Origin: Yersinia ruckeri ATCC 29473
GTDB lineage: Bacteria; Pseudomonadota; Gammaproteobacteria; Enterobacterales; Enterobacteriaceae
Length of the DNA stretch: 64,000 nucleotides
Assembly (NCBI RefSeq): GCF_000754815.1
Contig: NZ_KN150747.1
Coordinates: forward strand, 1,705,908 to 1,769,907
Direction: 5' to 3'
The notes under the pieces were generated by a model that saw nothing but the letters and a program-made list of their open reading frames with translations, was not told the origin of the DNA and did no database searches. Position 1 is the first letter of the stretch. The number at the start of each line of letters is the position of its first letter. This document shows positions 1 to 64,000 of this stretch, piece after piece. The position numbers were made by a program, and so were the translations under genes.

Positions 1-374
1 ATGAAAGCACGGAGGAATTCAACATTCAGGGCGATGGACTATTACTGAGCGAGCTTTGTGATAATTTGCTGGATAATGCGCTGAAATATACTCCGATGCA
101 GGGAACGGTCACTGCACGTTTGCGTCAGGATAAAAGCGCCCAACAGTGCATTTTGGAAATAGAAGATAGCGGCCCAGGCATCGCACAGGATGAAACCGCG
201 CAAGCGCTAATCCCTTTTCACCGCCTGGATAATGTCGGTGACCAGCCGGGAGCCGGATTGGGATTGGCACTGGTGAAAGATATTGCGAATTATCACCAAA
301 GCCATCCCGAGCTACTTTTCGGTGAAACGCTGGGGGGATTATTAGTGCGTATTCGCTTTAGCCTACACCAATAA
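1..374 (+). CDS. Sensor histidine kinase, C-terminal part (cut by window edge)
   Basis: This is the ATP-binding end of a two-component sensor kinase, which autophosphorylates on a histidine and passes the phosphate to a response regulator. The reading frame is open from base 3, so the protein starts upstream of the window. Visible motifs are the N box (DNLLDNALKYTP), the G1 box (DSGPGIA) and the G2 box (GAGLGLALVKDIA), in normal order and spacing for a HATPase_c domain. The dimerisation/phosphoacceptor and sensor regions are outside the window, so the signal and the partner regulator cannot be named. It lies 286 bases before dnaX. I see no gene in that gap, and apt, which precedes dnaX in E. 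coli, is absent. Confidence 0.85.
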   Translation, partial: ESTEEFNIQGDGLLLSELCDNLLDNALKYTPMQGTVTARLRQDKSAQQCILEIEDSGPGIAQDETAQALIPFHRLDNVGDQPGAGLGLALVKDIANYHQSHPELLFGETLGGLLVRIRFSLHQ

Positions 375-660
375 ATAGCCGCGAAGACCAGAGTGAACTT
401 GTGTGATGATTGACCAGCCATCGTGGAAAATCAGCTTTGCATCTGTTCTGATGACGAGTCTTGCTGCAAGGTGCGGTTCAAAGTAATAGGAATGACAATC
501 AACCTACTGGTACAGTATAGTGATAGATTATGCCGGTATAAGCATTCCCATGCTTTGGTATAGAACGCGAATGAAAACAAAATAGTATAAAATATAGTCT
601 ACAGCATATTTTTGTTTTTCATGTATAAACTGTCTTCTCAATCTCAGCGATGAAGTATTA

Positions 661-2607
661 ATGAGCTATCAGGTCCTTGCCCGCAAGTGGCGTCCCCAAA
701 CTTTTGCTGAAGTTGTTGGTCAGGAACATGTCCTGACAGCGCTGGCTAATGGCCTTTCGTTAGGACGCATTCATCACGCCTATCTTTTCTCTGGCACTCG
801 CGGTGTCGGTAAGACTTCCATTGCCCGTTTATTGGCGAAAGGACTGAACTGCGAAACCGGGATAACTGCCACACCTTGTGGCAAATGCGCCAACTGCCTG
901 GAGATTGAGCAGGGGCGTTTTGTCGATCTGATCGAAATCGATGCCGCGTCGCGCACTAAGGTAGAAGATACCCGTGAACTGCTGGACAACGTGCAATACG
1001 CGCCAGCGCGTGGGCGTTTTAAAGTTTATCTGATCGATGAAGTCCATATGCTTTCCCGCCACAGTTTCAACGCACTGTTGAAAACGCTGGAAGAGCCGCC
1101 GTCACATGTCAAATTTCTATTGGCCACCACCGATCCGCAGAAATTACCGGTAACGATCCTTTCCCGCTGCCTGCAATTTCATTTAAAAGCGCTGGATGTG
1201 GAGCAAATTCGTACCCAGCTTGAAAAAGTGCTGCAAGCTGAACAAATAGATAGCGATGCTCGTGCGTTGCAGTTATTGGCGCGGGCAGCCGATGGCAGTA
1301 TGCGTGATGCTTTGAGCCTGACCGATCAGGCCGTATCTATGGGGCAGGGGCAGGTTACCACCGCCACAGTCAGCCAGATGCTCGGTACGCTGGATGATGA
1401 ACAACCCCTCGCGATTATCGAAGCCTTGGTCAGTGCCGATGGCGCTCGCGTTATGGCGCAAGTCGAACAGGCCGCATCGCGGGGCGTTGACTGGGAAAAC
1501 CTGTTGGTTGAAACCCTCAGTTTATTGCACCGTGTTGCCATGATTCAGCTATTGCCATCCATGCTGGATAACCATTATGTAGCGGTAGAACCGCGTTTAC
1601 GTGAGCTGGCGCGCACCTTGCCACCGACGGATATCCAGCTTTACTACCAAACGTTGCTGGTGGGGCGTAAAGAGTTGGCATATGCTCCCGATCGCCGTAT
1701 GGGCGTAGAAATGACATTGCTTCGGGCGCTGGCATTTCATCCCAAAGCGATGATTGCGGAACCTGAAATTGTACCGCAGGTTCAGCCGAACATTAGTGCG
1801 CCGATGCATACAATACCGTCGCACCATGCCGCTCCACCGCCAGTTGTCGCTGTGACCGCCCCGGTAGAAACGTCACCACCAGCATCGGTGCCGGAATCAA
1901 CCGCTCAGCTACTACAGGCGCGAACCCAGTTGTTACGGCAGCAAGGGACATCCAGCCCAAAAAAGAATGAGCCGGCAGCGCCTGACAAAGCGCGGCCGGC
2001 AATCTCAGCCCTGGAGCGACTGGCTTCAGTGACTGAGCGTAGTCAGCAGCGTCAGGCGGCCAAAGCCATTGATAGTAAGCCAGCCAAGAAAGAGGCTTAC
2101 CGTTGGAAGGCGCAAAATGAACCAGAAGCTGCGCCTGAACCGGCGGCGACGCCAAAAGCGCTACGCTCGGCATTAGAGCATGAAAAAACGCCGGAACTGT
2201 CAGCCAAACTGGCGGAAGAAGCTATTCTTCGCGATCCTTGGGCGGCAGAGATTCATCAGCTACAAATTCCTAAATTGGTGCAGCAGTTGGCGCTGAATGC
2301 ATTTAAACAACAGATAGAACCGGGTAATATTTGCTTGCACCTGCGTTCGTCTCAGCGCCATTTGAATTCGCCGTCGGCACAAAAAGTGCTGGCTGAAGCA
2401 CTCAGTGGACTGTATAGCAGTCCGGTTGAACTGAGCGTGATTGAAGACGACAATCCAGCGGAACTGACACCATTGGAATGGCGACAGGCTATTTATGAAG
2501 AAAAACTGGCGCAAGCGCGTCAGTCAATTAATACGGATAAGAACATTCAGACTTTGCGCCGATTCTTCGACGCAGATTTGGATGATGAAAGTATCCGACC
2601 AATTTAA
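661..2607 (+). CDS. dnaX: DNA polymerase III subunits tau and gamma
   Basis: DnaX is the clamp-loader ATPase that loads the beta clamp and, as tau, holds the replicative polymerases and helicase together. The N-terminal AAA+ part shows a Walker A motif (GTRGVGKTS, about residues 45-53), zinc-binding cysteines (C64, C73, C76, C79), a Walker B motif (VYLIDEVHML) and a sensor-1 like SRC motif. The middle is a Pro/Ala-rich linker, and the C-terminal tau-specific part follows. The 648-aa length is normal for enterobacterial tau. A programmed -1 frameshift site inside the gene would also give gamma of 436 aa. ybaB and recR follow in the usual dnaX-ybaB-recR order. Confidence 0.98.
   Translation: MSYQVLARKWRPQTFAEVVGQEHVLTALANGLSLGRIHHAYLFSGTRGVGKTSIARLLAKGLNCETGITATPCGKCANCLEIEQGRFVDLIEIDAASRTKVEDTRELLDNVQYAPARGRFKVYLIDEVHMLSRHSFNALLKTLEEPPSHVKFLLATTDPQKLPVTILSRCLQFHLKALDVEQIRTQLEKVLQAEQIDSDARALQLLARAADGSMRDALSLTDQAVSMGQGQVTTATVSQMLGTLDDEQPLAIIEALVSADGARVMAQVEQAASRGVDWENLLVETLSLLHRVAMIQLLPSMLDNHYVAVEPRLRELARTLPPTDIQLYYQTLLVGRKELAYAPDRRMGVEMTLLRALAFHPKAMIAEPEIVPQVQPNISAPMHTIPSHHAAPPPVVAVTAPVETSPPASVPESTAQLLQARTQLLRQQGTSSPKKNEPAAPDKARPAISALERLASVTERSQQRQAAKAIDSKPAKKEAYRWKAQNEPEAAPEPAATPKALRSALEHEKTPELSAKLAEEAILRDPWAAEIHQLQIPKLVQQLALNAFKQQIEPGNICLHLRSSQRHLNSPSAQKVLAEALSGLYSSPVELSVIEDDNPAELTPLEWRQAIYEEKLAQARQSINTDKNIQTLRRFFDADLDDESIRPI
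1959..2000 (+). other. Programmed -1 frameshift signal in dnaX
   Basis: The slippery heptamer A AAA AAG occupies 1959-1965 in the dnaX frame. A -1 slip gives one Glu codon and then TGA at 1968-1970, producing a 436-aa gamma. Just downstream, 1971-2000 folds as a GC-rich hairpin (GCCGGCAGCGC pairing with GCGCGGCCGGC, one mismatch). A purine-rich AAGGGA lies about ten bases upstream and could act as the Shine-Dalgarno-like stimulator. All three parts match the E. coli dnaX signal. Confidence 0.9.
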
Positions 2608-2652
2608 TCGCTGCGGTAAGTGCATGGTGCACAGACGCGGCCCTTGCAGTGA

Positions 2653-2993
<341 letters not shown>

Positions 2994-2994
<1 letters not shown>

Positions 2995-3599
2995 TGCAAA
3001 CCAGCCCGCTCCTTGAAACATTAATGGAGTCGCTGCGCTGCTTACCGGGCGTTGGTCCGAAATCGGCGCAGCGTATGGCATTCCACCTGCTACAGCGTGA
3101 TCGCAGCGGTGGAATGCGCCTGGCTCAGGCATTAACCCGTGCAATGTCTGAGATCGGGCATTGTGCGGATTGCCGTACTTTTACCGAGCAGGACAGCTGC
3201 ACTATTTGTGCTAATCCCCGTCGTCAGCAAAACGGACAGATTTGTGTCGTGGAAAGCCCGGCAGATATACATGCTATCGAACAAACCGGGCAGTTTGGTG
3301 GACGCTATTTTGTCCTGATGGGACATCTGTCACCACTGGACGGTATCGGTCCTGCTGATATTGGCTTGGATCGGTTAGAGCAACGCTTATCCAGCGAAAC
3401 CCTTAGTGAAGTGATCCTGGCCACCAACCCAACGGTGGAAGGGGATGCGACCGCCAACTATATTGGGCAGATGTGTGGGCAATATGGCGTGTTGGCCAGC
3501 CGAATCGCACACGGAGTCCCCGTGGGTGGCGAGCTTGAAATGGTCGATGGCACCACACTGTCACACTCTTTGGCCGGGCGACATCCGTTCAAGTACTGA
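2994..3599 (+). CDS. recR: Recombination mediator RecR
   Basis: RecR works with RecO (and RecF) to load RecA onto SSB-coated single-stranded DNA at gaps. The 201-aa protein has the family domains in order: a helix-hairpin-helix ([17 protein letters not shown], about residues 18-34), a four-cysteine zinc site (CADCRTF ... CTIC), and a Toprim domain beginning at CVVESPADI with an acidic LSPLDGIGP segment. The start overlaps the ybaB stop (TGATG). Length is normal. Confidence 0.98.
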
Positions 3600-3687
3600 T
3601 TTTTAATTCAGGTCAGGCGACGATTTATTATTGATGATCACGTCGCCCCTGCTTATGCATTTTTTCTCGCTAACTTCACTTTTTAGA

Positions 3688-3716
3688 CTTGAAACACCGC
3701 GTTACAACCCCCATCT
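3688..3716 (+). promoter_or_regulatory. Sigma-32 heat-shock promoter of htpG
   Basis: CTTGAAA at 3688-3694 and CCCCATCT at 3709-3716 are separated by 14 bases. This is almost exactly the RpoH consensus. It lies about 55 bases upstream of htpG, a known heat-shock gene in enterobacteria. Confidence 0.9.
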
Positions 3717-3771
3717 GATCTCCATCATTCGACTATATCCGCCTGCATGGTAATTTGGATTGAGGTAACTA

Positions 3772-5646
3772 ATGAGTATGAAAGGTCAAGAAACCCGTGG
3801 TTTTCAGTCTGAAGTAAAGCAATTGCTTCATTTGATGATTCACTCGCTTTACTCCAATAAAGAAATTTTCCTGCGCGAGTTAATCTCAAACGCCTCAGAT
3901 GCCGCCGACAAGCTGCGTTTTCGTGCGCTTTCTGCCCCGGAATTATATGAAGGTGACGGCGAACTGCGTGTTCGTCTGTCCTGCGATAAAGAAAAACGCA
4001 CCCTGACGTTGAGCGATAACGGCATTGGTATGAGCCGCGACGAGGTGATTGATAACCTTGGTACTATCGCCAAATCAGGCACCAAAGCATTCTTGGAATC
4101 TATTGGTTCCGATCAAGCCAAAGACAGCCAACTGATTGGTCAGTTTGGTGTCGGTTTCTATTCGGCCTTTATCGTAGCCGATAAAGTCACGGTTCGAACC
4201 CGTGCGGCGGGTGCCCCGGCTGATGCTGGTGTGTTCTGGGAATCTGAAGGTGAGGGCGATTACACCCTCGCCGACATCACCAAAGAAGATCGTGGTACCG
4301 AAATCATCCTGCACCTGCGTGAAGGGGAAGATGAATACCTGGATGACTGGCGTTTGCGTTCAGTGATCGGCAAATATTCTGATCACATCGCACTGCCGGT
4401 AGAAATCGAAAGCAAAAATGAAGAAGACGGCAGCGCTACTTGGGAAAAAATCAATAAAGCCAAAGCGTTATGGACCTGTGGTAAATCAGAAATCAGCGAT
4501 GACGAATATAAAGCGTTCTATAAGCATATCGCCCATGATTTTACCGATCCATTGATCTGGAGCCATAACCGTGTAGAAGGCAAGCAGGAGTACACCAGCT
4601 TGCTGTATATCCCGGCGCAGGCACCTTTTGATATGTGGAACCGCGATCACAAACATGGCCTAAAACTGTACGTTCAGCGAGTCTTCATCATGGATGACGC
4701 AGAACAGTTTATGCCGAATTATCTGCGCTTTGTTCGCGGCCTGATCGATTCCAACGATTTGCCGTTGAATGTCTCGCGTGAAATTCTGCAAGACAGCCGT
4801 ATTACCCAGAATTTGCGTAGTGCATTAACCAAACGTGTCCTGCAAATGCTGGAAAAACTGGCAAAAGATGATGCAGAACAGTATCAGAAATTCTGGCAGC
4901 AGTTTGGTATGGTTCTGAAAGAAGGTCCGGCAGAAGACGGCAGCAATAAAGAAACTATTGCTAAACTGCTACGCTTTGCTTCAACTCATACCGACAGCTC
5001 AGTGCAAACTGTTTCGCTGGAAGATTATGTCAGCCGTATGGCGGAAGGGCAGGATAAGATTTACTACATCACTGCCGACAGCTATGCCGCAGCGAAGAAC
5101 AGCCCACATCTGGAACTGTTCCGTAAGAAAGGCATTGAAGTGCTGTTGCTCTCCGATCGCATTGACGAGTGGATGATGAGCTATCTGACCGAATTCGATG
5201 GCAAAGTGTTCCAATCCGTCAGTAAAGCCGATGAATCTCTGGAAAAACTGGCCGATGAAGAAACGCCAGAACAGCAGGAAGCGGAAAAAGCGCTGGAGCC
5301 ATTCGTTGAACGCGTGAAGACTCTGCTGGGGGAGCGAGTGAAAGATGTCCGTCTGACCCATCGTCTGACCGATACTCCAGCCATTGTGACGACAGAGGCT
5401 GACGAGATGAGCACGCAAATGGCCAAACTGTTCGCCGCTGCTGGCCAACAGGCGCCAGAAGTGAAGTACATCTTTGAGCTAAATCCTGAGCATGGCTTGG
5501 TAAAACGTGCTGCTGATATCGGTGATGATAGTCAATTCGCTGAGTGGATCGAGCTACTGCTGGATCAGTCATTGTTGGCAGAGCGCGGTACTTTGGATGA
5601 CCCTAACCAGTTTATTCGCCGCATGAATCAGCTACTGACAGCCTAA
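3772..5646 (+). CDS. htpG: Chaperone protein HtpG (Hsp90)
   Basis: HtpG is the bacterial Hsp90, a dimeric ATP-dependent chaperone in the cytoplasm that cooperates with DnaK. GHKL ATPase motifs are visible: [26 protein letters not shown], and the lid and glycine segment [11 protein letters not shown]. The middle domain includes [13 protein letters not shown] and [11 protein letters not shown]. The 624-aa protein has the same length as in E. coli. Two starts are possible ([10 protein letters not shown] or MKGQETRG six bases later); GAGGTAAC precedes the first. A sigma-32 promoter lies upstream and a hairpin terminator follows. Confidence 0.98.
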
Positions 5647-5660
5647 TTTGTAATGCTATC

Positions 5661-5690
5661 GCCCCTGACCAAAGGCTTGGTTAGGGGCAT
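5661..5690 (+). terminator. Hairpin after htpG
   Basis: GCCCCTGACCAA (5661-5672) pairs with TTGGTTAGGGGC around a four-base loop. The following T run is short (ATTTAG). The position, 15 bases after the htpG stop, supports a terminator. Confidence 0.65.
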
Positions 5691-5838
5691 TTAGCCACGC
5701 AATCACGACCTTTCTCTGCAAAATCCATCTAGTTAACCTCATTTCCTCTGCTAGCTCCTCAGGCAAGGTGCCTTGAGCCAACCCCCGTAGAAATGGTATG
5801 GTTACGCGTTTTCTGTAATTTCGATTTCATTCTAGTAA

Positions 5839-6522
<684 letters not shown>

Positions 6523-6543
6523 TATAATGGGTATACCAGAGAG

Positions 6544-6570
6544 GGCGGCCATGGGTCGCCTTTCTTATTT
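6544..6570 (+). terminator. Terminator after adk
   Basis: GGCGGCC (6544-6550) pairs with GGTCGCC around a three-base ATG loop, followed by TTTCTTATTT. It lies 22 bases after the adk stop. Confidence 0.7.
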
Positions 6571-6648
6571 GTTAATCATTAGGTTATGAGTAAGAGTGAT
6601 CTCTGACATTGTTAATCGGCTGCAATTGATAGTTAAGGGAACAGACTT

Positions 6649-7608
6649 ATGCAAAGCAAATTGGGGGTCTTATTGGTTAATCTGGGAACGCCAGATGCCC
6701 CAACCGCTCAGGCGGTAAAACGCTATTTAGCTGAGTTTCTTAGCGATAGTCGAGTGGTTGATACTTCACCTTTGCTTTGGTGGCCGTTACTGCGGGGCAT
6801 AATATTGCCGATACGTTCCCCGCGCGTTGCAAAGCTTTATCAGTCGGTGTGGATGGATGAAGGCTCACCATTGCTGGTCTTCAGCCGTCGGCAGCAAAAA
6901 GCACTCGCAGCGCGGATGCCCGATACGCCGGTTGAACTGGGCATGAGTTACGGTTCACCCAGTTTGCCCGAAGCGATTGAGAAATTATTAGCACAAGGTA
7001 TCACCAAACTGGTGGTTTTGCCGCTCTATCCGCAATACTCCTGTTCGACCAGTGCCGCTGTTTGGGATGCTGTCGCGCGGATATTGAAAAACTATCGCCG
7101 CTTGCCTTCCGTCAGTTTCATTCGTGATTATGCAGAACATCCTGCGTACATCTCTGCATTAAAGCAAAGTGTAGAGCGTTCCTTTGAACAGCATGGCCTG
7201 CCAGACCGATTAATACTTTCCTTCCACGGAATTCCCAAGCGTTACGCGCAACTCGGCGATGACTACCCACTGCGTTGTGAGGATACCTCTCGAGCGCTCA
7301 CAGCGGCACTGCCGCTGCCAGCAGAACAAATTATGATGACTTATCAATCACGATTTGGTCGCGAACCCTGGTTAACCCCCTATACTGATGAAACCTTAAA
7401 GAGTTTACCTGCTCAAGGCATTAAGCATATTCAATTGATTTGCCCCGGGTTTTCGGCGGATTGCCTAGAAACACTGGAAGAAATAAAGGAACAAAATCGC
7501 GAGATTTTCCTCCACGCAGGCGGTGAAAAGTTTGAATATATTCCAGCTCTGAATGATGATGTGGCGCATATAGATTTGCTGGAGGAGTTGATTGTTGGAT
7601 ATATATAA
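6649..7608 (+). CDS. hemH: Ferrochelatase
   Basis: HemH inserts Fe2+ into protoporphyrin IX, the last step of haem synthesis. The 319-aa protein begins [14 protein letters not shown] after a few residues. It has the active-site histidine segment [10 protein letters not shown] and the C-terminal signature [15 protein letters not shown]. Its sequence is very like other Yersinia ferrochelatases as I recall them. In Yersinia, hemH marks one side of the O-antigen/outer-core locus and gsk the other. Here only wzz lies between them. Confidence 0.98.
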
Positions 7609-7711
7609 TATATTTTAATATATTCTTATCGCAAGGTGACTATGGCTTCCTTGCTGAAAAATAGTAAGCAAAATAAATATTCTTTATTATTATTTATAAA
7701 GGCAATAATTA

Positions 7712-8866
7712 ATGAGTAATGAAATTAGACATAATGGCCCTGCTTCACCGAAACCGAATAATTATGGTTTTTCAGATATGTCTTCTTCAAAAGATGAAAT
7801 TGATATTTTTGAACTGTTTACTATTATTTTTAGATCAAAGCTTAAAATAATATTAGTAACACTAATTTTTTTAATTAGTGGTTTGGTTGTTTCTTATATA
7901 CTTCCCCAAAAATGGACCAGTACCTCCATCATCGTCCCAGCTGGTGAGGAACAACTTCAGGTTTTAGATAAGATTACTATCAATCTTGCTGTATTAGATA
8001 TTAACCTTGGTATAACTTCAAATTATCTGTTATCAACATTTAAACAAAATTTTGATTCTCAAGACTTAAGAGAACAGTATTTAATCAATACTGATTACTT
8101 TAAACAAATGATGAAAGATAGTCCGGAAGATGCTATTGAAAGGCGTGCGGTAATTGAAAACATAGTTAACAATAGTATTGGTTCAATTAACCCTATAAAG
8201 GATAAGTCAGGCAATGACAACGAATATCGTTATTATAAGTTATCCTACAGTGCCTCCACTGCGGTAGATGCTCGTGATCTTCTGCAAGGTTATATCAATT
8301 TTGTTAACAGTACAGTAAACGCTGATGTTAACCTGAAAATACAGCGTGCGGTCGATTTAGCTAAAGGAATGGCGACAGATAAGTATTCTCTTGATCTGCT
8401 GCGTGCTAAAAATAGCCATGAAGTGAAGATCGAGCGCCTAAAATATGCTTCTTCTATAGCGGATGTTGCGGGCATTAAAAAACCGGTTTATAGCAGTGGT
8501 TCACAGATTAGTGATGATCCTGATTTTCCTATTACAATGGGCGCTGATGCACTCAATCGCAAATTGGAAATTGAGAAGTCTATTACTGATCTTACGACGG
8601 TCAATGCTGACCTGCTCAATCGTAAGTTGTATTTGGATAAGCTAAATGCGCTGGAAATCCCTAAAGTGGATGTGGTGCCATTTAAGTATTTGCAGCAACC
8701 AACGGAGCCAACTAAAAGAGATGCGCCTAAACGTGGGCTGATTATGGTTCTGTTTGCTCTGGCTGGCCTTGTTGGTTCGGTTGGGTTTGTTTTGGTTGGT
8801 CACTTTGTCAGTGAACGTGAGCGTCAGGAAGAAGAGATGCTGAAGTTGGCTAACACGAAAGAATAA
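7712..8866 (+). CDS. wzz: Wzz-family O-antigen chain length determinant
   Basis: Wzz proteins are inner-membrane co-polymerases that set the modal length of Wzy-made O-antigen. The 384-aa protein has a cytoplasmic N-terminal tail, TM1 (about residues 46-67, ending LVVSYILP), a large periplasmic region with coiled-coil helices, the proline-rich segment YLQQPTEPTKRDAPKRG, and TM2 (GLIMVLFALAGLVGSVGFVL) near the C-terminus. This is standard Wzz topology. At 384 aa it is near the upper end of the WzzB/FepE range. It is AT-rich compared with hemH. No glycosyltransferase, wzx or wzy gene lies beside it, so its polymerase must be encoded elsewhere or the gene is a remnant. A strong terminator follows. 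Confidence 0.92.
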   Translation: MSNEIRHNGPASPKPNNYGFSDMSSSKDEIDIFELFTIIFRSKLKIILVTLIFLISGLVVSYILPQKWTSTSIIVPAGEEQLQVLDKITINLAVLDINLGITSNYLLSTFKQNFDSQDLREQYLINTDYFKQMMKDSPEDAIERRAVIENIVNNSIGSINPIKDKSGNDNEYRYYKLSYSASTAVDARDLLQGYINFVNSTVNADVNLKIQRAVDLAKGMATDKYSLDLLRAKNSHEVKIERLKYASSIADVAGIKKPVYSSGSQISDDPDFPITMGADALNRKLEIEKSITDLTTVNADLLNRKLYLDKLNALEIPKVDVVPFKYLQQPTEPTKRDAPKRGLIMVLFALAGLVGSVGFVLVGHFVSERERQEEEMLKLANTKE

Positions 8867-8896
8867 ATAGTATTGGATCTCACTGATTGATTTAAC

Positions 8897-8930
8897 GGCC
8901 AGGCAGGTTTTTCTTCCTGGCCATTTTTTT
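8897..8930 (+). terminator. Terminator after wzz
   Basis: GGCCAGG pairs with CCTGGCC across a T-rich loop, followed by ATTTTTTT. This is a strong intrinsic terminator separating wzz from gsk. Confidence 0.88.
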
Positions 8931-9076
8931 ATAAATCAAGGTATGAACCGACGATCCAGCGATATTGGTTTTTGTACGGGTCGTTATCTCCGCACTAATA
9001 TTAGCCGATTATACTTATAGTCTTCCCTTATGCTAAAATTCCCGTCCTTTTCATCTTCACACTGCCGATCAAAACC

Positions 9077-10419
9077 ATGAAATTTCCTGGTAAACGTAAG
9101 TCCAAACACTATTTCCCGGTCAATGCTCGCGATCCACTGTTGCAGCAAACGCAAGTACAAACCGAGAATGAAGTAAGCACTTCTTATATCGTGGGTATCG
9201 ATCAAACCTTGGTTGATATTGAAGCTAAAGTCGATGAAGGGTTTATTCAGCGCTACGGGTTAAGCCAAGGGCATTCTCTCGTCATTGAAGATGATGTTGC
9301 CGAAGCCCTGTATCAGGAGTTAACCGATAACGGTTTGATTACTCATGAGTTTGCTGGCGGGACTATTGGTAATACATTACACAACTATTCAGTTTTGGCT
9401 GATGATAGATCGGTTTTGTTAGGCACCATGTGCAGCAATATCAAAATTGGCAGCTACGCCTACCGCTATCTGTGTAATACCTCAAGTCGTACTGATCTGA
9501 ATTACTTGCAAGCGGTTGATGGTGCAATTGGTCGTTGTTTTACCTTGATAACGGAAAATGGCGAACGTACTTTCGCGATCAGTCCTGGGCAAATGAATAA
9601 GTTACGCCCGGAAAGTATTCCGGAAGCGGTGATTGCTGGTGCATCTGCACTGGTTCTTACTGCTTATCTGGTGCATCTGCACTGGTTCTTACTGCTTATC
9701 TGGTGCGTTGCAAGCCCGGTGAGCCGATGCCAGAAGCGACGATGCAGGCAATTATCTATGCCAAGAAACATCAGGTTCCTGTCGTACTGACGTTAGGAAC
9801 AAAATATGTTATTGCAGATAATCCCCAATGGTGGCGCGACTTTTTGGATGAGCACGTTTCTATTCTGGCAATGAATGAAGATGAAGCACTGGAATTGACC
9901 GGATTAAGTGATCCGCTGATGGCGGCAGATATGGCACTGGACTGGGTTGATCTGGTTTTGTGTACTGCGGGGCCTAGTGGCCTGTATATGGCGGGTTATA
10001 CCGAGGAGGCGGGTAAGCGTCAGACTCAGCATCCTTTACTACCGGGAACCATTGCTGAATTTAATCGTTATGAATTTAGCCGCGCAATGAGGAAGCAGCA
10101 TTGTGAAAATCCATTTAAGATTTATTCCCACATTGCGCCTTATATGGGTGGCCCTGAGAAAATAATGAATACTAATGGAGCAGGGGATGGCGCATTGTCT
10201 GCTGTATTACATGATATTGCTGCTAATGGCTATCATCGTAATAATGTTCCTAACTCCAGTAAGCATGTTCGCAGTTATCTTAGTTATTCATCGTTGGCTC
10301 AGGTCTGCAAATATGCCAACCGCGTAAGTTATCAGGTGCTTAATCAGCATTCTCCCCGTTTGACACGCGGTTTACCGGAGCGGGAAGATAGCTTGGAAGA
10401 GTCTTACTGGGAACGTTAA
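9077..10419 (+). pseudogene. gsk: Inosine-guanosine kinase, frameshifted by a 32-bp duplication
   Basis: Gsk is a PfkB-family kinase that phosphorylates inosine and guanosine in purine salvage. The N-terminal part reads in one frame (9077 onward, MKFPGKRKSKHYF ... GASALVLTAY) to a stop at 9790. The C-terminal part continues in the next frame (LVRCKPGEPMPEA ... NTNGAGDGALSA ... EDSLEESYWER). An exact 32-bp tandem duplication at 9638-9701 causes the shift. Removing one copy restores one 436-aa frame, matching normal Gsk length (434 aa in E. coli). The PfkB signature with the catalytic Asp (NTNGAGDGA) lies after the break, so the shortened product should be inactive. No other damage is visible, which suggests a recent event or an assembly error. 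Confidence 0.93.
9638..9701 (+). repeat. 32-bp exact tandem duplication in gsk
   Basis: Two identical 32-bp copies lie at 9638-9669 and 9670-9701. The parent sequence had CTGGTGC at both ends of the 32-bp unit (a 7-bp direct repeat), the typical substrate for replication slippage. The unit is not a multiple of three. Confidence 0.97.
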
Positions 10420-10450
10420 TCTGCGCGCAGTGAGTGAAAACCATATCGAC

Positions 10451-10486
10451 AAAAGGCCTGCAATTTTGCTGGCCTTTGTCTTTGTT
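10451..10486 (+). terminator. Terminator between convergent gsk and ybaL
   Basis: AAAGGCC pairs with GGCCTTT around a TGCAATTTTGCT loop, then GTCTTTGTT. It sits between two convergent genes and may serve both strands. Confidence 0.65.
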
Positions 10487-10497
10487 AGCACGTTATT

Positions 10498-12189
10498 TTA
10501 GCTTGGGTAAACTACCTGCTTGTCTTCTTCAGTTAATGTATCGACTTTTAGTATATTAAGCATACTGTTGGCGATCTCACGCTCGCCCATAACCACCTGA
10601 TCGGCACCACGATCCGAAATATAGATCACTTCATCGTCATAATGCGCTCTGGCAATAATCTTAATATCAGGACGTTTTTCTCGCGCCGAAGCGACGATTT
10701 CTCCAGCCTCATAACCATTGGGAATGGTCAGCAGCAGCCAGCGGGCGCAATCCAGACGAGCCAGCGACATGATTTCTACATTGGCCGCATTACCTAACAC
10801 GGCATGGATACCTTGTTCGCGTAATGCGGTAACCCGGGTTCTGGCGTTCTCAATGACCACCACCGGTACACCTGCCGTATGGAGCTTAGCGCCTAGCAAA
10901 CTACCGACTCTGCCATAGCCCACCAATACAGCATGGTTGCACAAATTCACTGGGATCTGTTTTTCTTCTTCTACCGCTTCTTCAAGTATTTGATCTTCGA
11001 TGGTTTCAGTTTTAATCAGATAGCGATCCAATAGGCTAAACAGTAGCGGATTTAGCATTATTGATAATATAGCGCTGGCCAATACCAGGTTACGACCATG
11101 TTCTGACATCAACCCTAATGAAATACCTAAACCGGCTAAAATAAAGGCAAACTCACCGATTTGCGCCAAACTGACCGAAATGGTCAATGCTGTGCGTTTT
11201 GAGTGTCCAAACATCCGCACCAATAGGAAGGCTGCGGCAGATTTTCCGAAAATAATGATAGCCAGTGAAGCGATCACCGCTAGAGGTTCGCGTATCAAAA
11301 TCATCGGATCGAACAGCATGCCGACGGAAACAAAGAACAGTACGGCAAAAGCATCTCGTAGTGGCAAGGTATCTTGTGCAGCACGGTGGCTGAGTTCAGA
11401 TTCATTCAATACCATACCGGCAAAAAATGCGCCTAGTGCGAAGGAAACGTCAAACAGCCCTACAGCACCGTAAGCAATGCCGAGAGCCAGCACCAGCACT
11501 GCCAGGGTAAATAGTTCTCTGGAGCCGGTACTGGCTGTTTTAGCCAGTATCCACGGCACCAGGCGGCGGCCAACAACAATCATCAGAGTAATAAAGGCAA
11601 TCACTTTACCGATGGTTATGGCCAATTCAGTGAACAGCTGGCTCAAGCTGATGTTTTCACTCCCGATAACACCGGCGAATGCAGGCAGTAGAACCAGCGC
11701 CAGTACCATAGCCAGATCTTCGACGATCAGCCAGCCAATAGCGATTTGACCACGCTGGCTGTCAATCAACTGTCTTTCTTCCAGTGCGCGTAGCAGAACC
11801 ACGGTACTGGCGGTGGATAGGCAAAGGCCGAAGACCAGCCCCGTGACCCAATCCCAACCGAGTAGGCTTGAGAGCCCGATACCCAATAGCGTCGCCACCG
11901 CGATTTGCGCGATAGCGCCGGGAATAGCAATGGATTTTACTGCGAGGAGGTCTTTAAGAGAAAAATGTAGCCCAACACCAAACATTAACAGAATGATACC
12001 GATTTCAGCCAGCTCCGGCGCTAACGAGGTGTCGGCGACAAAACCTGGCGTGAAAGGCCCGGCTAACACCCCTGCGGCAAGATACCCAACCAATGGGGAT
12101 ATGCGCAAGCGGTGTGCCAGTGTACCCAAGAGGAAGGCGAGAACGAGGCCTCCTACAATCGTGGTAATCAAGGGTGTTGAGTGATGCAT
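10498..12189 (-). CDS. ybaL: YbaL, Kef-type cation/proton antiporter
   Basis: YbaL is an inner-membrane CPA2-family transporter like KefB/KefC, with a Na+/H+-exchanger domain (about 12 hydrophobic helices, residues 5-385) followed by a cytosolic TrkA-N/RCK domain. The RCK domain begins with the Rossmann nucleotide motif VLVGYGRVGSLLGAK (about residues 417-431). At 563 aa it is close to E. coli YbaL (558 aa). The substrate is not established; potassium or another cation is inferred from the family. gsk is convergent and ushA divergent. The fsr gene that lies between ybaL and ushA in E. coli is absent here. Confidence 0.95.
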   Translation of the reverse strand: MHHSTPLITTIVGGLVLAFLLGTLAHRLRISPLVGYLAAGVLAGPFTPGFVADTSLAPELAEIGIILLMFGVGLHFSLKDLLAVKSIAIPGAIAQIAVATLLGIGLSSLLGWDWVTGLVFGLCLSTASTVVLLRALEERQLIDSQRGQIAIGWLIVEDLAMVLALVLLPAFAGVIGSENISLSQLFTELAITIGKVIAFITLMIVVGRRLVPWILAKTASTGSRELFTLAVLVLALGIAYGAVGLFDVSFALGAFFAGMVLNESELSHRAAQDTLPLRDAFAVLFFVSVGMLFDPMILIREPLAVIASLAIIIFGKSAAAFLLVRMFGHSKRTALTISVSLAQIGEFAFILAGLGISLGLMSEHGRNLVLASAILSIMLNPLLFSLLDRYLIKTETIEDQILEEAVEEEKQIPVNLCNHAVLVGYGRVGSLLGAKLHTAGVPVVVIENARTRVTALREQGIHAVLGNAANVEIMSLARLDCARWLLLTIPNGYEAGEIVASAREKRPDIKIIARAHYDDEVIYISDRGADQVVMGEREIANSMLNILKVDTLTEEDKQVVYPS

Positions 12190-12871
12190 CCAGACTCCTT
12201 CTTGTTATTCGGGCAGTGTTAATTGACAGTAATAGCATCAGTTTATGGTATTTGTGTGAACTTTGCGCGATAAAAAATCATTTTCTCTCAATAAATTCGT
12301 CTATTTTCATGTTAATTGATTGAAGTGATTATTTTATGGTTATATTGATTTTATATGCAACAAAACCATTATGTTAGATCTTGATTTTATTCTATCTACT
12401 CTATTTTTAATCATTGATTGTTGCTACTTATTATCAATATTTGGCGGTAAGGATGAAAATGTGCTCGGTAGTGGTAAAAATTCGCAGATTGGCTAAACCA
12501 GATTTATGTTGGTCACATCCGCCAGTGCTGCCTATCAGTATAAAAATCGATCCGTGGTGTCAAGGCGGAGGCTGCCGGCTGATATATCAGTGCGATTAAA
12601 CCTATTTTGGGGACACTCAGACTGAATCTGGCCGGTGAATAAGGATAAATCGCCAGAATCAGCGATGGAATCATATGATCTTTACTCTATCTGACATTAT
12701 TTGACAGGTATCGCAAAAATGTGAAATTTTGGTGTGGTTAATCAGGTTACAATGCAAACTACATCGAGGTATCACCTTGATTCTCACTGCAATCTTGAAT
12801 TATCACCGGATCTGTATTTATCAGACAGACTTTTACTTGATCCGCTTTTGGCGATTACATGGAGATTTGCC
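12190..12871. other. Intergenic region between divergent ybaL and ushA
   Basis: This 682-base AT-rich region must contain the ybaL and ushA promoters. I could not assign either with confidence. Short open frames in it have no ribosome site and no recognisable sequence. E. coli carries fsr at this position; no trace of it is visible. Confidence 0.5.
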
Positions 12872-14524
12872 ATGCGTTTTTCATTAAATACCACAGCATG
12901 TGCATTGGCCGTAACATTGGCCTTTGCCCCAGGATGGGCTAGCGCCTGGGAAAAAGATAAAACTTACGATATTACAGTGCTACATACCAATGATCATCAT
13001 GGGCATTTCTGGCAGAACGATCACGGTGAATATGGTTTGGCGGCGCAAAAAACGTTAGTGGATAATATTCGCCAACAAGTGGTAGCAAAGGGCGGCAGTT
13101 TATTATTGCTCTCCGGCGGCGATATTAATACTGGCGTACCCGAATCGGATTTACAGGATGCAGAGCCTGATTTTCGCGGGATGAATTTAGTGGGATACGA
13201 TGCTATGGCGATCGGTAACCATGAATTTGATAATCCCTTGAGTGTGCTGCGTCAGCAGGAAAAATGGGCGACTTTCCCATTGCTGTCCGCCAATATTTAC
13301 CAGAAAAGCACTCAGCAACGTTTATTTAAACCTTATGCTTTGTTTGATAAACAAGGGATCAAAATTGCGGTGATTGGTTTAACTACCGATGATACGGCTA
13401 AAATTGGCAATCCTGAATATTTCACCGATATTGAGTTTCGTGTGCCAGCGGTTGAAGCCAAGCAGGTTGTTGAAAAACTGCGTCAGGATGAAAAACCGGA
13501 CATTATTATTGCAGCCACCCATATGGGCCATTATGACAATGGTAACCACGGTTCAAATGCACCGGGTGATGTAGAAATGGCTCGCAGCTTGCCTGCTGGT
13601 TATCTGGATATGATTGTGGGTGGTCACTCACAGGATCCGGTTTGTATGTCGAGCGAAAATCATAAACAGGTAGATTATGTGCCAGGTACGGCCTGTGAGC
13701 CTGATCGCCAAAATGGTACTTGGATTGTTCAAGCCCATGAGTGGGGAAAATACGTAGGCCGGGCTGACTTTACATTCCGTAACGGAGAGTTGAAGTTGGC
13801 TAATTACCAATTGATTCCAGTTAATCTGAAGAAGAAAATCGAGAAAGCTGACGGTACCAGCGAACGCGTATTTTATACCGAGGAAATTGCTGAAAATCCG
13901 GCGATGCTGAAATTGCTGACGCCGTTTGAAGATAAAGGCAAAGCGCAACTGGAAATTAAGGTTGGCAGCGTTAATGGCAAGTTGGAAGGCGACCGCAGTA
14001 AAGTGCGTTTCCAGCAAACTAATATGGCTCGGTTATTACTTGCGGCACAAATGGAACGCGCTGGGGCAGATTTTGCTGTCATGAGCGGCGGTGGCGTTCG
14101 TGATTCTATTGATGCTGGTGATATTACTTATAAAGATGTGCTGAAAGTGCAGCCGTTCGGTAATACGCTGGTTTACGTAGATATGAAAGGTAGCGAAATT
14201 GAGAAGTATTTGGCTGTTGTTGCGAATAAGAAAGTGGATTCAGGTGCTTATGCGCAGTTTGCCAACGTCGGTTTAGTGGCTGATGGTACTGGAGTGAGCG
14301 CTATTAACATTCAGGGTAAACCGCTGGAGGCTAATAAAACTTACCGTATGGCGACGCTGAATTTCAACGCATTGGGTGGTGATGGCTACCCGCGAGTTGA
14401 TACCTTGCCGAGTTATGTCAATACTGGCTTTATCGATGCTGAAGTATTGAAACAATTTATTGAGAAACATTCTCCGCTAGATGCTGCGGCCTATGAGCCG
14501 AAAGGCGAGATTGTTTATAAGTAG
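12872..14524 (+). CDS. ushA: Periplasmic UDP-sugar hydrolase / 5'-nucleotidase UshA
   Basis: UshA degrades UDP-sugars and 5'-nucleotides in the periplasm so that nucleosides can be taken up. I chose the ATG at 12872 over an earlier in-frame one because GGAGATTTGCC precedes it and the protein then starts with a signal peptide (MRFSLNTTACALAVTLAFAP, cleavage after WASA). The metallophosphatase motifs are HTNDHHGH, SGGDINTG, GNHEFDNP and GGHSQDP. The C-terminal 5'-nucleotidase domain contains the substrate-binding NFNALGGDGYP. The mature protein is about 525 aa, as in E. coli. A terminator follows. Confidence 0.97.
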   Translation: MRFSLNTTACALAVTLAFAPGWASAWEKDKTYDITVLHTNDHHGHFWQNDHGEYGLAAQKTLVDNIRQQVVAKGGSLLLLSGGDINTGVPESDLQDAEPDFRGMNLVGYDAMAIGNHEFDNPLSVLRQQEKWATFPLLSANIYQKSTQQRLFKPYALFDKQGIKIAVIGLTTDDTAKIGNPEYFTDIEFRVPAVEAKQVVEKLRQDEKPDIIIAATHMGHYDNGNHGSNAPGDVEMARSLPAGYLDMIVGGHSQDPVCMSSENHKQVDYVPGTACEPDRQNGTWIVQAHEWGKYVGRADFTFRNGELKLANYQLIPVNLKKKIEKADGTSERVFYTEEIAENPAMLKLLTPFEDKGKAQLEIKVGSVNGKLEGDRSKVRFQQTNMARLLLAAQMERAGADFAVMSGGGVRDSIDAGDITYKDVLKVQPFGNTLVYVDMKGSEIEKYLAVVANKKVDSGAYAQFANVGLVADGTGVSAINIQGKPLEANKTYRMATLNFNALGGDGYPRVDTLPSYVNTGFIDAEVLKQFIEKHSPLDAAAYEPKGEIVYK

Positions 14525-14548
14525 AGTTATCGACGTTTTCTTTCGTTT

Positions 14549-14585
14549 ATAGGCATGACGATTCTTTATCGTCGTGCCTATTTTT
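14549..14585 (+). terminator. Terminator after ushA
   Basis: ATAGGCATGACGAT pairs with ATCGTCGTGCCTAT around a short loop, followed by TTTTT. This is a strong intrinsic terminator. Confidence 0.88.
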
Positions 14586-14631
14586 ACCCGTTATTTAACG
14601 CAGATAAGTGATAACGGGTGGATAGAGATTA

Positions 14632-15111
14632 TTAATCTCGTTTGGCAATATCCGCGAAGATACCATTGAGCAGGCGGCTCAACTCGGCGGGTGCCAGTTC
14701 AATATCCAGACCCCGCTTACCGCCAGAAACAAACATCGTATCGTATTGCAAAGCCTGATGATCAATCACTGTAGGTAGGCGTTTTTTCTGTCCAAGTGGG
14801 CTGATACCGCCAACCAGATAACCGGTCACACGCTGGGCTAATTGAGGATCGGCCATTTCTACCTTTTTGGCACCCAAAGCGCGTGCCACTTTCTTCAAAT
14901 CCAACTGGGTTGCCACAGGGGTGACTGCCACGGCTAAATTTTTTGCATCACCATTTAAGGCAACCAGCAATGTTTTATAAACTTGCTGAGCATCCAGCCC
15001 TAATTTTTTAACCGCTTCATCGCCGAAATTGGTTTCTGAACTGTCGTGTTCATAAGGATGAAGGGTGAAAGTCACCTTTTGCTTTTCTAATAAAATAACG
15101 GCAGGAGTCAT
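14632..15111 (-). CDS. ybaK: Cys-tRNA(Pro)/Cys-tRNA(Cys) deacylase YbaK
   Basis: YbaK clears cysteine mischarged on tRNA-Pro. The 159-aa protein is a single YbaK/ProXp-type editing domain, with the conserved YKTLLVAL, a Lys-rich [17 protein letters not shown] helix, and the [17 protein letters not shown] substrate-pocket segment. The order ybaK-chiX-ybaP is as in E. coli. Confidence 0.96.
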
Positions 15112-15315
15112 GATTTATGTCCGATAAATAATGAATGAAACTGACTGTGTTGGTTCATATTCTTGATGAATCTTTAATGATTTTAATATGTTAGGCTTAA
15201 CATGGCTTAGTAAGCAAAAAATTAATTCAATAGAATCAAAATTATGACGTGATATTCCTCAATAATAATGAATGCCAGTTGCTTATTCGATCCACAGGTT
15301 GCTACCCTAACTTGG

Positions 15316-15414
15316 CAACAGAGTCGACCATCAGGGAGGCTAAGTTGTTACGTAATAACTAAAACAATGAAAATTCCTCTTTGACTGGCCAATAGAGATA
15401 TTGGCCATTTTTTT
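15316..15414 (+). ncRNA. chiX: ChiX (MicM/SroB) small RNA
   Basis: ChiX is an Hfq-dependent sRNA that represses chitoporin (chiP) mRNA and is itself neutralised by the chb mRNA. It lies between ybaK and ybaP in E. coli, and the sequence sits in the same place and orientation here. The 3' part is nearly identical: an ATGAAAATTCCTCTTTGAC pairing region, then the terminator hairpin TGGCCAAT-AGAGAT-ATTGGCCA and seven Ts at 15408-15414. The 5' half is not conserved with E. coli. A plausible promoter (TTGCTT at 15279, TACCCT at 15303, 18-base spacer) puts the start near 15316, so the 5' end is approximate. Confidence 0.9.
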
Positions 15415-15415
15415 A

Positions 15416-16222
15416 TCAATGAGCGGAACGCATTAATGTCGGTAAATTTCCTTCACCATATAAATGTAATGCACCAACGGCAACCACATAACGTCCGGCA
15501 GGCAGCGCCTCTAGCCGCTTTTTCCACAGCTGATTGCGTTTAACCATTAATATTTCATATAAATCGTTGCTGAAGGTTGTGCTCAGTGTGGTGATCTGGT
15601 CGCAGGGTTGGCGTTCTAGCCACCAGCTGATCATGGTTTGCAGCATTCGTGCATTGGTATGCCAATGGGCGAGCGTATCTTCAAGCAGCGTCATACCGCT
15701 ATCCGATAGACTTTCCAGCAGAGAAAGCTGCATCTGAGCGCCTTCCAGTTCAATAATACTCTTGCTTTGTGCCTTAGCAGCATTCAGCAATTGGTAGTCA
15801 ATACCGTACTCTCCTCGCAGTCCCAGATTTTGCGCTTGTCGCGCCTGAAGCATCAAGGCAATCTGCCAGGCAGGAAGTGATGCCAGATCGAGAGGATCGC
15901 ATTTTAGTTCTTCGCTTCGCTGCAAAAATTGCTGATAACATTGTTCGGATAAACGATCCATCAACGGCGCTTCATCAGGGTATTGCCCAAACGGAGAGCT
16001 AGCGACGGTGATATCAGCTTCGACGATCAATGCATCGGCTTTAATCAGGCGATCCAGCAGTATATCCGGTAACGGAAACATCCCTTCGGTGCCCATATGA
16101 ATACTGCCAACCAAATGAAAATAGCGTTCGCCAGATAATTGGAGGTCCAGACCCGGATATGGGTAGGATGGTGGCGAGATAATGCCGAGAAAGGTGGCGA
16201 GTTGACGTAGAAGTTGACCCAT
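15416..16222 (-). CDS. ybaP: YbaP, TraB/GumN-family protein
   Basis: YbaP belongs to the TraB/PrgY/GumN family (Tiki-like metalloprotease fold); its cellular role is unproven. The 268-aa protein carries the two family motifs: GSIHMG near the N-terminus (about residue 39) and VGALHLYGEGNL near the C-terminus. The conserved histidines and Glu of a possible metal site are present. It lies on the opposite strand to ChiX, ending next to the sRNA terminator, and downstream of copA on the same strand. Confidence 0.92.
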   Translation of the reverse strand: MGQLLRQLATFLGIISPPSYPYPGLDLQLSGERYFHLVGSIHMGTEGMFPLPDILLDRLIKADALIVEADITVASSPFGQYPDEAPLMDRLSEQCYQQFLQRSEELKCDPLDLASLPAWQIALMLQARQAQNLGLRGEYGIDYQLLNAAKAQSKSIIELEGAQMQLSLLESLSDSGMTLLEDTLAHWHTNARMLQTMISWWLERQPCDQITTLSTTFSNDLYEILMVKRNQLWKKRLEALPAGRYVVAVGALHLYGEGNLPTLMRSAH

Positions 16223-16269
16223 ATTGATGTGCGTCCCTGAAGTAGCATTGACTTCATGCTAAACGCTAA

Positions 16270-16298
16270 ATGGCGCACAAGAAAGTGTTGTGCGCCAT
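16270..16298 (-). terminator. Terminator after copA
   Basis: ATGGCGCACAA pairs perfectly with TTGTGCGCCAT around a seven-base loop, 17 bases after the copA stop. The T tract is weak on either strand, but the stem is strong. Confidence 0.65.
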
Positions 16299-16314
16299 TA
16301 GGTTATCGCTTTGT

Positions 16315-19050
16315 TTACTGTTTAGGCTTAAAACGCAGTAAACGGTTGGCATTACTGACTACGGTAATTGATGACAGCGCCATTGCTGCCCCTGCGACCA
16401 CCGGGCTTAGCAAGGTTCCGGTGAAGGGATACAAAATCCCAGCAGCGATAGGAATACCCAGTGCGTTATAGAAAAATGCTCCGAGTAGGTTCTGTTTCAT
16501 ATTGCGCAAAGTGGCTTTGGATAACTCAACTGCATCGGCAACGCCGTGCAAGCTGTGGCGCATTAATGTAATGGCGGCGGTTTCTATGGCAATATCGCTG
16601 CCTCCACCCATAGCAATCCCGACATCAGCCTGTGCCAGTGCGGGGGCATCATTGATACCATCACCCACCATTGCCACTTTATTGCCTGCGGCCTGTAACT
16701 GTTTAATTGCAGCGGCTTTGCCGTCAGGCAAGACACCCGCAATGACGTGATCGATACCCGCTTCTTTCGCAATGGCATGGGCGGTAATCGGGTTGTCACC
16801 GGTCAACATCACCAGTTTATAACCTTGTTGATGCAGGCGTTGCAGTGCACTGACGCTGTCGTTTCGCAGTGGATCACGGATAGACAGTAGCGCCGCCACC
16901 TTGCCATTCGCCGTCAGAATGACCGGTGTTGCACCACTTTCAGCTTGTTGTTTCATTAGGGTTTTCAATTCATGAATATCAACTTTCTGCTGCTCAAGCA
17001 GCGGCGCATTACCCAGTAGCAATGGCGTGCCATCCACTTCACCGCTGACACCCAAGCCGCGTAATGTTCGGAACTGGCTGGCAGTTGGCAGTGGTAAGCC
17101 TTTTGCTCGTTGCAAGATCGCCTGAGCCAAAGGGTGATTGGAGCCGGTTTCCAGTGCGGCAGCCCAGCTTAACGCTTGCTGTTCACTAACGCCGTTAAAG
17201 GTATGGATAGCCACGACTTGCGGACGGCCTTCGGTCAGTGTGCCGGTCTTGTCAAACACCAGCGTATTCAGATTGCTAGCCTGTTGTAGCGCATCAGCAT
17301 CCCGCACCAGCACGCCAAATTCAGCCGCGCGACCGACACCAGAAATGATCGACATTGGCGTTGCCAATCCCAAAGCGCAAGGACAGGCGATAATCAGTAC
17401 CGTGGTCGCGACCACCAAGGTATATACCATCTGTGGCTGTGGACCGAAGAAGTACCAGATAACACCGGCAAGCACCGCAATGGCAACGACCGTCGGGACG
17501 AAGACCGCAGAAATCCGGTCGGCAAGCTGCCCTATTTCTGGTTTACTGCTTTGGGCTTGGCGCACCAGCTTGATAATGCGGGCCAGTGTGGTTTGGCTGC
17601 CAATGGCATTAGCCCTAAACAGTACCGAACCATCTTGCACCGCCGTTCCGGCATGGACAATATCACCAGCCGATTTTTGTTGTGGAATCGGCTCGCCGGT
17701 CAGCATGGCCTCATCCATCCATACTTCTCCTGATAGGATCTCGCCGTCTACCGGCACACGGTCACCGGTGGTCAAACGCAGTGTCATGCCCAGTTGCACT
17801 TCAGCCAGCGGAATCAATTCTTCACGGTCTTCCTTGACCACTCTCGCTGTCGGTGGAGCCAGATCCAGCAAGCGTTCTAGCGCGTTGGACGAGCGTTGTC
17901 GCGCGCGTTGTTCCATCGCGTGGCCCAAATTGATCAAACCAATGATCATGGCGCTAGCTTCGTAGTAAAGATGGCGAGCTTCCATCGGGAAGATATCAGG
18001 CCAGATATTGACCGTAATTGAGTAGATCCAGGCGGCGCCAGTCCCCAATGCTACCAGCGTGTCCATAGTGGAGCTGCCGTTCTTTAGGCTGACCCAAGCA
18101 TTACGATAAAAGTGTCCACCAGCGAAAATCATCACCAGTAACGTCAGCACCCCAACCACCAACCAAGGCGTTTGGGTTTCCGGCGTCAGCGTCATACTGC
18201 CACCGAACAGACCCCAGGCCATCAGCGGGATACCCAATAGCAAACCCAGCGCGGCTTGCCACTGGAAACGCTTCATATTGGCCTGTGCCATTTCCTGCTG
18301 GCGTTCGCGTCGTTTGGCTTCGTCTTCGATAATTTCAGCGCCATAACCAGCTTTTTCTACCGCGCTAATCAGGGCGGAATGATCGGCAGAACCGGTTACC
18401 AGTGCGCTGCGTTCCGCTAAATTGACTCGTGCAACTTGAACACCGTCAACGCCTTGTAACGCCTTCTGTACTTTAGACACGCAGTTGGCACAGCTCATAC
18501 CGGTTAGCAGTAATTGCACATTGTCGATATCGTCGGAGTCAATCTGTGGCGCGGGTGTTTCATTTGCCGGAATAGAAGAGGCCGCTGCCAGAGATTCCGG
18601 CGGAAGGTGCATAGCGTGTGTCAGCGGCTCAGTTTTTGGGGCAGGGGCTACCGGGGTCAATATGGCGTGGTAGCCTGCATTTTCTACGGCGGCAATCAGT
18701 AATTTCGGTTCAACCTGGCCGAATACTTGGGCACTTTCGGTAGAGACATCCGCGGCGATAACACCTGAAACCGCTTCCAGCGCGTTACGGGTAGTGGCTA
18801 CGCAATGCATGCAGCTTAAACCAGAAAGTTGTAGTTCAACGTCCGGCTGTTGTACCCATTCGGCCTGATAACCTGCTTGTTTTACCGTTTCAATCAACGC
18901 CTGAATATCGGCGTCGCCCGTGATTTTGGCACCGTGAAGGTTAACCTGTGCCTGTTCTACATCAGGTCGATTTTCCAGCGCTTTTTGCACCCGTCCGGCG
19001 CAATTCATACAGGTTAAACCCTGTAAAGCAAGCAGCGTAGTATGTGACAT
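16315..19050 (-). CDS. copA: Cu(I)-exporting P1B-type ATPase CopA
   Basis: CopA pumps Cu(I) from the cytoplasm to the periplasm. The 911-aa protein has three heavy-metal-binding domains with CxxC motifs: GLTCMNCAG (residue 13 onward), GLSCMHCVA (about 78) and GMSCANCVS (about 183). The membrane and ATPase core follows, with the CPC ion site ([12 protein letters not shown]), the phosphorylation motif DKTGT, HP in the nucleotide domain (GSNHPLA) and [10 protein letters not shown]. coli CopA has two such N-terminal domains, so one is extra here. A glutamate/proline-rich linker separates domains two and three. Transcription is divergent from cueR and controlled by the CueR box between them. Confidence 0.97.
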
Positions 19051-19197
19051 GATTAACTCCTTAAAGAGTAAAGAACTTATCCTTTTATCTGCGAGGATAA
19101 GTTTAGTCGGTATTAACCTCTTTACCTCGCTGCCAGTCTTTCAATGACAACAAGATGGATTTCATTTGACTGAGAACACTATTTTAACTAGTTATAG

Positions 19198-19228
19198 AGG
19201 TTAAACCTTCCAGCAAGGGTAAGGTCAA
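19198..19228 (-). promoter_or_regulatory. copA promoter with CueR operator
   Basis: On the minus strand, TTGACC (19223-19228) and TAACCT (19198-19203) are separated by 19 bases, the long spacer typical of MerR-family activated promoters. The spacer holds the dyad ACCTTACCC-TTGCTGGAAGGT, close to the E. coli copA CueR box. Confidence 0.88.
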
Positions 19229-19238
19229 GGGGGAAAAG

Positions 19239-19673
19239 ATGAACATCAGTGATGTGGCGAAAAAAACCGGCCTGACCAGTAAAGCCATTCGTTTTTATGA
19301 AGAAAAGAAGCTGGTAACTCCGCCGATTCGTACCGATAACGGCTATCGGAGTTATAACGCGCGGCACATAGAAGAGTTGACGTTATTACGCCAAGCACGG
19401 CTGGTGGGATTTACGCTGGATGAGTGCCGGGAATTATTGGCCTTGTTCCACAACCCTGACCGCCACAGTGCCGATGTCAAAGCGGCAACGCTGCAAAAGG
19501 TAGCAGAAATCGAGAATCATATTCATGAGCTTAATCAGATGCGTCTAAAATTATTGGCGCTGGCGGCTGAATGCCCTGGAGATGACGGTGCTGACTGCCC
19601 GATCATTAATAACTTGGCAGGATGTTGTCAGAGTAAGGAAAGTGGCAGCAGCGAAGAGAAGGGCGGATCATAA
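19239..19673 (+). CDS. cueR: Copper efflux regulator CueR
   Basis: CueR is a MerR-family activator that senses Cu(I) and untwists the copA promoter. The 144-aa protein has the N-terminal winged helix ([20 protein letters not shown]), a long dimerisation helix, and the Cu(I)-binding cysteines C112 and C120 in the [11 protein letters not shown] loop, at the same spacing as E. coli CueR. It has a longer tail with two further cysteines (CC, 129-130) and a Ser/Glu/Gly end. It starts next to its own operator, divergent from copA. Confidence 0.97.
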
Positions 19674-19680
19674 GAGGATA

Positions 19681-19716
19681 ACTGCCCATCAACAGCAAAG
19701 TGCCATGATGGGCGGT
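19681..19716. terminator. Terminator between convergent cueR and ybbJ
   Basis: ACTGCCCATCA (19681-19691) pairs with TGATGGGCGGT (19706-19716), with one mismatch. It lies between convergent genes and probably serves both. Confidence 0.7.
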
Positions 19717-19719
19717 TAA

Positions 19720-20169
19720 TTAACGAGTTATTGCTCTGACATTCAAGGTGTTACCTTCAACAGAGATCACCTCGACTTCAGTTCCCACGCTCAGTTCATA
19801 GGCACTGTGAATACGCCAGCTGCTGTCGCCGATTCTCATCCGGCCAAAACCGTCTAATGTCGGTTCCGTCAGGGTTGCCCGCAGACCGATCATTTGATGA
19901 TCACGTTGATTGAGCATGGATGGTTGTGGCTTGATTCGCTGACTCAACCAATACCACCACAGAATAGCGGCGCTCACGGTTAGAATGGCAAATAGCACAC
20001 CTTGCCATTCCCAACTGAGCGGCAGCAGCCACACCAACAGACCGACCAGCACGGCAGCAATACCACTCCATAACAGATAACCGCTGGCACCCAACATTTC
20101 GGCGGCTAATAGCAAACCACCGAGTGATAGCCAAAACCAATTTGGGTTTGCTGCAATCTGTTTCAGCAT
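19720..20169 (-). CDS. ybbJ: NfeD-family membrane protein YbbJ
   Basis: This is a short NfeD-like protein (149 aa) with N-terminal transmembrane helices (about residues 12-85) and a C-terminal OB-fold beta domain ([25 protein letters not shown]). Its partner in the family is an SPFH/stomatin protein. Here it follows qmcA by two bases on the same strand, so the two are translated together. Confidence 0.94.
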
Positions 20170-20171
20170 GG

Positions 20172-21086
20172 TTATTTACCTCGGCTGTTTTTGCTCTCGC
20201 CAATCAGTTCGGCGATCCCACCAATTGCGCCCATCAGGCTGCTGGCATCCAATGGCATCATGACCACTTTGCTATTATTGGCAGAACCAATGTGTTGCAG
20301 TGCCTCGGTGTATTTTTGTGCGACGAAATAGTTGATTGCCTGAATATCACCGGCAGCAATAGCTTCAGAAACCATTTTGGTCGCCATCGCTTCGGCTTCG
20401 GCTCCACGTTCACGGGCTTCCGCTTGCAGGAATGCGGATTGACGCTCACCTTCAGCTTTCAGAATCTGTGATTGCTTCTCACCTTCAGCGCGTAAAATAG
20501 CAGCCTGACGTACACCTTCGGCTTCCAGAATATCAGCACGCTTGGTTCGCTCGGCTTTCATCTGGGCGTTCATGGCAGAAATCAGTTCAGTTGGTGGGCG
20601 CACATCGCGGATTTCAATACGAGTGATTTTAATACCCCACGGATTGGTCGCTTCATCAACAATATGCAGCAGGCGACTATTGATATTATCGCGCTGAGAC
20701 AACATTTCATCCAGTTCCATCGAACCCAGCACGGTACGGAAGTTGGTCATGGTCAGGTTAACGATCGCCAGTTCCAGGTTGCTCACTTCATAGGCTGCTT
20801 TGACCGGATCAATAACCTGAATAAAGCAGACGGCGTCAATAGCGACGTTGGCGTTATCGCGGGAGATGATTTCCTGCGAAGGAATATCCAGGACTTGTTC
20901 CATCATATTGATTTTACGGCCAATGCGATCCATGAACGGGACAACAATGTTCAGGCCTGGCATCAGGGTTTTGGTATAGCGGCCAAAGCGCTCGACGGTC
21001 CATTGGAAACCTTGTGGGACAATCTTGATCGCGGAGAACACCACAACCAGCGCAACGACAATAATAATTGGGATAACCGTAAACAT
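20172..21086 (-). CDS. qmcA: SPFH/band-7 (stomatin-like) protein QmcA
   Basis: QmcA is an inner-membrane SPFH protein thought to act in membrane microdomains and quality control. I set the start at 21086 ([16 protein letters not shown]), because CAGGAAG lies at good distance and the E. coli protein starts at the same residue. An ORF start 12 residues upstream lacks support. One N-terminal TM helix (about residues 3-22) is followed by the SPFH domain ([13 protein letters not shown] ...) and a coiled-coil with Ala/Glu repeats (about residues 185-250). The 304-aa length is normal. Confidence 0.95.
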
Positions 21087-21206
21087 AGTTAACTTCCTGT
21101 CGGTTAATGAATATTGTTTCATAATATTACGCGACGACTGGCTAAAAGACTAACTAAAGGGAGGTAAATACGTGTAAGGAGGTATTTTAGTGGTGTAAGT
21201 GCTGGA

Positions 21207-21234
21207 AAGTGCGCGGGAAAATTCCCGCGCGGTG
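21207..21234 (-). terminator. Hairpin after cnoX
   Basis: GCGCGGGAA pairs perfectly with TTCCCGCGC (21211-21230), 20 bases after the cnoX stop. There is no clear T tract, so the assignment rests on position and stem strength. Confidence 0.5.
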
Positions 21235-21251
21235 ATCATTAATCAGGCTAA

Positions 21252-22106
21252 TCAATACAACAAAGAATACAACTGGCGACGGTATTTGGCTGCTAACGCA
21301 TCGCCAGTGCCCAGTGCAGCCAGAATATCCATCAATATTTTGCGTGCATTACCGTTAGCGGCAGCCAGATCTTGCTTCAAATGACCCATTAGCAATTCCA
21401 GCGCTTCTTCATTACGCCCGACCTGATGTAATTGCAATGCCAACTGAACCGCCAATTCGACGTTTTCAGGCTGCTCAGTTAATTGTTGCTGCAACTGCTG
21501 GATTTCCGGCGTATCTGCTGCCTGTTTCAGCAGTTCAATCTGAGCGATCAGACCCTGATAGACAGTATCTTGATCTTGCAGCGGAATGGTTGCCAGTACC
21601 GCTTCTGCATCATCGCTGCGATTCAGTTGTATCTGCACTTCAGCCAGTTTCAGACCGATTTCGCTGTTGTATTGGCTTAATTGCCAAGCATCTTTCAGCA
21701 GTGGCAAGGCATCCTGTAATTGACCTTCAGCAATGAGTTGAGCTGCTTCGGCAGCTTTCAGCTCCTCCGGCTTTGGCAGTACGCGTTGTAATAACTCGCG
21801 GATAACTTCTTCCGGCTGCGGTCCCTGAAAACCGTCAACCGGTTGACCATCTTTAAACAGATAAACGGCAGGAATAGAACGCAGACCAAACTGTGATGCC
21901 ACCATTTGTTGAGCATCACAATCCACCTTCGCCAGAATAAACTGACCGGCGTATTCGGCGGCCAGCTTGTCCAGAACCGGTGACAGTTGCAGACAGTGCT
22001 GGCTACGTTCAGACCAGAAATAGAACAGAACCGGTTGAGTCATGGATTGTTCTAATGTCTGATGCAGGTTGGCTTCGGTAATATCAATAACTGTTGGTGC
22101 TAGCAT
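21252..22106 (-). CDS. cnoX: Chaperedoxin CnoX (YbbN)
   Basis: CnoX combines a thioredoxin fold with TPR repeats. It protects unfolded substrates from over-oxidation and passes them to GroEL and DnaK. In this 284-aa protein the thioredoxin domain (residues 1-108) has SQHC in place of the redox CxxC (WSERSQHC), as expected for an enterobacterial CnoX without oxidoreductase activity. The C-terminal 170 residues are alpha-helical with TPR-like repeats. Next upstream on the strand is ybbO. Confidence 0.95.
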
Positions 22107-22186
22107 GGCTTTTATCTCTCATCCGTTTTAGCGATAGATGGGGGCAGAATAACTGGCTTCAACCCTCTATCGCGGTTTATCGGTTA

Positions 22187-22963
22187 TCAGGCATTGCCCC
22201 GCAGGAGGCTATCCAGCGCCCGACCCGGCAGAATACGGCGCAGTATCGTCATCACCTGTGCCACTACCGTCACGGGATAGCGCAGTTTAGGGCGAGGCGC
22301 TTCCAAAGCGTGACGTAATTTGGGCAAAATGGCCTCTGGTGGCAGAGTGAAGCGTTTGGCAATGCCAGGATTATTCACCGGCTTATCAGCTTGTGATTGG
22401 TTAACATTTTGCGTGAAATGGGTGCTGATCGGGCCTGGTTCAATCAGACTGACAAATAGACCGCTGCCATGTAATTCCATACGTAAGGCATCCGACCACG
22501 CTTCAAGGGCATATTTACTGGCGGCGTAGGCACCACGGCCTGGAGTTGAAATTAGCCCCATGACCGAACTGGTTTGAATGATCCGACCTTCACCGTGCGG
22601 CAACATGGCGGGAAGCAATAGCTGGGTAAGCTGGTGAGTACCAAATACATTAGTGGCAAACTGTTGTTCCATTTGCTGACGTGTAATGGTATTCAATGGG
22701 CCATATAAGCCAAACCCACCGTTATTAAACAGGCCGTACAGCCGACCGTGGGTCATGGCGATAACTTGCGCAGCAGCACGTTCGACGCTGGCGCTATCAT
22801 CCAGATCCAGTTCAATGCCTTCCAGCCCTAATTGGGCCATATTCTCGACGTCCTGTGGTTTCCGGCAGGCCGCTAAAACCCGGTAGCCGCGATTTCTTAG
22901 ATCCTGTGCCGCAACCAACCCAATTCCACTGGAACAACCGGTAATCAAAACCGCTTTTTGCAT
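22187..22963 (-). CDS. ybbO: Short-chain dehydrogenase YbbO
   Basis: YbbO is an NAD(P)-dependent SDR oxidoreductase; the E. coli protein reduces aldehydes. This 258-aa protein has the cofactor motif TGCSSGIG (residues 8-15), NNGGFG for the NAG motif, the catalytic Ser (TSSVMG) and YAASKYALE for the YxxxK pair. Its gene lies between tesA and cnoX on the same strand, with independent spacing. Confidence 0.94.
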   Translation of the reverse strand: MQKAVLITGCSSGIGLVAAQDLRNRGYRVLAACRKPQDVENMAQLGLEGIELDLDDSASVERAAAQVIAMTHGRLYGLFNNGGFGLYGPLNTITRQQMEQQFATNVFGTHQLTQLLLPAMLPHGEGRIIQTSSVMGLISTPGRGAYAASKYALEAWSDALRMELHGSGLFVSLIEPGPISTHFTQNVNQSQADKPVNNPGIAKRFTLPPEAILPKLRHALEAPRPKLRYPVTVVAQVMTILRRILPGRALDSLLRGNA

Positions 22964-23061
22964 AACTTTACCTACTGAATGAATCTATTTGCACAGACTA
23001 GTGGTTTACTAATAAACGATATTATCAGCTCACTGATATCCTGAATGAATAAATTACTTCA

Positions 23062-23706
23062 TTATTGGGATTCGGTGTTTTGGATGAAAGGCATCAATTG
23101 CTTCATCATCCAATCGGCAATGAACGGCTGAGCTTCCCCATTAGGGTGCAAACCATCGTCCTGCATCCACTCTGGCTTGATGGCTACCTGCTCCATAAAG
23201 AAAGGCAGTAGCGGAATATCGGCCTGCTTTGCCAGCGTGGGATACAGCGCCGTGAAGGACTCAGTATAACGGCGACCATAGTTTGGTGGAATGCGGATCT
23301 GCATTAACAGCGGTTGAGCATTGGCTTGTTTAATCAGATTAATGATTTTTAGCAGGTCTTGCTGAATGTCTTGCGCTGGAAATCCGCGCAAGCCGTCATT
23401 CGCGCCGAGTTCGATCAAAACCCAGCGCGGTTGATGTTGTTTTAACAACGCGGGCAGACGAGCCAGACCCTGAGCTGCAGTGTCGCCGCTGATACTGGCA
23501 TTAACTACTTTGGGGGCAGCTGGCAACGTTTGCCACTGCTTATCCAGACGGGTAGGCCAGGCTTCGGCCATCGGTAAGCGGTAACCTGCGCTTAAACTAT
23601 CGCCCAGAATCAATAAGGTATCATTTGCAACTGCGCGCAGACTGAATAATCCCAACAACAAAAGGAAGGGAAAATGCCAGCGGAAAACGTTCTTGAAGTT
23701 CATCAT
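23062..23706 (-). CDS. tesA: Acyl-CoA thioesterase I / lysophospholipase TesA
   Basis: TesA is a periplasmic SGNH hydrolase with thioesterase, esterase and lysophospholipase L1 activity. I set the start at 23706 (MMNFKNVFRWHFPFLLLLG), matching E. coli. The signal peptide ends near RAVA. The catalytic blocks are present: GDSLSAGY with the nucleophile Ser, GANDGLRG with the oxyanion Asn, and DGLHPN with Asp and His. Its first 33 bases overlap the divergent ybbA start, as in E. coli. Confidence 0.96.
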   Translation of the reverse strand: MMNFKNVFRWHFPFLLLLGLFSLRAVANDTLLILGDSLSAGYRLPMAEAWPTRLDKQWQTLPAAPKVVNASISGDTAAQGLARLPALLKQHQPRWVLIELGANDGLRGFPAQDIQQDLLKIINLIKQANAQPLLMQIRIPPNYGRRYTESFTALYPTLAKQADIPLLPFFMEQVAIKPEWMQDDGLHPNGEAQPFIADWMMKQLMPFIQNTESQ

Positions 23707-24360
23707 CTTAGTAAACACGTTGGTCAAGGTGAGCATCAGCTCTCCATCCTTACCGGAGTCGAGCTGGTTGTCAAACCCGCGCAGACCATTGCCCTGATCG
23801 GTGAGTCTGGTTCGGGTAAATCCACCTTATTGGGAATTCTGGCCGGTCTGGATGATGGTAGCAGTGGCGACGTTAGCCTGCTGGGGCAATCACTGACTAC
23901 GCTGGATGAAGAAGGGCGTGCGCAGTTGCGGGCTAAAAATGTCGGTTTTGTGTTTCAGTCTTTTATGCTGATACCCACGCTCAACACTTTGGAAAATGTG
24001 CAGTTACCCGCGTTGCTGCGCGGGGAAAACGATCGCCAGAGTAAAGTGCAGGCCACGGAATTATTGCAACAATTGGGGCTGGGGGAGCGGTTGCATCATC
24101 TTCCCGCGCAACTTTCCGGTGGCGAACAACAGCGTGTGGCGTTAGCTCGTGCCTTTAGCGGCCGCCCTCAGGTGCTGTTTGCTGATGAGCCAACGGGAAA
24201 TCTGGATCGCCAAACCGGTGAGCGCATTGCCGATTTGCTGTTTTCTCTTAATCGGGATTATGACACCACGCTGATTCTGGTTACTCATGATGAACAACTG
24301 GCTGCTCGTTGCCAACGACGCTTACGCCTGCGAGACGGTCAATTGTGGGAGGAAGTATGA
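23674..24360 (+). CDS. ybbA: ABC transporter ATPase YbbA
   Basis: YbbA is a LolD/MacB-like ATPase that pairs with the permease YbbP. The 228-aa protein has a Walker A motif (GESGSGKST, about residues 48-56), Q-loop VFQSF, signature LSGGEQQRVALARA and Walker B VLFADEPTGN. The ATG of ybbP overlaps its stop (ATGA), so the two are coupled. With divergent tesA, this locus has been proposed to handle exported lipid-like or acyl substrates; that is inference from context. Confidence 0.95.
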   Translation: MPAENVLEVHHLSKHVGQGEHQLSILTGVELVVKPAQTIALIGESGSGKSTLLGILAGLDDGSSGDVSLLGQSLTTLDEEGRAQLRAKNVGFVFQSFMLIPTLNTLENVQLPALLRGENDRQSKVQATELLQQLGLGERLHHLPAQLSGGEQQRVALARAFSGRPQVLFADEPTGNLDRQTGERIADLLFSLNRDYDTTLILVTHDEQLAARCQRRLRLRDGQLWEEV

Positions 24361-26789
24361 TTTGGCGTTGGTTTTGGCGCGAATGGCGCTCACCTTCACT
24401 GCTGATTGTGTGGCTGGCGCTGACGCTAGCGGTCGCCTGCGTGCTGGCGCTGGGTAGCATTAGCGATCGCATGGAAAAAGGCCTGAGTCAGCAAAGTCGC
24501 GATTTTTTGGCGGGTGACCGGGTACTGAGTGCCTCTCGACCGGTGCCAGAAGGCTGGTTATTGGATGCGCAGCAGCAAGGATTAACGCTTAGTCGTCAGC
24601 TATCTTTTATGACTATGACTTATGCTGGCGATAGACCACAACTGGCCGATGTTAAAGCCACGGATAGCGCCTATCCGCTGTATGGCACGTTAAAAACAAC
24701 GCCGGAAAATGTCCGGCTGGAACCGGGAACCGCGCTGGTGGCTCCCCGGTTGCTGACGCTGCTGGGCGTTAAAGTCGGCGATATTGTGGAGGTCGGTGAT
24801 GCCTCACTGCGAATTATTGGTGAGGTTATTGAAGAACCAGATTCCGGCTTTAACCCTTTCCAAACCGCTCCGCGCATTTTAATTAATCTAGCCGATGTGG
24901 AAAAAACTGGCGCCGTCCAACCAGGCAGCCGTTTGACTTACCGTTATATGTTTGCCGGTTCACCGGATAGCATTCAGCGTTTCGGCGCTCGGATCAAACC
25001 CGAATTACAGCCGGATCAACGCTGGTATGGTTTACAGGAATCGGGTGGCACGTTAGGGAAATCTTTGCAGCGTTCGCAGCAATTTTTACTGTTATCGGCC
25101 TTATTGACGTTGTTGCTTTCTATCGCCGCAGTGGCTGTGGCGATGAGTCACTATTGCCGCAGTCGTTATGACTTGGTTGCGGTGCTGAAAACGCTGGGTG
25201 CGGGGAAAGTGGCGTTAAGGAAACTGATTGTTGGGCAGTGGCTGTCGGTACTGGCTCTGGCCGCTGTATGTGGCAGCGCGGTTGGGTTATTGTTTGAGAA
25301 ACTATTGATCACGCTGCTTGCGCCGGTACTGCCTGCGGCCTTGCCCAGCGCTGGGTTATGGCCGTGGTTGTGGTCTATCGGCTCGCTGGTGTTGATTTCT
25401 TTACTGGTGGGTTTACGTCCTTATCGACAATTGTTGGCCACTCAACCGCTACGGGTGTTGCGCCGTGATGTTGCCGCTAATGTTTGGCCATTGCGCTACT
25501 TTATTCCATTGATGTTGCTCGCGGTAGTGGGAATTTTGGCGCTGTTGATGGGCGGCAATAGCTTGTTGTGGGCGATTCTGGGCGGGTTGCTGATTTTATC
25601 GATATTACTGGGTTGCATGGGTTGGATCAGTTTACTGTTGCTGCGCCGGCTGACGGTAACGCGATTGCCTTTGCGTCTGGCGATTAACCGCCTATTGCGC
25701 CAACCGTGGATGACACTCACCCAGTTGGCGGCATTCTCACTCTCTTTCATGTTACTGTCGCTGTTATTGGTTTTGCGTGGTGACTTATTGGATCGCTGGC
25801 AACAGCAATTGCCGCCGGACAGCCCGAATTACTTTTTGCTCAATATGACTAAGGAGCAAGTGCCGCAGGTTCGCACTTTCCTCCGCCAGCACAATATTGA
25901 GCCCACCACTTTCTATCCTATTGTGCGGGTACGACTAACCGAAATAAATCAGCAACAGGCGACCGAACGGGTGCATGAAAACGATCCCGGTGGTGAAGCG
26001 GTCAATCGCGAACTTAATCTAACCTGGTTGCAGGACTTACCAGCCCACAATCAGTTAACCGATGGGCAGTGGCCACCGAAAGCGGATGAAGTATCGATGG
26101 AGCAGGGGATTGCCGACCGTTTGGGTATCAAGCTGGGCGATACTTTAACCTTTAGCGGTGATACTCAGTCATTTTCAGCCAAGGTCAGTAGTATTCGCAA
26201 GGTTGACTGGGAAAGCCTGCGGCCCAACTTCTACTTTATTTTTCCGCCAGGCGCACTGGATAAACAGCCGCAAACTTGGCTCACCAGTTTCCGTTATAAC
26301 GGTGACGATCCATGGTTAACGCGGCTTAACCGACAGTTCCCGACCTTGAGCTTGTTGGATATTGGTTCGATGCTCAAACAGGTTAGCCAGGTATTACAGC
26401 AAGTGAGTCGAGCGCTGGAAGTGATGGTGGTGCTGGTGATGGTTTGTGGTTCTCTGTTGTTATTGGCACAGGTTCAGGTGGGGATGCGCCAGCGGCGGCA
26501 AGAGTTGGTAGTTTATCGCACCTTAGGAGCCGGAAAACGTCTACTACGCAGTACGTTATGGTACGAATTTGCCTTGCTGGGGCTGGTGGCCGGTATTGCC
26601 GCCGCGATGGGGGCCGAAGCTTCTCTTTGGGCTTTACAGCGTCTGGTATTTGATTTTCCGTGGCAGCCAAACTGGATTTTGTGGTGGTTGTTGCCGTTGT
26701 TGGGCGCATTATTGCTATCTTTATGCGGCGGGTGGCTAGGGGCACGACTGTTGCGAGGGAAAGCGTTATTCCGCAGTTATGAAGCTTGA
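24357..26789 (+). CDS. ybbP: FtsX-family ABC permease YbbP
   Basis: YbbP is the membrane partner of YbbA. The start at 24357 (MIWRWFWREWRSPSLL) overlaps the ybbA stop; an upstream ATG lies inside ybbA and is unlikely. The 810-aa protein has an N-terminal TM helix, a large periplasmic domain, FtsX-like permease blocks with multiple TM helices (about residues 235-460), a second periplasmic domain and a C-terminal permease block (about 690-800). This duplicated FtsX layout matches E. coli YbbP (804 aa). Confidence 0.94.
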   Translation: MIWRWFWREWRSPSLLIVWLALTLAVACVLALGSISDRMEKGLSQQSRDFLAGDRVLSASRPVPEGWLLDAQQQGLTLSRQLSFMTMTYAGDRPQLADVKATDSAYPLYGTLKTTPENVRLEPGTALVAPRLLTLLGVKVGDIVEVGDASLRIIGEVIEEPDSGFNPFQTAPRILINLADVEKTGAVQPGSRLTYRYMFAGSPDSIQRFGARIKPELQPDQRWYGLQESGGTLGKSLQRSQQFLLLSALLTLLLSIAAVAVAMSHYCRSRYDLVAVLKTLGAGKVALRKLIVGQWLSVLALAAVCGSAVGLLFEKLLITLLAPVLPAALPSAGLWPWLWSIGSLVLISLLVGLRPYRQLLATQPLRVLRRDVAANVWPLRYFIPLMLLAVVGILALLMGGNSLLWAILGGLLILSILLGCMGWISLLLLRRLTVTRLPLRLAINRLLRQPWMTLTQLAAFSLSFMLLSLLLVLRGDLLDRWQQQLPPDSPNYFLLNMTKEQVPQVRTFLRQHNIEPTTFYPIVRVRLTEINQQQATERVHENDPGGEAVNRELNLTWLQDLPAHNQLTDGQWPPKADEVSMEQGIADRLGIKLGDTLTFSGDTQSFSAKVSSIRKVDWESLRPNFYFIFPPGALDKQPQTWLTSFRYNGDDPWLTRLNRQFPTLSLLDIGSMLKQVSQVLQQVSRALEVMVVLVMVCGSLLLLAQVQVGMRQRRQELVVYRTLGAGKRLLRSTLWYEFALLGLVAGIAAAMGAEASLWALQRLVFDFPWQPNWILWWLLPLLGALLLSLCGGWLGARLLRGKALFRSYEA

Positions 26790-26827
26790 TACAAGGGCAA
26801 CCTTGGGTGGCTCGGCATCAACAATAA

Positions 26828-26858
26828 AACAGCGGCATTCAGGTGGCCGCTGTTTTTA
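26828..26858. terminator. Terminator between convergent ybbP and purK
   Basis: AACAGCGGC pairs with GCCGCTGTT around an eight-base loop, followed by TTTTAT on the plus strand and TTTTATTG on the minus strand. It probably works in both directions. Confidence 0.85.
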
Positions 26859-26907
26859 TCCGATGTACAGTTCATTTCGGGCGGGGAAATACCCTCTTGG
26901 ATATCAA

Positions 26908-27975
26908 TTATCCCAGTTTCTGCTGCGCCCAGCGTAAACCGCTTTGGTATTCATCCGGCAATAATCCGGACAATGCGGTCAAGGTCTGAGTTAACCGCTC
27001 ACTGGATGGATCATTGATGTTAAGGTGACCGACTTTACGCCCATCGCGCACTTCTTTTTCATACCAATGCAGATGAACTAGCGGCTGTGAAAGCCACGCC
27101 AGATTCACCGCAGTACCGATTAAATTCACCATGACTGATGGTGTGTTCACCACCGGTTTCGGCAGAGGTAAGTCCAGGATGGCGCGTAGATGCAGTTCAA
27201 ATTGGCTGATTGACGCGCCATTTTGCGTCCAGTGACCACTGTTATGCACGCGAGGAGCCAGCTCGTTAATGAGCAGATTATCGCCGACGATAAAGCATTC
27301 CATCGCCATCACGCCGACATAATCCAGCTTATCCATAATAGTGGATAACATTTTTTCAGCCTGCGACTGCAACCGAGTATCCGGCTGGGGCAGTACTGCA
27401 CTGATCCGCAGAATACCCTCTTCGTGTAAATTATGAGTCAGCGGATAGAATACGGTTTCACCCTGCTGGTTACGTGCGCCAATCAGAGACACTTCGCCGG
27501 AGAAATTGATACCTTGCTCGACAATACATGCGCCGTAGGCATCCACTGGTAAACTCTGTTGGTCGCCGGGACGCAGGCGCCACTGACCGCGACCATCGTA
27601 ACCGCCGATTCGACGTTTCACGATCGCCAGTTCGCCCAGTAAATCAAACACCTGCGGCCATTGTTCGGTGTTACTGAGTAATTGCCACGGAGCAGTTGCC
27701 AGATTCAGGCTATCCAGCAGTTGTTTTTGCGTTAGGCGATCGGCCAGACGCGGGAAAATATCACGATTGACGAAGGCATTATGGGTGGCCAATTCGCGGG
27801 TTAATGCGGTTTCCGGCCAGCGTTCAATTTCCGCAGTAATCACACTGTGTTGATAAGGCACGGCTTCTGGTTCTGCATCCAAACCCACCGGGTAGACGGT
27901 GATCCCCAACGGCTCACCGGCCTGACGTAGCATTCGACCCAACTGCCCATTACCCAGCACGCAAACCGGTTTCAT
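26908..27975 (-). CDS. purK: N5-carboxyaminoimidazole ribonucleotide synthase
   Basis: PurK is an ATP-grasp enzyme that carboxylates AIR to N5-CAIR in purine synthesis; PurE then converts N5-CAIR to CAIR. The 355-aa protein starts [19 protein letters not shown] and contains the ATP-grasp core motifs [11 protein letters not shown] and [25 protein letters not shown]. It overlaps purE by four bases, the usual purEK coupling. Confidence 0.97.
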
Positions 27976-28496
27976 GCTTCCTCCCGCGGATCGGGATTAT
28001 TCAGTACTTCATCAGTCTGGCTCTGACGCCAGGCCGCTAACCGACCCGCCAGTGCTTTATCGTGGAGTGCCAAAATTTGCGCCGCCAATAAAGCCGCGTT
28101 GGCCGCTCCAGCTTTACCAATCGCCAGTGTACCCACTGGAATACCGCGCGGCATTTGCACAATCGAATACAAGCTATCTACGCCGCTTAAAGCTGCACTT
28201 TGCACCGGAACGCCCAACACCGGAACCAATGTTTTAGCAGCCAGCATACCCGGAAGATGTGCCGCACCGCCGGCACCGGCGATAATCACATTCAGACCAT
28301 TAGCCTCTGCCTGCTCGGCAAAACTGAATAATTTATCCGGCGTACGGTGAGCGGAAACCACTTCTGAATGGAAAGGAATATCCAGTTCGGTGAGCACGTC
28401 AGCAGCGAACTGCATGGTGGCCCAGTCACTTTTAGACCCCATAACTATTGCGATTTTAACCCCGGCTGCAATAGCCGAATCGAGGTTGGCTCCCAT
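27972..28496 (-). CDS. purE: N5-CAIR mutase PurE
   Basis: PurE converts N5-CAIR to CAIR. I set the start at 28496 ([20 protein letters not shown]), because GGAG precedes it and the conserved [12 protein letters not shown] core follows soon after. The open frame extends a further 26 codons upstream without support. The active-site segments SAHRTPDK and [11 protein letters not shown] are present. The 174-aa length is normal. The PurR box about 90 bases upstream predicts repression by PurR with hypoxanthine or guanine. Confidence 0.96.
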
Positions 28497-28586
28497 GGGT
28501 TTATGGCTCCTGTGATTGTGCAAACATCGGCCAGAGCGAATTATGTCTGGCGAAGAGGGCGTAGAGCATATCATGAGGCAAAGGCG

Positions 28587-28602
28587 AGGAAAACGGTTGC
28601 GT
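28587..28602 (-). promoter_or_regulatory. PurR operator upstream of purEK
   Basis: On the minus strand the 16-mer ACGCAACCGTTTTCCT matches the PurR consensus ACGCAAACGTTTTCGT at 14 of 16 positions, and matches the E. coli purE operator as I recall it. Confidence 0.88.
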
Positions 28603-28655
28603 AGCCAGTTTTTATCGCAAAATAGCGGTTTTTTATGATTTGATAATGCGCAAGA

Positions 28656-29378
28656 TTAAAAGGGGAATTGAATCAGTTCGACAGACTCGGGAGTAACACA
28701 GATCATTGAGCCATCAACATGCCAGGCACCTAATACTGCACGGTACGCGGTTTTATCCGCCAGTTTGATACTATGGATCGCCGGACGATGGGTATGGCCG
28801 TGAATCATCCAATCCACTTGGCTACGCTGGAAAGTATCAATAACGGTTTGATTATTCACATCCATGATAGCGTTGGATTTACCTTGATTATTCTGCTGAC
28901 TGCTTTTTCGCATAGAAGCCGCAATACGCAAACGCAGAGAAAGAGGTAATGACAGAAATAACCATTGGATCAGTGGGTTATGTACTCGGCGACGAAAATG
29001 TTGATAGTCGGTATCATCAGTGCACAGCGTGTCGCCGTGCAAAATAAGAATTTTGTGGCCGTAAAGGTCAAGACGCTGTTGTTCGGGCAGCAGGATCATA
29101 CCGCTTTCTGCCGCAAAGCGTTTTCCAACCAGAAAATCACGATTACCGTGAATAAAATAGCAGGGAACACCTTGTTCCTGGACGGTTTTCAGCGCGCTGG
29201 CAATTTCGCGATAAAGCGGTTGCGGATCATCATCGCCAATCCACGCTTCAAATAAATCACCAAGAATATATAACGCATCAGCATGAATGGCTTCACGTTG
29301 TAAAAAACACAGAAAACCGGCAGTGATTGCCGGTTCCTGAACGCTAAGATGCAGATCTGCAATAAAAAGCGTGCGCAT
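28656..29378 (-). CDS. lpxH: UDP-2,3-diacylglucosamine pyrophosphatase LpxH
   Basis: LpxH cleaves UDP-2,3-diacylglucosamine to lipid X in lipid A synthesis at the inner membrane. The 240-aa protein has calcineurin-like metallophosphoesterase motifs: [34 protein letters not shown] and HGHTHRP. It lies 10 bases downstream of ppiB on the same strand. Confidence 0.97.
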
Positions 29379-29388
29379 TACGAAGCAA

Positions 29389-29883
29389 TTATTCGCTAAT
29401 GGTAACGCTTTTGATGATCACGTCTTCTTTTGGCACATCTTGATGCATGCCGCTACGACCGGTTGCAACGCTTTTGATTTTATCAACCACGTCCATGCCA
29501 TCAGTCACTTCCGCGAATACGCAGTAACCCCAACCATCTGCACGCTCTGAACGGAAGTTCAGGAAATCGTTATCGGCAACGTTAATAAAGAACTGTGCCG
29601 TGGCAGAGTGTGGATCGTTAGTACGAGCCATCGCCAGAGTACCGCGGGTGTTTTTCAGACCATTGTTGGCTTCGTTCTTGATTTGTGCGCCGGTTTCTTT
29701 CTGGCTCATGCCAGGTTCAAAACCACCGCCCTGAATCATGAAACCGTCGATAACACGGTGAAAAATAGTGTTGTCGTAGAAACCTTTACGGCAGTAATCC
29801 AGGAAGTTTTCAACGGTAACTGGCGCTTTGTCAGCGAACGTATTGATGACGATGTCGCCATGATTAGTATGAAAAGTAACCAT
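29389..29883 (-). CDS. ppiB: Peptidyl-prolyl cis-trans isomerase B
   Basis: PpiB is the cytoplasmic cyclophilin. The 164-aa protein starts [20 protein letters not shown]. An upstream ATG would add 25 residues without family support. The cyclophilin core motifs are [27 protein letters not shown] and [15 protein letters not shown]. It is divergent from cysS and followed by lpxH, as in E. coli. Confidence 0.97.
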
Positions 29884-30211
29884 AATAATATTCCTGCTAG
29901 TGTAATATGTGGAATCACAAAGTGAGTCGCTACTCTTTAGACGGCTTTTATAACACATCTCCCCGATTGAGTCAGTATTCGCACCTTGCCAGTGAGTACA
30001 GGGCGCAACAGGCGACAGTTACCTCTGGTGTGAGCGGTTACCGCAATCATTATTATTCATTGTCTTACTGGTTGCTCGACCTTGCAATGCAACAAGGATC
30101 GCGTTTCAATATACCTGCGGGTTATTTAATGGCTCTTTTATTGGTAATATCCTTATTATACTTTCTTTATTCATACGCGTACGCGCCTAGCAAAAATCAC
30201 GGACTGTCCCG
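29884..30211. other. Intergenic region between divergent ppiB and cysS
   Basis: These 328 bases must hold the ppiB and cysS promoters. A 103-codon open frame on the plus strand (29907-30218) overlaps both genes' control region, has no good ribosome site and resembles nothing I know. I treat it as chance. Confidence 0.5.
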
Positions 30212-31603
30212 ATGCTAAAAATATTTAATACACTGAGTCGTCAAAAAGAGGAATTCAAGCCTATCCATGCCGGGAAAGTAGGCATGTACGTGTGCGGGAT
30301 CACCATCTATGACCTGTGTCACATTGGGCATGGGCGTACTTTTGTTGCTTTCGATGTTGTAGCACGTTATTTGCGTTATTCAGGCTACTCGCTGACTTAT
30401 GTGCGTAACGTCACCGACGTTGATGACAAAATCATTAAGCGTGCCGCAGAAAATAATGAAACCTGTGATCAACTCACATCCCGTATGTTGGCTGAGATGC
30501 ACAAGGATTTTGATGCGTTGAACTTGGAACGCCCTGATCTGGAACCCCATGCTACGCACCATATCAGCGAAATTATCCAGTTGGTGCAGCGCCTGATCGA
30601 ACGCGATCACGCTTATGTTGCTGCTAACGGTGATGTGATGTTTGCTGTCGACAGCGATCCGGATTACGGTTTGCTTTCTCGTCAGGATCTGGAGCAACTG
30701 CAGGCGGGGGCTCGGGTAGAGATTGCCGATGTGAAACGCAATCCAATGGATTTTGTACTGTGGAAAATGTCCAAACCAGGTGAGCCAAGTTGGGAATCTC
30801 CGTGGGGGCCAGGTCGTCCTGGTTGGCACATTGAATGCTCGGCGATGAACGGTAAACAATTGGGCGCACATTTTGATATTCACGGCGGTGGTTCTGATTT
30901 GATGTTCCCGCATCATGAAAACGAGATCGCCCAATCGACCTGCGCCCATGACGGCCCATACGTCAATTACTGGATGCATTCTGGTATGGTAATGATCGAT
31001 AAGGAAAAAATGTCGAAGTCGCTTAATAACTTCTTCACTATTCGCGATGTTTTAGCTTATTACGATGCTGAAACCGTGCGTTATTTCCTGATGTCGGGTC
31101 ACTATCGTAGCCAGTTGAACTACAGCGAAGAAAACCTCAAACAGGCTCGGGCCTCTCTGGAACGGTTATACACTGCGCTGCGCGGGATGGATACGAATGC
31201 GGTTGCTGCCGGTGGTGAAGAGTTTGAGGCCCGTTTCCGTGCGGCAATGGATGACGATTTCAACACGCCGGAAGCCTATTCCGTGCTGTTCGATATGGCG
31301 CGCGAAGTCAACCGCCTGAAAGGGGAAGATATGGCGGCAGCGAATGGGCTGGCGGCAGAACTACGCAAACTGGCGCATGTTTTGGGATTATTAGCGCAAG
31401 ATCCAGAACAATTCCTGCAAAGTAGTGCGCAGACCGATGTCGATAATAATGAAGTCAGTGAAATTGAAGCATTGATCAAGCAGCGCAATGATGCCCGTAG
31501 TAGCAAAGATTGGGCGCTGGCGGATTCCGCTCGTGACCGCCTGAATGAAATGGGTATTGTGCTAGAAGATAGCCCACAAGGGACAATATGGCGTCGTAAA
31601 TAA
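30212..31603 (+). CDS. cysS: Cysteinyl-tRNA synthetase
   Basis: CysS charges tRNA-Cys. The 463-aa class I synthetase has HIGH (CHIGHGRTF, about residue 36), zinc-ligand cysteines (CGITIYDLC near the N-terminus; ECSAMN later), and the KMSKS loop ([11 protein letters not shown]). Length matches the family. It ends the conserved backbone on this side. In E. coli it is followed closely by ybcI/ybcJ/folD, whereas here about 11.6 kb of inserted DNA follows. Confidence 0.98.
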
Positions 31604-32840
31604 CATCGTGATAGATGCGACGTAGAATCTTGCATTAATTTAATTCATTGCGGTTCTGGTTTTGGCCAGTCACCGCAATTTTTTTGCCTGTAGCTGACAT
31701 AACGATAAATCTAAGTTTGAAATAATCTTGGCAGTTGATGAATTAACCTACCCGATAAATTTGGGATGATGATTCCACACCAATAAACCTCTCTCTTATA
31801 CGGTCAATGACTTACCCTCCTTTAGACCTCATATTATTCTGATCGGTGATTATCTGAACTTCGTTCAGGCAGGCGATTCTCTTCGGATAGCACCAAGGAT
31901 AATACATCTCATGTTAACGCCTTCGACAGGTAAAATTTTATCATGAACCGATGAATACTACCCATCAACGTAACCGGTTAATTAAAACACTAAGGTATGA
32001 CGCACAATATTTTATTTTTATTATAATCAGAACGATAATTGACTAAAGATAATGGCTTAACCTGTTTGTTTTCTTATTTTAACTTATTAAGGTGTGCTAG
32101 TTATTATTTTGATCTTAATTTATTACTATCCAGTAATTAATTTTATTGTAGAATATTGTATGTGATGTCTTGGTACGGAATTCGAGTAGGTGGTTATTCA
32201 GTAATAGGGCTGGATCACGGTTTTGAGTGTAACACCGAGGCATTAAAGTTAAGCATGGTGTTGTTAGATTTCTAACCTTCTAGACGTTAAATTGTGTTTT
32301 TTATGTGCCTACAGAGCCTTTGTGCTGCAAAAATAACATTTAAATCATAATTCAGAGTAATATTCTGTTGAGGTGAGTTTTTTTGCATGAACTCATGCCG
32401 TGTTGAGTTTTAATTCATTTAATGTGTTTTTTTATTCACTTATGCATTTTTGTTACCACTATAAACAACCTGTGATTGATTTGTACCTTATTGAAATATA
32501 GTGATTTATTTTTTCTTTGCGATATCGTGCTGATAAATTGGTAGTCTGGAAAACAACTGGCACAGACATCCTTTATCAATGAAATGCTTTTTGTCTAGTA
32601 GCTTGAGAAATATGAATGATTTTTTTCTATTAGAACAATGAGTAATAAGCATTTTTATTTACATTGTTACATATTTCTTATTTTGTTACGACTTGGCCTG
32701 GTTAAGATTAACCCTGCACTGCTGTATTCCAGTTTGTTGATTTCTTTTTGTTAATCACCTAACATTAGCGACTTCTGAAACTAACTATTTGGGCAATTTC
32801 ACATACAGACCTTTATCATCATTTACGCCAGGTATTAATA
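31604..32840. other. 1.2-kb AT-rich non-coding region before the fimbrial regulator
   Basis: After the cysS terminator, I see no convincing gene on either strand in this stretch. It is AT-rich, has no frame with a ribosome site, and contains short dyads (for example GAACTTCGTTC near 31858). It probably contains the promoter and long leader of the regulator gene at 32841, as is common for silenced, horizontally acquired fimbrial loci. Confidence 0.5.
31648..31685 (+). terminator. Terminator after cysS
   Basis: TTGCGGT pairs with ACCGCAA around a long loop that itself pairs weakly, followed by TTTTTTT. A closely similar hairpin lies at 43226-43267, at the other edge of the fimbrial insert. Confidence 0.85.
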
Positions 32841-33743
32841 ATGAGCCATAAGATAATCTTTAATAATAAAGTGGTTTATGACCATGCTATTGCTGCACTC
32901 TATAATATAAATAATAAAAGCGAGATGGTTTTTTTAACGACACCCGCTAATCACTGTTTACTCATTATTACTAACAATCGGCATGAGGTTGTTTCTCAGC
33001 GTACATTTTTTACTGAGGTCTGGGAAAACCACGGAGCACCAATTAATAGCAATACCTTTTATCAAAATATTTCTATTATCAGACGAGCATTCAAACAACT
33101 GGGTTTAACCGAGGATGTGATAGTTACAGTGCCACGCCGTGGTGTACGGATAGGCAGCAATATTGAAATCTCATCTTTTCCCCCGATCTCGGGTCAGACA
33201 CCGGAATCAATGGTACTGATAGCGAAAGAATCCGCGGAAGTGAGTAAGCAAGATAATGAAGACACACAGTATCAAGAAGACGTAAAGAATTTCACTCACA
33301 ATCATTCTGATAACAGAATTGTTGAAGAGAGAGGGGATTTCTACTATTCAGGAAGTAATAATAGTTCTTTTCTCAGACTGGTTAAAACCATCCCTAGCAT
33401 CTGGGATGTAAACTATCATATTGTTATTGCGTTCATTTTTCTTGCTATTATGGCATTTTCCGCCTCCGTGTTTGACTCTTATTTTTACTCCAAGAGTCGG
33501 TTTTATGACTACAAGTCTTCATTTTTATTAGAACAGTGTGATGTGTTCAGCCAAATTTCCCGAGATATAGAAATAAGGAAATCGGTAGAGCACATGATTA
33601 AGATAAATAATATTTCTTGCCAGGAACCAAAACGAGTTTACTTTTCTAGCTTTCCGGCACTTCCCCGATTATCGTTGATTGTATGTGATGGTGACATTTT
33701 AAAATCAGGTACATATTGTAATTCTTACTACCATAGCTATTGA
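32841..33743 (+). CDS. ToxR/CadC-like membrane-anchored transcription regulator
   Basis: The 300-aa protein has an N-terminal OmpR/ToxR-type winged helix (about residues 15-105; TFFTEVWENHG and the wing VTVPRRGVRIG), a charged linker, a single TM helix (about 194-213, HIVIAFIFLAIMAFSASVF) and a periplasmic C-terminal domain with four cysteines. This is the layout of ToxR, CadC, MarT and PsaE, regulators that sense periplasmic or membrane signals. A small membrane protein follows at once, as in ToxR/ToxS and MarT/FidL pairs. It likely controls the fimbrial operon downstream; that is inferred from position. Confidence 0.88.
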   Translation: MSHKIIFNNKVVYDHAIAALYNINNKSEMVFLTTPANHCLLIITNNRHEVVSQRTFFTEVWENHGAPINSNTFYQNISIIRRAFKQLGLTEDVIVTVPRRGVRIGSNIEISSFPPISGQTPESMVLIAKESAEVSKQDNEDTQYQEDVKNFTHNHSDNRIVEERGDFYYSGSNNSSFLRLVKTIPSIWDVNYHIVIAFIFLAIMAFSASVFDSYFYSKSRFYDYKSSFLLEQCDVFSQISRDIEIRKSVEHMIKINNISCQEPKRVYFSSFPALPRLSLIVCDGDILKSGTYCNSYYHSY

Positions 33744-33750
33744 GTTGATC

Positions 33751-34236
33751 ATGAAAAAAATCATTATGGCTACATTAGTCATCATACTTGCATTAGCCAT
33801 CTCTTTCGGTTATTCATTTTATAAAAATGCGCCCTCATTGGATGACCGTATCGATTGTTATTCCCAAGTAAGTTATGACTATGTAGTATCAGGTCAGCGT
33901 AGCCACGTAAATACAGGGATTTATTTTCATTTATCTAAAGGGCGAGGAATGGTAGATTACTCAGGGGAGATGACTATTGATAATAAAAAATTTAAACTAA
34001 AGCGTTATGCTGAGGTCAATTACAATGAAAAGGATTCTTCAATTAACTCACTGAAAACGGTGAGGTTATATATTATGCCAATAGATAACGTGCCGCCTGA
34101 TATTGCACAGAAATACCTTTATCCCTATCTTACCCGTGAGGGTGGTTGGGTTAATTTTGGTGTTTATCCTAATGCTAATAATGGTTATGTATTTTCAACA
34201 ACCGCGACCCCCCAGTTCCTGTGTAAAAAATTATAA
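33751..34236 (+). CDS. FidL-like membrane protein, partner of the ToxR-like regulator
   Basis: The 161-aa protein has an N-terminal TM anchor (MKKIIMATLVIILALAISFG, about residues 4-22) and a periplasmic domain. Size, topology and position after a ToxR-like regulator match FidL/PsaF/ToxS-type partners, which stabilise or tune the regulator through its periplasmic part. The start ATG at 33751 is seven bases after the regulator stop. A TTG two codons earlier is less likely. There is no enzymatic motif. Confidence 0.8.
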   Translation: MKKIIMATLVIILALAISFGYSFYKNAPSLDDRIDCYSQVSYDYVVSGQRSHVNTGIYFHLSKGRGMVDYSGEMTIDNKKFKLKRYAEVNYNEKDSSINSLKTVRLYIMPIDNVPPDIAQKYLYPYLTREGGWVNFGVYPNANNGYVFSTTATPQFLCKKL

Positions 34237-34305
34237 TTTTTTTATGATAATGATGAAGTATACCTGGCTAAAATAGCGTGCATTTATCAGGGGTTCATCA
34301 TTATC

Positions 34306-34396
34306 ATATCCTATATCCTATATCCTATATCCTATATCCTATATCCTATATCCTATATCCTATATCCTATATCCTATATCCTATATCCTATATCCT
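34306..34396 (+). repeat. Heptanucleotide tandem repeat (ATATCCT) x 13
   Basis: Thirteen perfect copies of ATATCCT occupy 91 bases, followed by a partial copy (ATA). The array is perfect, so it is likely young or actively changing. Its unit is not a multiple of three but it lies outside coding sequence, so copy change would alter spacing upstream of the fimbrial genes. Confidence 0.98.
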
Positions 34397-34460
34397 ATAG
34401 TCCTCATTGACACTGAGTTGTTGATGGGTTATTGGTGAGTTGGAATGATTTTTTATTTTT

Positions 34461-34490
34461 CTTTTTCTTTTTCTTTTTCTTTTTCTTTTT
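34461..34490 (+). repeat. Hexanucleotide repeat (CTTTTT) x 5 in a T-rich tract
   Basis: Five perfect CTTTTT copies are followed by an imperfect copy and flanked by ATTTTT runs. It lies about 65 bases after the heptamer array and about 370 bases before the fimbrial subunit start. Confidence 0.9.
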
Positions 34491-34855
34491 TCTTATTTTT
34501 GGATGCTGTCATTATCAAAGGGGGAATTTTGTTACTGCTTTGTATCTACTTAATTTATAGCGATTAAGTTAAGTTAAGATGATGTTCTAGTGCGATTTAA
34601 GAACTATTGAAATATATTAATAAGTAAAAGTTTGGTTATTTAAAATTATTGTATTTCTGTTTCCATTCTGAGTGGTCTACTATTTATTCGTCGAGATGTG
34701 TCGGGTTGAATAATTTCAATTTCGATTGATGACGCTAGGAATTATGTAAATGGTGATTATATTTCCGTTGCATTATTCCTATCTGCAATCTCAAGTGATG
34801 ACTCAGTTTTTAATGAGTCTTTAATAATAAAATTCAAACTGAATGGAATTTAGTG

Positions 34856-35392
34856 ATGATGAAATTAAACAAACTTAAAATGGTATTGGGTATGGGCATC
34901 GTAGTTATGGCTGCCGCCGCAAATGCTGCGCCAAAGGATCAAGGGCATGGTACCGTTACTTTTAACGGTTCTATCATTGATTCACCTTGTTCAATTACAC
35001 CAGATACTATTGACCAGACTGTCAATCTTGGACAAGTTTCCAATGTTGCATTAAAAGATGGTGGTAAATCTAAGCCTAAAAATTTCCAAATTAAACTTGA
35101 AAACTGTGACACCACAACATTGAAAACGGTAACAACTAAATTTACCGGAGCGACTTCAACAGGTAATCCTGATTTATTAGGTATTACTGGTACCGCTCGT
35201 GGTGCAAGTATTGCTATTACTAATGGTTCTGGCGACGTGCTTAAATTAGGTGAATCTGGCAAGCCTCAAACCATTCAGGATGGTAATAACTCATTGGCAT
35301 TCTCTGCATATTTACAAGGTGATGGCGCATCAGCAACCATTATCCCTGGTGAATTCCAATCTATTGCCAACTTCTCTTTGGCTTATCAATAA
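34856..35392 (+). CDS. Major fimbrial subunit (PapA/FimA-like pilin)
   Basis: This is the most abundant subunit type of chaperone-usher fimbriae, exported by Sec and polymerised at the outer membrane. The 178-aa precursor has a signal peptide ending ANA-APKD, the first cysteine in IIDSPCSIT, the second in LENCDTT, and the C-terminal penultimate-aromatic pattern (SIANFSLAYQ) recognised by the chaperone. The N-terminal donor-strand segment (GTVTFNGSIID) is clear. GGA lies eight bases before the ATG at 34856. A stem-loop follows before the usher gene. Confidence 0.93.
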   Translation: MMKLNKLKMVLGMGIVVMAAAANAAPKDQGHGTVTFNGSIIDSPCSITPDTIDQTVNLGQVSNVALKDGGKSKPKNFQIKLENCDTTTLKTVTTKFTGATSTGNPDLLGITGTARGASIAITNGSGDVLKLGESGKPQTIQDGNNSLAFSAYLQGDGASATIIPGEFQSIANFSLAYQ

Positions 35393-35415
35393 GTCAGTTG
35401 AATTGTCGTGAATAT

Positions 35416-35446
35416 AAAGCATGCGGAATATACCCGCATGCTTTTA
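35416..35446 (+). terminator. Hairpin between major pilin and usher genes
   Basis: AAAGCATGCGG pairs with CCGCATGCTTT around a short loop, then TATTAA. A partial terminator or mRNA-stabilising hairpin at this point usually makes pilin mRNA exceed usher mRNA in such operons. Confidence 0.8.
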
Positions 35447-35566
35447 TTAAACTTCATGATTGAATAAGAATTTATTTTCTTAGCAGGTAACTATTTGCTG
35501 TTACCTGCTAAGAATAGTGCTGAGTATTAATTTAAAGATTATTACAACTAATGGAGATAGTCTGTA

Positions 35567-38116
35567 ATGCTGGCCTATGTTTATAAGAAAAAAGTATCTC
35601 GGCCAATAATACTCCTACAGATATTTACTTCATTGGTTTGTGTTATAGGATGGGCACGAGCTGCTGATAATATTGAGTTTAACATTGATGTATTAGATGT
35701 TAAAGACCGTTCTAACATTGATTTAAGCCAGTTCTCTCAACGTGATTACATCATGCCGGGCAGCTATGTGATGTCGGTGCATATTAACCAGCTGGTTATT
35801 CCAGAACAGTCGATTATATTTTATTCGCCTGATGAGAATCCGAAGTTGAGTTTGCCCTGTATATCACCTGAGCTGGCGGAGCAAGTGGGTTTTAAAGAGG
35901 AGATAGTCAATCAATTTAGTTGGTGGCATGAACAACAATGCTTAGATCTCGCGAAAATAAAAGGTGTTGAGGCACGCGGCGATCTCAGTGCATCAAGGCT
36001 CTACCTGAGTATTCCGCAGGCTTATTTGGAGTACCGAACCGAAAATTGGGATCCGCCATCAGCTTGGGATCATGGCATTACGGGCATGTTGTTTGATTAT
36101 AATGTGAGTAGCCAACTGACCATGAGAAAAGGAGCAGAAAAAAGTTATACCACCAGTGGTAATGGTATTGTCGGAGCAAATATTGGCGCCTGGCGTTTAC
36201 GTGCAGATTGGCAAGCTCAGTCCGAGCGGCAGGTTAATTCAATGTCAGAGGGTAAACCCCAATTGGAATGGAGCCGTTACTATTTGTACCGTGCAATGCC
36301 TTCTTTGGGGGCGAAACTCACACTTGGTGAAGACTTTTTAAATTCAGACTTGTTCGACAGTTTTCGCTTTACTGGTGCGAGCTTGCATTCGGATGACAAT
36401 ATGTTGCCACCTAATCTGCGGGGTTATGCGCCAGAAGTCATTGGTATTGCCAGAACAAATGCCCGAGTGATCATCAGTCAGCAAGATAGAGTACTTTATG
36501 AAACTCAGGTGGCTGCGGGACCATTCCGAATTCAGGATATCAGTGATTCGGTGTCCGGAAAATTGGATGTGCGGGTCGAAGAACGAGACGGTAGTGTGCA
36601 AACTTTTCAAATTAATACTGCCACTATCCCTTATCTATCTCGTCCGGGCAGTGTGCGTTACAAAATGGCGCTTGGGAAACCCTCAGACTGGTATCACCAT
36701 ACTACGGGAGCAACGTTTGCTACTGCGGAGTTTTCCTGGGGCGTGAGTAATGGCTGGTCGCTGTATGGTGGTGGAATTACTGGGGGAGACTATAACGCAT
36801 TATCTTTAGGAGTAGGGCGCGACCTGATGCTTTTTGGCGCACTTTCCTTCGATATCACAGAGTCACGAGCACAATTTCCACAACAAGAAGTTTTAACAGG
36901 TTCTTCTTATCGCCTAAGTTATTCAAAAAACTTTGAGCAATATGATAGTCAGGTGACATTTGCGGGTTACCGTTTTTCTGAGCGTGATTTTATGACGATG
37001 GGGGAGTTTCTTGCTGCCCGTGAAAAAAACGAAAATGTGCGTTTGGGAAGTAATAAAGAAATGTACACCGTCAGGCTAAATAAACAGTTACGCTCGCTGG
37101 ATGTCAGTACTTTTTTTGATTACAGCCACCAGACGTATTGGGATCAACCGACCAATGATCGCTACAGTTTTTCGCTGTCACGTTATTTTAACTGGGGAAA
37201 GATCAGTAATTTGAATTTATCGTTATCAGCGTACAAAAACAAAACTAATAATATCAACGACAATGGGCTTTATTTATCGCTATCTATGCCGCTGGGTGAG
37301 AATGGAACCATCAGTCTTAACAGTTCGAATGGTTCAGGGGCTAATTCGCAATCTGTTAATTATTATAACCAAATTGATAGCCATAATAATTATCAGATAA
37401 GTTCAGGGCATTCACAGCAGGGGGGGATGTTTGGTGGTTATTTTAGTCATAGTGGTAACAGCGCGGAAATAAACACTAATGCTAGTTATCAGGAAAACCA
37501 ATTTTCCTCGTTAGGATTATCGTTACAAGGGGGGATAACGGTAACAGCAAAGGGAGCCGCTTTGCACCGTGCCAGCACTCAGGGGGGAACACGATTGATG
37601 ATAGATACTGATGGAGTTGCTGGTGTGCCAGTACGCGGCTATGGCGCGACGACTAACACTAATACATTTGGCAAAGCTGTGATAACGGATGTTAATAGTT
37701 ATTACCGTAATAGTGCCAGCATCGATTTAGACAATCTGGCCGATAATGTTGAGGCAACAAATTCAGTTGCTCAAGCCACTCTTACGGAAGGCGCTATTGG
37801 TTATCGGCAATTTAAGGTTATTGCAGGTGAAAAAATGATGGCAATAATCCGATTGGCTGATGGTTCTGCTCCACCTTTTGGTGCCACTGTAATAAATGAG
37901 AGTCAACAAGAAACAGGTATTGTGAGTGATGAAGGAAGTATTTATTTAACCGGTATTAATTCTGGGGAAAAAATGACGGTAACTTGGTCGGGTAGAGAAC
38001 AATGCAATATTACCTTGCCAAAAATACTGCCCAGCATGACTCAGTCAAATCTGTTACTACCCTGTACTTCTATTACAGAAAACCACACAGGTTCTTTACC
38101 CAACAATAATGGCTAA
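35567..38116 (+). CDS. Fimbrial outer-membrane usher protein
   Basis: Ushers accept chaperone-subunit complexes and thread the growing fimbria through the outer membrane. The 849-aa protein has a signal peptide ending near ARAAD, the N-terminal chaperone-binding domain (IEFNIDVLDVKDRSNIDLSQ), a long beta-barrel region with plug, and C-terminal domains ending with a cysteine pair (EQCNITLPKIL ... LLLPC). It is of PapC/FimD size. The start ATG at 35567 follows GGAG. Confidence 0.95.
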   Translation: MLAYVYKKKVSRPIILLQIFTSLVCVIGWARAADNIEFNIDVLDVKDRSNIDLSQFSQRDYIMPGSYVMSVHINQLVIPEQSIIFYSPDENPKLSLPCISPELAEQVGFKEEIVNQFSWWHEQQCLDLAKIKGVEARGDLSASRLYLSIPQAYLEYRTENWDPPSAWDHGITGMLFDYNVSSQLTMRKGAEKSYTTSGNGIVGANIGAWRLRADWQAQSERQVNSMSEGKPQLEWSRYYLYRAMPSLGAKLTLGEDFLNSDLFDSFRFTGASLHSDDNMLPPNLRGYAPEVIGIARTNARVIISQQDRVLYETQVAAGPFRIQDISDSVSGKLDVRVEERDGSVQTFQINTATIPYLSRPGSVRYKMALGKPSDWYHHTTGATFATAEFSWGVSNGWSLYGGGITGGDYNALSLGVGRDLMLFGALSFDITESRAQFPQQEVLTGSSYRLSYSKNFEQYDSQVTFAGYRFSERDFMTMGEFLAAREKNENVRLGSNKEMYTVRLNKQLRSLDVSTFFDYSHQTYWDQPTNDRYSFSLSRYFNWGKISNLNLSLSAYKNKTNNINDNGLYLSLSMPLGENGTISLNSSNGSGANSQSVNYYNQIDSHNNYQISSGHSQQGGMFGGYFSHSGNSAEINTNASYQENQFSSLGLSLQGGITVTAKGAALHRASTQGGTRLMIDTDGVAGVPVRGYGATTNTNTFGKAVITDVNSYYRNSASIDLDNLADNVEATNSVAQATLTEGAIGYRQFKVIAGEKMMAIIRLADGSAPPFGATVINESQQETGIVSDEGSIYLTGINSGEKMTVTWSGREQCNITLPKILPSMTQSNLLLPCTSITENHTGSLPNNNG

Positions 38117-38145
38117 TTAAAACTAGATAACACAGGCAATTTATT

Positions 38146-38889
38146 ATGAAACTACAGAGTATTTCCTTTTTATTACTGACGAGTGTTTTGGTCAGCCAGC
38201 AGACCTTGGCTGCTATCGCATTAGACCGCACTAGAGTGATTGTGAATGGTGGTGATAAGTCAGTCAGCCTTACTGTTAGCAATCAGAATAAGCAATTACC
38301 TTATTTAGCTCAGGGATGGATTGAAGATGAGCAGGGTAATAAAATTGCCTCACCGTTAACAATATTACCACCGATTCAGCGTATTGAGCCGGGAGCGGAG
38401 AGTCAGTTGAAAGTTGTTGCAATGCCTGCGTTAGATAAATTGGCTCAAGATAGAGAAACACTTTTTTATTTTAATCTACGTGAAATACCACCACGTAGTG
38501 ATAAACCTAATACTTTACAAATTGCGCTACAAACTAGAGTCAAATTATTTTATCGCCCGAAAAGTATAGTACCGGGTAAAGCGGATATGGTGACGCCTTG
38601 GCAAGATAAGCTAACACTTGTTCGGCAAGGTAATGATTATCAAATAAATAATCCTACGCCTTACTTTATTACTTTGGTCGATGCCGCCAGTAGTATAAAA
38701 GGAAAAGGGATTGAAAATTTTAAACCGATAATGGTTGCACCAAAGTCTTCATTAAGCCTAGGGGTCTCTGCCGCGGCTTTAGGGAATGCTCCAGTGCTGA
38801 CTTATGTCAATGATTACGGCGGTAGACCACAGCTGGTTTTCAATTGCAGTGGCAACAACTGCCAAGGTAAAACGATAAATCGTGATTAA
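38146..38889 (+). CDS. Periplasmic fimbrial chaperone (PapD-like)
   Basis: The 247-aa precursor has a signal peptide (ending TLAA) and two Ig-like domains. Typical chaperone features are ALDRTRVIVNGGDKSVSLTV at the N-terminus, FYFNLREIPPRSDK in the F1-G1 area (short loop, FGS type), and QTRVKLFYRPKSI at the end of domain one. It protects subunits by donor-strand complementation and delivers them to the usher encoded just upstream. Confidence 0.95.
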   Translation: MKLQSISFLLLTSVLVSQQTLAAIALDRTRVIVNGGDKSVSLTVSNQNKQLPYLAQGWIEDEQGNKIASPLTILPPIQRIEPGAESQLKVVAMPALDKLAQDRETLFYFNLREIPPRSDKPNTLQIALQTRVKLFYRPKSIVPGKADMVTPWQDKLTLVRQGNDYQINNPTPYFITLVDAASSIKGKGIENFKPIMVAPKSSLSLGVSAAALGNAPVLTYVNDYGGRPQLVFNCSGNNCQGKTINRD

Positions 38890-38894
38890 CACAA

Positions 38895-39386
38895 ATGAAA
38901 TTTAAGAAAAAACTGATTTTTTATTTTTTGGGTTATATCACTACTCTCCCTATTACTCATTTGGCGTATGGGGAAATAACACCAGTATCTATTACTGGCG
39001 TTATTTTAGCCCCGCCACCGTGCATGATAAATGGTAATAAGGATATTTCCGTTGACTTTGGGAGTAGAGTGATGACCAAATTGGTTAATGGGATTAACTA
39101 TTTGCAGGAAATAAACTATTCTGTGACCTGTAATAATGCACCATCAAATAGTATGAGAATGCAGATTGAAGGTGATTCAGCCGGTTTTACTACTAAGGCA
39201 TTAAAAACTACTAATGTAAATTTAGGTGTTGAAATATTGATTAATGGAAATAATCAAAGCGGCTGGTTCAATTTCACTTATCCTTCGATGCCTAAATTGG
39301 AGGCGGTACCGATTAAACGTAGTGGTTCCACATTAACTACGGGGCCTTTTATGGGAATAGCAACCTTAATAGTAGAGTACCGATAA
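38895..39386 (+). CDS. Minor fimbrial subunit, paralogue A
   Basis: The 163-aa precursor has a signal peptide and a single pilin domain. It is PapH/PapK-like in size with the first Cys in PPPCMINGNKDISVDFG and the second in SVTCNNAP. It starts five bases after the chaperone stop. It is clearly a paralogue of the next gene (PPPCxINGxKxIxVDFG, VxGxNY, and a shared PxLEVPIK-like tail). It could be an adaptor or terminator subunit; which cannot be told. Confidence 0.85.
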   Translation: MKFKKKLIFYFLGYITTLPITHLAYGEITPVSITGVILAPPPCMINGNKDISVDFGSRVMTKLVNGINYLQEINYSVTCNNAPSNSMRMQIEGDSAGFTTKALKTTNVNLGVEILINGNNQSGWFNFTYPSMPKLEAVPIKRSGSTLTTGPFMGIATLIVEYR

Positions 39387-39400
39387 ATAGAGGTTATATT

Positions 39401-39883
39401 ATGCTACGTATTTTAGTCTATTATTTCATGTTAATAAATGGCTTGGTGTATGGTGAGAATGCATACTCTTCTAATATGTATTTTCACGGTACTTTAATTG
39501 AGCCGCCTCCATGCATAATTAATGGAGATAAACCCATTAATGTTGATTTTGGCGATTCAGTAGTCACTACCAAGGTTGACGGGGTTAATTATAAACGTCC
39601 CGTTGACTACACGCTAAATTGTGAAAATAGTCAAACATCTATATTGAAAATACAAATAAAAGGCAATACCAGTGCTTTTGATTCAACGATACTGTTGACT
39701 TCATCTCCTAATTTAGGTATTCAGATTTTTAGTGATGGAGTTAAGTTATCTGTTAATGAATGGGATATTTTCGCACATAACACCCCCCCTGTATTAGAGG
39801 TCGTTCCGATTAAAAATAAAAATGCCATACTGAAGGGCGGTAAGTTTGATGCGACAGCTACATTACTCATTGATGTTATATAA
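39401..39883 (+). CDS. Minor fimbrial subunit, paralogue B
   Basis: The 160-aa precursor has a signal peptide ending near NAYSS and a pilin domain with cysteines in PPPCIINGDKPINVDFG and LNCENSQ. Its high similarity to the gene just upstream indicates tandem duplication. The C-terminus ATLLIDVI keeps the alternating hydrophobic beta strand bound by the chaperone. Confidence 0.85.
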   Translation: MLRILVYYFMLINGLVYGENAYSSNMYFHGTLIEPPPCIINGDKPINVDFGDSVVTTKVDGVNYKRPVDYTLNCENSQTSILKIQIKGNTSAFDSTILLTSSPNLGIQIFSDGVKLSVNEWDIFAHNTPPVLEVVPIKNKNAILKGGKFDATATLLIDVI

Positions 39884-39896
39884 AATGAGATAAATA

Positions 39897-40427
39897 ATGA
39901 AATTATTAATTTCAACTATTCTGCTACCCGCTATTTTTCTCTTTTCAGAAAAACATGCTCTCGGTGCTGATATTAGCTTACATGGCACATTGATAGAATC
40001 ACTGCCCTGTACAGTCAAACCTGATGATCAGAGTAGTGAGGTACGCCTAGGAGCAATATATGATAAGTATCTTTATCAATATCAACGCACTGCGGGAAAG
40101 GTATTTTATCTACATTTAGAACACTGTGATCTGAGCTTGGCCAATAGTATGACTATTCTATTCACTGGGCAGGAAAACCCCAAACTACCAGGACTGTTGG
40201 CGTTGGAAAAAGGGAGTCAAGCTAGTGGAATCGGGATTGGCCTGGAAACAGTGCCAGGTAAAAAACTCGCGCTTGATAAACCCAGTGACCCAATTCCACT
40301 GATTGGAGAGGATAATATTATTTCTTTACGTGCATATATAGCCGCAGAACAAAATGCAATCGAACAACGATCAATTACTCCCGGTTTCTTCAGCAGTATT
40401 GCCACCTTCAGCATCTCTTATAACTGA
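39897..40427 (+). CDS. Minor fimbrial subunit (pilin-like)
   Basis: The 176-aa precursor has a signal peptide (ending ALGAD) and a pilin fold with cysteines in SLPCTVKPDD and LEHCDLS. The C-terminal SSIATFSISYN matches the chaperone-binding strand of major-type pilins. It resembles the major subunit more than the two paralogues just upstream and may be an adaptor. Confidence 0.85.
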   Translation: MKLLISTILLPAIFLFSEKHALGADISLHGTLIESLPCTVKPDDQSSEVRLGAIYDKYLYQYQRTAGKVFYLHLEHCDLSLANSMTILFTGQENPKLPGLLALEKGSQASGIGIGLETVPGKKLALDKPSDPIPLIGEDNIISLRAYIAAEQNAIEQRSITPGFFSSIATFSISYN

Positions 40428-40482
40428 ATGACATTCATTATTTTATTTTTGCAAAAAGCACTTTGCATCGAATGGATTAACT

Positions 40483-41301
40483 ATGATACGACATATTGCT
40501 TTTTTCTTTAGTTTATTACCTGTTTTTTTCATCGGAGTAGCTTATAGCGCCGTCACTGTTGATCCCAATACCCGTCGGCTCAGCGGTTCATTCAGCGCTG
40601 CTGATCAGCCCTATGAACTGACGCGTACTAACGTCAGGCTGGCATCGAATAACTACTCCATGGATATTGTGCCTGGTCATCAGTCTTCTAGCCGATGTAT
40701 CCCTGCCACGGATGCCACTGTTTTACCGCCTGGGTGCATTGATGTTATGGTTGGCTATCAAACGCAAAATATGGTGAGTTACTCGCAAGTTGCCACTTTT
40801 ACCAACCAATATATCAATGCTGGTGTCACTCTTCCTAGTACGGTCAATCTGAATGTCGATAATACGTTAATTGCTTGTCATGGTGCAGTCCCTGCTATCA
40901 GAACTATTGTCAGAAAGTGTTTATCAGTAGTGATTCCCGCAGCAATTGTTGAACCGCCATGTACCATTAGTACCGCTCCGATAACGATTAATCACGGCTC
41001 ACTTAATGCTAATGTAGTTAATGGAAATACGGCATCGAATTATTTATCGATCCAATGTAGAACTGGCCAATATTTGACGGTGACACCCGCAGCCACTGAT
41101 ATAACTTTACGTTCTGATGGCAGCTTGAAAACAAAAATAAGAGTTAATGATTCTAGCAGTGCTAACGGTGGTAGTCTGGTTTATGCTCCAGCAGGAGGCT
41201 ATATTACGGTAAAAGTATCATCAACTTTGAATTTACCCTATGGTTCTGTTACTGCTGGCAGTTTTAATGGAAGCACTGTACTGACTATAAACGTTATTTA
41301 G
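40483..41301 (+). CDS. Putative fimbrial tip adhesin
   Basis: The 272-aa precursor has a signal peptide (ending GVAYS) followed by an N-terminal domain of about 140 residues unlike pilins, with cysteines near residues 66, 79, 127 and 140. A C-terminal pilin-like domain starts at EPPCTISTAPITIN and ends TVLTINVI. This two-domain layout and last position in the operon fit a tip adhesin. I do not recognise the receptor-binding domain. Confidence 0.78.
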   Translation: MIRHIAFFFSLLPVFFIGVAYSAVTVDPNTRRLSGSFSAADQPYELTRTNVRLASNNYSMDIVPGHQSSSRCIPATDATVLPPGCIDVMVGYQTQNMVSYSQVATFTNQYINAGVTLPSTVNLNVDNTLIACHGAVPAIRTIVRKCLSVVIPAAIVEPPCTISTAPITINHGSLNANVVNGNTASNYLSIQCRTGQYLTVTPAATDITLRSDGSLKTKIRVNDSSSANGGSLVYAPAGGYITVKVSSTLNLPYGSVTAGSFNGSTVLTINVI

Positions 41302-41387
41302 TTTTACTTGTGAATTTTTAATAAAAACAGCTCCTTATATAAGTAAGGGGTTACCCTTAAATATTGATATGATATGCTTATTTTATA

Positions 41388-43088
41388 ATGTTCGCATATC
41401 CTTATGCGGTCATGATGAAAGTGAAAAATATAATACTAGCCATTACTTCATTATATATGTTGCTTATTATGCACATATACATTCCCAATATGGGTGGTTC
41501 GGGATTGCTGCTGCCTGGTAATATAATTGGCTGGATTGTGATATTGTTAATCATACTTTATGCATGGTGTCACTTTGACCACTTTAGCATATTAAAGGTT
41601 AATTCATCATGCTATTTATTTCTAATTGGTATATTATTTCTATCTATACCAATATTTAATCAAAATATTTTCTCTAACCAACAAGGTACTATTAGGGTAC
41701 TTGCCGTTTTCGGTGGGTTAGTATGCTATTTGACATTTTTACAATGCCAATTTAGTGCTAAAGATAAAATATTTATACTATGGATATTAGTCGGTTCAGC
41801 TTTAGTTGAGGCTGTATTGGTGTTATTGCAAGCGTTCATCCTGTCTGAAAATAATTGGATGGAGTTTGACATCTTATCCTCGCGTCCTTATGGTATTTTC
41901 CAGCAAGTGAATGTAATGGCTAGCTTTATTTCTACTGGGTTAGTCATAGGCATTTATTTGTATATCATGAGGAATGATAGGAAAGGTTTTTTCCCGATAG
42001 GAATACGAACTATTGATGTTGCTAATATTACTCTGCTTTTTTCACTCTTGTTGTTTTCAATGACCATAGTGTTGCTTCAATCTAGAATTGGTTATTTAGG
42101 ATCTATATTGAGTGGTGGTTTTTTACTGATGACTCATTATAAGAATAATAAATTACATTGTTTTATAGTAGTATTGTTTATTATTGTCGGAGTATTCAAC
42201 GGTTTTCTTATTTTATCGGAAAATATTATTACACAAGTTTCGCATTCATCTTCTAACAATGAAAGATTATTGATATTAAAATACACATGGGAAATGATTC
42301 AGCAAAAAATGTGGTTGGGCTGGGGATATGGTGGTTTTGAGTACGGTTTTCATCATTTTTTGGCGGGAAAAATACCAGCAATATCTATGAATCGCGTTAC
42401 TCACCCCCATAATGAATTGTTGTTTTGGTGGGTTGAAGGCGGGGTTTTTGCTTTGGTCGGAATGCTATTTTTATTGGCGGGTTACCTTCGATTGTTATTT
42501 TATCCCCGTAATAAAATTAGCGCATCATTATGGTTACTGACACTGCCAATTACGTTACATATGATGACTGAATATCCATTATATCAATCAGTCGCTCATA
42601 TCATTACATTGATTTTGTTATTGTCATTGATCACTAATGATACGAAAGTTAATTCTGGTTTAATTCCAGTGAAAATGAAGTTTTTCAACTCTGTGGTTGT
42701 GCTTTTTTCATTGTGTGCTTTGTATTTTATGGTCACTGGATTTAAGACGTCAATAGTATTGACGAACTTAGAACGAGGAAGGTTTATTTCATTCGCACCT
42801 GCCAGAGAATTATATAATCCATATATAAATATCACTAGGTATAAATTTGATGAGCAGATGCATAATTTGATATTATTCAATACCAATAAAGACTCGAAAC
42901 TATTGCAAGACTATCTCATCTGGGGGGATGAGTATTCAAAGTGTTACGTTAATATAAATGTATATTTTAATATGATAAAAATAGCAAATTTTCTAAATAT
43001 GCACGGGAAAGTTAAACAGTTAGTCAGTGAGGCCCGTTTGTTATTTGGTTACCGTGACGACTTTATTGTTTATCTCGATGGTCTATAA
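41388..43088 (+). CDS. PglL/Wzy-like O-oligosaccharyltransferase or polymerase
   Basis: The 566-aa inner-membrane protein has about 12 hydrophobic segments. The family motifs are FQQVNVMASF (about residues 177-186) and HPHNELLFWWVEGG (about 340-353), placing it with PglL/PilO-type protein glycosylation ligases (Wzy_C superfamily) rather than WaaL. The C-terminal 130 residues are soluble, like the Wzy_C_2 part. It starts 86 bases after the adhesin gene on the same strand. The start is uncertain (41388, 41412 or 41415), with no good ribosome site at any. It may glycosylate a periplasmic or fimbrial protein, or act as an O-antigen polymerase; sequence alone does not decide. Confidence 0.78.
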   Translation: MFAYPYAVMMKVKNIILAITSLYMLLIMHIYIPNMGGSGLLLPGNIIGWIVILLIILYAWCHFDHFSILKVNSSCYLFLIGILFLSIPIFNQNIFSNQQGTIRVLAVFGGLVCYLTFLQCQFSAKDKIFILWILVGSALVEAVLVLLQAFILSENNWMEFDILSSRPYGIFQQVNVMASFISTGLVIGIYLYIMRNDRKGFFPIGIRTIDVANITLLFSLLLFSMTIVLLQSRIGYLGSILSGGFLLMTHYKNNKLHCFIVVLFIIVGVFNGFLILSENIITQVSHSSSNNERLLILKYTWEMIQQKMWLGWGYGGFEYGFHHFLAGKIPAISMNRVTHPHNELLFWWVEGGVFALVGMLFLLAGYLRLLFYPRNKISASLWLLTLPITLHMMTEYPLYQSVAHIITLILLLSLITNDTKVNSGLIPVKMKFFNSVVVLFSLCALYFMVTGFKTSIVLTNLERGRFISFAPARELYNPYINITRYKFDEQMHNLILFNTNKDSKLLQDYLIWGDEYSKCYVNINVYFNMIKIANFLNMHGKVKQLVSEARLLFGYRDDFIVYLDGL

Positions 43089-43225
43089 ATGTTGTCATGA
43101 ATAAAATCTTGCTGTGGGTTGTCTTGTGCTAGCGATAGAAAAATCAGCATGTATAAAAATCGATTTTTATAGGTTAAAAATAACATATTAAGTTAATGCT
43201 TTTTATTCGCTAGCCCATTAAAACT

Positions 43226-43267
43226 AAAAAATGCGGTTCTGACGTAGGTCAGTAACCGCAATTTTTT
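43226..43267. terminator. Bidirectional terminator beyond ybcJ
   Basis: TGCGGTT pairs with AACCGCA, with a second stem TGAC/GTCA inside, and runs of A before and T after give termination on both strands. It resembles the cysS terminator at 31648-31685. Confidence 0.88.
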
Positions 43268-43322
43268 AGCCAGAATCTGTTGCAATAATTGGCTAATTAA
43301 AACTTGCCATAATCAATGGCAA

Positions 43323-43535
43323 CTAAGCTTTAACTTGTACTTTCATGCCTTGAAACTCAACAATTTGGTCAGCTAGAATTTTGCAGCGTTTACGGGTTTC
43401 TACATTTCCGTCAACCTTTACCTGTCCATCAGCAATCGCGGCTTTTGCTGAGGCACCGCTGTCGTTCCAACCTTGCAACTTCAATAAATCACAAAGCTCG
43501 ACGTGCGGGTGTTTTTCCAAATGAAAAATGTCCAT
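43323..43535 (-). CDS. ybcJ: S4-domain RNA-binding protein YbcJ
   Basis: This is a 70-aa protein consisting of a single S4-like RNA-binding fold (LEKHPHVELCDLLKLQGW ... AAIADGQVKVDGNVETRKR). It is a conserved neighbour of folD in enterobacteria. Its exact RNA target is unknown. It follows folD by 14 bases on the same strand. Confidence 0.95.
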   Translation of the reverse strand: MDIFHLEKHPHVELCDLLKLQGWNDSGASAKAAIADGQVKVDGNVETRKRCKILADQIVEFQGMKVQVKA

Positions 43536-43549
43536 TACTATCCTTTAAA

Positions 43550-44416
43550 TCAATTTTCGTTGATACCGTGATATTCCTCGCAGGCTTGCAAGGTATTTTG
43601 AATCAGTGTTGCTACGGTCATTGGACCAACACCACCAGGAACTGGGGTAATCCAACCGGCACGTTCAACGGCGACATCAAACTCTACATCTCCCACTACT
43701 TTACCACTTTCCAAGCGGTTGATGCCGACATCAATTACGATCGCGCCTGGTTTAATCCAACTGCCTGGAATAAAGCCCGGCTTACCGACGGCGACAACCA
43801 GTAAATCAGCACGCTCAACATGCGCGCGTAGATCTTGGGTAAAGCGATGAGTCACGGTGGTTGTGCAGCCAGCCAGCAGCAACTCAAGGCTCATCGGGCG
43901 GCCTACAATATTGGATGCGCCAACCACAACGGCATTCAGACCGTAGGTGTTGATACCACTACGTTCCAGTAGAGTAACGATGCCACGAGGAGTGCAAGGA
44001 CGTAGCTTTGGCGCACGTTGACACAAGCGGCCGACATTATAAGGATGGAAACCGTCTACGTCCTTGTCTGGGCTAATACGTTCCAGCACTTTTACGTTAT
44101 CAATACCGGCAGGTAACGGCAGCTGTACCAAAATGCCGTCAATTTCAGCATCTTTATTCAGAGTATCAATCAAAGCCAGTAATTCGGCTTCAGAAGTACT
44201 GGTGGGCATGTCGTAAGAACGAGAAAGGAATCCCACTTCTTCACAGGCTTTGCGTTTACTACCCACGTAAATCTGTGAGGCTGGATTTTCACCCACCAGC
44301 ACGACCGCTAGGCCAGGGGCACGTTTACCCAAAGCCAAACGCTGTTGAACCAGTGCAGCGACTTCAATTCTGACTTGCTGCGCAATCGTTTTACCGTCAA
44401 TAATTTTTGCTGACAT
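43550..44416 (-). CDS. folD: Methylenetetrahydrofolate dehydrogenase/cyclohydrolase FolD
   Basis: FolD interconverts 5,10-methylene-THF and 10-formyl-THF in one-carbon metabolism. The 288-aa protein has the [13 protein letters not shown] segment with the catalytic Tyr and Lys, the substrate segment LVQLPLP, the NADP-binding [12 protein letters not shown], and the C-terminal [10 protein letters not shown]. Length and layout match the family. Confidence 0.98.
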
Positions 44417-44538
44417 CAGTGGAGGAGTCCATCAATTAAAAAAGCGGGAATATCCCTATTTTGTCAGAAGCGAGGCGCGCTGTCAGGCGTAGAATAACGA
44501 ATAAATGTACAGGTGAGTGGTTGTAAGGCGAAAACCCA

Positions 44539-44566
44539 TTGACTCGCAGGTGTCTGCCCGTATAAT
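44539..44566 (+). promoter_or_regulatory. Promoter of the tRNA-Arg gene
   Basis: TTGACT (44539-44544) and TATAAT (44561-44566) are separated by 16 bases, about 50 bases upstream of the mature tRNA. This is a near-consensus sigma-70 promoter. Confidence 0.85.
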
Positions 44567-44619
44567 CCAACTCCGCAACTGACCATCCGCAGCAAGTTAT
44601 CTTGTGGAAAATCAACAAT

Positions 44620-44696
44620 GCGCCCTTAGCTCAGTTGGATAGAGCAACGGCCTTCTAAGCCGTAGGTCACAGGTTCGAATCCTGTAGGGCGTACCA
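44620..44696 (+). tRNA. argU: tRNA-Arg (anticodon TCT)
   Basis: The 77-nt gene folds into a full cloverleaf with GCGCCCT/AGGGCGT acceptor stem (G1:U72), anticodon stem ACGGC/GCCGT, and encoded CCA. The anticodon TCT at 44654-44656 reads AGA. It corresponds to E. coli argU, which is also next to folD and is the DLP12 prophage site. An integrase follows directly, so its 3' end is the likely attachment site here. Confidence 0.98.
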
Positions 44697-44891
44697 TTTT
44701 CAAGTAAATAGACGTCAATCGACGTCTTTTTTTATGCCTGAAATTCAGTGAGTTGGGTGATTTTGGCGCGTCGAAATTCTCTCAGAGTCTACCTACATCT
44801 ACCAGCATCAAGTAGTATCTGTTGGTATGTGTGATGGTACATCCCCGTTCAATGAAATCTTGTACCAACAGCCAGCAACGGAGGGCCTCAA

Positions 44892-46106
44892 ATGGCATTA
44901 ACCGATGTGAAGGTAAGAAGTGCAAAGCCCACGGATAAGCCTTATAAGCTTACTGATGGCGAAGGCATGCATTTAATGGTTCATCCTAATGGTTCTAAAT
45001 ACTGGCGCTTACAGTACCGCTTTGATGGTAAACAAAAGATGTTGGCGTTGGGTATCTATCCTGAGATTTCGTTATCTGAAGCCAGGCAGCGGAGAGATGA
45101 AGCTAAGCGGCAAGTCGCAAACTATATCGATCCCAGCGAACAGAAAAAGGTTGAGAAACAAGCTCGCAAAGTGACAGTGGAAAATACCTTCAAAGCTATC
45201 GCATTAGAATGGCATGAGTACAAACGTCCTAACTGGTCGAAGGGTTATGCTGAAGACATTATGGAGGCGTTTGAAAACGATATCTTTCCGGATATCGGTA
45301 AGCGCCCAATTGCAGAGATAAAGCCTCTGGAGATCCTTAGTTCACTTCGCAAACTCGAAAAACGTGGTGTACTCGACAAGTTGCGCAAAATCCGTCAGGC
45401 CTGCAACCAGGTGTTTCGTTACGCTATTGTCACTGGTCGAGCTGAAAGTAACCCAGCCTCAGAGTTGGCAAGTGCATTAACCCCGCCAAAATCTGTTCAT
45501 TACCCTCATTTGCTAGCGGATGAACTTCCTTCTTTTTTAGAGGCTCTCACCGCTTACTCCGGCAGCCCAATAACTCGGCTAGCAACAAAGATTCTGATGT
45601 TGACGGGAGTTCGTACCGTTGAACTTAGAATGGCCGAATGGAAAGAATTCGACTTCGATAAGCGAGTTTGGGAAGTACCGGTAGAAAGGATGAAGATGCG
45701 CCGCCCACATCTGGTGCCATTGTCCGATCAGGTAGTGGGAGCACTACGTGAAATCCATGCTGTGACTGGTCGCTACAATCTGGTATTTCCTGGGCGTAAC
45801 GACATCACTAAGCCGATGAGCGAAGCGAGTATTAATCAGGTACTGAAAAGGGTGGGGTATCACGGGAAGGCGACTGGCCATGGTTTCCGGCACACGATGA
45901 GTACTATCTTGCACGAACAAGGCTATAACACGGCGTGGATCGAGTTACAGCTTGCTCATGTGGATAAGAACACCATTCGTGGCACGTACAACCATGCTCA
46001 ATATCTGGAGCAGCGTAGGGATATGTTGCAGTGGTATGGGGATTATATTGACAAACTAGAACTCGGTGGGGGTGTGGTTCACGGGGAGTTTGGTAGCCGA
46101 GCCTAA
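44892..46106 (+). CDS. P4-type tyrosine recombinase (integrase)
   Basis: The 404-aa protein integrates and excises elements at tRNA genes. The N-terminal arm-binding domain (MALTDVKVRSAKPTDKPYKL, DGEGMHLMV) is typical of the P4/CP4 family. The catalytic residues are in place: Arg in LTGVRTVELR, HGFRHT for the HxxR box, and the nucleophile Tyr in IRGTYNHAQYLEQRR. It lies 195 bases after tRNA-Arg in the same direction, the standard arrangement. It appears complete and functional. Confidence 0.97.
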   Translation: MALTDVKVRSAKPTDKPYKLTDGEGMHLMVHPNGSKYWRLQYRFDGKQKMLALGIYPEISLSEARQRRDEAKRQVANYIDPSEQKKVEKQARKVTVENTFKAIALEWHEYKRPNWSKGYAEDIMEAFENDIFPDIGKRPIAEIKPLEILSSLRKLEKRGVLDKLRKIRQACNQVFRYAIVTGRAESNPASELASALTPPKSVHYPHLLADELPSFLEALTAYSGSPITRLATKILMLTGVRTVELRMAEWKEFDFDKRVWEVPVERMKMRRPHLVPLSDQVVGALREIHAVTGRYNLVFPGRNDITKPMSEASINQVLKRVGYHGKATGHGFRHTMSTILHEQGYNTAWIELQLAHVDKNTIRGTYNHAQYLEQRRDMLQWYGDYIDKLELGGGVVHGEFGSRA

Positions 46107-46377
46107 GTTAACGTGATTTTTCTTAATTAGATCAACAGTGCTAGAGCGAAAGTGCTGGCACTGTTGGTTTCAGCAGCCACTTGTTTTTTTTCGGTGAGAT
46201 AATGGAAGGTTTGCGCTGGGTTGGTGACCGTAATCTGGCCGGAACCGATGATCGCGAACACCGTCAAAAAAGTAATGCGTGTGATGGACTATGATACCTA
46301 GGTTGAAATTGCGGACGTATTGTCACCGCCAAGGTTTTTGACCATATTTCAGAACTATGGCTTGTAGTTCGTTGATT

Positions 46378-46491
46378 GAGTCGGGATTGTGGTCGAAGGA
46401 TGCGGTAGAGCGGCAGATGAGCCATCACGAGCGTAACTCTGTACATGCTGCTTATATTCATAAGGCGGAACACCTTGATGAGTGTTCTTGA
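46378..46491 (+). pseudogene. Relic of a second integrase (C-terminal fragment)
   Basis: Thirty-seven codons read ESGLWSKDAVERQMSHHERN and then SVHAAYIHKAEHLDE before a stop. This is the C-terminal catalytic segment of a P4-type integrase, including the nucleophile Tyr. The residues that normally follow (RR and the tail) are missing, and upstream sequence is not recognisable. It differs from the intact integrase next to it, so it is from another element. No start codon or ribosome site is associated with it. Confidence 0.75.
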
Positions 46492-46558
46492 CCCGCCATA
46501 TCCTACCAGTTATGCAGCCAATAGAAGATATCTTGCGTTGCATGGGTACCCTATCACC

Positions 46559-46593
46559 AAAAAAGTCAGTTACCATTAATGGCAACTGACTTT
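46559..46593 (-). terminator. Terminator of the NERD-kinase-helicase operon
   Basis: On the minus strand AGTCAGTT pairs with AACTGACT (inner GCCATTAATGGT also pairs), then TTTTTT. It lies just after the stop of the 500-aa gene. Confidence 0.85.
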
Positions 46594-46597
46594 GATA

Positions 46598-48100
46598 TCA
46601 GCGATTCAAGCTAAGAATAGGTCTGGTAGCAGGCCGAGATATGGGAATGGTTAGCCAGTTTTGTGGTAGCAAATCTTGGATTTTGTCTGGGGAATTTGTC
46701 CCTTTGGAAGAGGCCCAAGTACAATTCAAATTGCTGAAGTCGCCGACTCTAGATTTAAACAATAATTCCAAGTGCTTAATCCGGTCCGGGTCTTTGGTCA
46801 TGTACCCAATAGGCAAACTCACCCCGCTATCGGTATTAGGTTGACCATGGTACTGAATCAGGCCAAAAATGTCGGGAATTACAAACAACTCGAGTCGATC
46901 GAGGGCTAACGGGGTCGACAAACCACATGGGAATATATTCTTCAGGTACTGTCGTACATCCCAGTGTCCACCTTGATGAATTAGGGATACTTTTGCATCG
47001 CTATCTTTCTGCTCAAGAATGCTTTTGAGATCCTGAACAAAGCGATCTATGTCTTCTGAGTTGGCCCCCCAAAATGGAACATTGCTCGGCATCCACAGTG
47101 CTTTTAGATCTGTAACTTCATCCTGCTCGTGTAGTGTTTTACGAATCCATTGCAACGCATCACGCCGATTTTCAAGTAGATATAAGGGTCCAAATACACC
47201 ACGCGTATCAGTCGAGCCATAACCAGTCTTGCTCTCATCTCGGGCAAGCATCCAACGTGAGTAGTCTACCCGGTATCCGTTGACAAAATTTTTCAACACG
47301 TGGTCATTAGCTAATTGGCAGTAAGTTTCCGCATCTGTGCCTTTTTCTTCGATGTAGTTCGAGCCAAGGAAATCTGCGATATGGGCTTCCAGCTTACTGC
47401 TGAGGGGGCGACTCTGGTTAGGGCCCAGCCGTTCAGCGGAGCGGATCAACTGTTTTGGCTCACCCTTAGCCTGCTGATAGGTGAACTCAATATCGACTGC
47501 TAGCTGAAGTACATCACTAGCACTGCTGCCCATCACTTTGTAAAGTTGGGTACGTTGACGTTCGTGCTCGTTGTTGCGAGTGATTTCTAGATGGCTGCGG
47601 AACTGTCGACCGAATTCTTCAATGATTTTATCCATTCCTAATCCCTTTGCGGATTCGGGCATGGCAAGCTCTGGTAGACCGAACATCAACCGACTCAGCC
47701 GCTGTTCTTTACGTACTGTCAAAGCGAAAGCGTCAAGTATTACATGTTCGGTCTGCTCGTTGTATTTAACCAGCATTGGTACGCCATCACCATAACCGAC
47801 CTGACTCTTTAACAGTGGACTGGGGACTAGGTAACCTTGGTTATCCAATGCGGCTAGGCGTTTATCTTCTAATGAATTAAGCAACTCTTCTTCTTCTCGC
47901 TCCGAGAGCCCGAAGAATTCACGGAGCTCGAGGGGCAACATCCGTTCAAAGAGTATAAGTAGTCGGCAAGCAAATAGCTCAATGGCAGGCATGGGCTTTT
48001 CTTCGGTCCATGCTACGTTCATGATGTATTTTCGGGCGGGAATCAGGATGGTGATGCGGTTCCCAACACGAGCTTTAGTATCTGTAGAAAGCGAGATCAT
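46598..48100 (-). CDS. Unknown 500-aa partner of the NERD-kinase-helicase protein
   Basis: I do not recognise this family. The N-terminal part (about residues 36-95; ILFERMLPLELREFFGLSER, then LVPSPLL) looks like a winged helix preceded by a short beta region. The middle is charged and helical (NNEHERQRTQLYK), and the C-terminal half is mixed alpha/beta with no catalytic motif I can name (WMPSNVPFWGANSED, HQGGHWDVRQY). No TM helix or signal peptide is visible, so it should be cytoplasmic. Its ATG overlaps the stop of the 1664-aa gene by four bases (ATGA), so the two are made together and probably act together. A terminator follows immediately, closing a two-gene operon. A defence role is inferred from context only. 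Confidence 0.8.
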   Translation of the reverse strand: MISLSTDTKARVGNRITILIPARKYIMNVAWTEEKPMPAIELFACRLLILFERMLPLELREFFGLSEREEEELLNSLEDKRLAALDNQGYLVPSPLLKSQVGYGDGVPMLVKYNEQTEHVILDAFALTVRKEQRLSRLMFGLPELAMPESAKGLGMDKIIEEFGRQFRSHLEITRNNEHERQRTQLYKVMGSSASDVLQLAVDIEFTYQQAKGEPKQLIRSAERLGPNQSRPLSSKLEAHIADFLGSNYIEEKGTDAETYCQLANDHVLKNFVNGYRVDYSRWMLARDESKTGYGSTDTRGVFGPLYLLENRRDALQWIRKTLHEQDEVTDLKALWMPSNVPFWGANSEDIDRFVQDLKSILEQKDSDAKVSLIHQGGHWDVRQYLKNIFPCGLSTPLALDRLELFVIPDIFGLIQYHGQPNTDSGVSLPIGYMTKDPDRIKHLELLFKSRVGDFSNLNCTWASSKGTNSPDKIQDLLPQNWLTIPISRPATRPILSLNR

Positions 48101-51100
48101 ACTGGTATGCCTTCCTTGTTGAATTCAAGAGTCGTAATCATCTGGTAATGGCTATTGTCTTGTATTGCTCGCTCAGTGATGTATTCATACACTGAGCCCA
48201 ATGCAGAGTCATTGTTATCTTTACGCCACATCCTGCCAGCCCCAAGGATAACTAAGCGCTCCTGGGCACGAGAAATAGCTACGTTGATTCGAGGCGTATC
48301 CCGCAAAAAGCCCTGCAGGGCGTTGGGATTGTCCCGCACTAAGCTAAGAATGATGATCTTGTTTTCCTGACCCTGGTAAGAATCGACAGTGTCGATCCGG
48401 ATTAGGTGACGCAGCGGGCCCATCCACTCAGCTTGATTGAGCTGAGTCTCAATCTCATTTTTTTGGGCTCTGTACATGGTAATGATACCGATCGGATGAG
48501 GGTGTTCATTTGTGACCGTTCGTTGCAGGTGTTCAACAGCATCTGCATCTACTAGCACTCGCAACGAATGCAATAACAAATCTATTTCATGCTGGTTGGT
48601 GTAGCCAGGTTTAGTCTGTTTCTCACCCTGCTCAGAGGTTGTATCGATCCAGCTAACCCCCTTGTTCCATGGGGCGGGTAATTCATCGAACCATGCCTTG
48701 GCTGGTCCTCGTCCTGTGTGCAGCTTACCAATATCATCTGCGTAAAAACAGGCTGAGACTAGATCGCCTATGGGTTCAATCATTCGGTATTGTGTATCCA
48801 GAGTCACTCCACCACATGCATTGAAGGCCCGCTCGAAATCAGATTCCACGAAGGCTTCTTTGCTCACATCGAGTAGTTTGCTGGCGTGTTTTATATGCCC
48901 ATTCTGGTAAAATGGTGGTAACTGCTTATGATCGCCCACCAATAAGACGCGTTTTGCACTTTGCAATGCAACCATCAACTCACTGGCCTGAGCACGGCCA
49001 GCCTCATCGACAATAACCCAATCAAATTGGCTCTGATCCAACTCTAAACTGCGACGTCCAACCCCAACGAGTGTACCGCAGGCTAATTGTTTGGTTTTCA
49101 GCATAAAGCGGTCATAGCCAGCCTCTCCAGAGCGCAGGACATCGAGCCACTCCTGACTTAGGGATAACAATCGATGCAGGCGATCCACCTTGACGGGGTT
49201 GTTCACTCCATGGCTCTGAGCCAAGATTTGAAGTAGCTTGTCTAGTAACAGCTCACTATTTGTTGGCAACTCGCCAAATGCACTGTTGAACTGCTGGCGG
49301 ACGATTGTCTCAATTGTTTCCACCGTCTGATTTCTTTGGTGCGTTAATTCCACTAACTGGCTCACATGGATCTCATTGGACTCTCCGCCAGTGCGCACCA
49401 GCTTTTCTCGCTGACGTTCATACTGTCCTAATTGCACCAACAAAGGAGCTAGACTACGGTGTAATCGCGTTGCATCTTGAACCAGCTCATGTGGTAGCTG
49501 TAGTCGGGTGGAGAGGGCGCTAACCCGTATGTCATATTCCCGGTGAAACTTGTGGCGGATCTTCTGCTGCAAAGCTCGGGTATGTGTAGGCAGCATACGA
49601 TCATCGATCAGCGATTCATTGCCAATTCGAATAGTATCCAGTTCCAGACCCTTGTCAGAGCAAAGCTCTCTCGCCTTTATCGCGACGTTATCCACCGCTG
49701 AGTGCTGTTGGCCCACCAGTAAGATGTTGTTCATACCGGCATGTTCAAACAGATAGTGGATGAATTTACTGACAAAAGTAGTTTTACCAGTACCTGGCGG
49801 TCCTTGAAGCACACCGACAGGGCCTTGTCCTACTAAGAACTGAAATGCTTCAAGTTGTTTATTATTTGTTTCCTGTCCTGGAACATCGTACAACTCCCGC
49901 AGTTTCTGAACTGTCGGACGATCCGCCATTTCTCTCAGGGCTGGTTTTTGTCTGGTATCAAAATAGTCAGCCAAGTTGGGTATGAGCGACTTTTTCGTCA
50001 TAACCCGGTTCAGAGCCTTAAGTCTCAGATCCCTTGATGATTTGCTGCGAATGGATTCTAGTTGAAGTGATTTTCCGGGTATAAACTGCTTACTAGCCCA
50101 ATGGTTAACCGGCTGTATCGCCATATAGCTACCGGTCGTCTCGTTGATCAAGAGCTCACCAAGCTTTTCATCTGACTTAGGCTGATAGATATAGTAGGTC
50201 TCATCTGCATCGATCTGCAGATCCCGTCCATCGAGGCACAAATAGGGGTACATCGGGTATCCACTATCGCTGACTTTTTCCTCAACGTTAGATTCAATTT
50301 GAAAGCTTTGGCGAAGTTGCCCTTCCGTATCAGCCAACGCTTTCCATAATTTATCTGGGGACAACTCCAAGCGCTCTTCATCCGTCAAAGGAACGTCATA
50401 AACTTCCTCGGAAAGACTGAATTGCTCAATAATGGCATCAATCACAGCCTCCATGCTTAGAATTGCATCAACCAGAGTGCACTGCTCATCTAGAGGGCCA
50501 TTTTGCAGAGCAATAGGCCGGGATAGTCGCCCAACAGAACGCCGTTGGGCGCTGACTACATCACTCAGTGGAATAGAAGCTGTGTGTCGGACTTTGGTTA
50601 TTTTACGTGCTTCAACATCTAGGTTTACTTGTAGATAAGCTGTATTACCCGTAATAAAACAAGCAAGTTCTTTAGTAGGGCCGTGGACTCGGCTATTAAC
50701 CCATTTGCAGTTGAAATAGTAACCGCCGTCGATTGTGTCCAAAAGTGTGGGCGCTGTCGGAAAGCTGTTAGCTCTCCAGCTCAACAAAATAGGTTCTTTT
50801 TTTTCAATCTCTGCTTGTTCTGACTGTTCTGACTGTTCTGACTGTTCTGACTGTTCTGGCTCTAGGGCTGTATGCAGTGCATTGAGCAATGGGGTAAGAG
50901 AGACTGGGATTTGAGTTTGATTGTCACGAGCTCTAATGAATTCCTCTTGAACTTTCGGTGGCAATTCTCCTGCGAAAAGCTCTTCGACGATCTTGAAGAC
51001 GGCACATCGGTCACGACCATAGGCATCAGTTATGGCAGGGTTTGATGGCCCATACTCAGTATTAAACGCCTCCGTTTCACTACCGTAATCGAGCACGTCT

Positions 51101-53091
51101 ACAAGCATGATTTTCTCGGCATTGCAGTCTTTCACAAGAATATTCTCTGGATGTAGATCTCCATGGGCAAATCGCTTTTCGTGAAAATCAATTACGGTAC
51201 TAACCAGATTAATTGCAAGATCCCGCTTGTCTTTTTGAGACAATGTAAGATCCAATAGATAACTTGGCCAAGTTTCACCTTCCACATATTCTGTAGCGAC
51301 AAACAGCCCCTGAGGATTCATTAAACCGAAGTCCACGATCTTTGGAGTTGCTAAAGTGGCGTCCTGGAACTGTTCCAGACGTTTCAGAAACTGTAGTATT
51401 CGACGGTTGGAGCCGGGTTGATTTCGAGAGACCTGAACGTTGTCCCACAACTTCACAAGCATTTCCTGGTTATCTTTATGAGCCAAGAAAGCCTTCTTGC
51501 TGCTCCCGCTGGCTAAGGCCTTGAATGCATCCTGAAGCTTATCTGGTGAAGGGGGAAAGGCCTGTAGTATTAAGTATGGTGTGAGATCTTGGCGTCGGTG
51601 GGGGCTGTGCATCAATTGCTCAAAGATCTGTTGGGAGTCCTTATCTTCTGCAGGGCACGTTCCGGTGAGGGAGTTGAACTCTGTCAGCATGCTAGGAGCA
51701 CCTTCAAAGCGTTCAACTGCATCCCAAGAGAGAGCTTTTTCAAACCAAGAGTTCAGTAGGCCATCGAAAGGATCGTTTACGGGAATGGTCCATTCGGGGA
51801 CTCCATCCACTTGCTCAAGCTTCTGATTGAAGCAGATCTGATAAGCCACTGAGGCCAGTAGGAAGACATCAATACGAAAAGCATCAATGATGTCACCTTC
51901 ACACATAGCATCTTCGGGCAATGCGACTGGTGAACTTTGAAGCAATTTTCGATGTTCGGCCACTGTTCCAGATTCGGGAAAAAATGCGGCGCCAAAGCCA
52001 GATGCCAGAATACTATCGTGATTGTTGGCATACCAGAGGTTGTGTGGGTCAACATCACGATGAGCAATGTTCAACGCATGTAAGTCAGCAAACGGGGCCA
52101 AAAGCGCTCGTACGCGATCCATCCGTTGCTCCCTTGACCAGGCTGCAGAATCACTAGCGATGACTTCATCCAAGCGCTCGGTATTTCGAGGCAATTCATA
52201 TAACTCACAGAAATCCTCCGTGACGTCATCGATGGAAACGTCGTTGACGTACCTAAGCAGGTAATCACGCATATTGCTGTTATCGCGAATGAATTTGCCT
52301 ATCCGATTTTCACGGAGGGCAATATCAGCCCAGGTCGATTGTAAGGCATGCAGGGTACCTAATTGATTGAAGTCCCAGCGGCGGATCAGTCCCTTCGCTG
52401 AGGGCATTGACCGGTCTTGAGCCAAGTATTCCTTGTAGATTGAGTTTCGGTGAGCAAACCAAGATTTATTCGTGTGAGCCTGAAAGTTACCAACAACAAG
52501 CTCTTTTTTCTGAATCTTTGGGCCTTCGATAAATTTGTAGATGATCTGCAGGGATTTTTCAGAGTTTGGCCTCGCTTTCCCGGTTGAGTTGAAGAATCCG
52601 GCCAGTTTTTTATTGGCGACGAGAGTGTCATACTTTTCAGGAGCTCGAATAGCAAGAAACTCATCCAGTGAGTGAACGAAAGGCCTTTCTATGAGGGGAA
52701 GATTTTCTGGAGTAGCGTTTCCGCATAGTACAACATGGGCCTCTACGGTGAGCCAATAACCGAGGTTGTGTGACAACTCTCTATCAAGTAGCTTCTGTAG
52801 GCGTAGGGCATGTTCTCGTTTGATAGCAAAAGGGCTTTTGCCACGGTTTTGGCCATTCTGGATCCACATCCCATTGTCATATTCGATTATACCATTCCAC
52901 TCTTTCAGCTCGACCAAAAGCAGACGGTCATGAGTAATTATAAGGCAGTCGATTTCCATTGGCCCTTGAGCATCCGACGCAACCAACCCCGCAAATCCGT
53001 GCCAGCTGCTTTGAAACTGCTGCTCCATTTTACTGATTGCCCTAAGCTCACTTGCGTGAAGTCCAGCTCCACCCACTTTTTTTATGTCCAT
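48097..53091 (-). CDS. NERD nuclease - pseudokinase - protein kinase - SF1 helicase fusion
   Basis: This 1664-aa protein joins four modules. Residues 1-150 form a NERD (PD-(D/E)xK) nuclease domain with EIDCLIITHDRLLLVELKEW, holding the catalytic Asp and ExK. Residues about 210-470 are kinase-like: HRDVDPHN (344-351) is kept, but SGFG replaces DFG, so it is probably a pseudokinase. Residues about 515-745 look like an active kinase: VKLW lysine (K547), HGDLHPEN (643-650) and DVLDYG (665-670). A SEQ-repeat linker follows. Residues about 1075-1620 are a Upf1-like SF1 helicase: GPPGTGKTT (1097), VDEAG (1361), GDHKQLPPF (1386), DSYQGQE (1570) and NVAISRAQER (1603). N-terminal NERD plus kinase recalls BREX PglW, but PglW lacks a helicase. 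I cannot assign it to a named system. It is next to hsdMSR and likely anti-phage. Confidence 0.9.
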   Translation of the reverse strand: MDIKKVGGAGLHASELRAISKMEQQFQSSWHGFAGLVASDAQGPMEIDCLIITHDRLLLVELKEWNGIIEYDNGMWIQNGQNRGKSPFAIKREHALRLQKLLDRELSHNLGYWLTVEAHVVLCGNATPENLPLIERPFVHSLDEFLAIRAPEKYDTLVANKKLAGFFNSTGKARPNSEKSLQIIYKFIEGPKIQKKELVVGNFQAHTNKSWFAHRNSIYKEYLAQDRSMPSAKGLIRRWDFNQLGTLHALQSTWADIALRENRIGKFIRDNSNMRDYLLRYVNDVSIDDVTEDFCELYELPRNTERLDEVIASDSAAWSREQRMDRVRALLAPFADLHALNIAHRDVDPHNLWYANNHDSILASGFGAAFFPESGTVAEHRKLLQSSPVALPEDAMCEGDIIDAFRIDVFLLASVAYQICFNQKLEQVDGVPEWTIPVNDPFDGLLNSWFEKALSWDAVERFEGAPSMLTEFNSLTGTCPAEDKDSQQIFEQLMHSPHRRQDLTPYLILQAFPPSPDKLQDAFKALASGSSKKAFLAHKDNQEMLVKLWDNVQVSRNQPGSNRRILQFLKRLEQFQDATLATPKIVDFGLMNPQGLFVATEYVEGETWPSYLLDLTLSQKDKRDLAINLVSTVIDFHEKRFAHGDLHPENILVKDCNAEKIMLVDVLDYGSETEAFNTEYGPSNPAITDAYGRDRCAVFKIVEELFAGELPPKVQEEFIRARDNQTQIPVSLTPLLNALHTALEPEQSEQSEQSEQSEQAEIEKKEPILLSWRANSFPTAPTLLDTIDGGYYFNCKWVNSRVHGPTKELACFITGNTAYLQVNLDVEARKITKVRHTASIPLSDVVSAQRRSVGRLSRPIALQNGPLDEQCTLVDAILSMEAVIDAIIEQFSLSEEVYDVPLTDEERLELSPDKLWKALADTEGQLRQSFQIESNVEEKVSDSGYPMYPYLCLDGRDLQIDADETYYIYQPKSDEKLGELLINETTGSYMAIQPVNHWASKQFIPGKSLQLESIRSKSSRDLRLKALNRVMTKKSLIPNLADYFDTRQKPALREMADRPTVQKLRELYDVPGQETNNKQLEAFQFLVGQGPVGVLQGPPGTGKTTFVSKFIHYLFEHAGMNNILLVGQQHSAVDNVAIKARELCSDKGLELDTIRIGNESLIDDRMLPTHTRALQQKIRHKFHREYDIRVSALSTRLQLPHELVQDATRLHRSLAPLLVQLGQYERQREKLVRTGGESNEIHVSQLVELTHQRNQTVETIETIVRQQFNSAFGELPTNSELLLDKLLQILAQSHGVNNPVKVDRLHRLLSLSQEWLDVLRSGEAGYDRFMLKTKQLACGTLVGVGRRSLELDQSQFDWVIVDEAGRAQASELMVALQSAKRVLLVGDHKQLPPFYQNGHIKHASKLLDVSKEAFVESDFERAFNACGGVTLDTQYRMIEPIGDLVSACFYADDIGKLHTGRGPAKAWFDELPAPWNKGVSWIDTTSEQGEKQTKPGYTNQHEIDLLLHSLRVLVDADAVEHLQRTVTNEHPHPIGIITMYRAQKNEIETQLNQAEWMGPLRHLIRIDTVDSYQGQENKIIILSLVRDNPNALQGFLRDTPRINVAISRAQERLVILGAGRMWRKDNNDSALGSVYEYITERAIQDNSHYQMITTLEFNKEGIPV
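50816..50860 (-). repeat. 9-bp in-frame tandem repeat encoding Ser-Glu-Gln
   Basis: Four perfect TGTTCTGAC units and one variant encode EQSEQSEQSEQSEQ in the linker between kinase and helicase modules (about residues 746-760). Copy change keeps the frame, so linker length can vary. Confidence 0.95.
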
Positions 53092-53207
53092 CGACCTTAT
53101 GCCCTTATTTCAGAGGTTTTATAATTTATTGAATATAAATTATTTTTATTGTCTGAAGCGGCAATCAGTTATAAGTCAAACTTCATGCCAATCCTCAATT
53201 TGATAAA

Positions 53208-56200
53208 TCAGCTATGAAGGTACTTCTTGAAGTTCTCCGCCTGCTCTAGCACGCTCTTGTAGACTGCATCGTTGGCTACCGGTGGGAAACCATAGCGGTG
53301 TAATAGCAAGATAAGATCTACTTTCAGCTTGGCCTTGATATCGTCGCGGTTGCTCCAGTCGGGGTACTGGGCGCTGTCGTCGACAATAACCTTCATATCC
53401 TTGGCCAATTCCAACATCTTATCCTTGTCATAGGTGAAATCGTACTTCTCACACATATGCGCCAGGATATCGAGAAAGGCTTTCTCTTCCATATCGATGC
53501 CAATATCGGCGAACGACATCATCTCGGTCTTAATGTCGTAGATCATGTCGGCCATCTGCTGGGTGAAAGTATCGAACTCTTCACCGTTGAGCACGTCGTT
53601 CTCTTTACGCTGATTATACTGTTCAACCAATGCCTGGAAACGCTTGGAGAAATTGATGCCCTGAAGCTGGTTCACCTTTTGAAAATCACTAATAGCTTTT
53701 GCCAGCATCTTTTGCAGCAGTTGCATCCGGGTATTAGGCAACTTGATCTTGCCAATGCGAGCCATGTACTCATCATCAAAGATGTCGATGGTCTCAGCTT
53801 TATCTTCGCCTAAGGTGAAGATCTCCTCTACTCCTTCAGCCTTGAGTGCCTCGGCAATCATCTCACGCACTTTCTGATTCATCTGCGCGGTGTCTGGCGC
53901 ATCGCCCTTAGTCAGCTTGAAGACGATAGAACGCACGGCCAGATAGAAATGAATTCGCTCTCGCTCATCCTGAGTGATCTCTTCACTGCCAACGCAAACG
54001 TCATAGGCGGCTTTCAGGCGTTTCACCAATCCCATAAAGCGCAACTCAATCTTCTTGGTCTGCAGCGCAAACTCGGCGGCCCGGTTGAGGCATTCCAGCT
54101 GTAAGGTCGGCGCGGCAGAGAAGTAATTGCGGCTATCGAAAGTATGGAACACCTGAGCAAGCAGATGCAGGTGATTACGCACCTCAATCAGTGACTGTTG
54201 GACATCTTCAAAGTTGGATTTATCAGCCTTCGAGTACATGGCCAATGCCATGTTCATCCGGCTTTTAATGCCGATGTAATCGACTACCAACCCCTTTTCC
54301 TTACCCTCAAACCGGCGGTTTACACGCGAGATAGTTTGGATCAGGTTGTGCTTTTGCAACGGTTTATCGATGTATATTGTATCAAGTTCGGGCACGTCAA
54401 AGCCGGTCAGCCACATGTCCACCACAATCGCAATTTTGAAGTTGGACTTAGGGTTCTTGAACTGTTTGTCCAGCTCACGGCGGTACTCCTTAGTACCGAG
54501 CAAGTTATACATGGCCTCATCATCATCTTGGCCCCGAGTCATTACCATGTTGACCAGAGGAAGACTCATCAGTTCTTTTTTCTCTTGCTCGGTAAGGGTG
54601 ACACCATCGATAGCCTGTTTCGCCTCGAACCAATCGGGGCTCTGTAGCTTCAGACTCTTATAGAAATCGTAGGCAATCTCCCGGCTGGCACAGACAAACA
54701 TCGCCTTACCTTTGATGGTCGAACCTTCCGTCACCCGTTTTTCGTAATGCTGTGCGAAATCCTTGGCCAATGCTTCGATGCGATCCGGATCGCCCAAGAT
54801 GGAATTCATATTGGCCGTGGTTTTCTTGCTCTCTTCAATCTGGTGTTCACTGGCACCTAACTTTTCGCATTCTTGATAGTACTGCTCGATCTCTTCCAGC
54901 CTGCTGTTATCAAGCACCACTTTGGCCGCTCGTCCTTCGTAGACAATTCGCACCGTGATTTCATCATTAACCGATTCGGTCATGGTGTAACTATCGATGG
55001 TGGGGCCAAATACATCCAGAGTGGCGTCGATAGGGGTGCCGGTAAAGCCAACATAGGTCGCATTAGGCAGCGAGTCGTGCAGATACTTAGCAAAACCATA
55101 GGTTTTCTTCACTGTGCCGCTCTCAGCGTCGATGCTGATCTTAAGGTCGAGGTTAATCTGGCTGCGGTGGGCTTCGTCAGAGATACAGATGATGTTGCTG
55201 CGACTGGAGAGCAGTTGAATATCTTCAGTGAATTTATGAATGGTCGTGAGGAATACCCCGCCGCTGGCGCATCCGGCCAGCTTGTCCCGCAGATCCTGAC
55301 GGCTGGTGACCGGTTCAATCACTGCATCTCCGATAAAAGCGGTGGCATTGCAGAATTGCTTCGCGAGCTGTTCATCGAGATCGGTGCGGTCGGTAATGAG
55401 AACAATGGTCGGACTGGCAAAATCGACGCTCTTCATCAACAACCGGGTAAGAAACTGCATGGTATAGCTCTTGCCGCAGCCCGTGGCACCAAAGTAGGTT
55501 CCCCCTTTACCAGTGCCACCGATATTCTCGCCGTTGGCCGCTATCTGCTTGCGCTCTTTTTTAATGTTGTAGTAAAGCTTACGGGCGGCGTAGTACTGCG
55601 GATAGCGACAGCAGATCTTCACTTCCTGTTTGCTGGTGTCTGGGAAGAAGACGAAGTTCTTCAACACGTCCAGCAGACGGACCGGATGAAATAGCCCTTG
55701 GATCAGGGTGTAGAGACCATTGATGCCATCTTGCTCTGTGGACTCGTTACCGTTCACCTTGCGCCAAGCGTAGTAGAACTCGTAAGGAGCAAACAGGTTA
55801 CCTAGCTTATTGTTAACTCCGTCACTGAGAATACACAGAGCGTTATAGACAAACAGCTTAGGAATGTCGCGCTTGTAGCGCACGCATAGTTGGCGCCAGG
55901 CGTCATAGGTGGTGGCCTCTTCTTCCCGTACCGCCGATTTAAACTCGAAGACTACCAGCGGCAAGCCATTCACATACAAGATGGCATCGGGGATACGCAG
56001 TTGCAGCCCGCCGTCACGGGTCTGTCCTTCTATCTCTAGTTGACTAACCAACCGGTAGATATTATTGCCCACCTCGACCATATCTTCGCCATGCCCTGTA
56101 AATAAGCTGGCTAACTGCTCTGACAAGGTGCTGGTATCCATCAGCTCGATATAGAGGTCTTTCTTATTACGATCTTCACGTTTAAGTAAAAAGCCGTTGC

Positions 56201-56489
56201 TGAGCCAGTGGCAGAAGGTTTTATTGCTCTGGTAGAGATCGCTGGCAGGCAGTGTCTGCAACTGATGGAGGATGTGAAAAATCTCCCCTTCCGTGATCCC
56301 CTCAGCCTGATACTGGTTGACGAGAAACTGGCGCAGGTCATCCGTAATAAGCACTTCACTTTTATCGATGCGCGGCACATTGCTACCGACAAAATGAGGG
56401 TAACAGGATTGGCCTTCCGCATTCGAGTGCTGCCCCAGTAGGGAGATAATGGCCTGTTCCAGCTTCGCTTCCGTGAAAATATGGCTCAT
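53208..56489 (-). CDS. hsdR: Type I restriction enzyme motor/endonuclease subunit HsdR
   Basis: HsdR translocates DNA and cuts at a distance when the HsdMS complex meets unmodified sites. The 1093-aa protein has the N-terminal PD-ExK nuclease (PDAILYVNGLPLVVFEFKSA, with D, E and K), Walker A (GATGCGKSY), DEAH (ISDEAHRSQ), and later SF2 motifs (GFTGTPID, DMWLTGFDVP, QTISRVNRR). Length is in the usual range. It is complete. It lies downstream of the interrupted hsdS, so its expression may be reduced by polarity, because the IS is in the opposite direction. Confidence 0.96.
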   Translation of the reverse strand: MSHIFTEAKLEQAIISLLGQHSNAEGQSCYPHFVGSNVPRIDKSEVLITDDLRQFLVNQYQAEGITEGEIFHILHQLQTLPASDLYQSNKTFCHWLSNGFLLKREDRNKKDLYIELMDTSTLSEQLASLFTGHGEDMVEVGNNIYRLVSQLEIEGQTRDGGLQLRIPDAILYVNGLPLVVFEFKSAVREEEATTYDAWRQLCVRYKRDIPKLFVYNALCILSDGVNNKLGNLFAPYEFYYAWRKVNGNESTEQDGINGLYTLIQGLFHPVRLLDVLKNFVFFPDTSKQEVKICCRYPQYYAARKLYYNIKKERKQIAANGENIGGTGKGGTYFGATGCGKSYTMQFLTRLLMKSVDFASPTIVLITDRTDLDEQLAKQFCNATAFIGDAVIEPVTSRQDLRDKLAGCASGGVFLTTIHKFTEDIQLLSSRSNIICISDEAHRSQINLDLKISIDAESGTVKKTYGFAKYLHDSLPNATYVGFTGTPIDATLDVFGPTIDSYTMTESVNDEITVRIVYEGRAAKVVLDNSRLEEIEQYYQECEKLGASEHQIEESKKTTANMNSILGDPDRIEALAKDFAQHYEKRVTEGSTIKGKAMFVCASREIAYDFYKSLKLQSPDWFEAKQAIDGVTLTEQEKKELMSLPLVNMVMTRGQDDDEAMYNLLGTKEYRRELDKQFKNPKSNFKIAIVVDMWLTGFDVPELDTIYIDKPLQKHNLIQTISRVNRRFEGKEKGLVVDYIGIKSRMNMALAMYSKADKSNFEDVQQSLIEVRNHLHLLAQVFHTFDSRNYFSAAPTLQLECLNRAAEFALQTKKIELRFMGLVKRLKAAYDVCVGSEEITQDERERIHFYLAVRSIVFKLTKGDAPDTAQMNQKVREMIAEALKAEGVEEIFTLGEDKAETIDIFDDEYMARIGKIKLPNTRMQLLQKMLAKAISDFQKVNQLQGINFSKRFQALVEQYNQRKENDVLNGEEFDTFTQQMADMIYDIKTEMMSFADIGIDMEEKAFLDILAHMCEKYDFTYDKDKMLELAKDMKVIVDDSAQYPDWSNRDDIKAKLKVDLILLLHRYGFPPVANDAVYKSVLEQAENFKKYLHS

Positions 56490-57072
56490 GGCAATGGCTT
56501 CTTCTTCGTTTTGTGGTCGGTATAGCCGATCAGTAATAACCGCCTCACCATAAATAAATCGTGTGGCGTTAGGAGGGTTTATGCCAATACTTCGTCTGCG
56601 GTGTCGACCTCACTATCGCTAATGCGCAGATCACCGGAGATTAGTTTGGGTAGCAAGGTATCTCGGAGTTTGATGAGCTCGGAGTTCTGTTGACGGTTTG
56701 ATACCTGCTTTTCAGAAAATGACTTAAATGATCGCTCTGCTTTCTCTGCAATATCAAATGGCGGTAAAACCACGAATTGCTCTGATAGAATTTTACGACT
56801 AAGTTCTGTTTGTCCAGTGCTTCCCTCGCCCAGTCGCTCAATTAATGCTTCCAGAGAAAGCATTAATTGACCAAAAGTAAAAATAGGGCATGCATTATCA
56901 CTCACCCTTACGACAGTGACATGCGAATCAGCAACTGTAGTTTCAGATAGATGAGTTACTTGTGCTATCCGCCCCAAGGTTCCAACCCCTGTAGAATTAA
57001 CTAATACTGAATAGACCCGGGTTTCGTAGACACTTTTTTGCCTCATAATGGAGGCCTAATGAAGGAGTGTTT

Positions 57073-57351
57073 ATGTCAGTCAAAACGTTCACTGAAGAAT
57101 TCAAAATTGAAGCTGTAAAACAGATTAACGAGCAGGGATACCCTGTTTCTGAGGTTGCGGCACGACTTGGTGTTTCCACCAATAGCCTTTACGCATGGAT
57201 CAAGCGTTACCAAAAACCCGAACCACAGCGCAAGCAGGACGATGCCCTCCAGCACGAAGTAAAGCGCCTCAGGCAAGAACTTAAGCGGGTGACTGAAGAG
57301 CGAGATATTTTAAAAAAGGCCGCCGCGTACTTTGCAAGAACGTCAGGCTGA
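57073..57351 (+). CDS. IS3-family transposase OrfA
   Basis: The 92-aa protein has an N-terminal helix-turn-helix (TFTEEFKIEAVKQINEQGYP then VSEVAARLGVS) and a leucine-rich coiled coil (DALQHEVKRLRQELKRVTEE). It binds the IS ends. I chose the ATG at 57073 because GAAGGAG precedes it; an earlier GTG is less likely. The slippery A AAA AAG at 57312-57318 allows a -1 shift into the OrfB frame, open all the way, to make the OrfAB transposase. Confidence 0.94.
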   Translation: MSVKTFTEEFKIEAVKQINEQGYPVSEVAARLGVSTNSLYAWIKRYQKPEPQRKQDDALQHEVKRLRQELKRVTEERDILKKAAAYFARTSG

Positions 57352-57371
57352 AGTACGCCTTCATTAAAAAA

Positions 57372-58223
57372 ATGTCGACCTTTTATGCGGTACGCCGGTT
57401 GTGTCTGGTTCTTGGCCTCCATTACAGCGGTTATTACCAGTGGCTAAAACGGCCTCAATCTCTGCGCGCCAGGCAAGATGAGCGCCAAACAGGCCTCATT
57501 AAACAACTGTGGCTTGAAAGTGGTACGGTTTATGGTTATCGAAAAATCTGGCTCGACATGAAAGACTTGGGTGAGCGAGCTGGGCGTAACAGGATCGCGC
57601 GCCTAATGAGGCTTGCAGAGTTGGCTTCTCAAACCGGATATCGGAAACGCCGCTATTACGGCGGCGGAAAAACATCAGTTGCCAACCCTAATTACCTTGA
57701 ACGCCAGTTCATTGTTCCTACCCCCAATACGCATTGGGTGAGTGACATGACCTATATCAGAACGCATGAGGGATGGTTGTATCTGGCCGTTGTTCTCGAT
57801 CTTTTCTCGCGTCGGGGTATCGGCTGGAGTATGGGGGGGCGAATGACAGCAGAGCTGGTGATGGACGCCTTGTTGATGGCAGTGTGGCGACGTAAACCAA
57901 CGGCAAAAGTACTAATCCATTCGGATCAGGGCTCGCAATATACGAGCGAAAGATGTCAGCATTTTATGACCGCTCACAATTTAAAAAGCAGCATGAGTCG
58001 CCGAGGTAATTGCCATGATAACGCGGTGGCTGAAAGCTTTTTTCAGTTGCTAAAACGAGAACGCATAAAGAAACGGATCTATAAAAATAGAGAAGAAGCG
58101 AAGGCGGATATCTTCGATTATGTAGAGATGTTTTATAATGCTAAACGGCGTCACAGTGCCTGTGAAGATCAACCACCTGCAGTTTATGAAAGTGCCTGGT
58201 TCATGAGGCACGCAACCGTCTAG
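57372..58223 (+). CDS. IS3-family transposase OrfB (DDE catalytic part)
   Basis: The 283-aa protein has the integrase-core DDE residues in NTHWVSDMTYI (D), HSDQGSQYTS (D) and NAVAESFFQLLKRER (E), plus the N-terminal HTH_21 region. It is read mainly as the OrfAB fusion through -1 frameshifting. No stop or deletion is visible, so the IS may still be active. Confidence 0.95.
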   Translation: MSTFYAVRRLCLVLGLHYSGYYQWLKRPQSLRARQDERQTGLIKQLWLESGTVYGYRKIWLDMKDLGERAGRNRIARLMRLAELASQTGYRKRRYYGGGKTSVANPNYLERQFIVPTPNTHWVSDMTYIRTHEGWLYLAVVLDLFSRRGIGWSMGGRMTAELVMDALLMAVWRRKPTAKVLIHSDQGSQYTSERCQHFMTAHNLKSSMSRRGNCHDNAVAESFFQLLKRERIKKRIYKNREEAKADIFDYVEMFYNAKRRHSACEDQPPAVYESAWFMRHATV

Positions 58224-59217
58224 GAAACTGGGGTCTATTCATACATCACCGAGTTTAAGTGCTCTCCCATCAGTTCTCTTTGCTTCTTGATCATGACGGC
58301 GAGCTGGTTCATAGGATACCTCGTGATTACGAATACACTTTTGATTAATGACTTGAACTCCACCCTCGTCGATATATTTTGGTGAAATACCACGACGTAA
58401 TTCGCTCGTTATCTCGCCGAGAATCTTTACTTTCCATCCTTTCGGCACCCAACCACCCAAACCAAGTGAAGGTTCGGAGCATTCCTCAAAAGCTGCAGGG
58501 AATAGCTGGCGGATATCCTCCGGCAAGGGTTTGAAGTCAGCACTTTCACGCACGGCTTTGCGGGCCTCTGCGCGGCGCAGCAACTCATCAGAGAACTTTA
58601 AATCCTGCTCGAAAAAGCCTGCATCCAACGCGTTATCGACTACGGGGTCAAAATCCACAAACCATGATTTAAAGAGCGCTTGTGCCATTAGCTCTAGGGT
58701 TTTGTTGATTTGGCGGTTGAGTGTGATTTTGTTATCAATTCCTCTTAACAATTTCGCACCATATTGCTGATATGTCAGCGGTGGAATTCTAATTGGAATT
58801 TCCTTTAGAGCCTTGCCTGTTAGATGCTTTATTGTCGTGCCTGTAAAAAATGGCTCAATATGGCCTGCTCGAGTAGAAAATAGGAACCAATAGTATAGAT
58901 ATTCACTATCCAACCCAGATAGCGTTCTTACTCGATGTAATGCCTTCTGAATCTTCATATTTGGGATCTCATCTTCCCAAATTGCACATCGTCCTGGCTC
59001 GCCACCTTCACAAATGATCAGGTCACCTTTTTTAAGCCCATAACGAGTATGTTCATGTGCTTCGAACTTCATTTCCGCAAGGTCATCAAGCTCAAATTCC
59101 CCCCACCTTACGTTACTGTTACCAAGGTAAGGATGGTATTCACCAGTATTTTTATTTTTGTCTAGCATTTTTCCTAGACAAGAATCGATGTAGTCACCTA
59201 ATTTGGCTTGCGTCCAA

Positions 59218-60822
59218 TCACTCTCCATAACCCAATGCCTCCATATTGGCACGAATCGCCTGATCCAGCGTTGCCGCTTCATCTAACTGTCGATAAAGAG
59301 TTTGGGTCAGTTCCTGCATCTTGGTTTCAAAAGCAATCCCATCATCCTCAATATCAGCAGCCCCGACATAGCGGCCAGGAGTCAGCACATAGTCGTTGGC
59401 CTTCATATCATCAAGAGTCGCGACTTTGCAGAAACCGGCCTGATCCTGATATTGCTCGACACCGATCTCGTTGGATTCGATACGGCGCTTGAGTTCGCTC
59501 TCGCTACTGCGCCAGGCGTGGAAGGTATCGGCTATGGTAGCGATATCCTCTTTAGTCAGCTCTTTTTGGGTACGGCTCACCATCGTGCCAAGATTGCGGG
59601 CATCAATAAACAGGGTCTCGCCGCGACGATCGCGATAGCCATATTGAGGGTTGGCTTTTTTGCTTTTGCTGATAAACCACAGGCAGACCGGGATTTGGGT
59701 GGTGAAGAACAGCTGTCCTGGCAAGGCAATCATGCATTCGATACGGTCATCTTCTATCAGCTTTTGGCGGATCTCGCCTTCACCGCTGGTATTCGAGCTC
59801 ATGGAGCCATTAGCCAGCACAAAGCCTGCAGTACCGTCTTCACTCAGCTTGGAGAGCATGTGCAGGATCCAAGCATAGTTAGCGTTGCCGGTAGGAGGAG
59901 TGCGAAAACCTGCAAAACGTGGATCGTTGGTGAGCTCCGCTTCGTTGCGCCAGTCCTTCAGGTTAAACGGTGGATTGGCCATGATAAAATCGGCCTTGAG
60001 GTCCGGGTGCTGATCGGCAAAGAAGGTATCAGCAGCACGCTCTCCCAGATTGCCGGAAAGACCGCGTACTGCCAGGTTCATCTTGGCTAACTTGTAGGTG
60101 GTGCTAGTGAGCTCTTGGCCGTAAATAGCGATGTCCCTGCTTTTACCCTTATGACTCTCGATAAATTTGAGGGACTGCACAAACATACCGCCTGAACCAC
60201 AGCAAGGGTCATAGATCTTGCCTTGATAGGGTTCGAGCATTTCAGCAAGCAAGGTCACCACTGCTTTAGGGGTGTAGAATTCACCACCGCCTTTACCTTC
60301 GCTGGCGGCAAACTTGCCAAGGAAATACTCGTAGACGCGGCCCACGAGGTCCTCTTCCGTCAGATCGCTTTCGTTGGCGAGAGTGTCGATATTCTCAATA
60401 CTATCGATGAGAGAAGCGAGCCTTTTCACCTCTAACCCCTGACGGGAGAAGTAGTTATCCGGCAGGGCACCTGTCAGCGACGCATTGCGTTTCTCTATAG
60501 TAGAAAGGGCCGTATCGATAATCACCGCGATATCATCTTGCTTCGCGCGGGCTTTGACAAAAGACCAGCGGGCTTCTGGGGGGAGGAAGAAAACGTTATC
60601 CTGCTGATAGAAAACATCCATATCGACAAAGGCTTCCTGGCCGTTATCGATTAACTGCTTGCGCTTGGCTTCGAACTTGTCGCTAATAAATTTCAGGAAT
60701 ACCAGGCTCAACACCACGTGCTTGTATTCGGAGGATTCCACGCTGCCACGCAGCTGGTTGGCGGTATCCCAAAGTGTTTCTTCGAAGCCTTTGCCAGCTT
60801 TCTTGGTTGGTGATTTAGCCAT
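59218..60822 (-). CDS. hsdM: Type I DNA methyltransferase subunit HsdM
   Basis: HsdM methylates adenine within the site chosen by HsdS. I set the start at 60822 (MAKSPTKKAGKGFEETLWDT), 534 aa. The open frame reaches 61068, but that extension lacks a ribosome site and family similarity. Motifs are the N-terminal helical domain, FYTPKAVV, the SAM motif DPCCGSGGMF, and the catalytic NPPF (IMANPPFNLKDW). It is type IC-like in size. hsdS starts within its last 11 bases. HsdM should be functional, but has no intact HsdS partner in this window. Confidence 0.96.
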   Translation of the reverse strand: MAKSPTKKAGKGFEETLWDTANQLRGSVESSEYKHVVLSLVFLKFISDKFEAKRKQLIDNGQEAFVDMDVFYQQDNVFFLPPEARWSFVKARAKQDDIAVIIDTALSTIEKRNASLTGALPDNYFSRQGLEVKRLASLIDSIENIDTLANESDLTEEDLVGRVYEYFLGKFAASEGKGGGEFYTPKAVVTLLAEMLEPYQGKIYDPCCGSGGMFVQSLKFIESHKGKSRDIAIYGQELTSTTYKLAKMNLAVRGLSGNLGERAADTFFADQHPDLKADFIMANPPFNLKDWRNEAELTNDPRFAGFRTPPTGNANYAWILHMLSKLSEDGTAGFVLANGSMSSNTSGEGEIRQKLIEDDRIECMIALPGQLFFTTQIPVCLWFISKSKKANPQYGYRDRRGETLFIDARNLGTMVSRTQKELTKEDIATIADTFHAWRSSESELKRRIESNEIGVEQYQDQAGFCKVATLDDMKANDYVLTPGRYVGAADIEDDGIAFETKMQELTQTLYRQLDEAATLDQAIRANMEALGYGE

Positions 60823-60967
60823 GTAAATGCGTTCTCTTTTTCTTATGAAAAACAATCGGATTCCCATGAATTGGAAACTAAGCTCTGAAGAGCGAAAAAA
60901 CCATCCTAGGTCAATTACGACGTGGGCTTCCGACAATGTTTGCAAAATGATATTGACCGGGATTATC

Positions 60968-61249
60968 TCATAGAACCAGCCTGACTTTATTGCCTTTGGC
61001 CAAAATAGATGCATGTTTGGTGTCATTACCGATGGGTAAGGCAATAGGTCGATCGTGAGTAGCATCATTATAAATAGTGGAATTGGCGGTTTGTACCAAA
61101 ATCAGTGGTGAACTAGCTTGCCGCAGTGTTGGTGTCGAGTAGCGCCCTTTAACAGTATCTATGCTTGGTAAGTTGGCCACAAAATTGGAATGTTTTTCTC
61201 GGTCTAGCTGGTTATTGAATGTTGAGTCAAGGCCGATCTTATCGGTCAC
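60968..61249 (-). CDS. Small hypothetical protein between hsdM and the alpA relic
   Basis: This open frame of 93 codons (MTDKIGLDSTFNNQLDREKH...) has no recognisable domain, and its ribosome site is weak. It follows the frameshifted alpA copy by 15 bases. It may be a real small satellite gene or chance. Confidence 0.25.
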   Translation of the reverse strand: MTDKIGLDSTFNNQLDREKHSNFVANLPSIDTVKGRYSTPTLRQASSPLILVQTANSTIYNDATHDRPIALPIGNDTKHASILAKGNKVRLVL

Positions 61250-61264
61250 TGATGGAGTAGTCGG

Positions 61265-61469
61265 TTATTGACGCGATTGTGTAATACGCTGTTGCATCCA
61301 GCTTTCCACTTCGCTCTGTAGCCAGCGAGAGCTGCAGTCCAGTTTGATGGGCTTGGGGAAGAACCGTCCTGCATAAGTTTATAGAACCCCTTGTCGGGCA
61401 TGACCGTGTAGGTGGTGATAAAGGTTATATCAATGAGCTGATCGTTTAGCAGGGTGGGGTGATGTTCAT
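61265..61469 (-). pseudogene. AlpA-like regulator, frameshifted copy
   Basis: Read on the minus strand, this contains PTLLNDQLIDITFITTYTVM and DKGFYKLMQDG, then after a frame change FFPKPIKLDCSSRWLQSEVE and SWMQQRITQSRQ. It is the same protein as the intact AlpA at 62927-63136. One frameshift follows the start codon (stop after seven codons) and another follows QDG. About 90 bases upstream of each copy are also alike (both include GCAGCC...CTCA.GGATGG and a GGTCG.GTAAAAAA run), so a larger segment was duplicated. Confidence 0.85.
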
Positions 61470-61611
61470 GATTACATCTCCTTTAAGTCAGTTGGTTAAA
61501 GGAGAAATGACTGTCTTCAGGACGGTATTGCAGCCTCCTCAGGGGATGGACGGTCGTGTAAAAAATAAAAGTAATGATGGTCTTAATACACACGGCGGGG
61601 ATGTGTCTATG

Positions 61612-62232
61612 TTATCTGACACTCCCCCCAAATGAACGGTCTTCCTTGCTGTAGGCCTTGGTGTGTTCTTTAGCAAAGTAGCTCAGGTGGCGTCGTAATC
61701 CCAGGTACTGTTGTCCAAAGCGGTCCACCTGAAGACTCTCCAGATAATGTGGCGTGTTGTTGAAGGAAACCAGCGTTCGGTACTCAGGAAAGTCGAGTAG
61801 GCCTAATGCACTTAGCCAGGCCTCGCTGATATAGCTCCCCAGGTTATGGTCTTCCTTCGAATAATCCCCTAAACCATTGAAAGTATCTTTGTTAACGAAT
61901 ATCGCTGCGTGATAGTGAGATTTACCGCTGCTCCCTACCTCACGTACCCAGACGTATCTCAGGTCCGTTGGACATACCTGAGACTTTTCCCGTTTACGTC
62001 GTTGCTGATGGGCTGCTATACGCGCCCTCAGCGCCCCTGTGAAGCGTTCCATTAAACCGGTCTTCAGATTAGGGGTGCAGGCAATACTGTCACCTGTATC
62101 GCGGTACTCAGGCAGTCTGAGTACGAAGGTGAAAACGGATGTTCTGGCGTGGGCTTTTGTTGCTTTGCTGATGATTTCAGTAATACGACTCATATAGTCA
62201 GAGTTTAGGGGGCCAAATTTACTGTTGGTCAT
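61612..62232 (-). CDS. YagK/YfjJ family (inovirus Gp2-like) protein
   Basis: The 206-aa protein belongs to the YagK/YfjJ C-terminal family, often called inovirus-type Gp2 and thought to be replication-related in satellites. I set the start at 62232 (MTNSKFGPLNSDYMSRITEI) because CAGGAG precedes it. Motifs include FVLRLPEYRDTGD, VREVGSSGKSHYHAAIFVN and RHLSYFAKEHTK. It lies between the two alpA copies. Its own role in this island is inferred only. Confidence 0.8.
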   Translation of the reverse strand: MTNSKFGPLNSDYMSRITEIISKATKAHARTSVFTFVLRLPEYRDTGDSIACTPNLKTGLMERFTGALRARIAAHQQRRKREKSQVCPTDLRYVWVREVGSSGKSHYHAAIFVNKDTFNGLGDYSKEDHNLGSYISEAWLSALGLLDFPEYRTLVSFNNTPHYLESLQVDRFGQQYLGLRRHLSYFAKEHTKAYSKEDRSFGGSVR

Positions 62233-62926
62233 GAAGATTACTCCTGGGGCATATTTCAATCGTGCGCAGGCCCTGCCAGAGTAAATGGCAGCGATGGAGG
62301 CACGAATGAGGGTTAAAGTGACATTAAGTAGAAAGGCATGGTGCTGTAAGGTATGTGTCAACGGTCGATAATGAGAAACTTGACAGTGAATGCTTTTGTC
62401 AGTTGAATCTATGCGATGCAGAACAGAGGTGGGTTTAGTTATTGGTGGTCATCATAACTTAATGGATATCATAAGGTGTAAACTATGCTGTTATTATTAA
62501 TGATATCTATACCTTCCATTAATTATATTCCAAAAGTGTTTTTTAATGTGCCATGTAATATCCTCGGTGACAAAATTAATATGATTTCGTTTATTTTATT
62601 CACTCCTTAACTGGTTGGTTTTATATATTTAGCAATCCATATTCATATGTCTTTCTGTATATTTTATTGTGTATGCTTATCCATGTATGTAATATATATA
62701 CTGTATGGGAATAGGATGAAATTACTTTATAGTGCCTTGCAGATAGCGGTTGGACATATTTACTATGCTTAAATTTTACTCCAGGGTTATCAATTCAGAA
62801 CTTAAAAGAAAGCATTGTTTTCTGAAAGACCGGGAGCTCTCATGAAACCACTCCTGCTTAATCCATTTTGGGCTTCTGCTAGACCTCACTGGTGATGGTA
62901 CAGCCTTTCTTTTTTACCAACATGCT
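62233..62926. other. AT-rich non-coding region between the Gp2-like gene and alpA
   Basis: I see no supported gene here. The stretch 62500-62800 is strongly AT-rich, with repeated TATATA-like runs. It may hold a promoter for the Gp2-like gene or a replication or packaging site of a satellite element, but I can name no motif. Confidence 0.4.
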
Positions 62927-63136
62927 TCAGTGACCACGCGAGTCAGTTATACGCTGCTGCACCCAGGCTTCCACTTCACTCGTAAGCCAGCGGGAGCTGC
63001 GCCCCAGTTTGATAGGTTTCGGGAACTGTCCTTCGCTGATGAGTTTGTAGAACCATTTATCGCTGCAGTTGGTGTAGGTAGTTATGAATACCATATCAAC
63101 AAGCTGATCATTCAGCAGAGTAGGTGATGTGTTCAT
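62927..63136 (-). CDS. AlpA-family transcriptional regulator
   Basis: The 69-aa protein has the AlpA/MerR-like helix-turn-helix and wing: TNCSDKWFYKLISEGQFPKP, IKLGRSSRWLTSEVEAW and VQQRITDSR. AlpA proteins activate integrase or excision genes of P4/CP4-57-like satellites. This copy is intact; a frameshifted relative is at 61265-61469. GGGG lies before the ATG. It is divergent from the gene at 63578. Confidence 0.92.
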   Translation of the reverse strand: MNTSPTLLNDQLVDMVFITTYTNCSDKWFYKLISEGQFPKPIKLGRSSRWLTSEVEAWVQQRITDSRGH

Positions 63137-63577
63137 GGTGGAATCCCCTTTACGTGAAAAGTGAAAGGAGGAATGACTGTTCTCAGTGTTGTGTTGCAGC
63201 CTTCCTCAGAGGATGGGAAGGTCGCGTAAAAAAATAATGATTACGCAATGTTCACTCTGCCTGTTCAGCATCATTACAAAGGTATGGTTGGGCTGAAGTT
63301 GAAAATAGGCAATGCAGATGGCGGAGAGTGAAGGCAGGGAGTTGCTGTTACGGGCAGGGATATCTCATTTTTAGCATCATTATGATAAACATTAAATAAA
63401 ACAAAAGCAGGTCACTTTTATAACCTACTTTAATTTTTATTTACATCTAAAAGTAGGTTACAATCACGTATTGATGCGACTGCCTGCCAGGAATGTGAGA
63501 TGGATGGCTGAGTGCCGGAAAGCGGTTATCAGGTGGTTTTACTTTTGATGCGGTGGTCATGATAGGAGACGGAGAAG
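63137..63577. other. Control region between alpA and the right-end gene
   Basis: This holds the alpA upstream segment (also present, diverged, upstream of the alpA relic), then an AT-rich stretch with an inverted repeat at 63421-63460. The divergent promoters for alpA and the right-end gene probably lie here. Confidence 0.55.
63421..63460. repeat. Inverted repeat, likely operator
   Basis: TAACCTACTTT (63421-63431) and AAAGTAGGTTA (63450-63460) are perfect 11-bp arms around 18 bases of AT-rich spacer, about 120 bases upstream of the next gene. The long AT spacer suits two half-sites of a repressor more than a terminator. Confidence 0.8.
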
Positions 63578-64000
63578 ATGGGTTATAAATACAAGGCGAC
63601 GATGTACTATTCTGATGAGGATACAGAGCAGTTTCTCAGGGGAAAGGCAACGAAGCCTAATGGAAAGAAAAGTGCATCGCATTACCTTTATGCGTTAGTT
63701 AGCAGAGAAAGAGAGAACTTGGATATCATTAATACTACTGTAGGTGAAACAGAGGTAATCAAACTGTATCCCCAGTTTACGGTTGGGAAGAGAATTGATT
63801 TCAGTGGCCAGGTTTCTTTTTCGTCATTCATCTCTATCGGTGAAAAGAGAAATAAAACGGCGGATAATAGACTAAAATTAAAAAGCCTGATGGATGCTAT
63901 TGATAATGCAATCGCTTCTGATTTTGCTTTGGACATGCGAAGATTTAAAATATCAGATGATAAAACCGATGAATACAGCTTCTCAGTTATCCTGAAAACA
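63578..64000 (+). CDS. Hypothetical protein, 5' part (runs off window)
   Basis: This frame is open for all 141 codons from the ATG to the window end, after a strong GGAGACGGAGAAG ribosome site. The protein starts MGYKYKATMYYSDEDTEQFL and includes SASHYLYALVSRERENL. It is charged and soluble-looking, with no TM helix. I do not recognise it. Position and the upstream inverted repeat suggest a regulated gene of the satellite element. Confidence 0.75.
   Translation, partial: MGYKYKATMYYSDEDTEQFLRGKATKPNGKKSASHYLYALVSRERENLDIINTTVGETEVIKLYPQFTVGKRIDFSGQVSFSSFISIGEKRNKTADNRLKLKSLMDAIDNAIASDFALDMRRFKISDDKTDEYSFSVILKT

Follow-up and report, generated by a model that had tools for sequence, protein, structure and literature searches.

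Layout of the locus

Two adjacent genes, mkoA and mkoB, lie on the minus strand of a 64,000-nucleotide stretch of the Yersinia ruckeri ATCC 29473 genome (the window, by which we mean that whole stretch), where they sit between a tRNA-Arg gene with its adjoining integrase and a type I restriction-modification locus. The features are as follows.

44620..44696, plus strand: tRNA-Arg(TCT), probable integration site (ARAGORN)
44892..46106, plus strand: tyrosine integrase adjoining the tRNA gene (Pfam Phage_integrase, Phage_int_M, Arm-DNA-bind_3)
46562..46593, minus strand: 14-pair hairpin leading into a U run, likely intrinsic terminator 3' of mkoB (RNA folding)
46598..48100, minus strand: mkoB, 500 aa (open reading frame list and PADLOC match)
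48097..48100, minus strand: four-base overlap ATGA of the mkoA stop and the mkoB start
48097..53091, minus strand: mkoA, 1664 aa (open reading frame list and PADLOC match)
48238..49869, minus strand: SF1 Upf1-type helicase core of MkoA, residues 1075-1618 (Pfam AAA_11/AAA_12; PDB profile matches)
50872..51534, minus strand: kinase domain 2 of MkoA, about residues 520-740 (Pfam Pkinase 527-675; limits estimated)
51652..52506, minus strand: kinase-like domain 1 of MkoA, about residues 196-480 (motif columns in 18 MkoA sequences; limits estimated)
52726..53055, minus strand: NERD nuclease domain of MkoA, residues 13-122 (Pfam PF08378, 50.9 bits, cut-off 22.1)
53208..56489, minus strand: HsdR, restriction subunit of the type I system, immediately upstream of mkoA (PADLOC REase_I PDLC03040, 1384.7 bits)
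61612-62361: YfjJ/YagK

The preliminary description of this DNA had reported two open reading frames coupled by a four-base overlap, directly beyond hsdMSR. Both reading frames and the overlap are present, HsdR adjoins the pair on the same strand, and the strand, left unstated in that description, is minus. The terminator placed after the second gene is supported by folding and not by the consensus terminator scan: the segment 46540-46605 (minus) folds with -25.4 kcal/mol (z -4.29, 0 of 200 shuffles equally stable), and the scan does not list the hairpin. Are these genuine genes? Against a Citrobacter relative (L014), dN/dS is 0.063 for MkoA and 0.076 for MkoB, rough values because synonymous sites are near saturation, and on this ground we regard both as real genes under purifying selection.

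The pair probably belongs to a genomic island. A 16-mer in the 3' part of the tRNA-Arg gene (44674-44689) occurs exactly twice in the genome, both times on the plus strand, with the second copy at G000:C1:1776275-1776290 (L092:8376). Together the two copies would mark out an island of about 25.7 kb at tRNA-Arg, in which mkoAB and hsdMSR probably lie. In the neighboring restriction-modification locus, hsdS is split into an N-terminal part (58239-59282) and a C-terminal part (56579-57046), both on the minus strand, and an IS3-like transposase with rve domains (57372-58223, plus) lies between them. The specificity gene of the type I system next to Mokosh is thus interrupted.

The domain order first proposed for MkoA is borne out, and the motifs are present. 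The NERD domain carries E46, D48, E61 and K63. Kinase-like domain 1 keeps the HRD aspartate (D346), has S364-G-F-G, without an aspartate, in place of DFG, and places an arginine at the likely position of the VAIK lysine. Kinase domain 2 matches Pfam Pkinase over residues 527-675 (46.2 bits, cut-off 31.7) and has K547, D645, N650 and D665. The helicase is covered by AAA_11 (1075-1395, 150.7 bits) and AAA_12 (1416-1618, 147.8 bits), with the Walker A, Walker B, III, V and VI signatures all present. Nam7/Upf1, Sen1, Dna2 and Smubp2 are among its best 60 matches to PDB profiles, RNA and DNA enzymes alike, and the RNA helicases Nam7/Upf1 and Sen1 stand at the top. PMC10925250 assigns MkoA to the Upf1 clade, which agrees with the helicase seen here.

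Identity of the gene pair

Does this pair constitute a new defence operon, as had been proposed? The PADLOC model for MkoA (PDLC03921) matches the large protein with E=0 and 1351.7 bits, over residues 1-1654 and profile positions 1-1600 of 1607. The MkoB model (PDLC03923) matches the small protein at 8.5e-60 and 201 bits, over residues 12-456 and profile positions 9-441 of 454. In 14 control genomes, the MkoA model matched something in 13 at E <= 0.001, presumably helicases, and the MkoB model in none. The MkoA model alone is thus unspecific, and the identification rests on its near-full-length score taken together with MkoB. Both components of Mokosh type I are found, MkoA with kinase and Upf1-type helicase and the adjacent MkoB, and NERD supplies the nuclease. 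For Mokosh type I, PMC10952713 (Table 1, after Millman et al. 2022) names two domains, NERD and a PLD-like one, which we treat as alternatives. Most probably the pair is an anti-phage system, Mokosh type I, in the form with a long, NERD-bearing MkoA; we give this reading a probability of about 0.92 from sequence comparison. Its genes, their order and the domain set are those of the long-MkoA type (PDLC03921 + PDLC03923), and we found no distinguishing difference.

That the pair is a defence operon therefore stands on the PADLOC matches to both genes, alongside the probable island context; its novelty does not. The preliminary description had itself named a defence-model match to both genes in order as evidence against a new system, and such a match exists, near full length for both, with NERD already a known part of Mokosh type I. 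An unnamed system, rejected here on this match, is now very improbable, even though no match above cut-off in Pfam or NCBIfam names a system and MkoB reaches the cut-off of no Pfam family. Slighter still is the chance that MkoA stands outside Mokosh as a stray relative of PglW (BREX) or MAD6 (MADS). Models for both align with its N-terminal half (PglW at residues 40-419, MAD6 at residues 9-639 with 108 bits), yet the NCBIfam scores fall far under their cut-offs (57.5 against a curated 990 for PglW, 108.4 against 460 for MAD6), while the MkoA model reaches 1351.7. For ten neighboring proteins, no BREX family appears among the best 25 each, pglX and pglZ are not among the families listed for these proteins within the window, and mad2 and mad5 appear only as weaker cross-hits of HsdM and HsdS. 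Membership in BREX or MADS is accordingly rejected on the NCBIfam scores, and the listed neighbors lend it no support. A literature search on MADS yielded nothing relevant.

The likeness to PglW is real within these limits. In the Streptomyces Pgl system, PglW is described with NERD at 12-130, an atypical kinase at 195-490 and a Hanks kinase given at one point as 537-704 and at another as 530-816 (PMC4365076), the same order and nearly the same spacing as in MkoA (13-122, about 196-480, about 520-740). The preliminary description had credited PglW with NERD and a kinase and no helicase, which is incomplete, since PMC4365076 gives it both an atypical and an active Hanks kinase. PglW differs in having no helicase among the motifs listed there and in its partners PglX, PglY and PglZ; the PADLOC PglW match to MkoA covers residues 40-419 only. 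According to PMC10853773, DndF can be fused to NERD and to a tandem of an inactive and an active kinase. MAD6 aligns over MkoA residues 9-639 and differs in that its model is 612 long and scores below cut-off. From these likenesses, MkoA seems to combine a front end of the PglW type with a Upf1-type helicase. A further likeness is to Dna2, in which a nuclease and a related SF1 helicase are combined and which is among the PDB profile matches. Dna2 is a housekeeping eukaryotic enzyme without kinase domains.

Distribution, conservation and related layouts

How widely does the pair occur? In the class, the MkoB model (PDLC03923) matched at 1e-10 a single genome out of 369, the window's own; in the order, it matched 11 of 295 at 1e-5, nine of them near full length. 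In the phylum it matched 7 of 398 at 1e-5, where, the sets overlapping, one further near-full-length match is new. A gene resembling MkoA adjoins all ten near-full-length matches, split over two reading frames in one of them (L033). Partial matches come from G648, G702 and G547, the last of which belongs with the longer PP2C/kinase operons discussed below. Among 72,556 plasmid records searched with tblastn, MkoB was found in 31 and MkoA in 320, 145 of these covering at least 80% of the query. In plasmid loci fetched by MkoA similarity, MkoB lies next to MkoA in 13 of 13 tested (L003-L008, L010, L011, L082-L085 and L087; L086 falls outside the MkoB count). Seven of the 13 (L003-L006, L008, L010, L011) were already among the MkoB matches and are for that reason not an independent test of pairing; the other six lie outside the listed part of those matches. 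At L082 the MkoB match spans two reading frames, and at L087 the MkoA match comprises the helicase part only. The recurrence of both proteins together, which the preliminary description had made a mark of a true system, is thus found in 10 of 10 genomic and 13 of 13 plasmid cases, with the seven pre-listed ones so qualified.

Several observations on individual loci accompany these counts. MkoA is carried in two reading frames at plasmid loci L006 and L010, an annotated IS3-like element lies inside the MkoA match in plasmid records H48 and H50-H52, and an additional NERD copy lies upstream (L011:4247-4864) in a plasmid-borne Mokosh locus. Parts of the DNA are shared by 68 of 5,426 E. coli genomes, none over 80% of the query. 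The one chromosome examined, that of E. coli EcPF14, carries both genes, with identities of 49% and 43% and both proteins PADLOC-named, near a CBASS cyclase. In viral contigs, the MkoB query gave four pattern matches and no relatives, and the MkoA alignment gave 23 loci with profile matches in the helicase region in all 23 and MkoB in none. One of the 23, on a contig classed as viral, is an MkoA-like stretch from kinase 2 to the helicase region at the contig end (L076:8252-10909).

Which parts of MkoA are held constant? We aligned 18 MkoA sequences, including that of the window, to which the others are 26-88% identical. Omitted were those with MkoA in two reading frames (L006, L010, L012, L033), one with the contig end inside the gene (L015), one of the short kind (L039), two fragments (L040, L042) and those fetched later (L082-L085, L087). 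NERD residues E46, D48, E61 and K63 are invariant in all 18, as are GPPGTGKT, DEA, GDH, Q1390, YQG, E1576 and SRA of the helicase, whose other motif positions vary. In kinase 1, E261, the HRD aspartate D346 and the arginine at the likely VAIK position are kept in 18 of 18, and the DFG aspartate is found in none (serine in 16, threonine in two). Kinase 2 keeps D645 in 18, N650 and D665 in 17 each and K547 in 14, this last column depending on a gapped alignment; K547 is replaced by arginine in L005 and L038, asparagine in L008 and cysteine in L037. The full K/D/N/D set is present in 13 of 18, the window included. In the intact MkoA of EcPF14 (L009:4773-9731), the equivalents of N650 and D665 are both replaced, so that both of its kinase domains look inactive.

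The mean majority fraction is 0.54 for the helicase, 0.50 for NERD, 0.49 for kinase 1, 0.44 for kinase 2 and 0.38 for the linker. Against L014, dN/dS is 0.041 for the helicase, 0.042 for kinase 1, 0.045 for NERD, 0.085 for kinase 2 and 0.115 for the linker, rough for the reason given above. Against V. hepatarius, where only dN is usable, the values are 0.186 for NERD, 0.096 for kinase 1, 0.198 for kinase 2 and 0.107 for the helicase; in this comparison the NERD domain overall has not evolved more slowly than kinase 2, and a simple ranking of the domains is undercut. The nuclease and the helicase look like the constant core of MkoA, and kinase catalysis less so. Because kinase 1 is, in both comparisons, as strongly constrained as the helicase while the DFG aspartate is missing, we infer a structural or switching role for it, not a catalytic one. 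The earlier suggestion that a pair of kinases implies signalling control is weakened to this extent: the DFG aspartate is missing from kinase 1 in all 18 sequences, and 13 of them have a complete kinase 2.

MkoB is harder to place. It has no Pfam match above cut-off, and NCBIfam is likewise silent; the preliminary description had called it unrecognised, which holds for these two collections and fails for PADLOC. Its profile found a single match in the PDB, CheF, with an E value of 0.17. Sub-cut-off Pfam matches to a few relatives suggest that it possibly has an N-terminal winged-helix domain. Its last 40 residues show a dN/dS of 0.54 against L014, a rough figure with synonymous sites near saturation. 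No PLD-like domain was found in the window pair by Pfam and motif search; the PLD Pfam match is found in 0 of 22 MkoB sequences and the HxKxxxxD motif in one (L038). Could MkoB be a degenerate PLD protein? We compared the one PLD-type MkoB available (L088) with the 22-member MkoB alignment by hhalign. This single sequence aligned weakly over an N-terminal stretch (E 0.09) and not at all in the PLD part; a second piece of 22 columns (E 0.65) is chance-like. With one sequence the comparison has little power, and it lends the idea no support.

L088:1790-7321 (genome G116) exemplifies the short-MkoA type (PDLC03920 + PDLC03922). Like the window pair, it has a kinase-like match and a Upf1-type helicase followed by MkoB; in this one example the NERD match is absent from MkoA (listed with 1260 aa, although its start codon is uncertain) and PLDc_2 lies on MkoB, whereas the window pair has NERD on MkoA and no PLD. 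At 1e-5, 111 of the 295 genomes from the order had a match to the PDLC03922 model, in almost every case confined to the PLD part; at 1e-25, the class yielded 1 of 369 (L088). By tblastn against plasmids, L088 MkoB gave no match, and L088 MkoA matched 207 records, none covering 80%. A third layout is seen in L039/L093, L089 and L090/L094, where a PP2C phosphatase, a separate kinase, an MkoA-like helicase and an MkoB-like protein are followed by large genes. These encode AAA_5 in L089 and L090. L093 gives a strong DUF2357 match, L089 one below cut-off and L090 none. A VWA match is clear in L094; that in L039 falls short of the cut-off. We take the AAA_5 partners to be McrB-like and the DUF2357 partners to be McrC-like, and the combination of VWA, PP2C and kinase presumably recalls the TerY-P triad; a literature search on a TerY-P-like link gave no paper. 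Nuclease swapping is possible on the basis of a single PLD-type example and the three longer operons. The shared core would be a kinase-fold module, a Upf1-type helicase and the N-terminal domain of MkoB, and the nuclease would be NERD on MkoA (the window pair), PLD on MkoB (L088) or the AAA_5/DUF2357 partners (the longer operons). That Mokosh and its relatives share such a core, with the pseudokinase-kinase module as a general gate licensing the attached nuclease, is a speculative proposal that we consider rather unlikely as it stands.

A possible mechanism and its meaning

How might such a protein act? A 2026 review (PMC12926258) places Mokosh among systems of unknown mechanism, and no mechanistic study is among the matches listed in our literature search on Mokosh, MkoA and MkoB. 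The parts list and its conservation are observed; from them we infer substrate, trigger and outcome as follows. The SF1 Upf1-type helicase would load on phage nucleic acid, move along it and feed it to the NERD PD-(D/E)xK domain of the same chain, which would cut it, with Dna2 as the parallel. The pseudokinase and kinase modules would restrain the nuclease and set its activation, with phosphorylation needed only in some lineages, and MkoB would serve as a recognition or adaptor subunit. We favor this helicase-guided nuclease, gated by kinase-fold modules and MkoB, tentatively and at somewhat less than even odds.

Might the target instead be RNA? The same Mokosh system could use its Upf1-like helicase to find phage transcripts, which NERD or a host RNase would then destroy. 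The rank of Nam7/Upf1 and Sen1 at the top of the PDB profile matches points this way, as does PMC11291487, which cites other work for the degradation of viral transcripts by Mokosh. Dna2 and Smubp2 are nevertheless among the same matches, and NERD is regarded in PMC10853773 as a domain that cuts DNA, so that we regard an RNA target as a doubtful though serious alternative. More doubtful again is a scheme in which kinase signalling is the core, with MkoA phosphorylating a protein of the host or the phage and a secondary part left to the nuclease. Kinase 2 is complete in the window MkoA and in 13 of 18 aligned sequences with it included, and its PglW counterpart in Pgl is required: the second kinase of PglW autophosphorylates, and the K677A mutant loses both autophosphorylation and phage resistance (PMC4365076). 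Against this, 5 of 18 MkoA sequences lack at least one of the four catalytic residues of kinase 2, the EcPF14 copy lacks the equivalents of both N650 and D665, and the four NERD residues are invariant by contrast.

The preliminary description was a sound observation of an already known system, and what is added here is the residue-level comparison. Correcting the claim of a new system prevents a duplicate name. The comparison also makes the unsettled mechanism of Mokosh testable, in terms of essential as opposed to optional domains: it predicts that defence would be lost in nuclease and helicase mutants across lineages, that kinase 1 would be non-catalytic, and that the activity of kinase 2 would be important only in some lineages.
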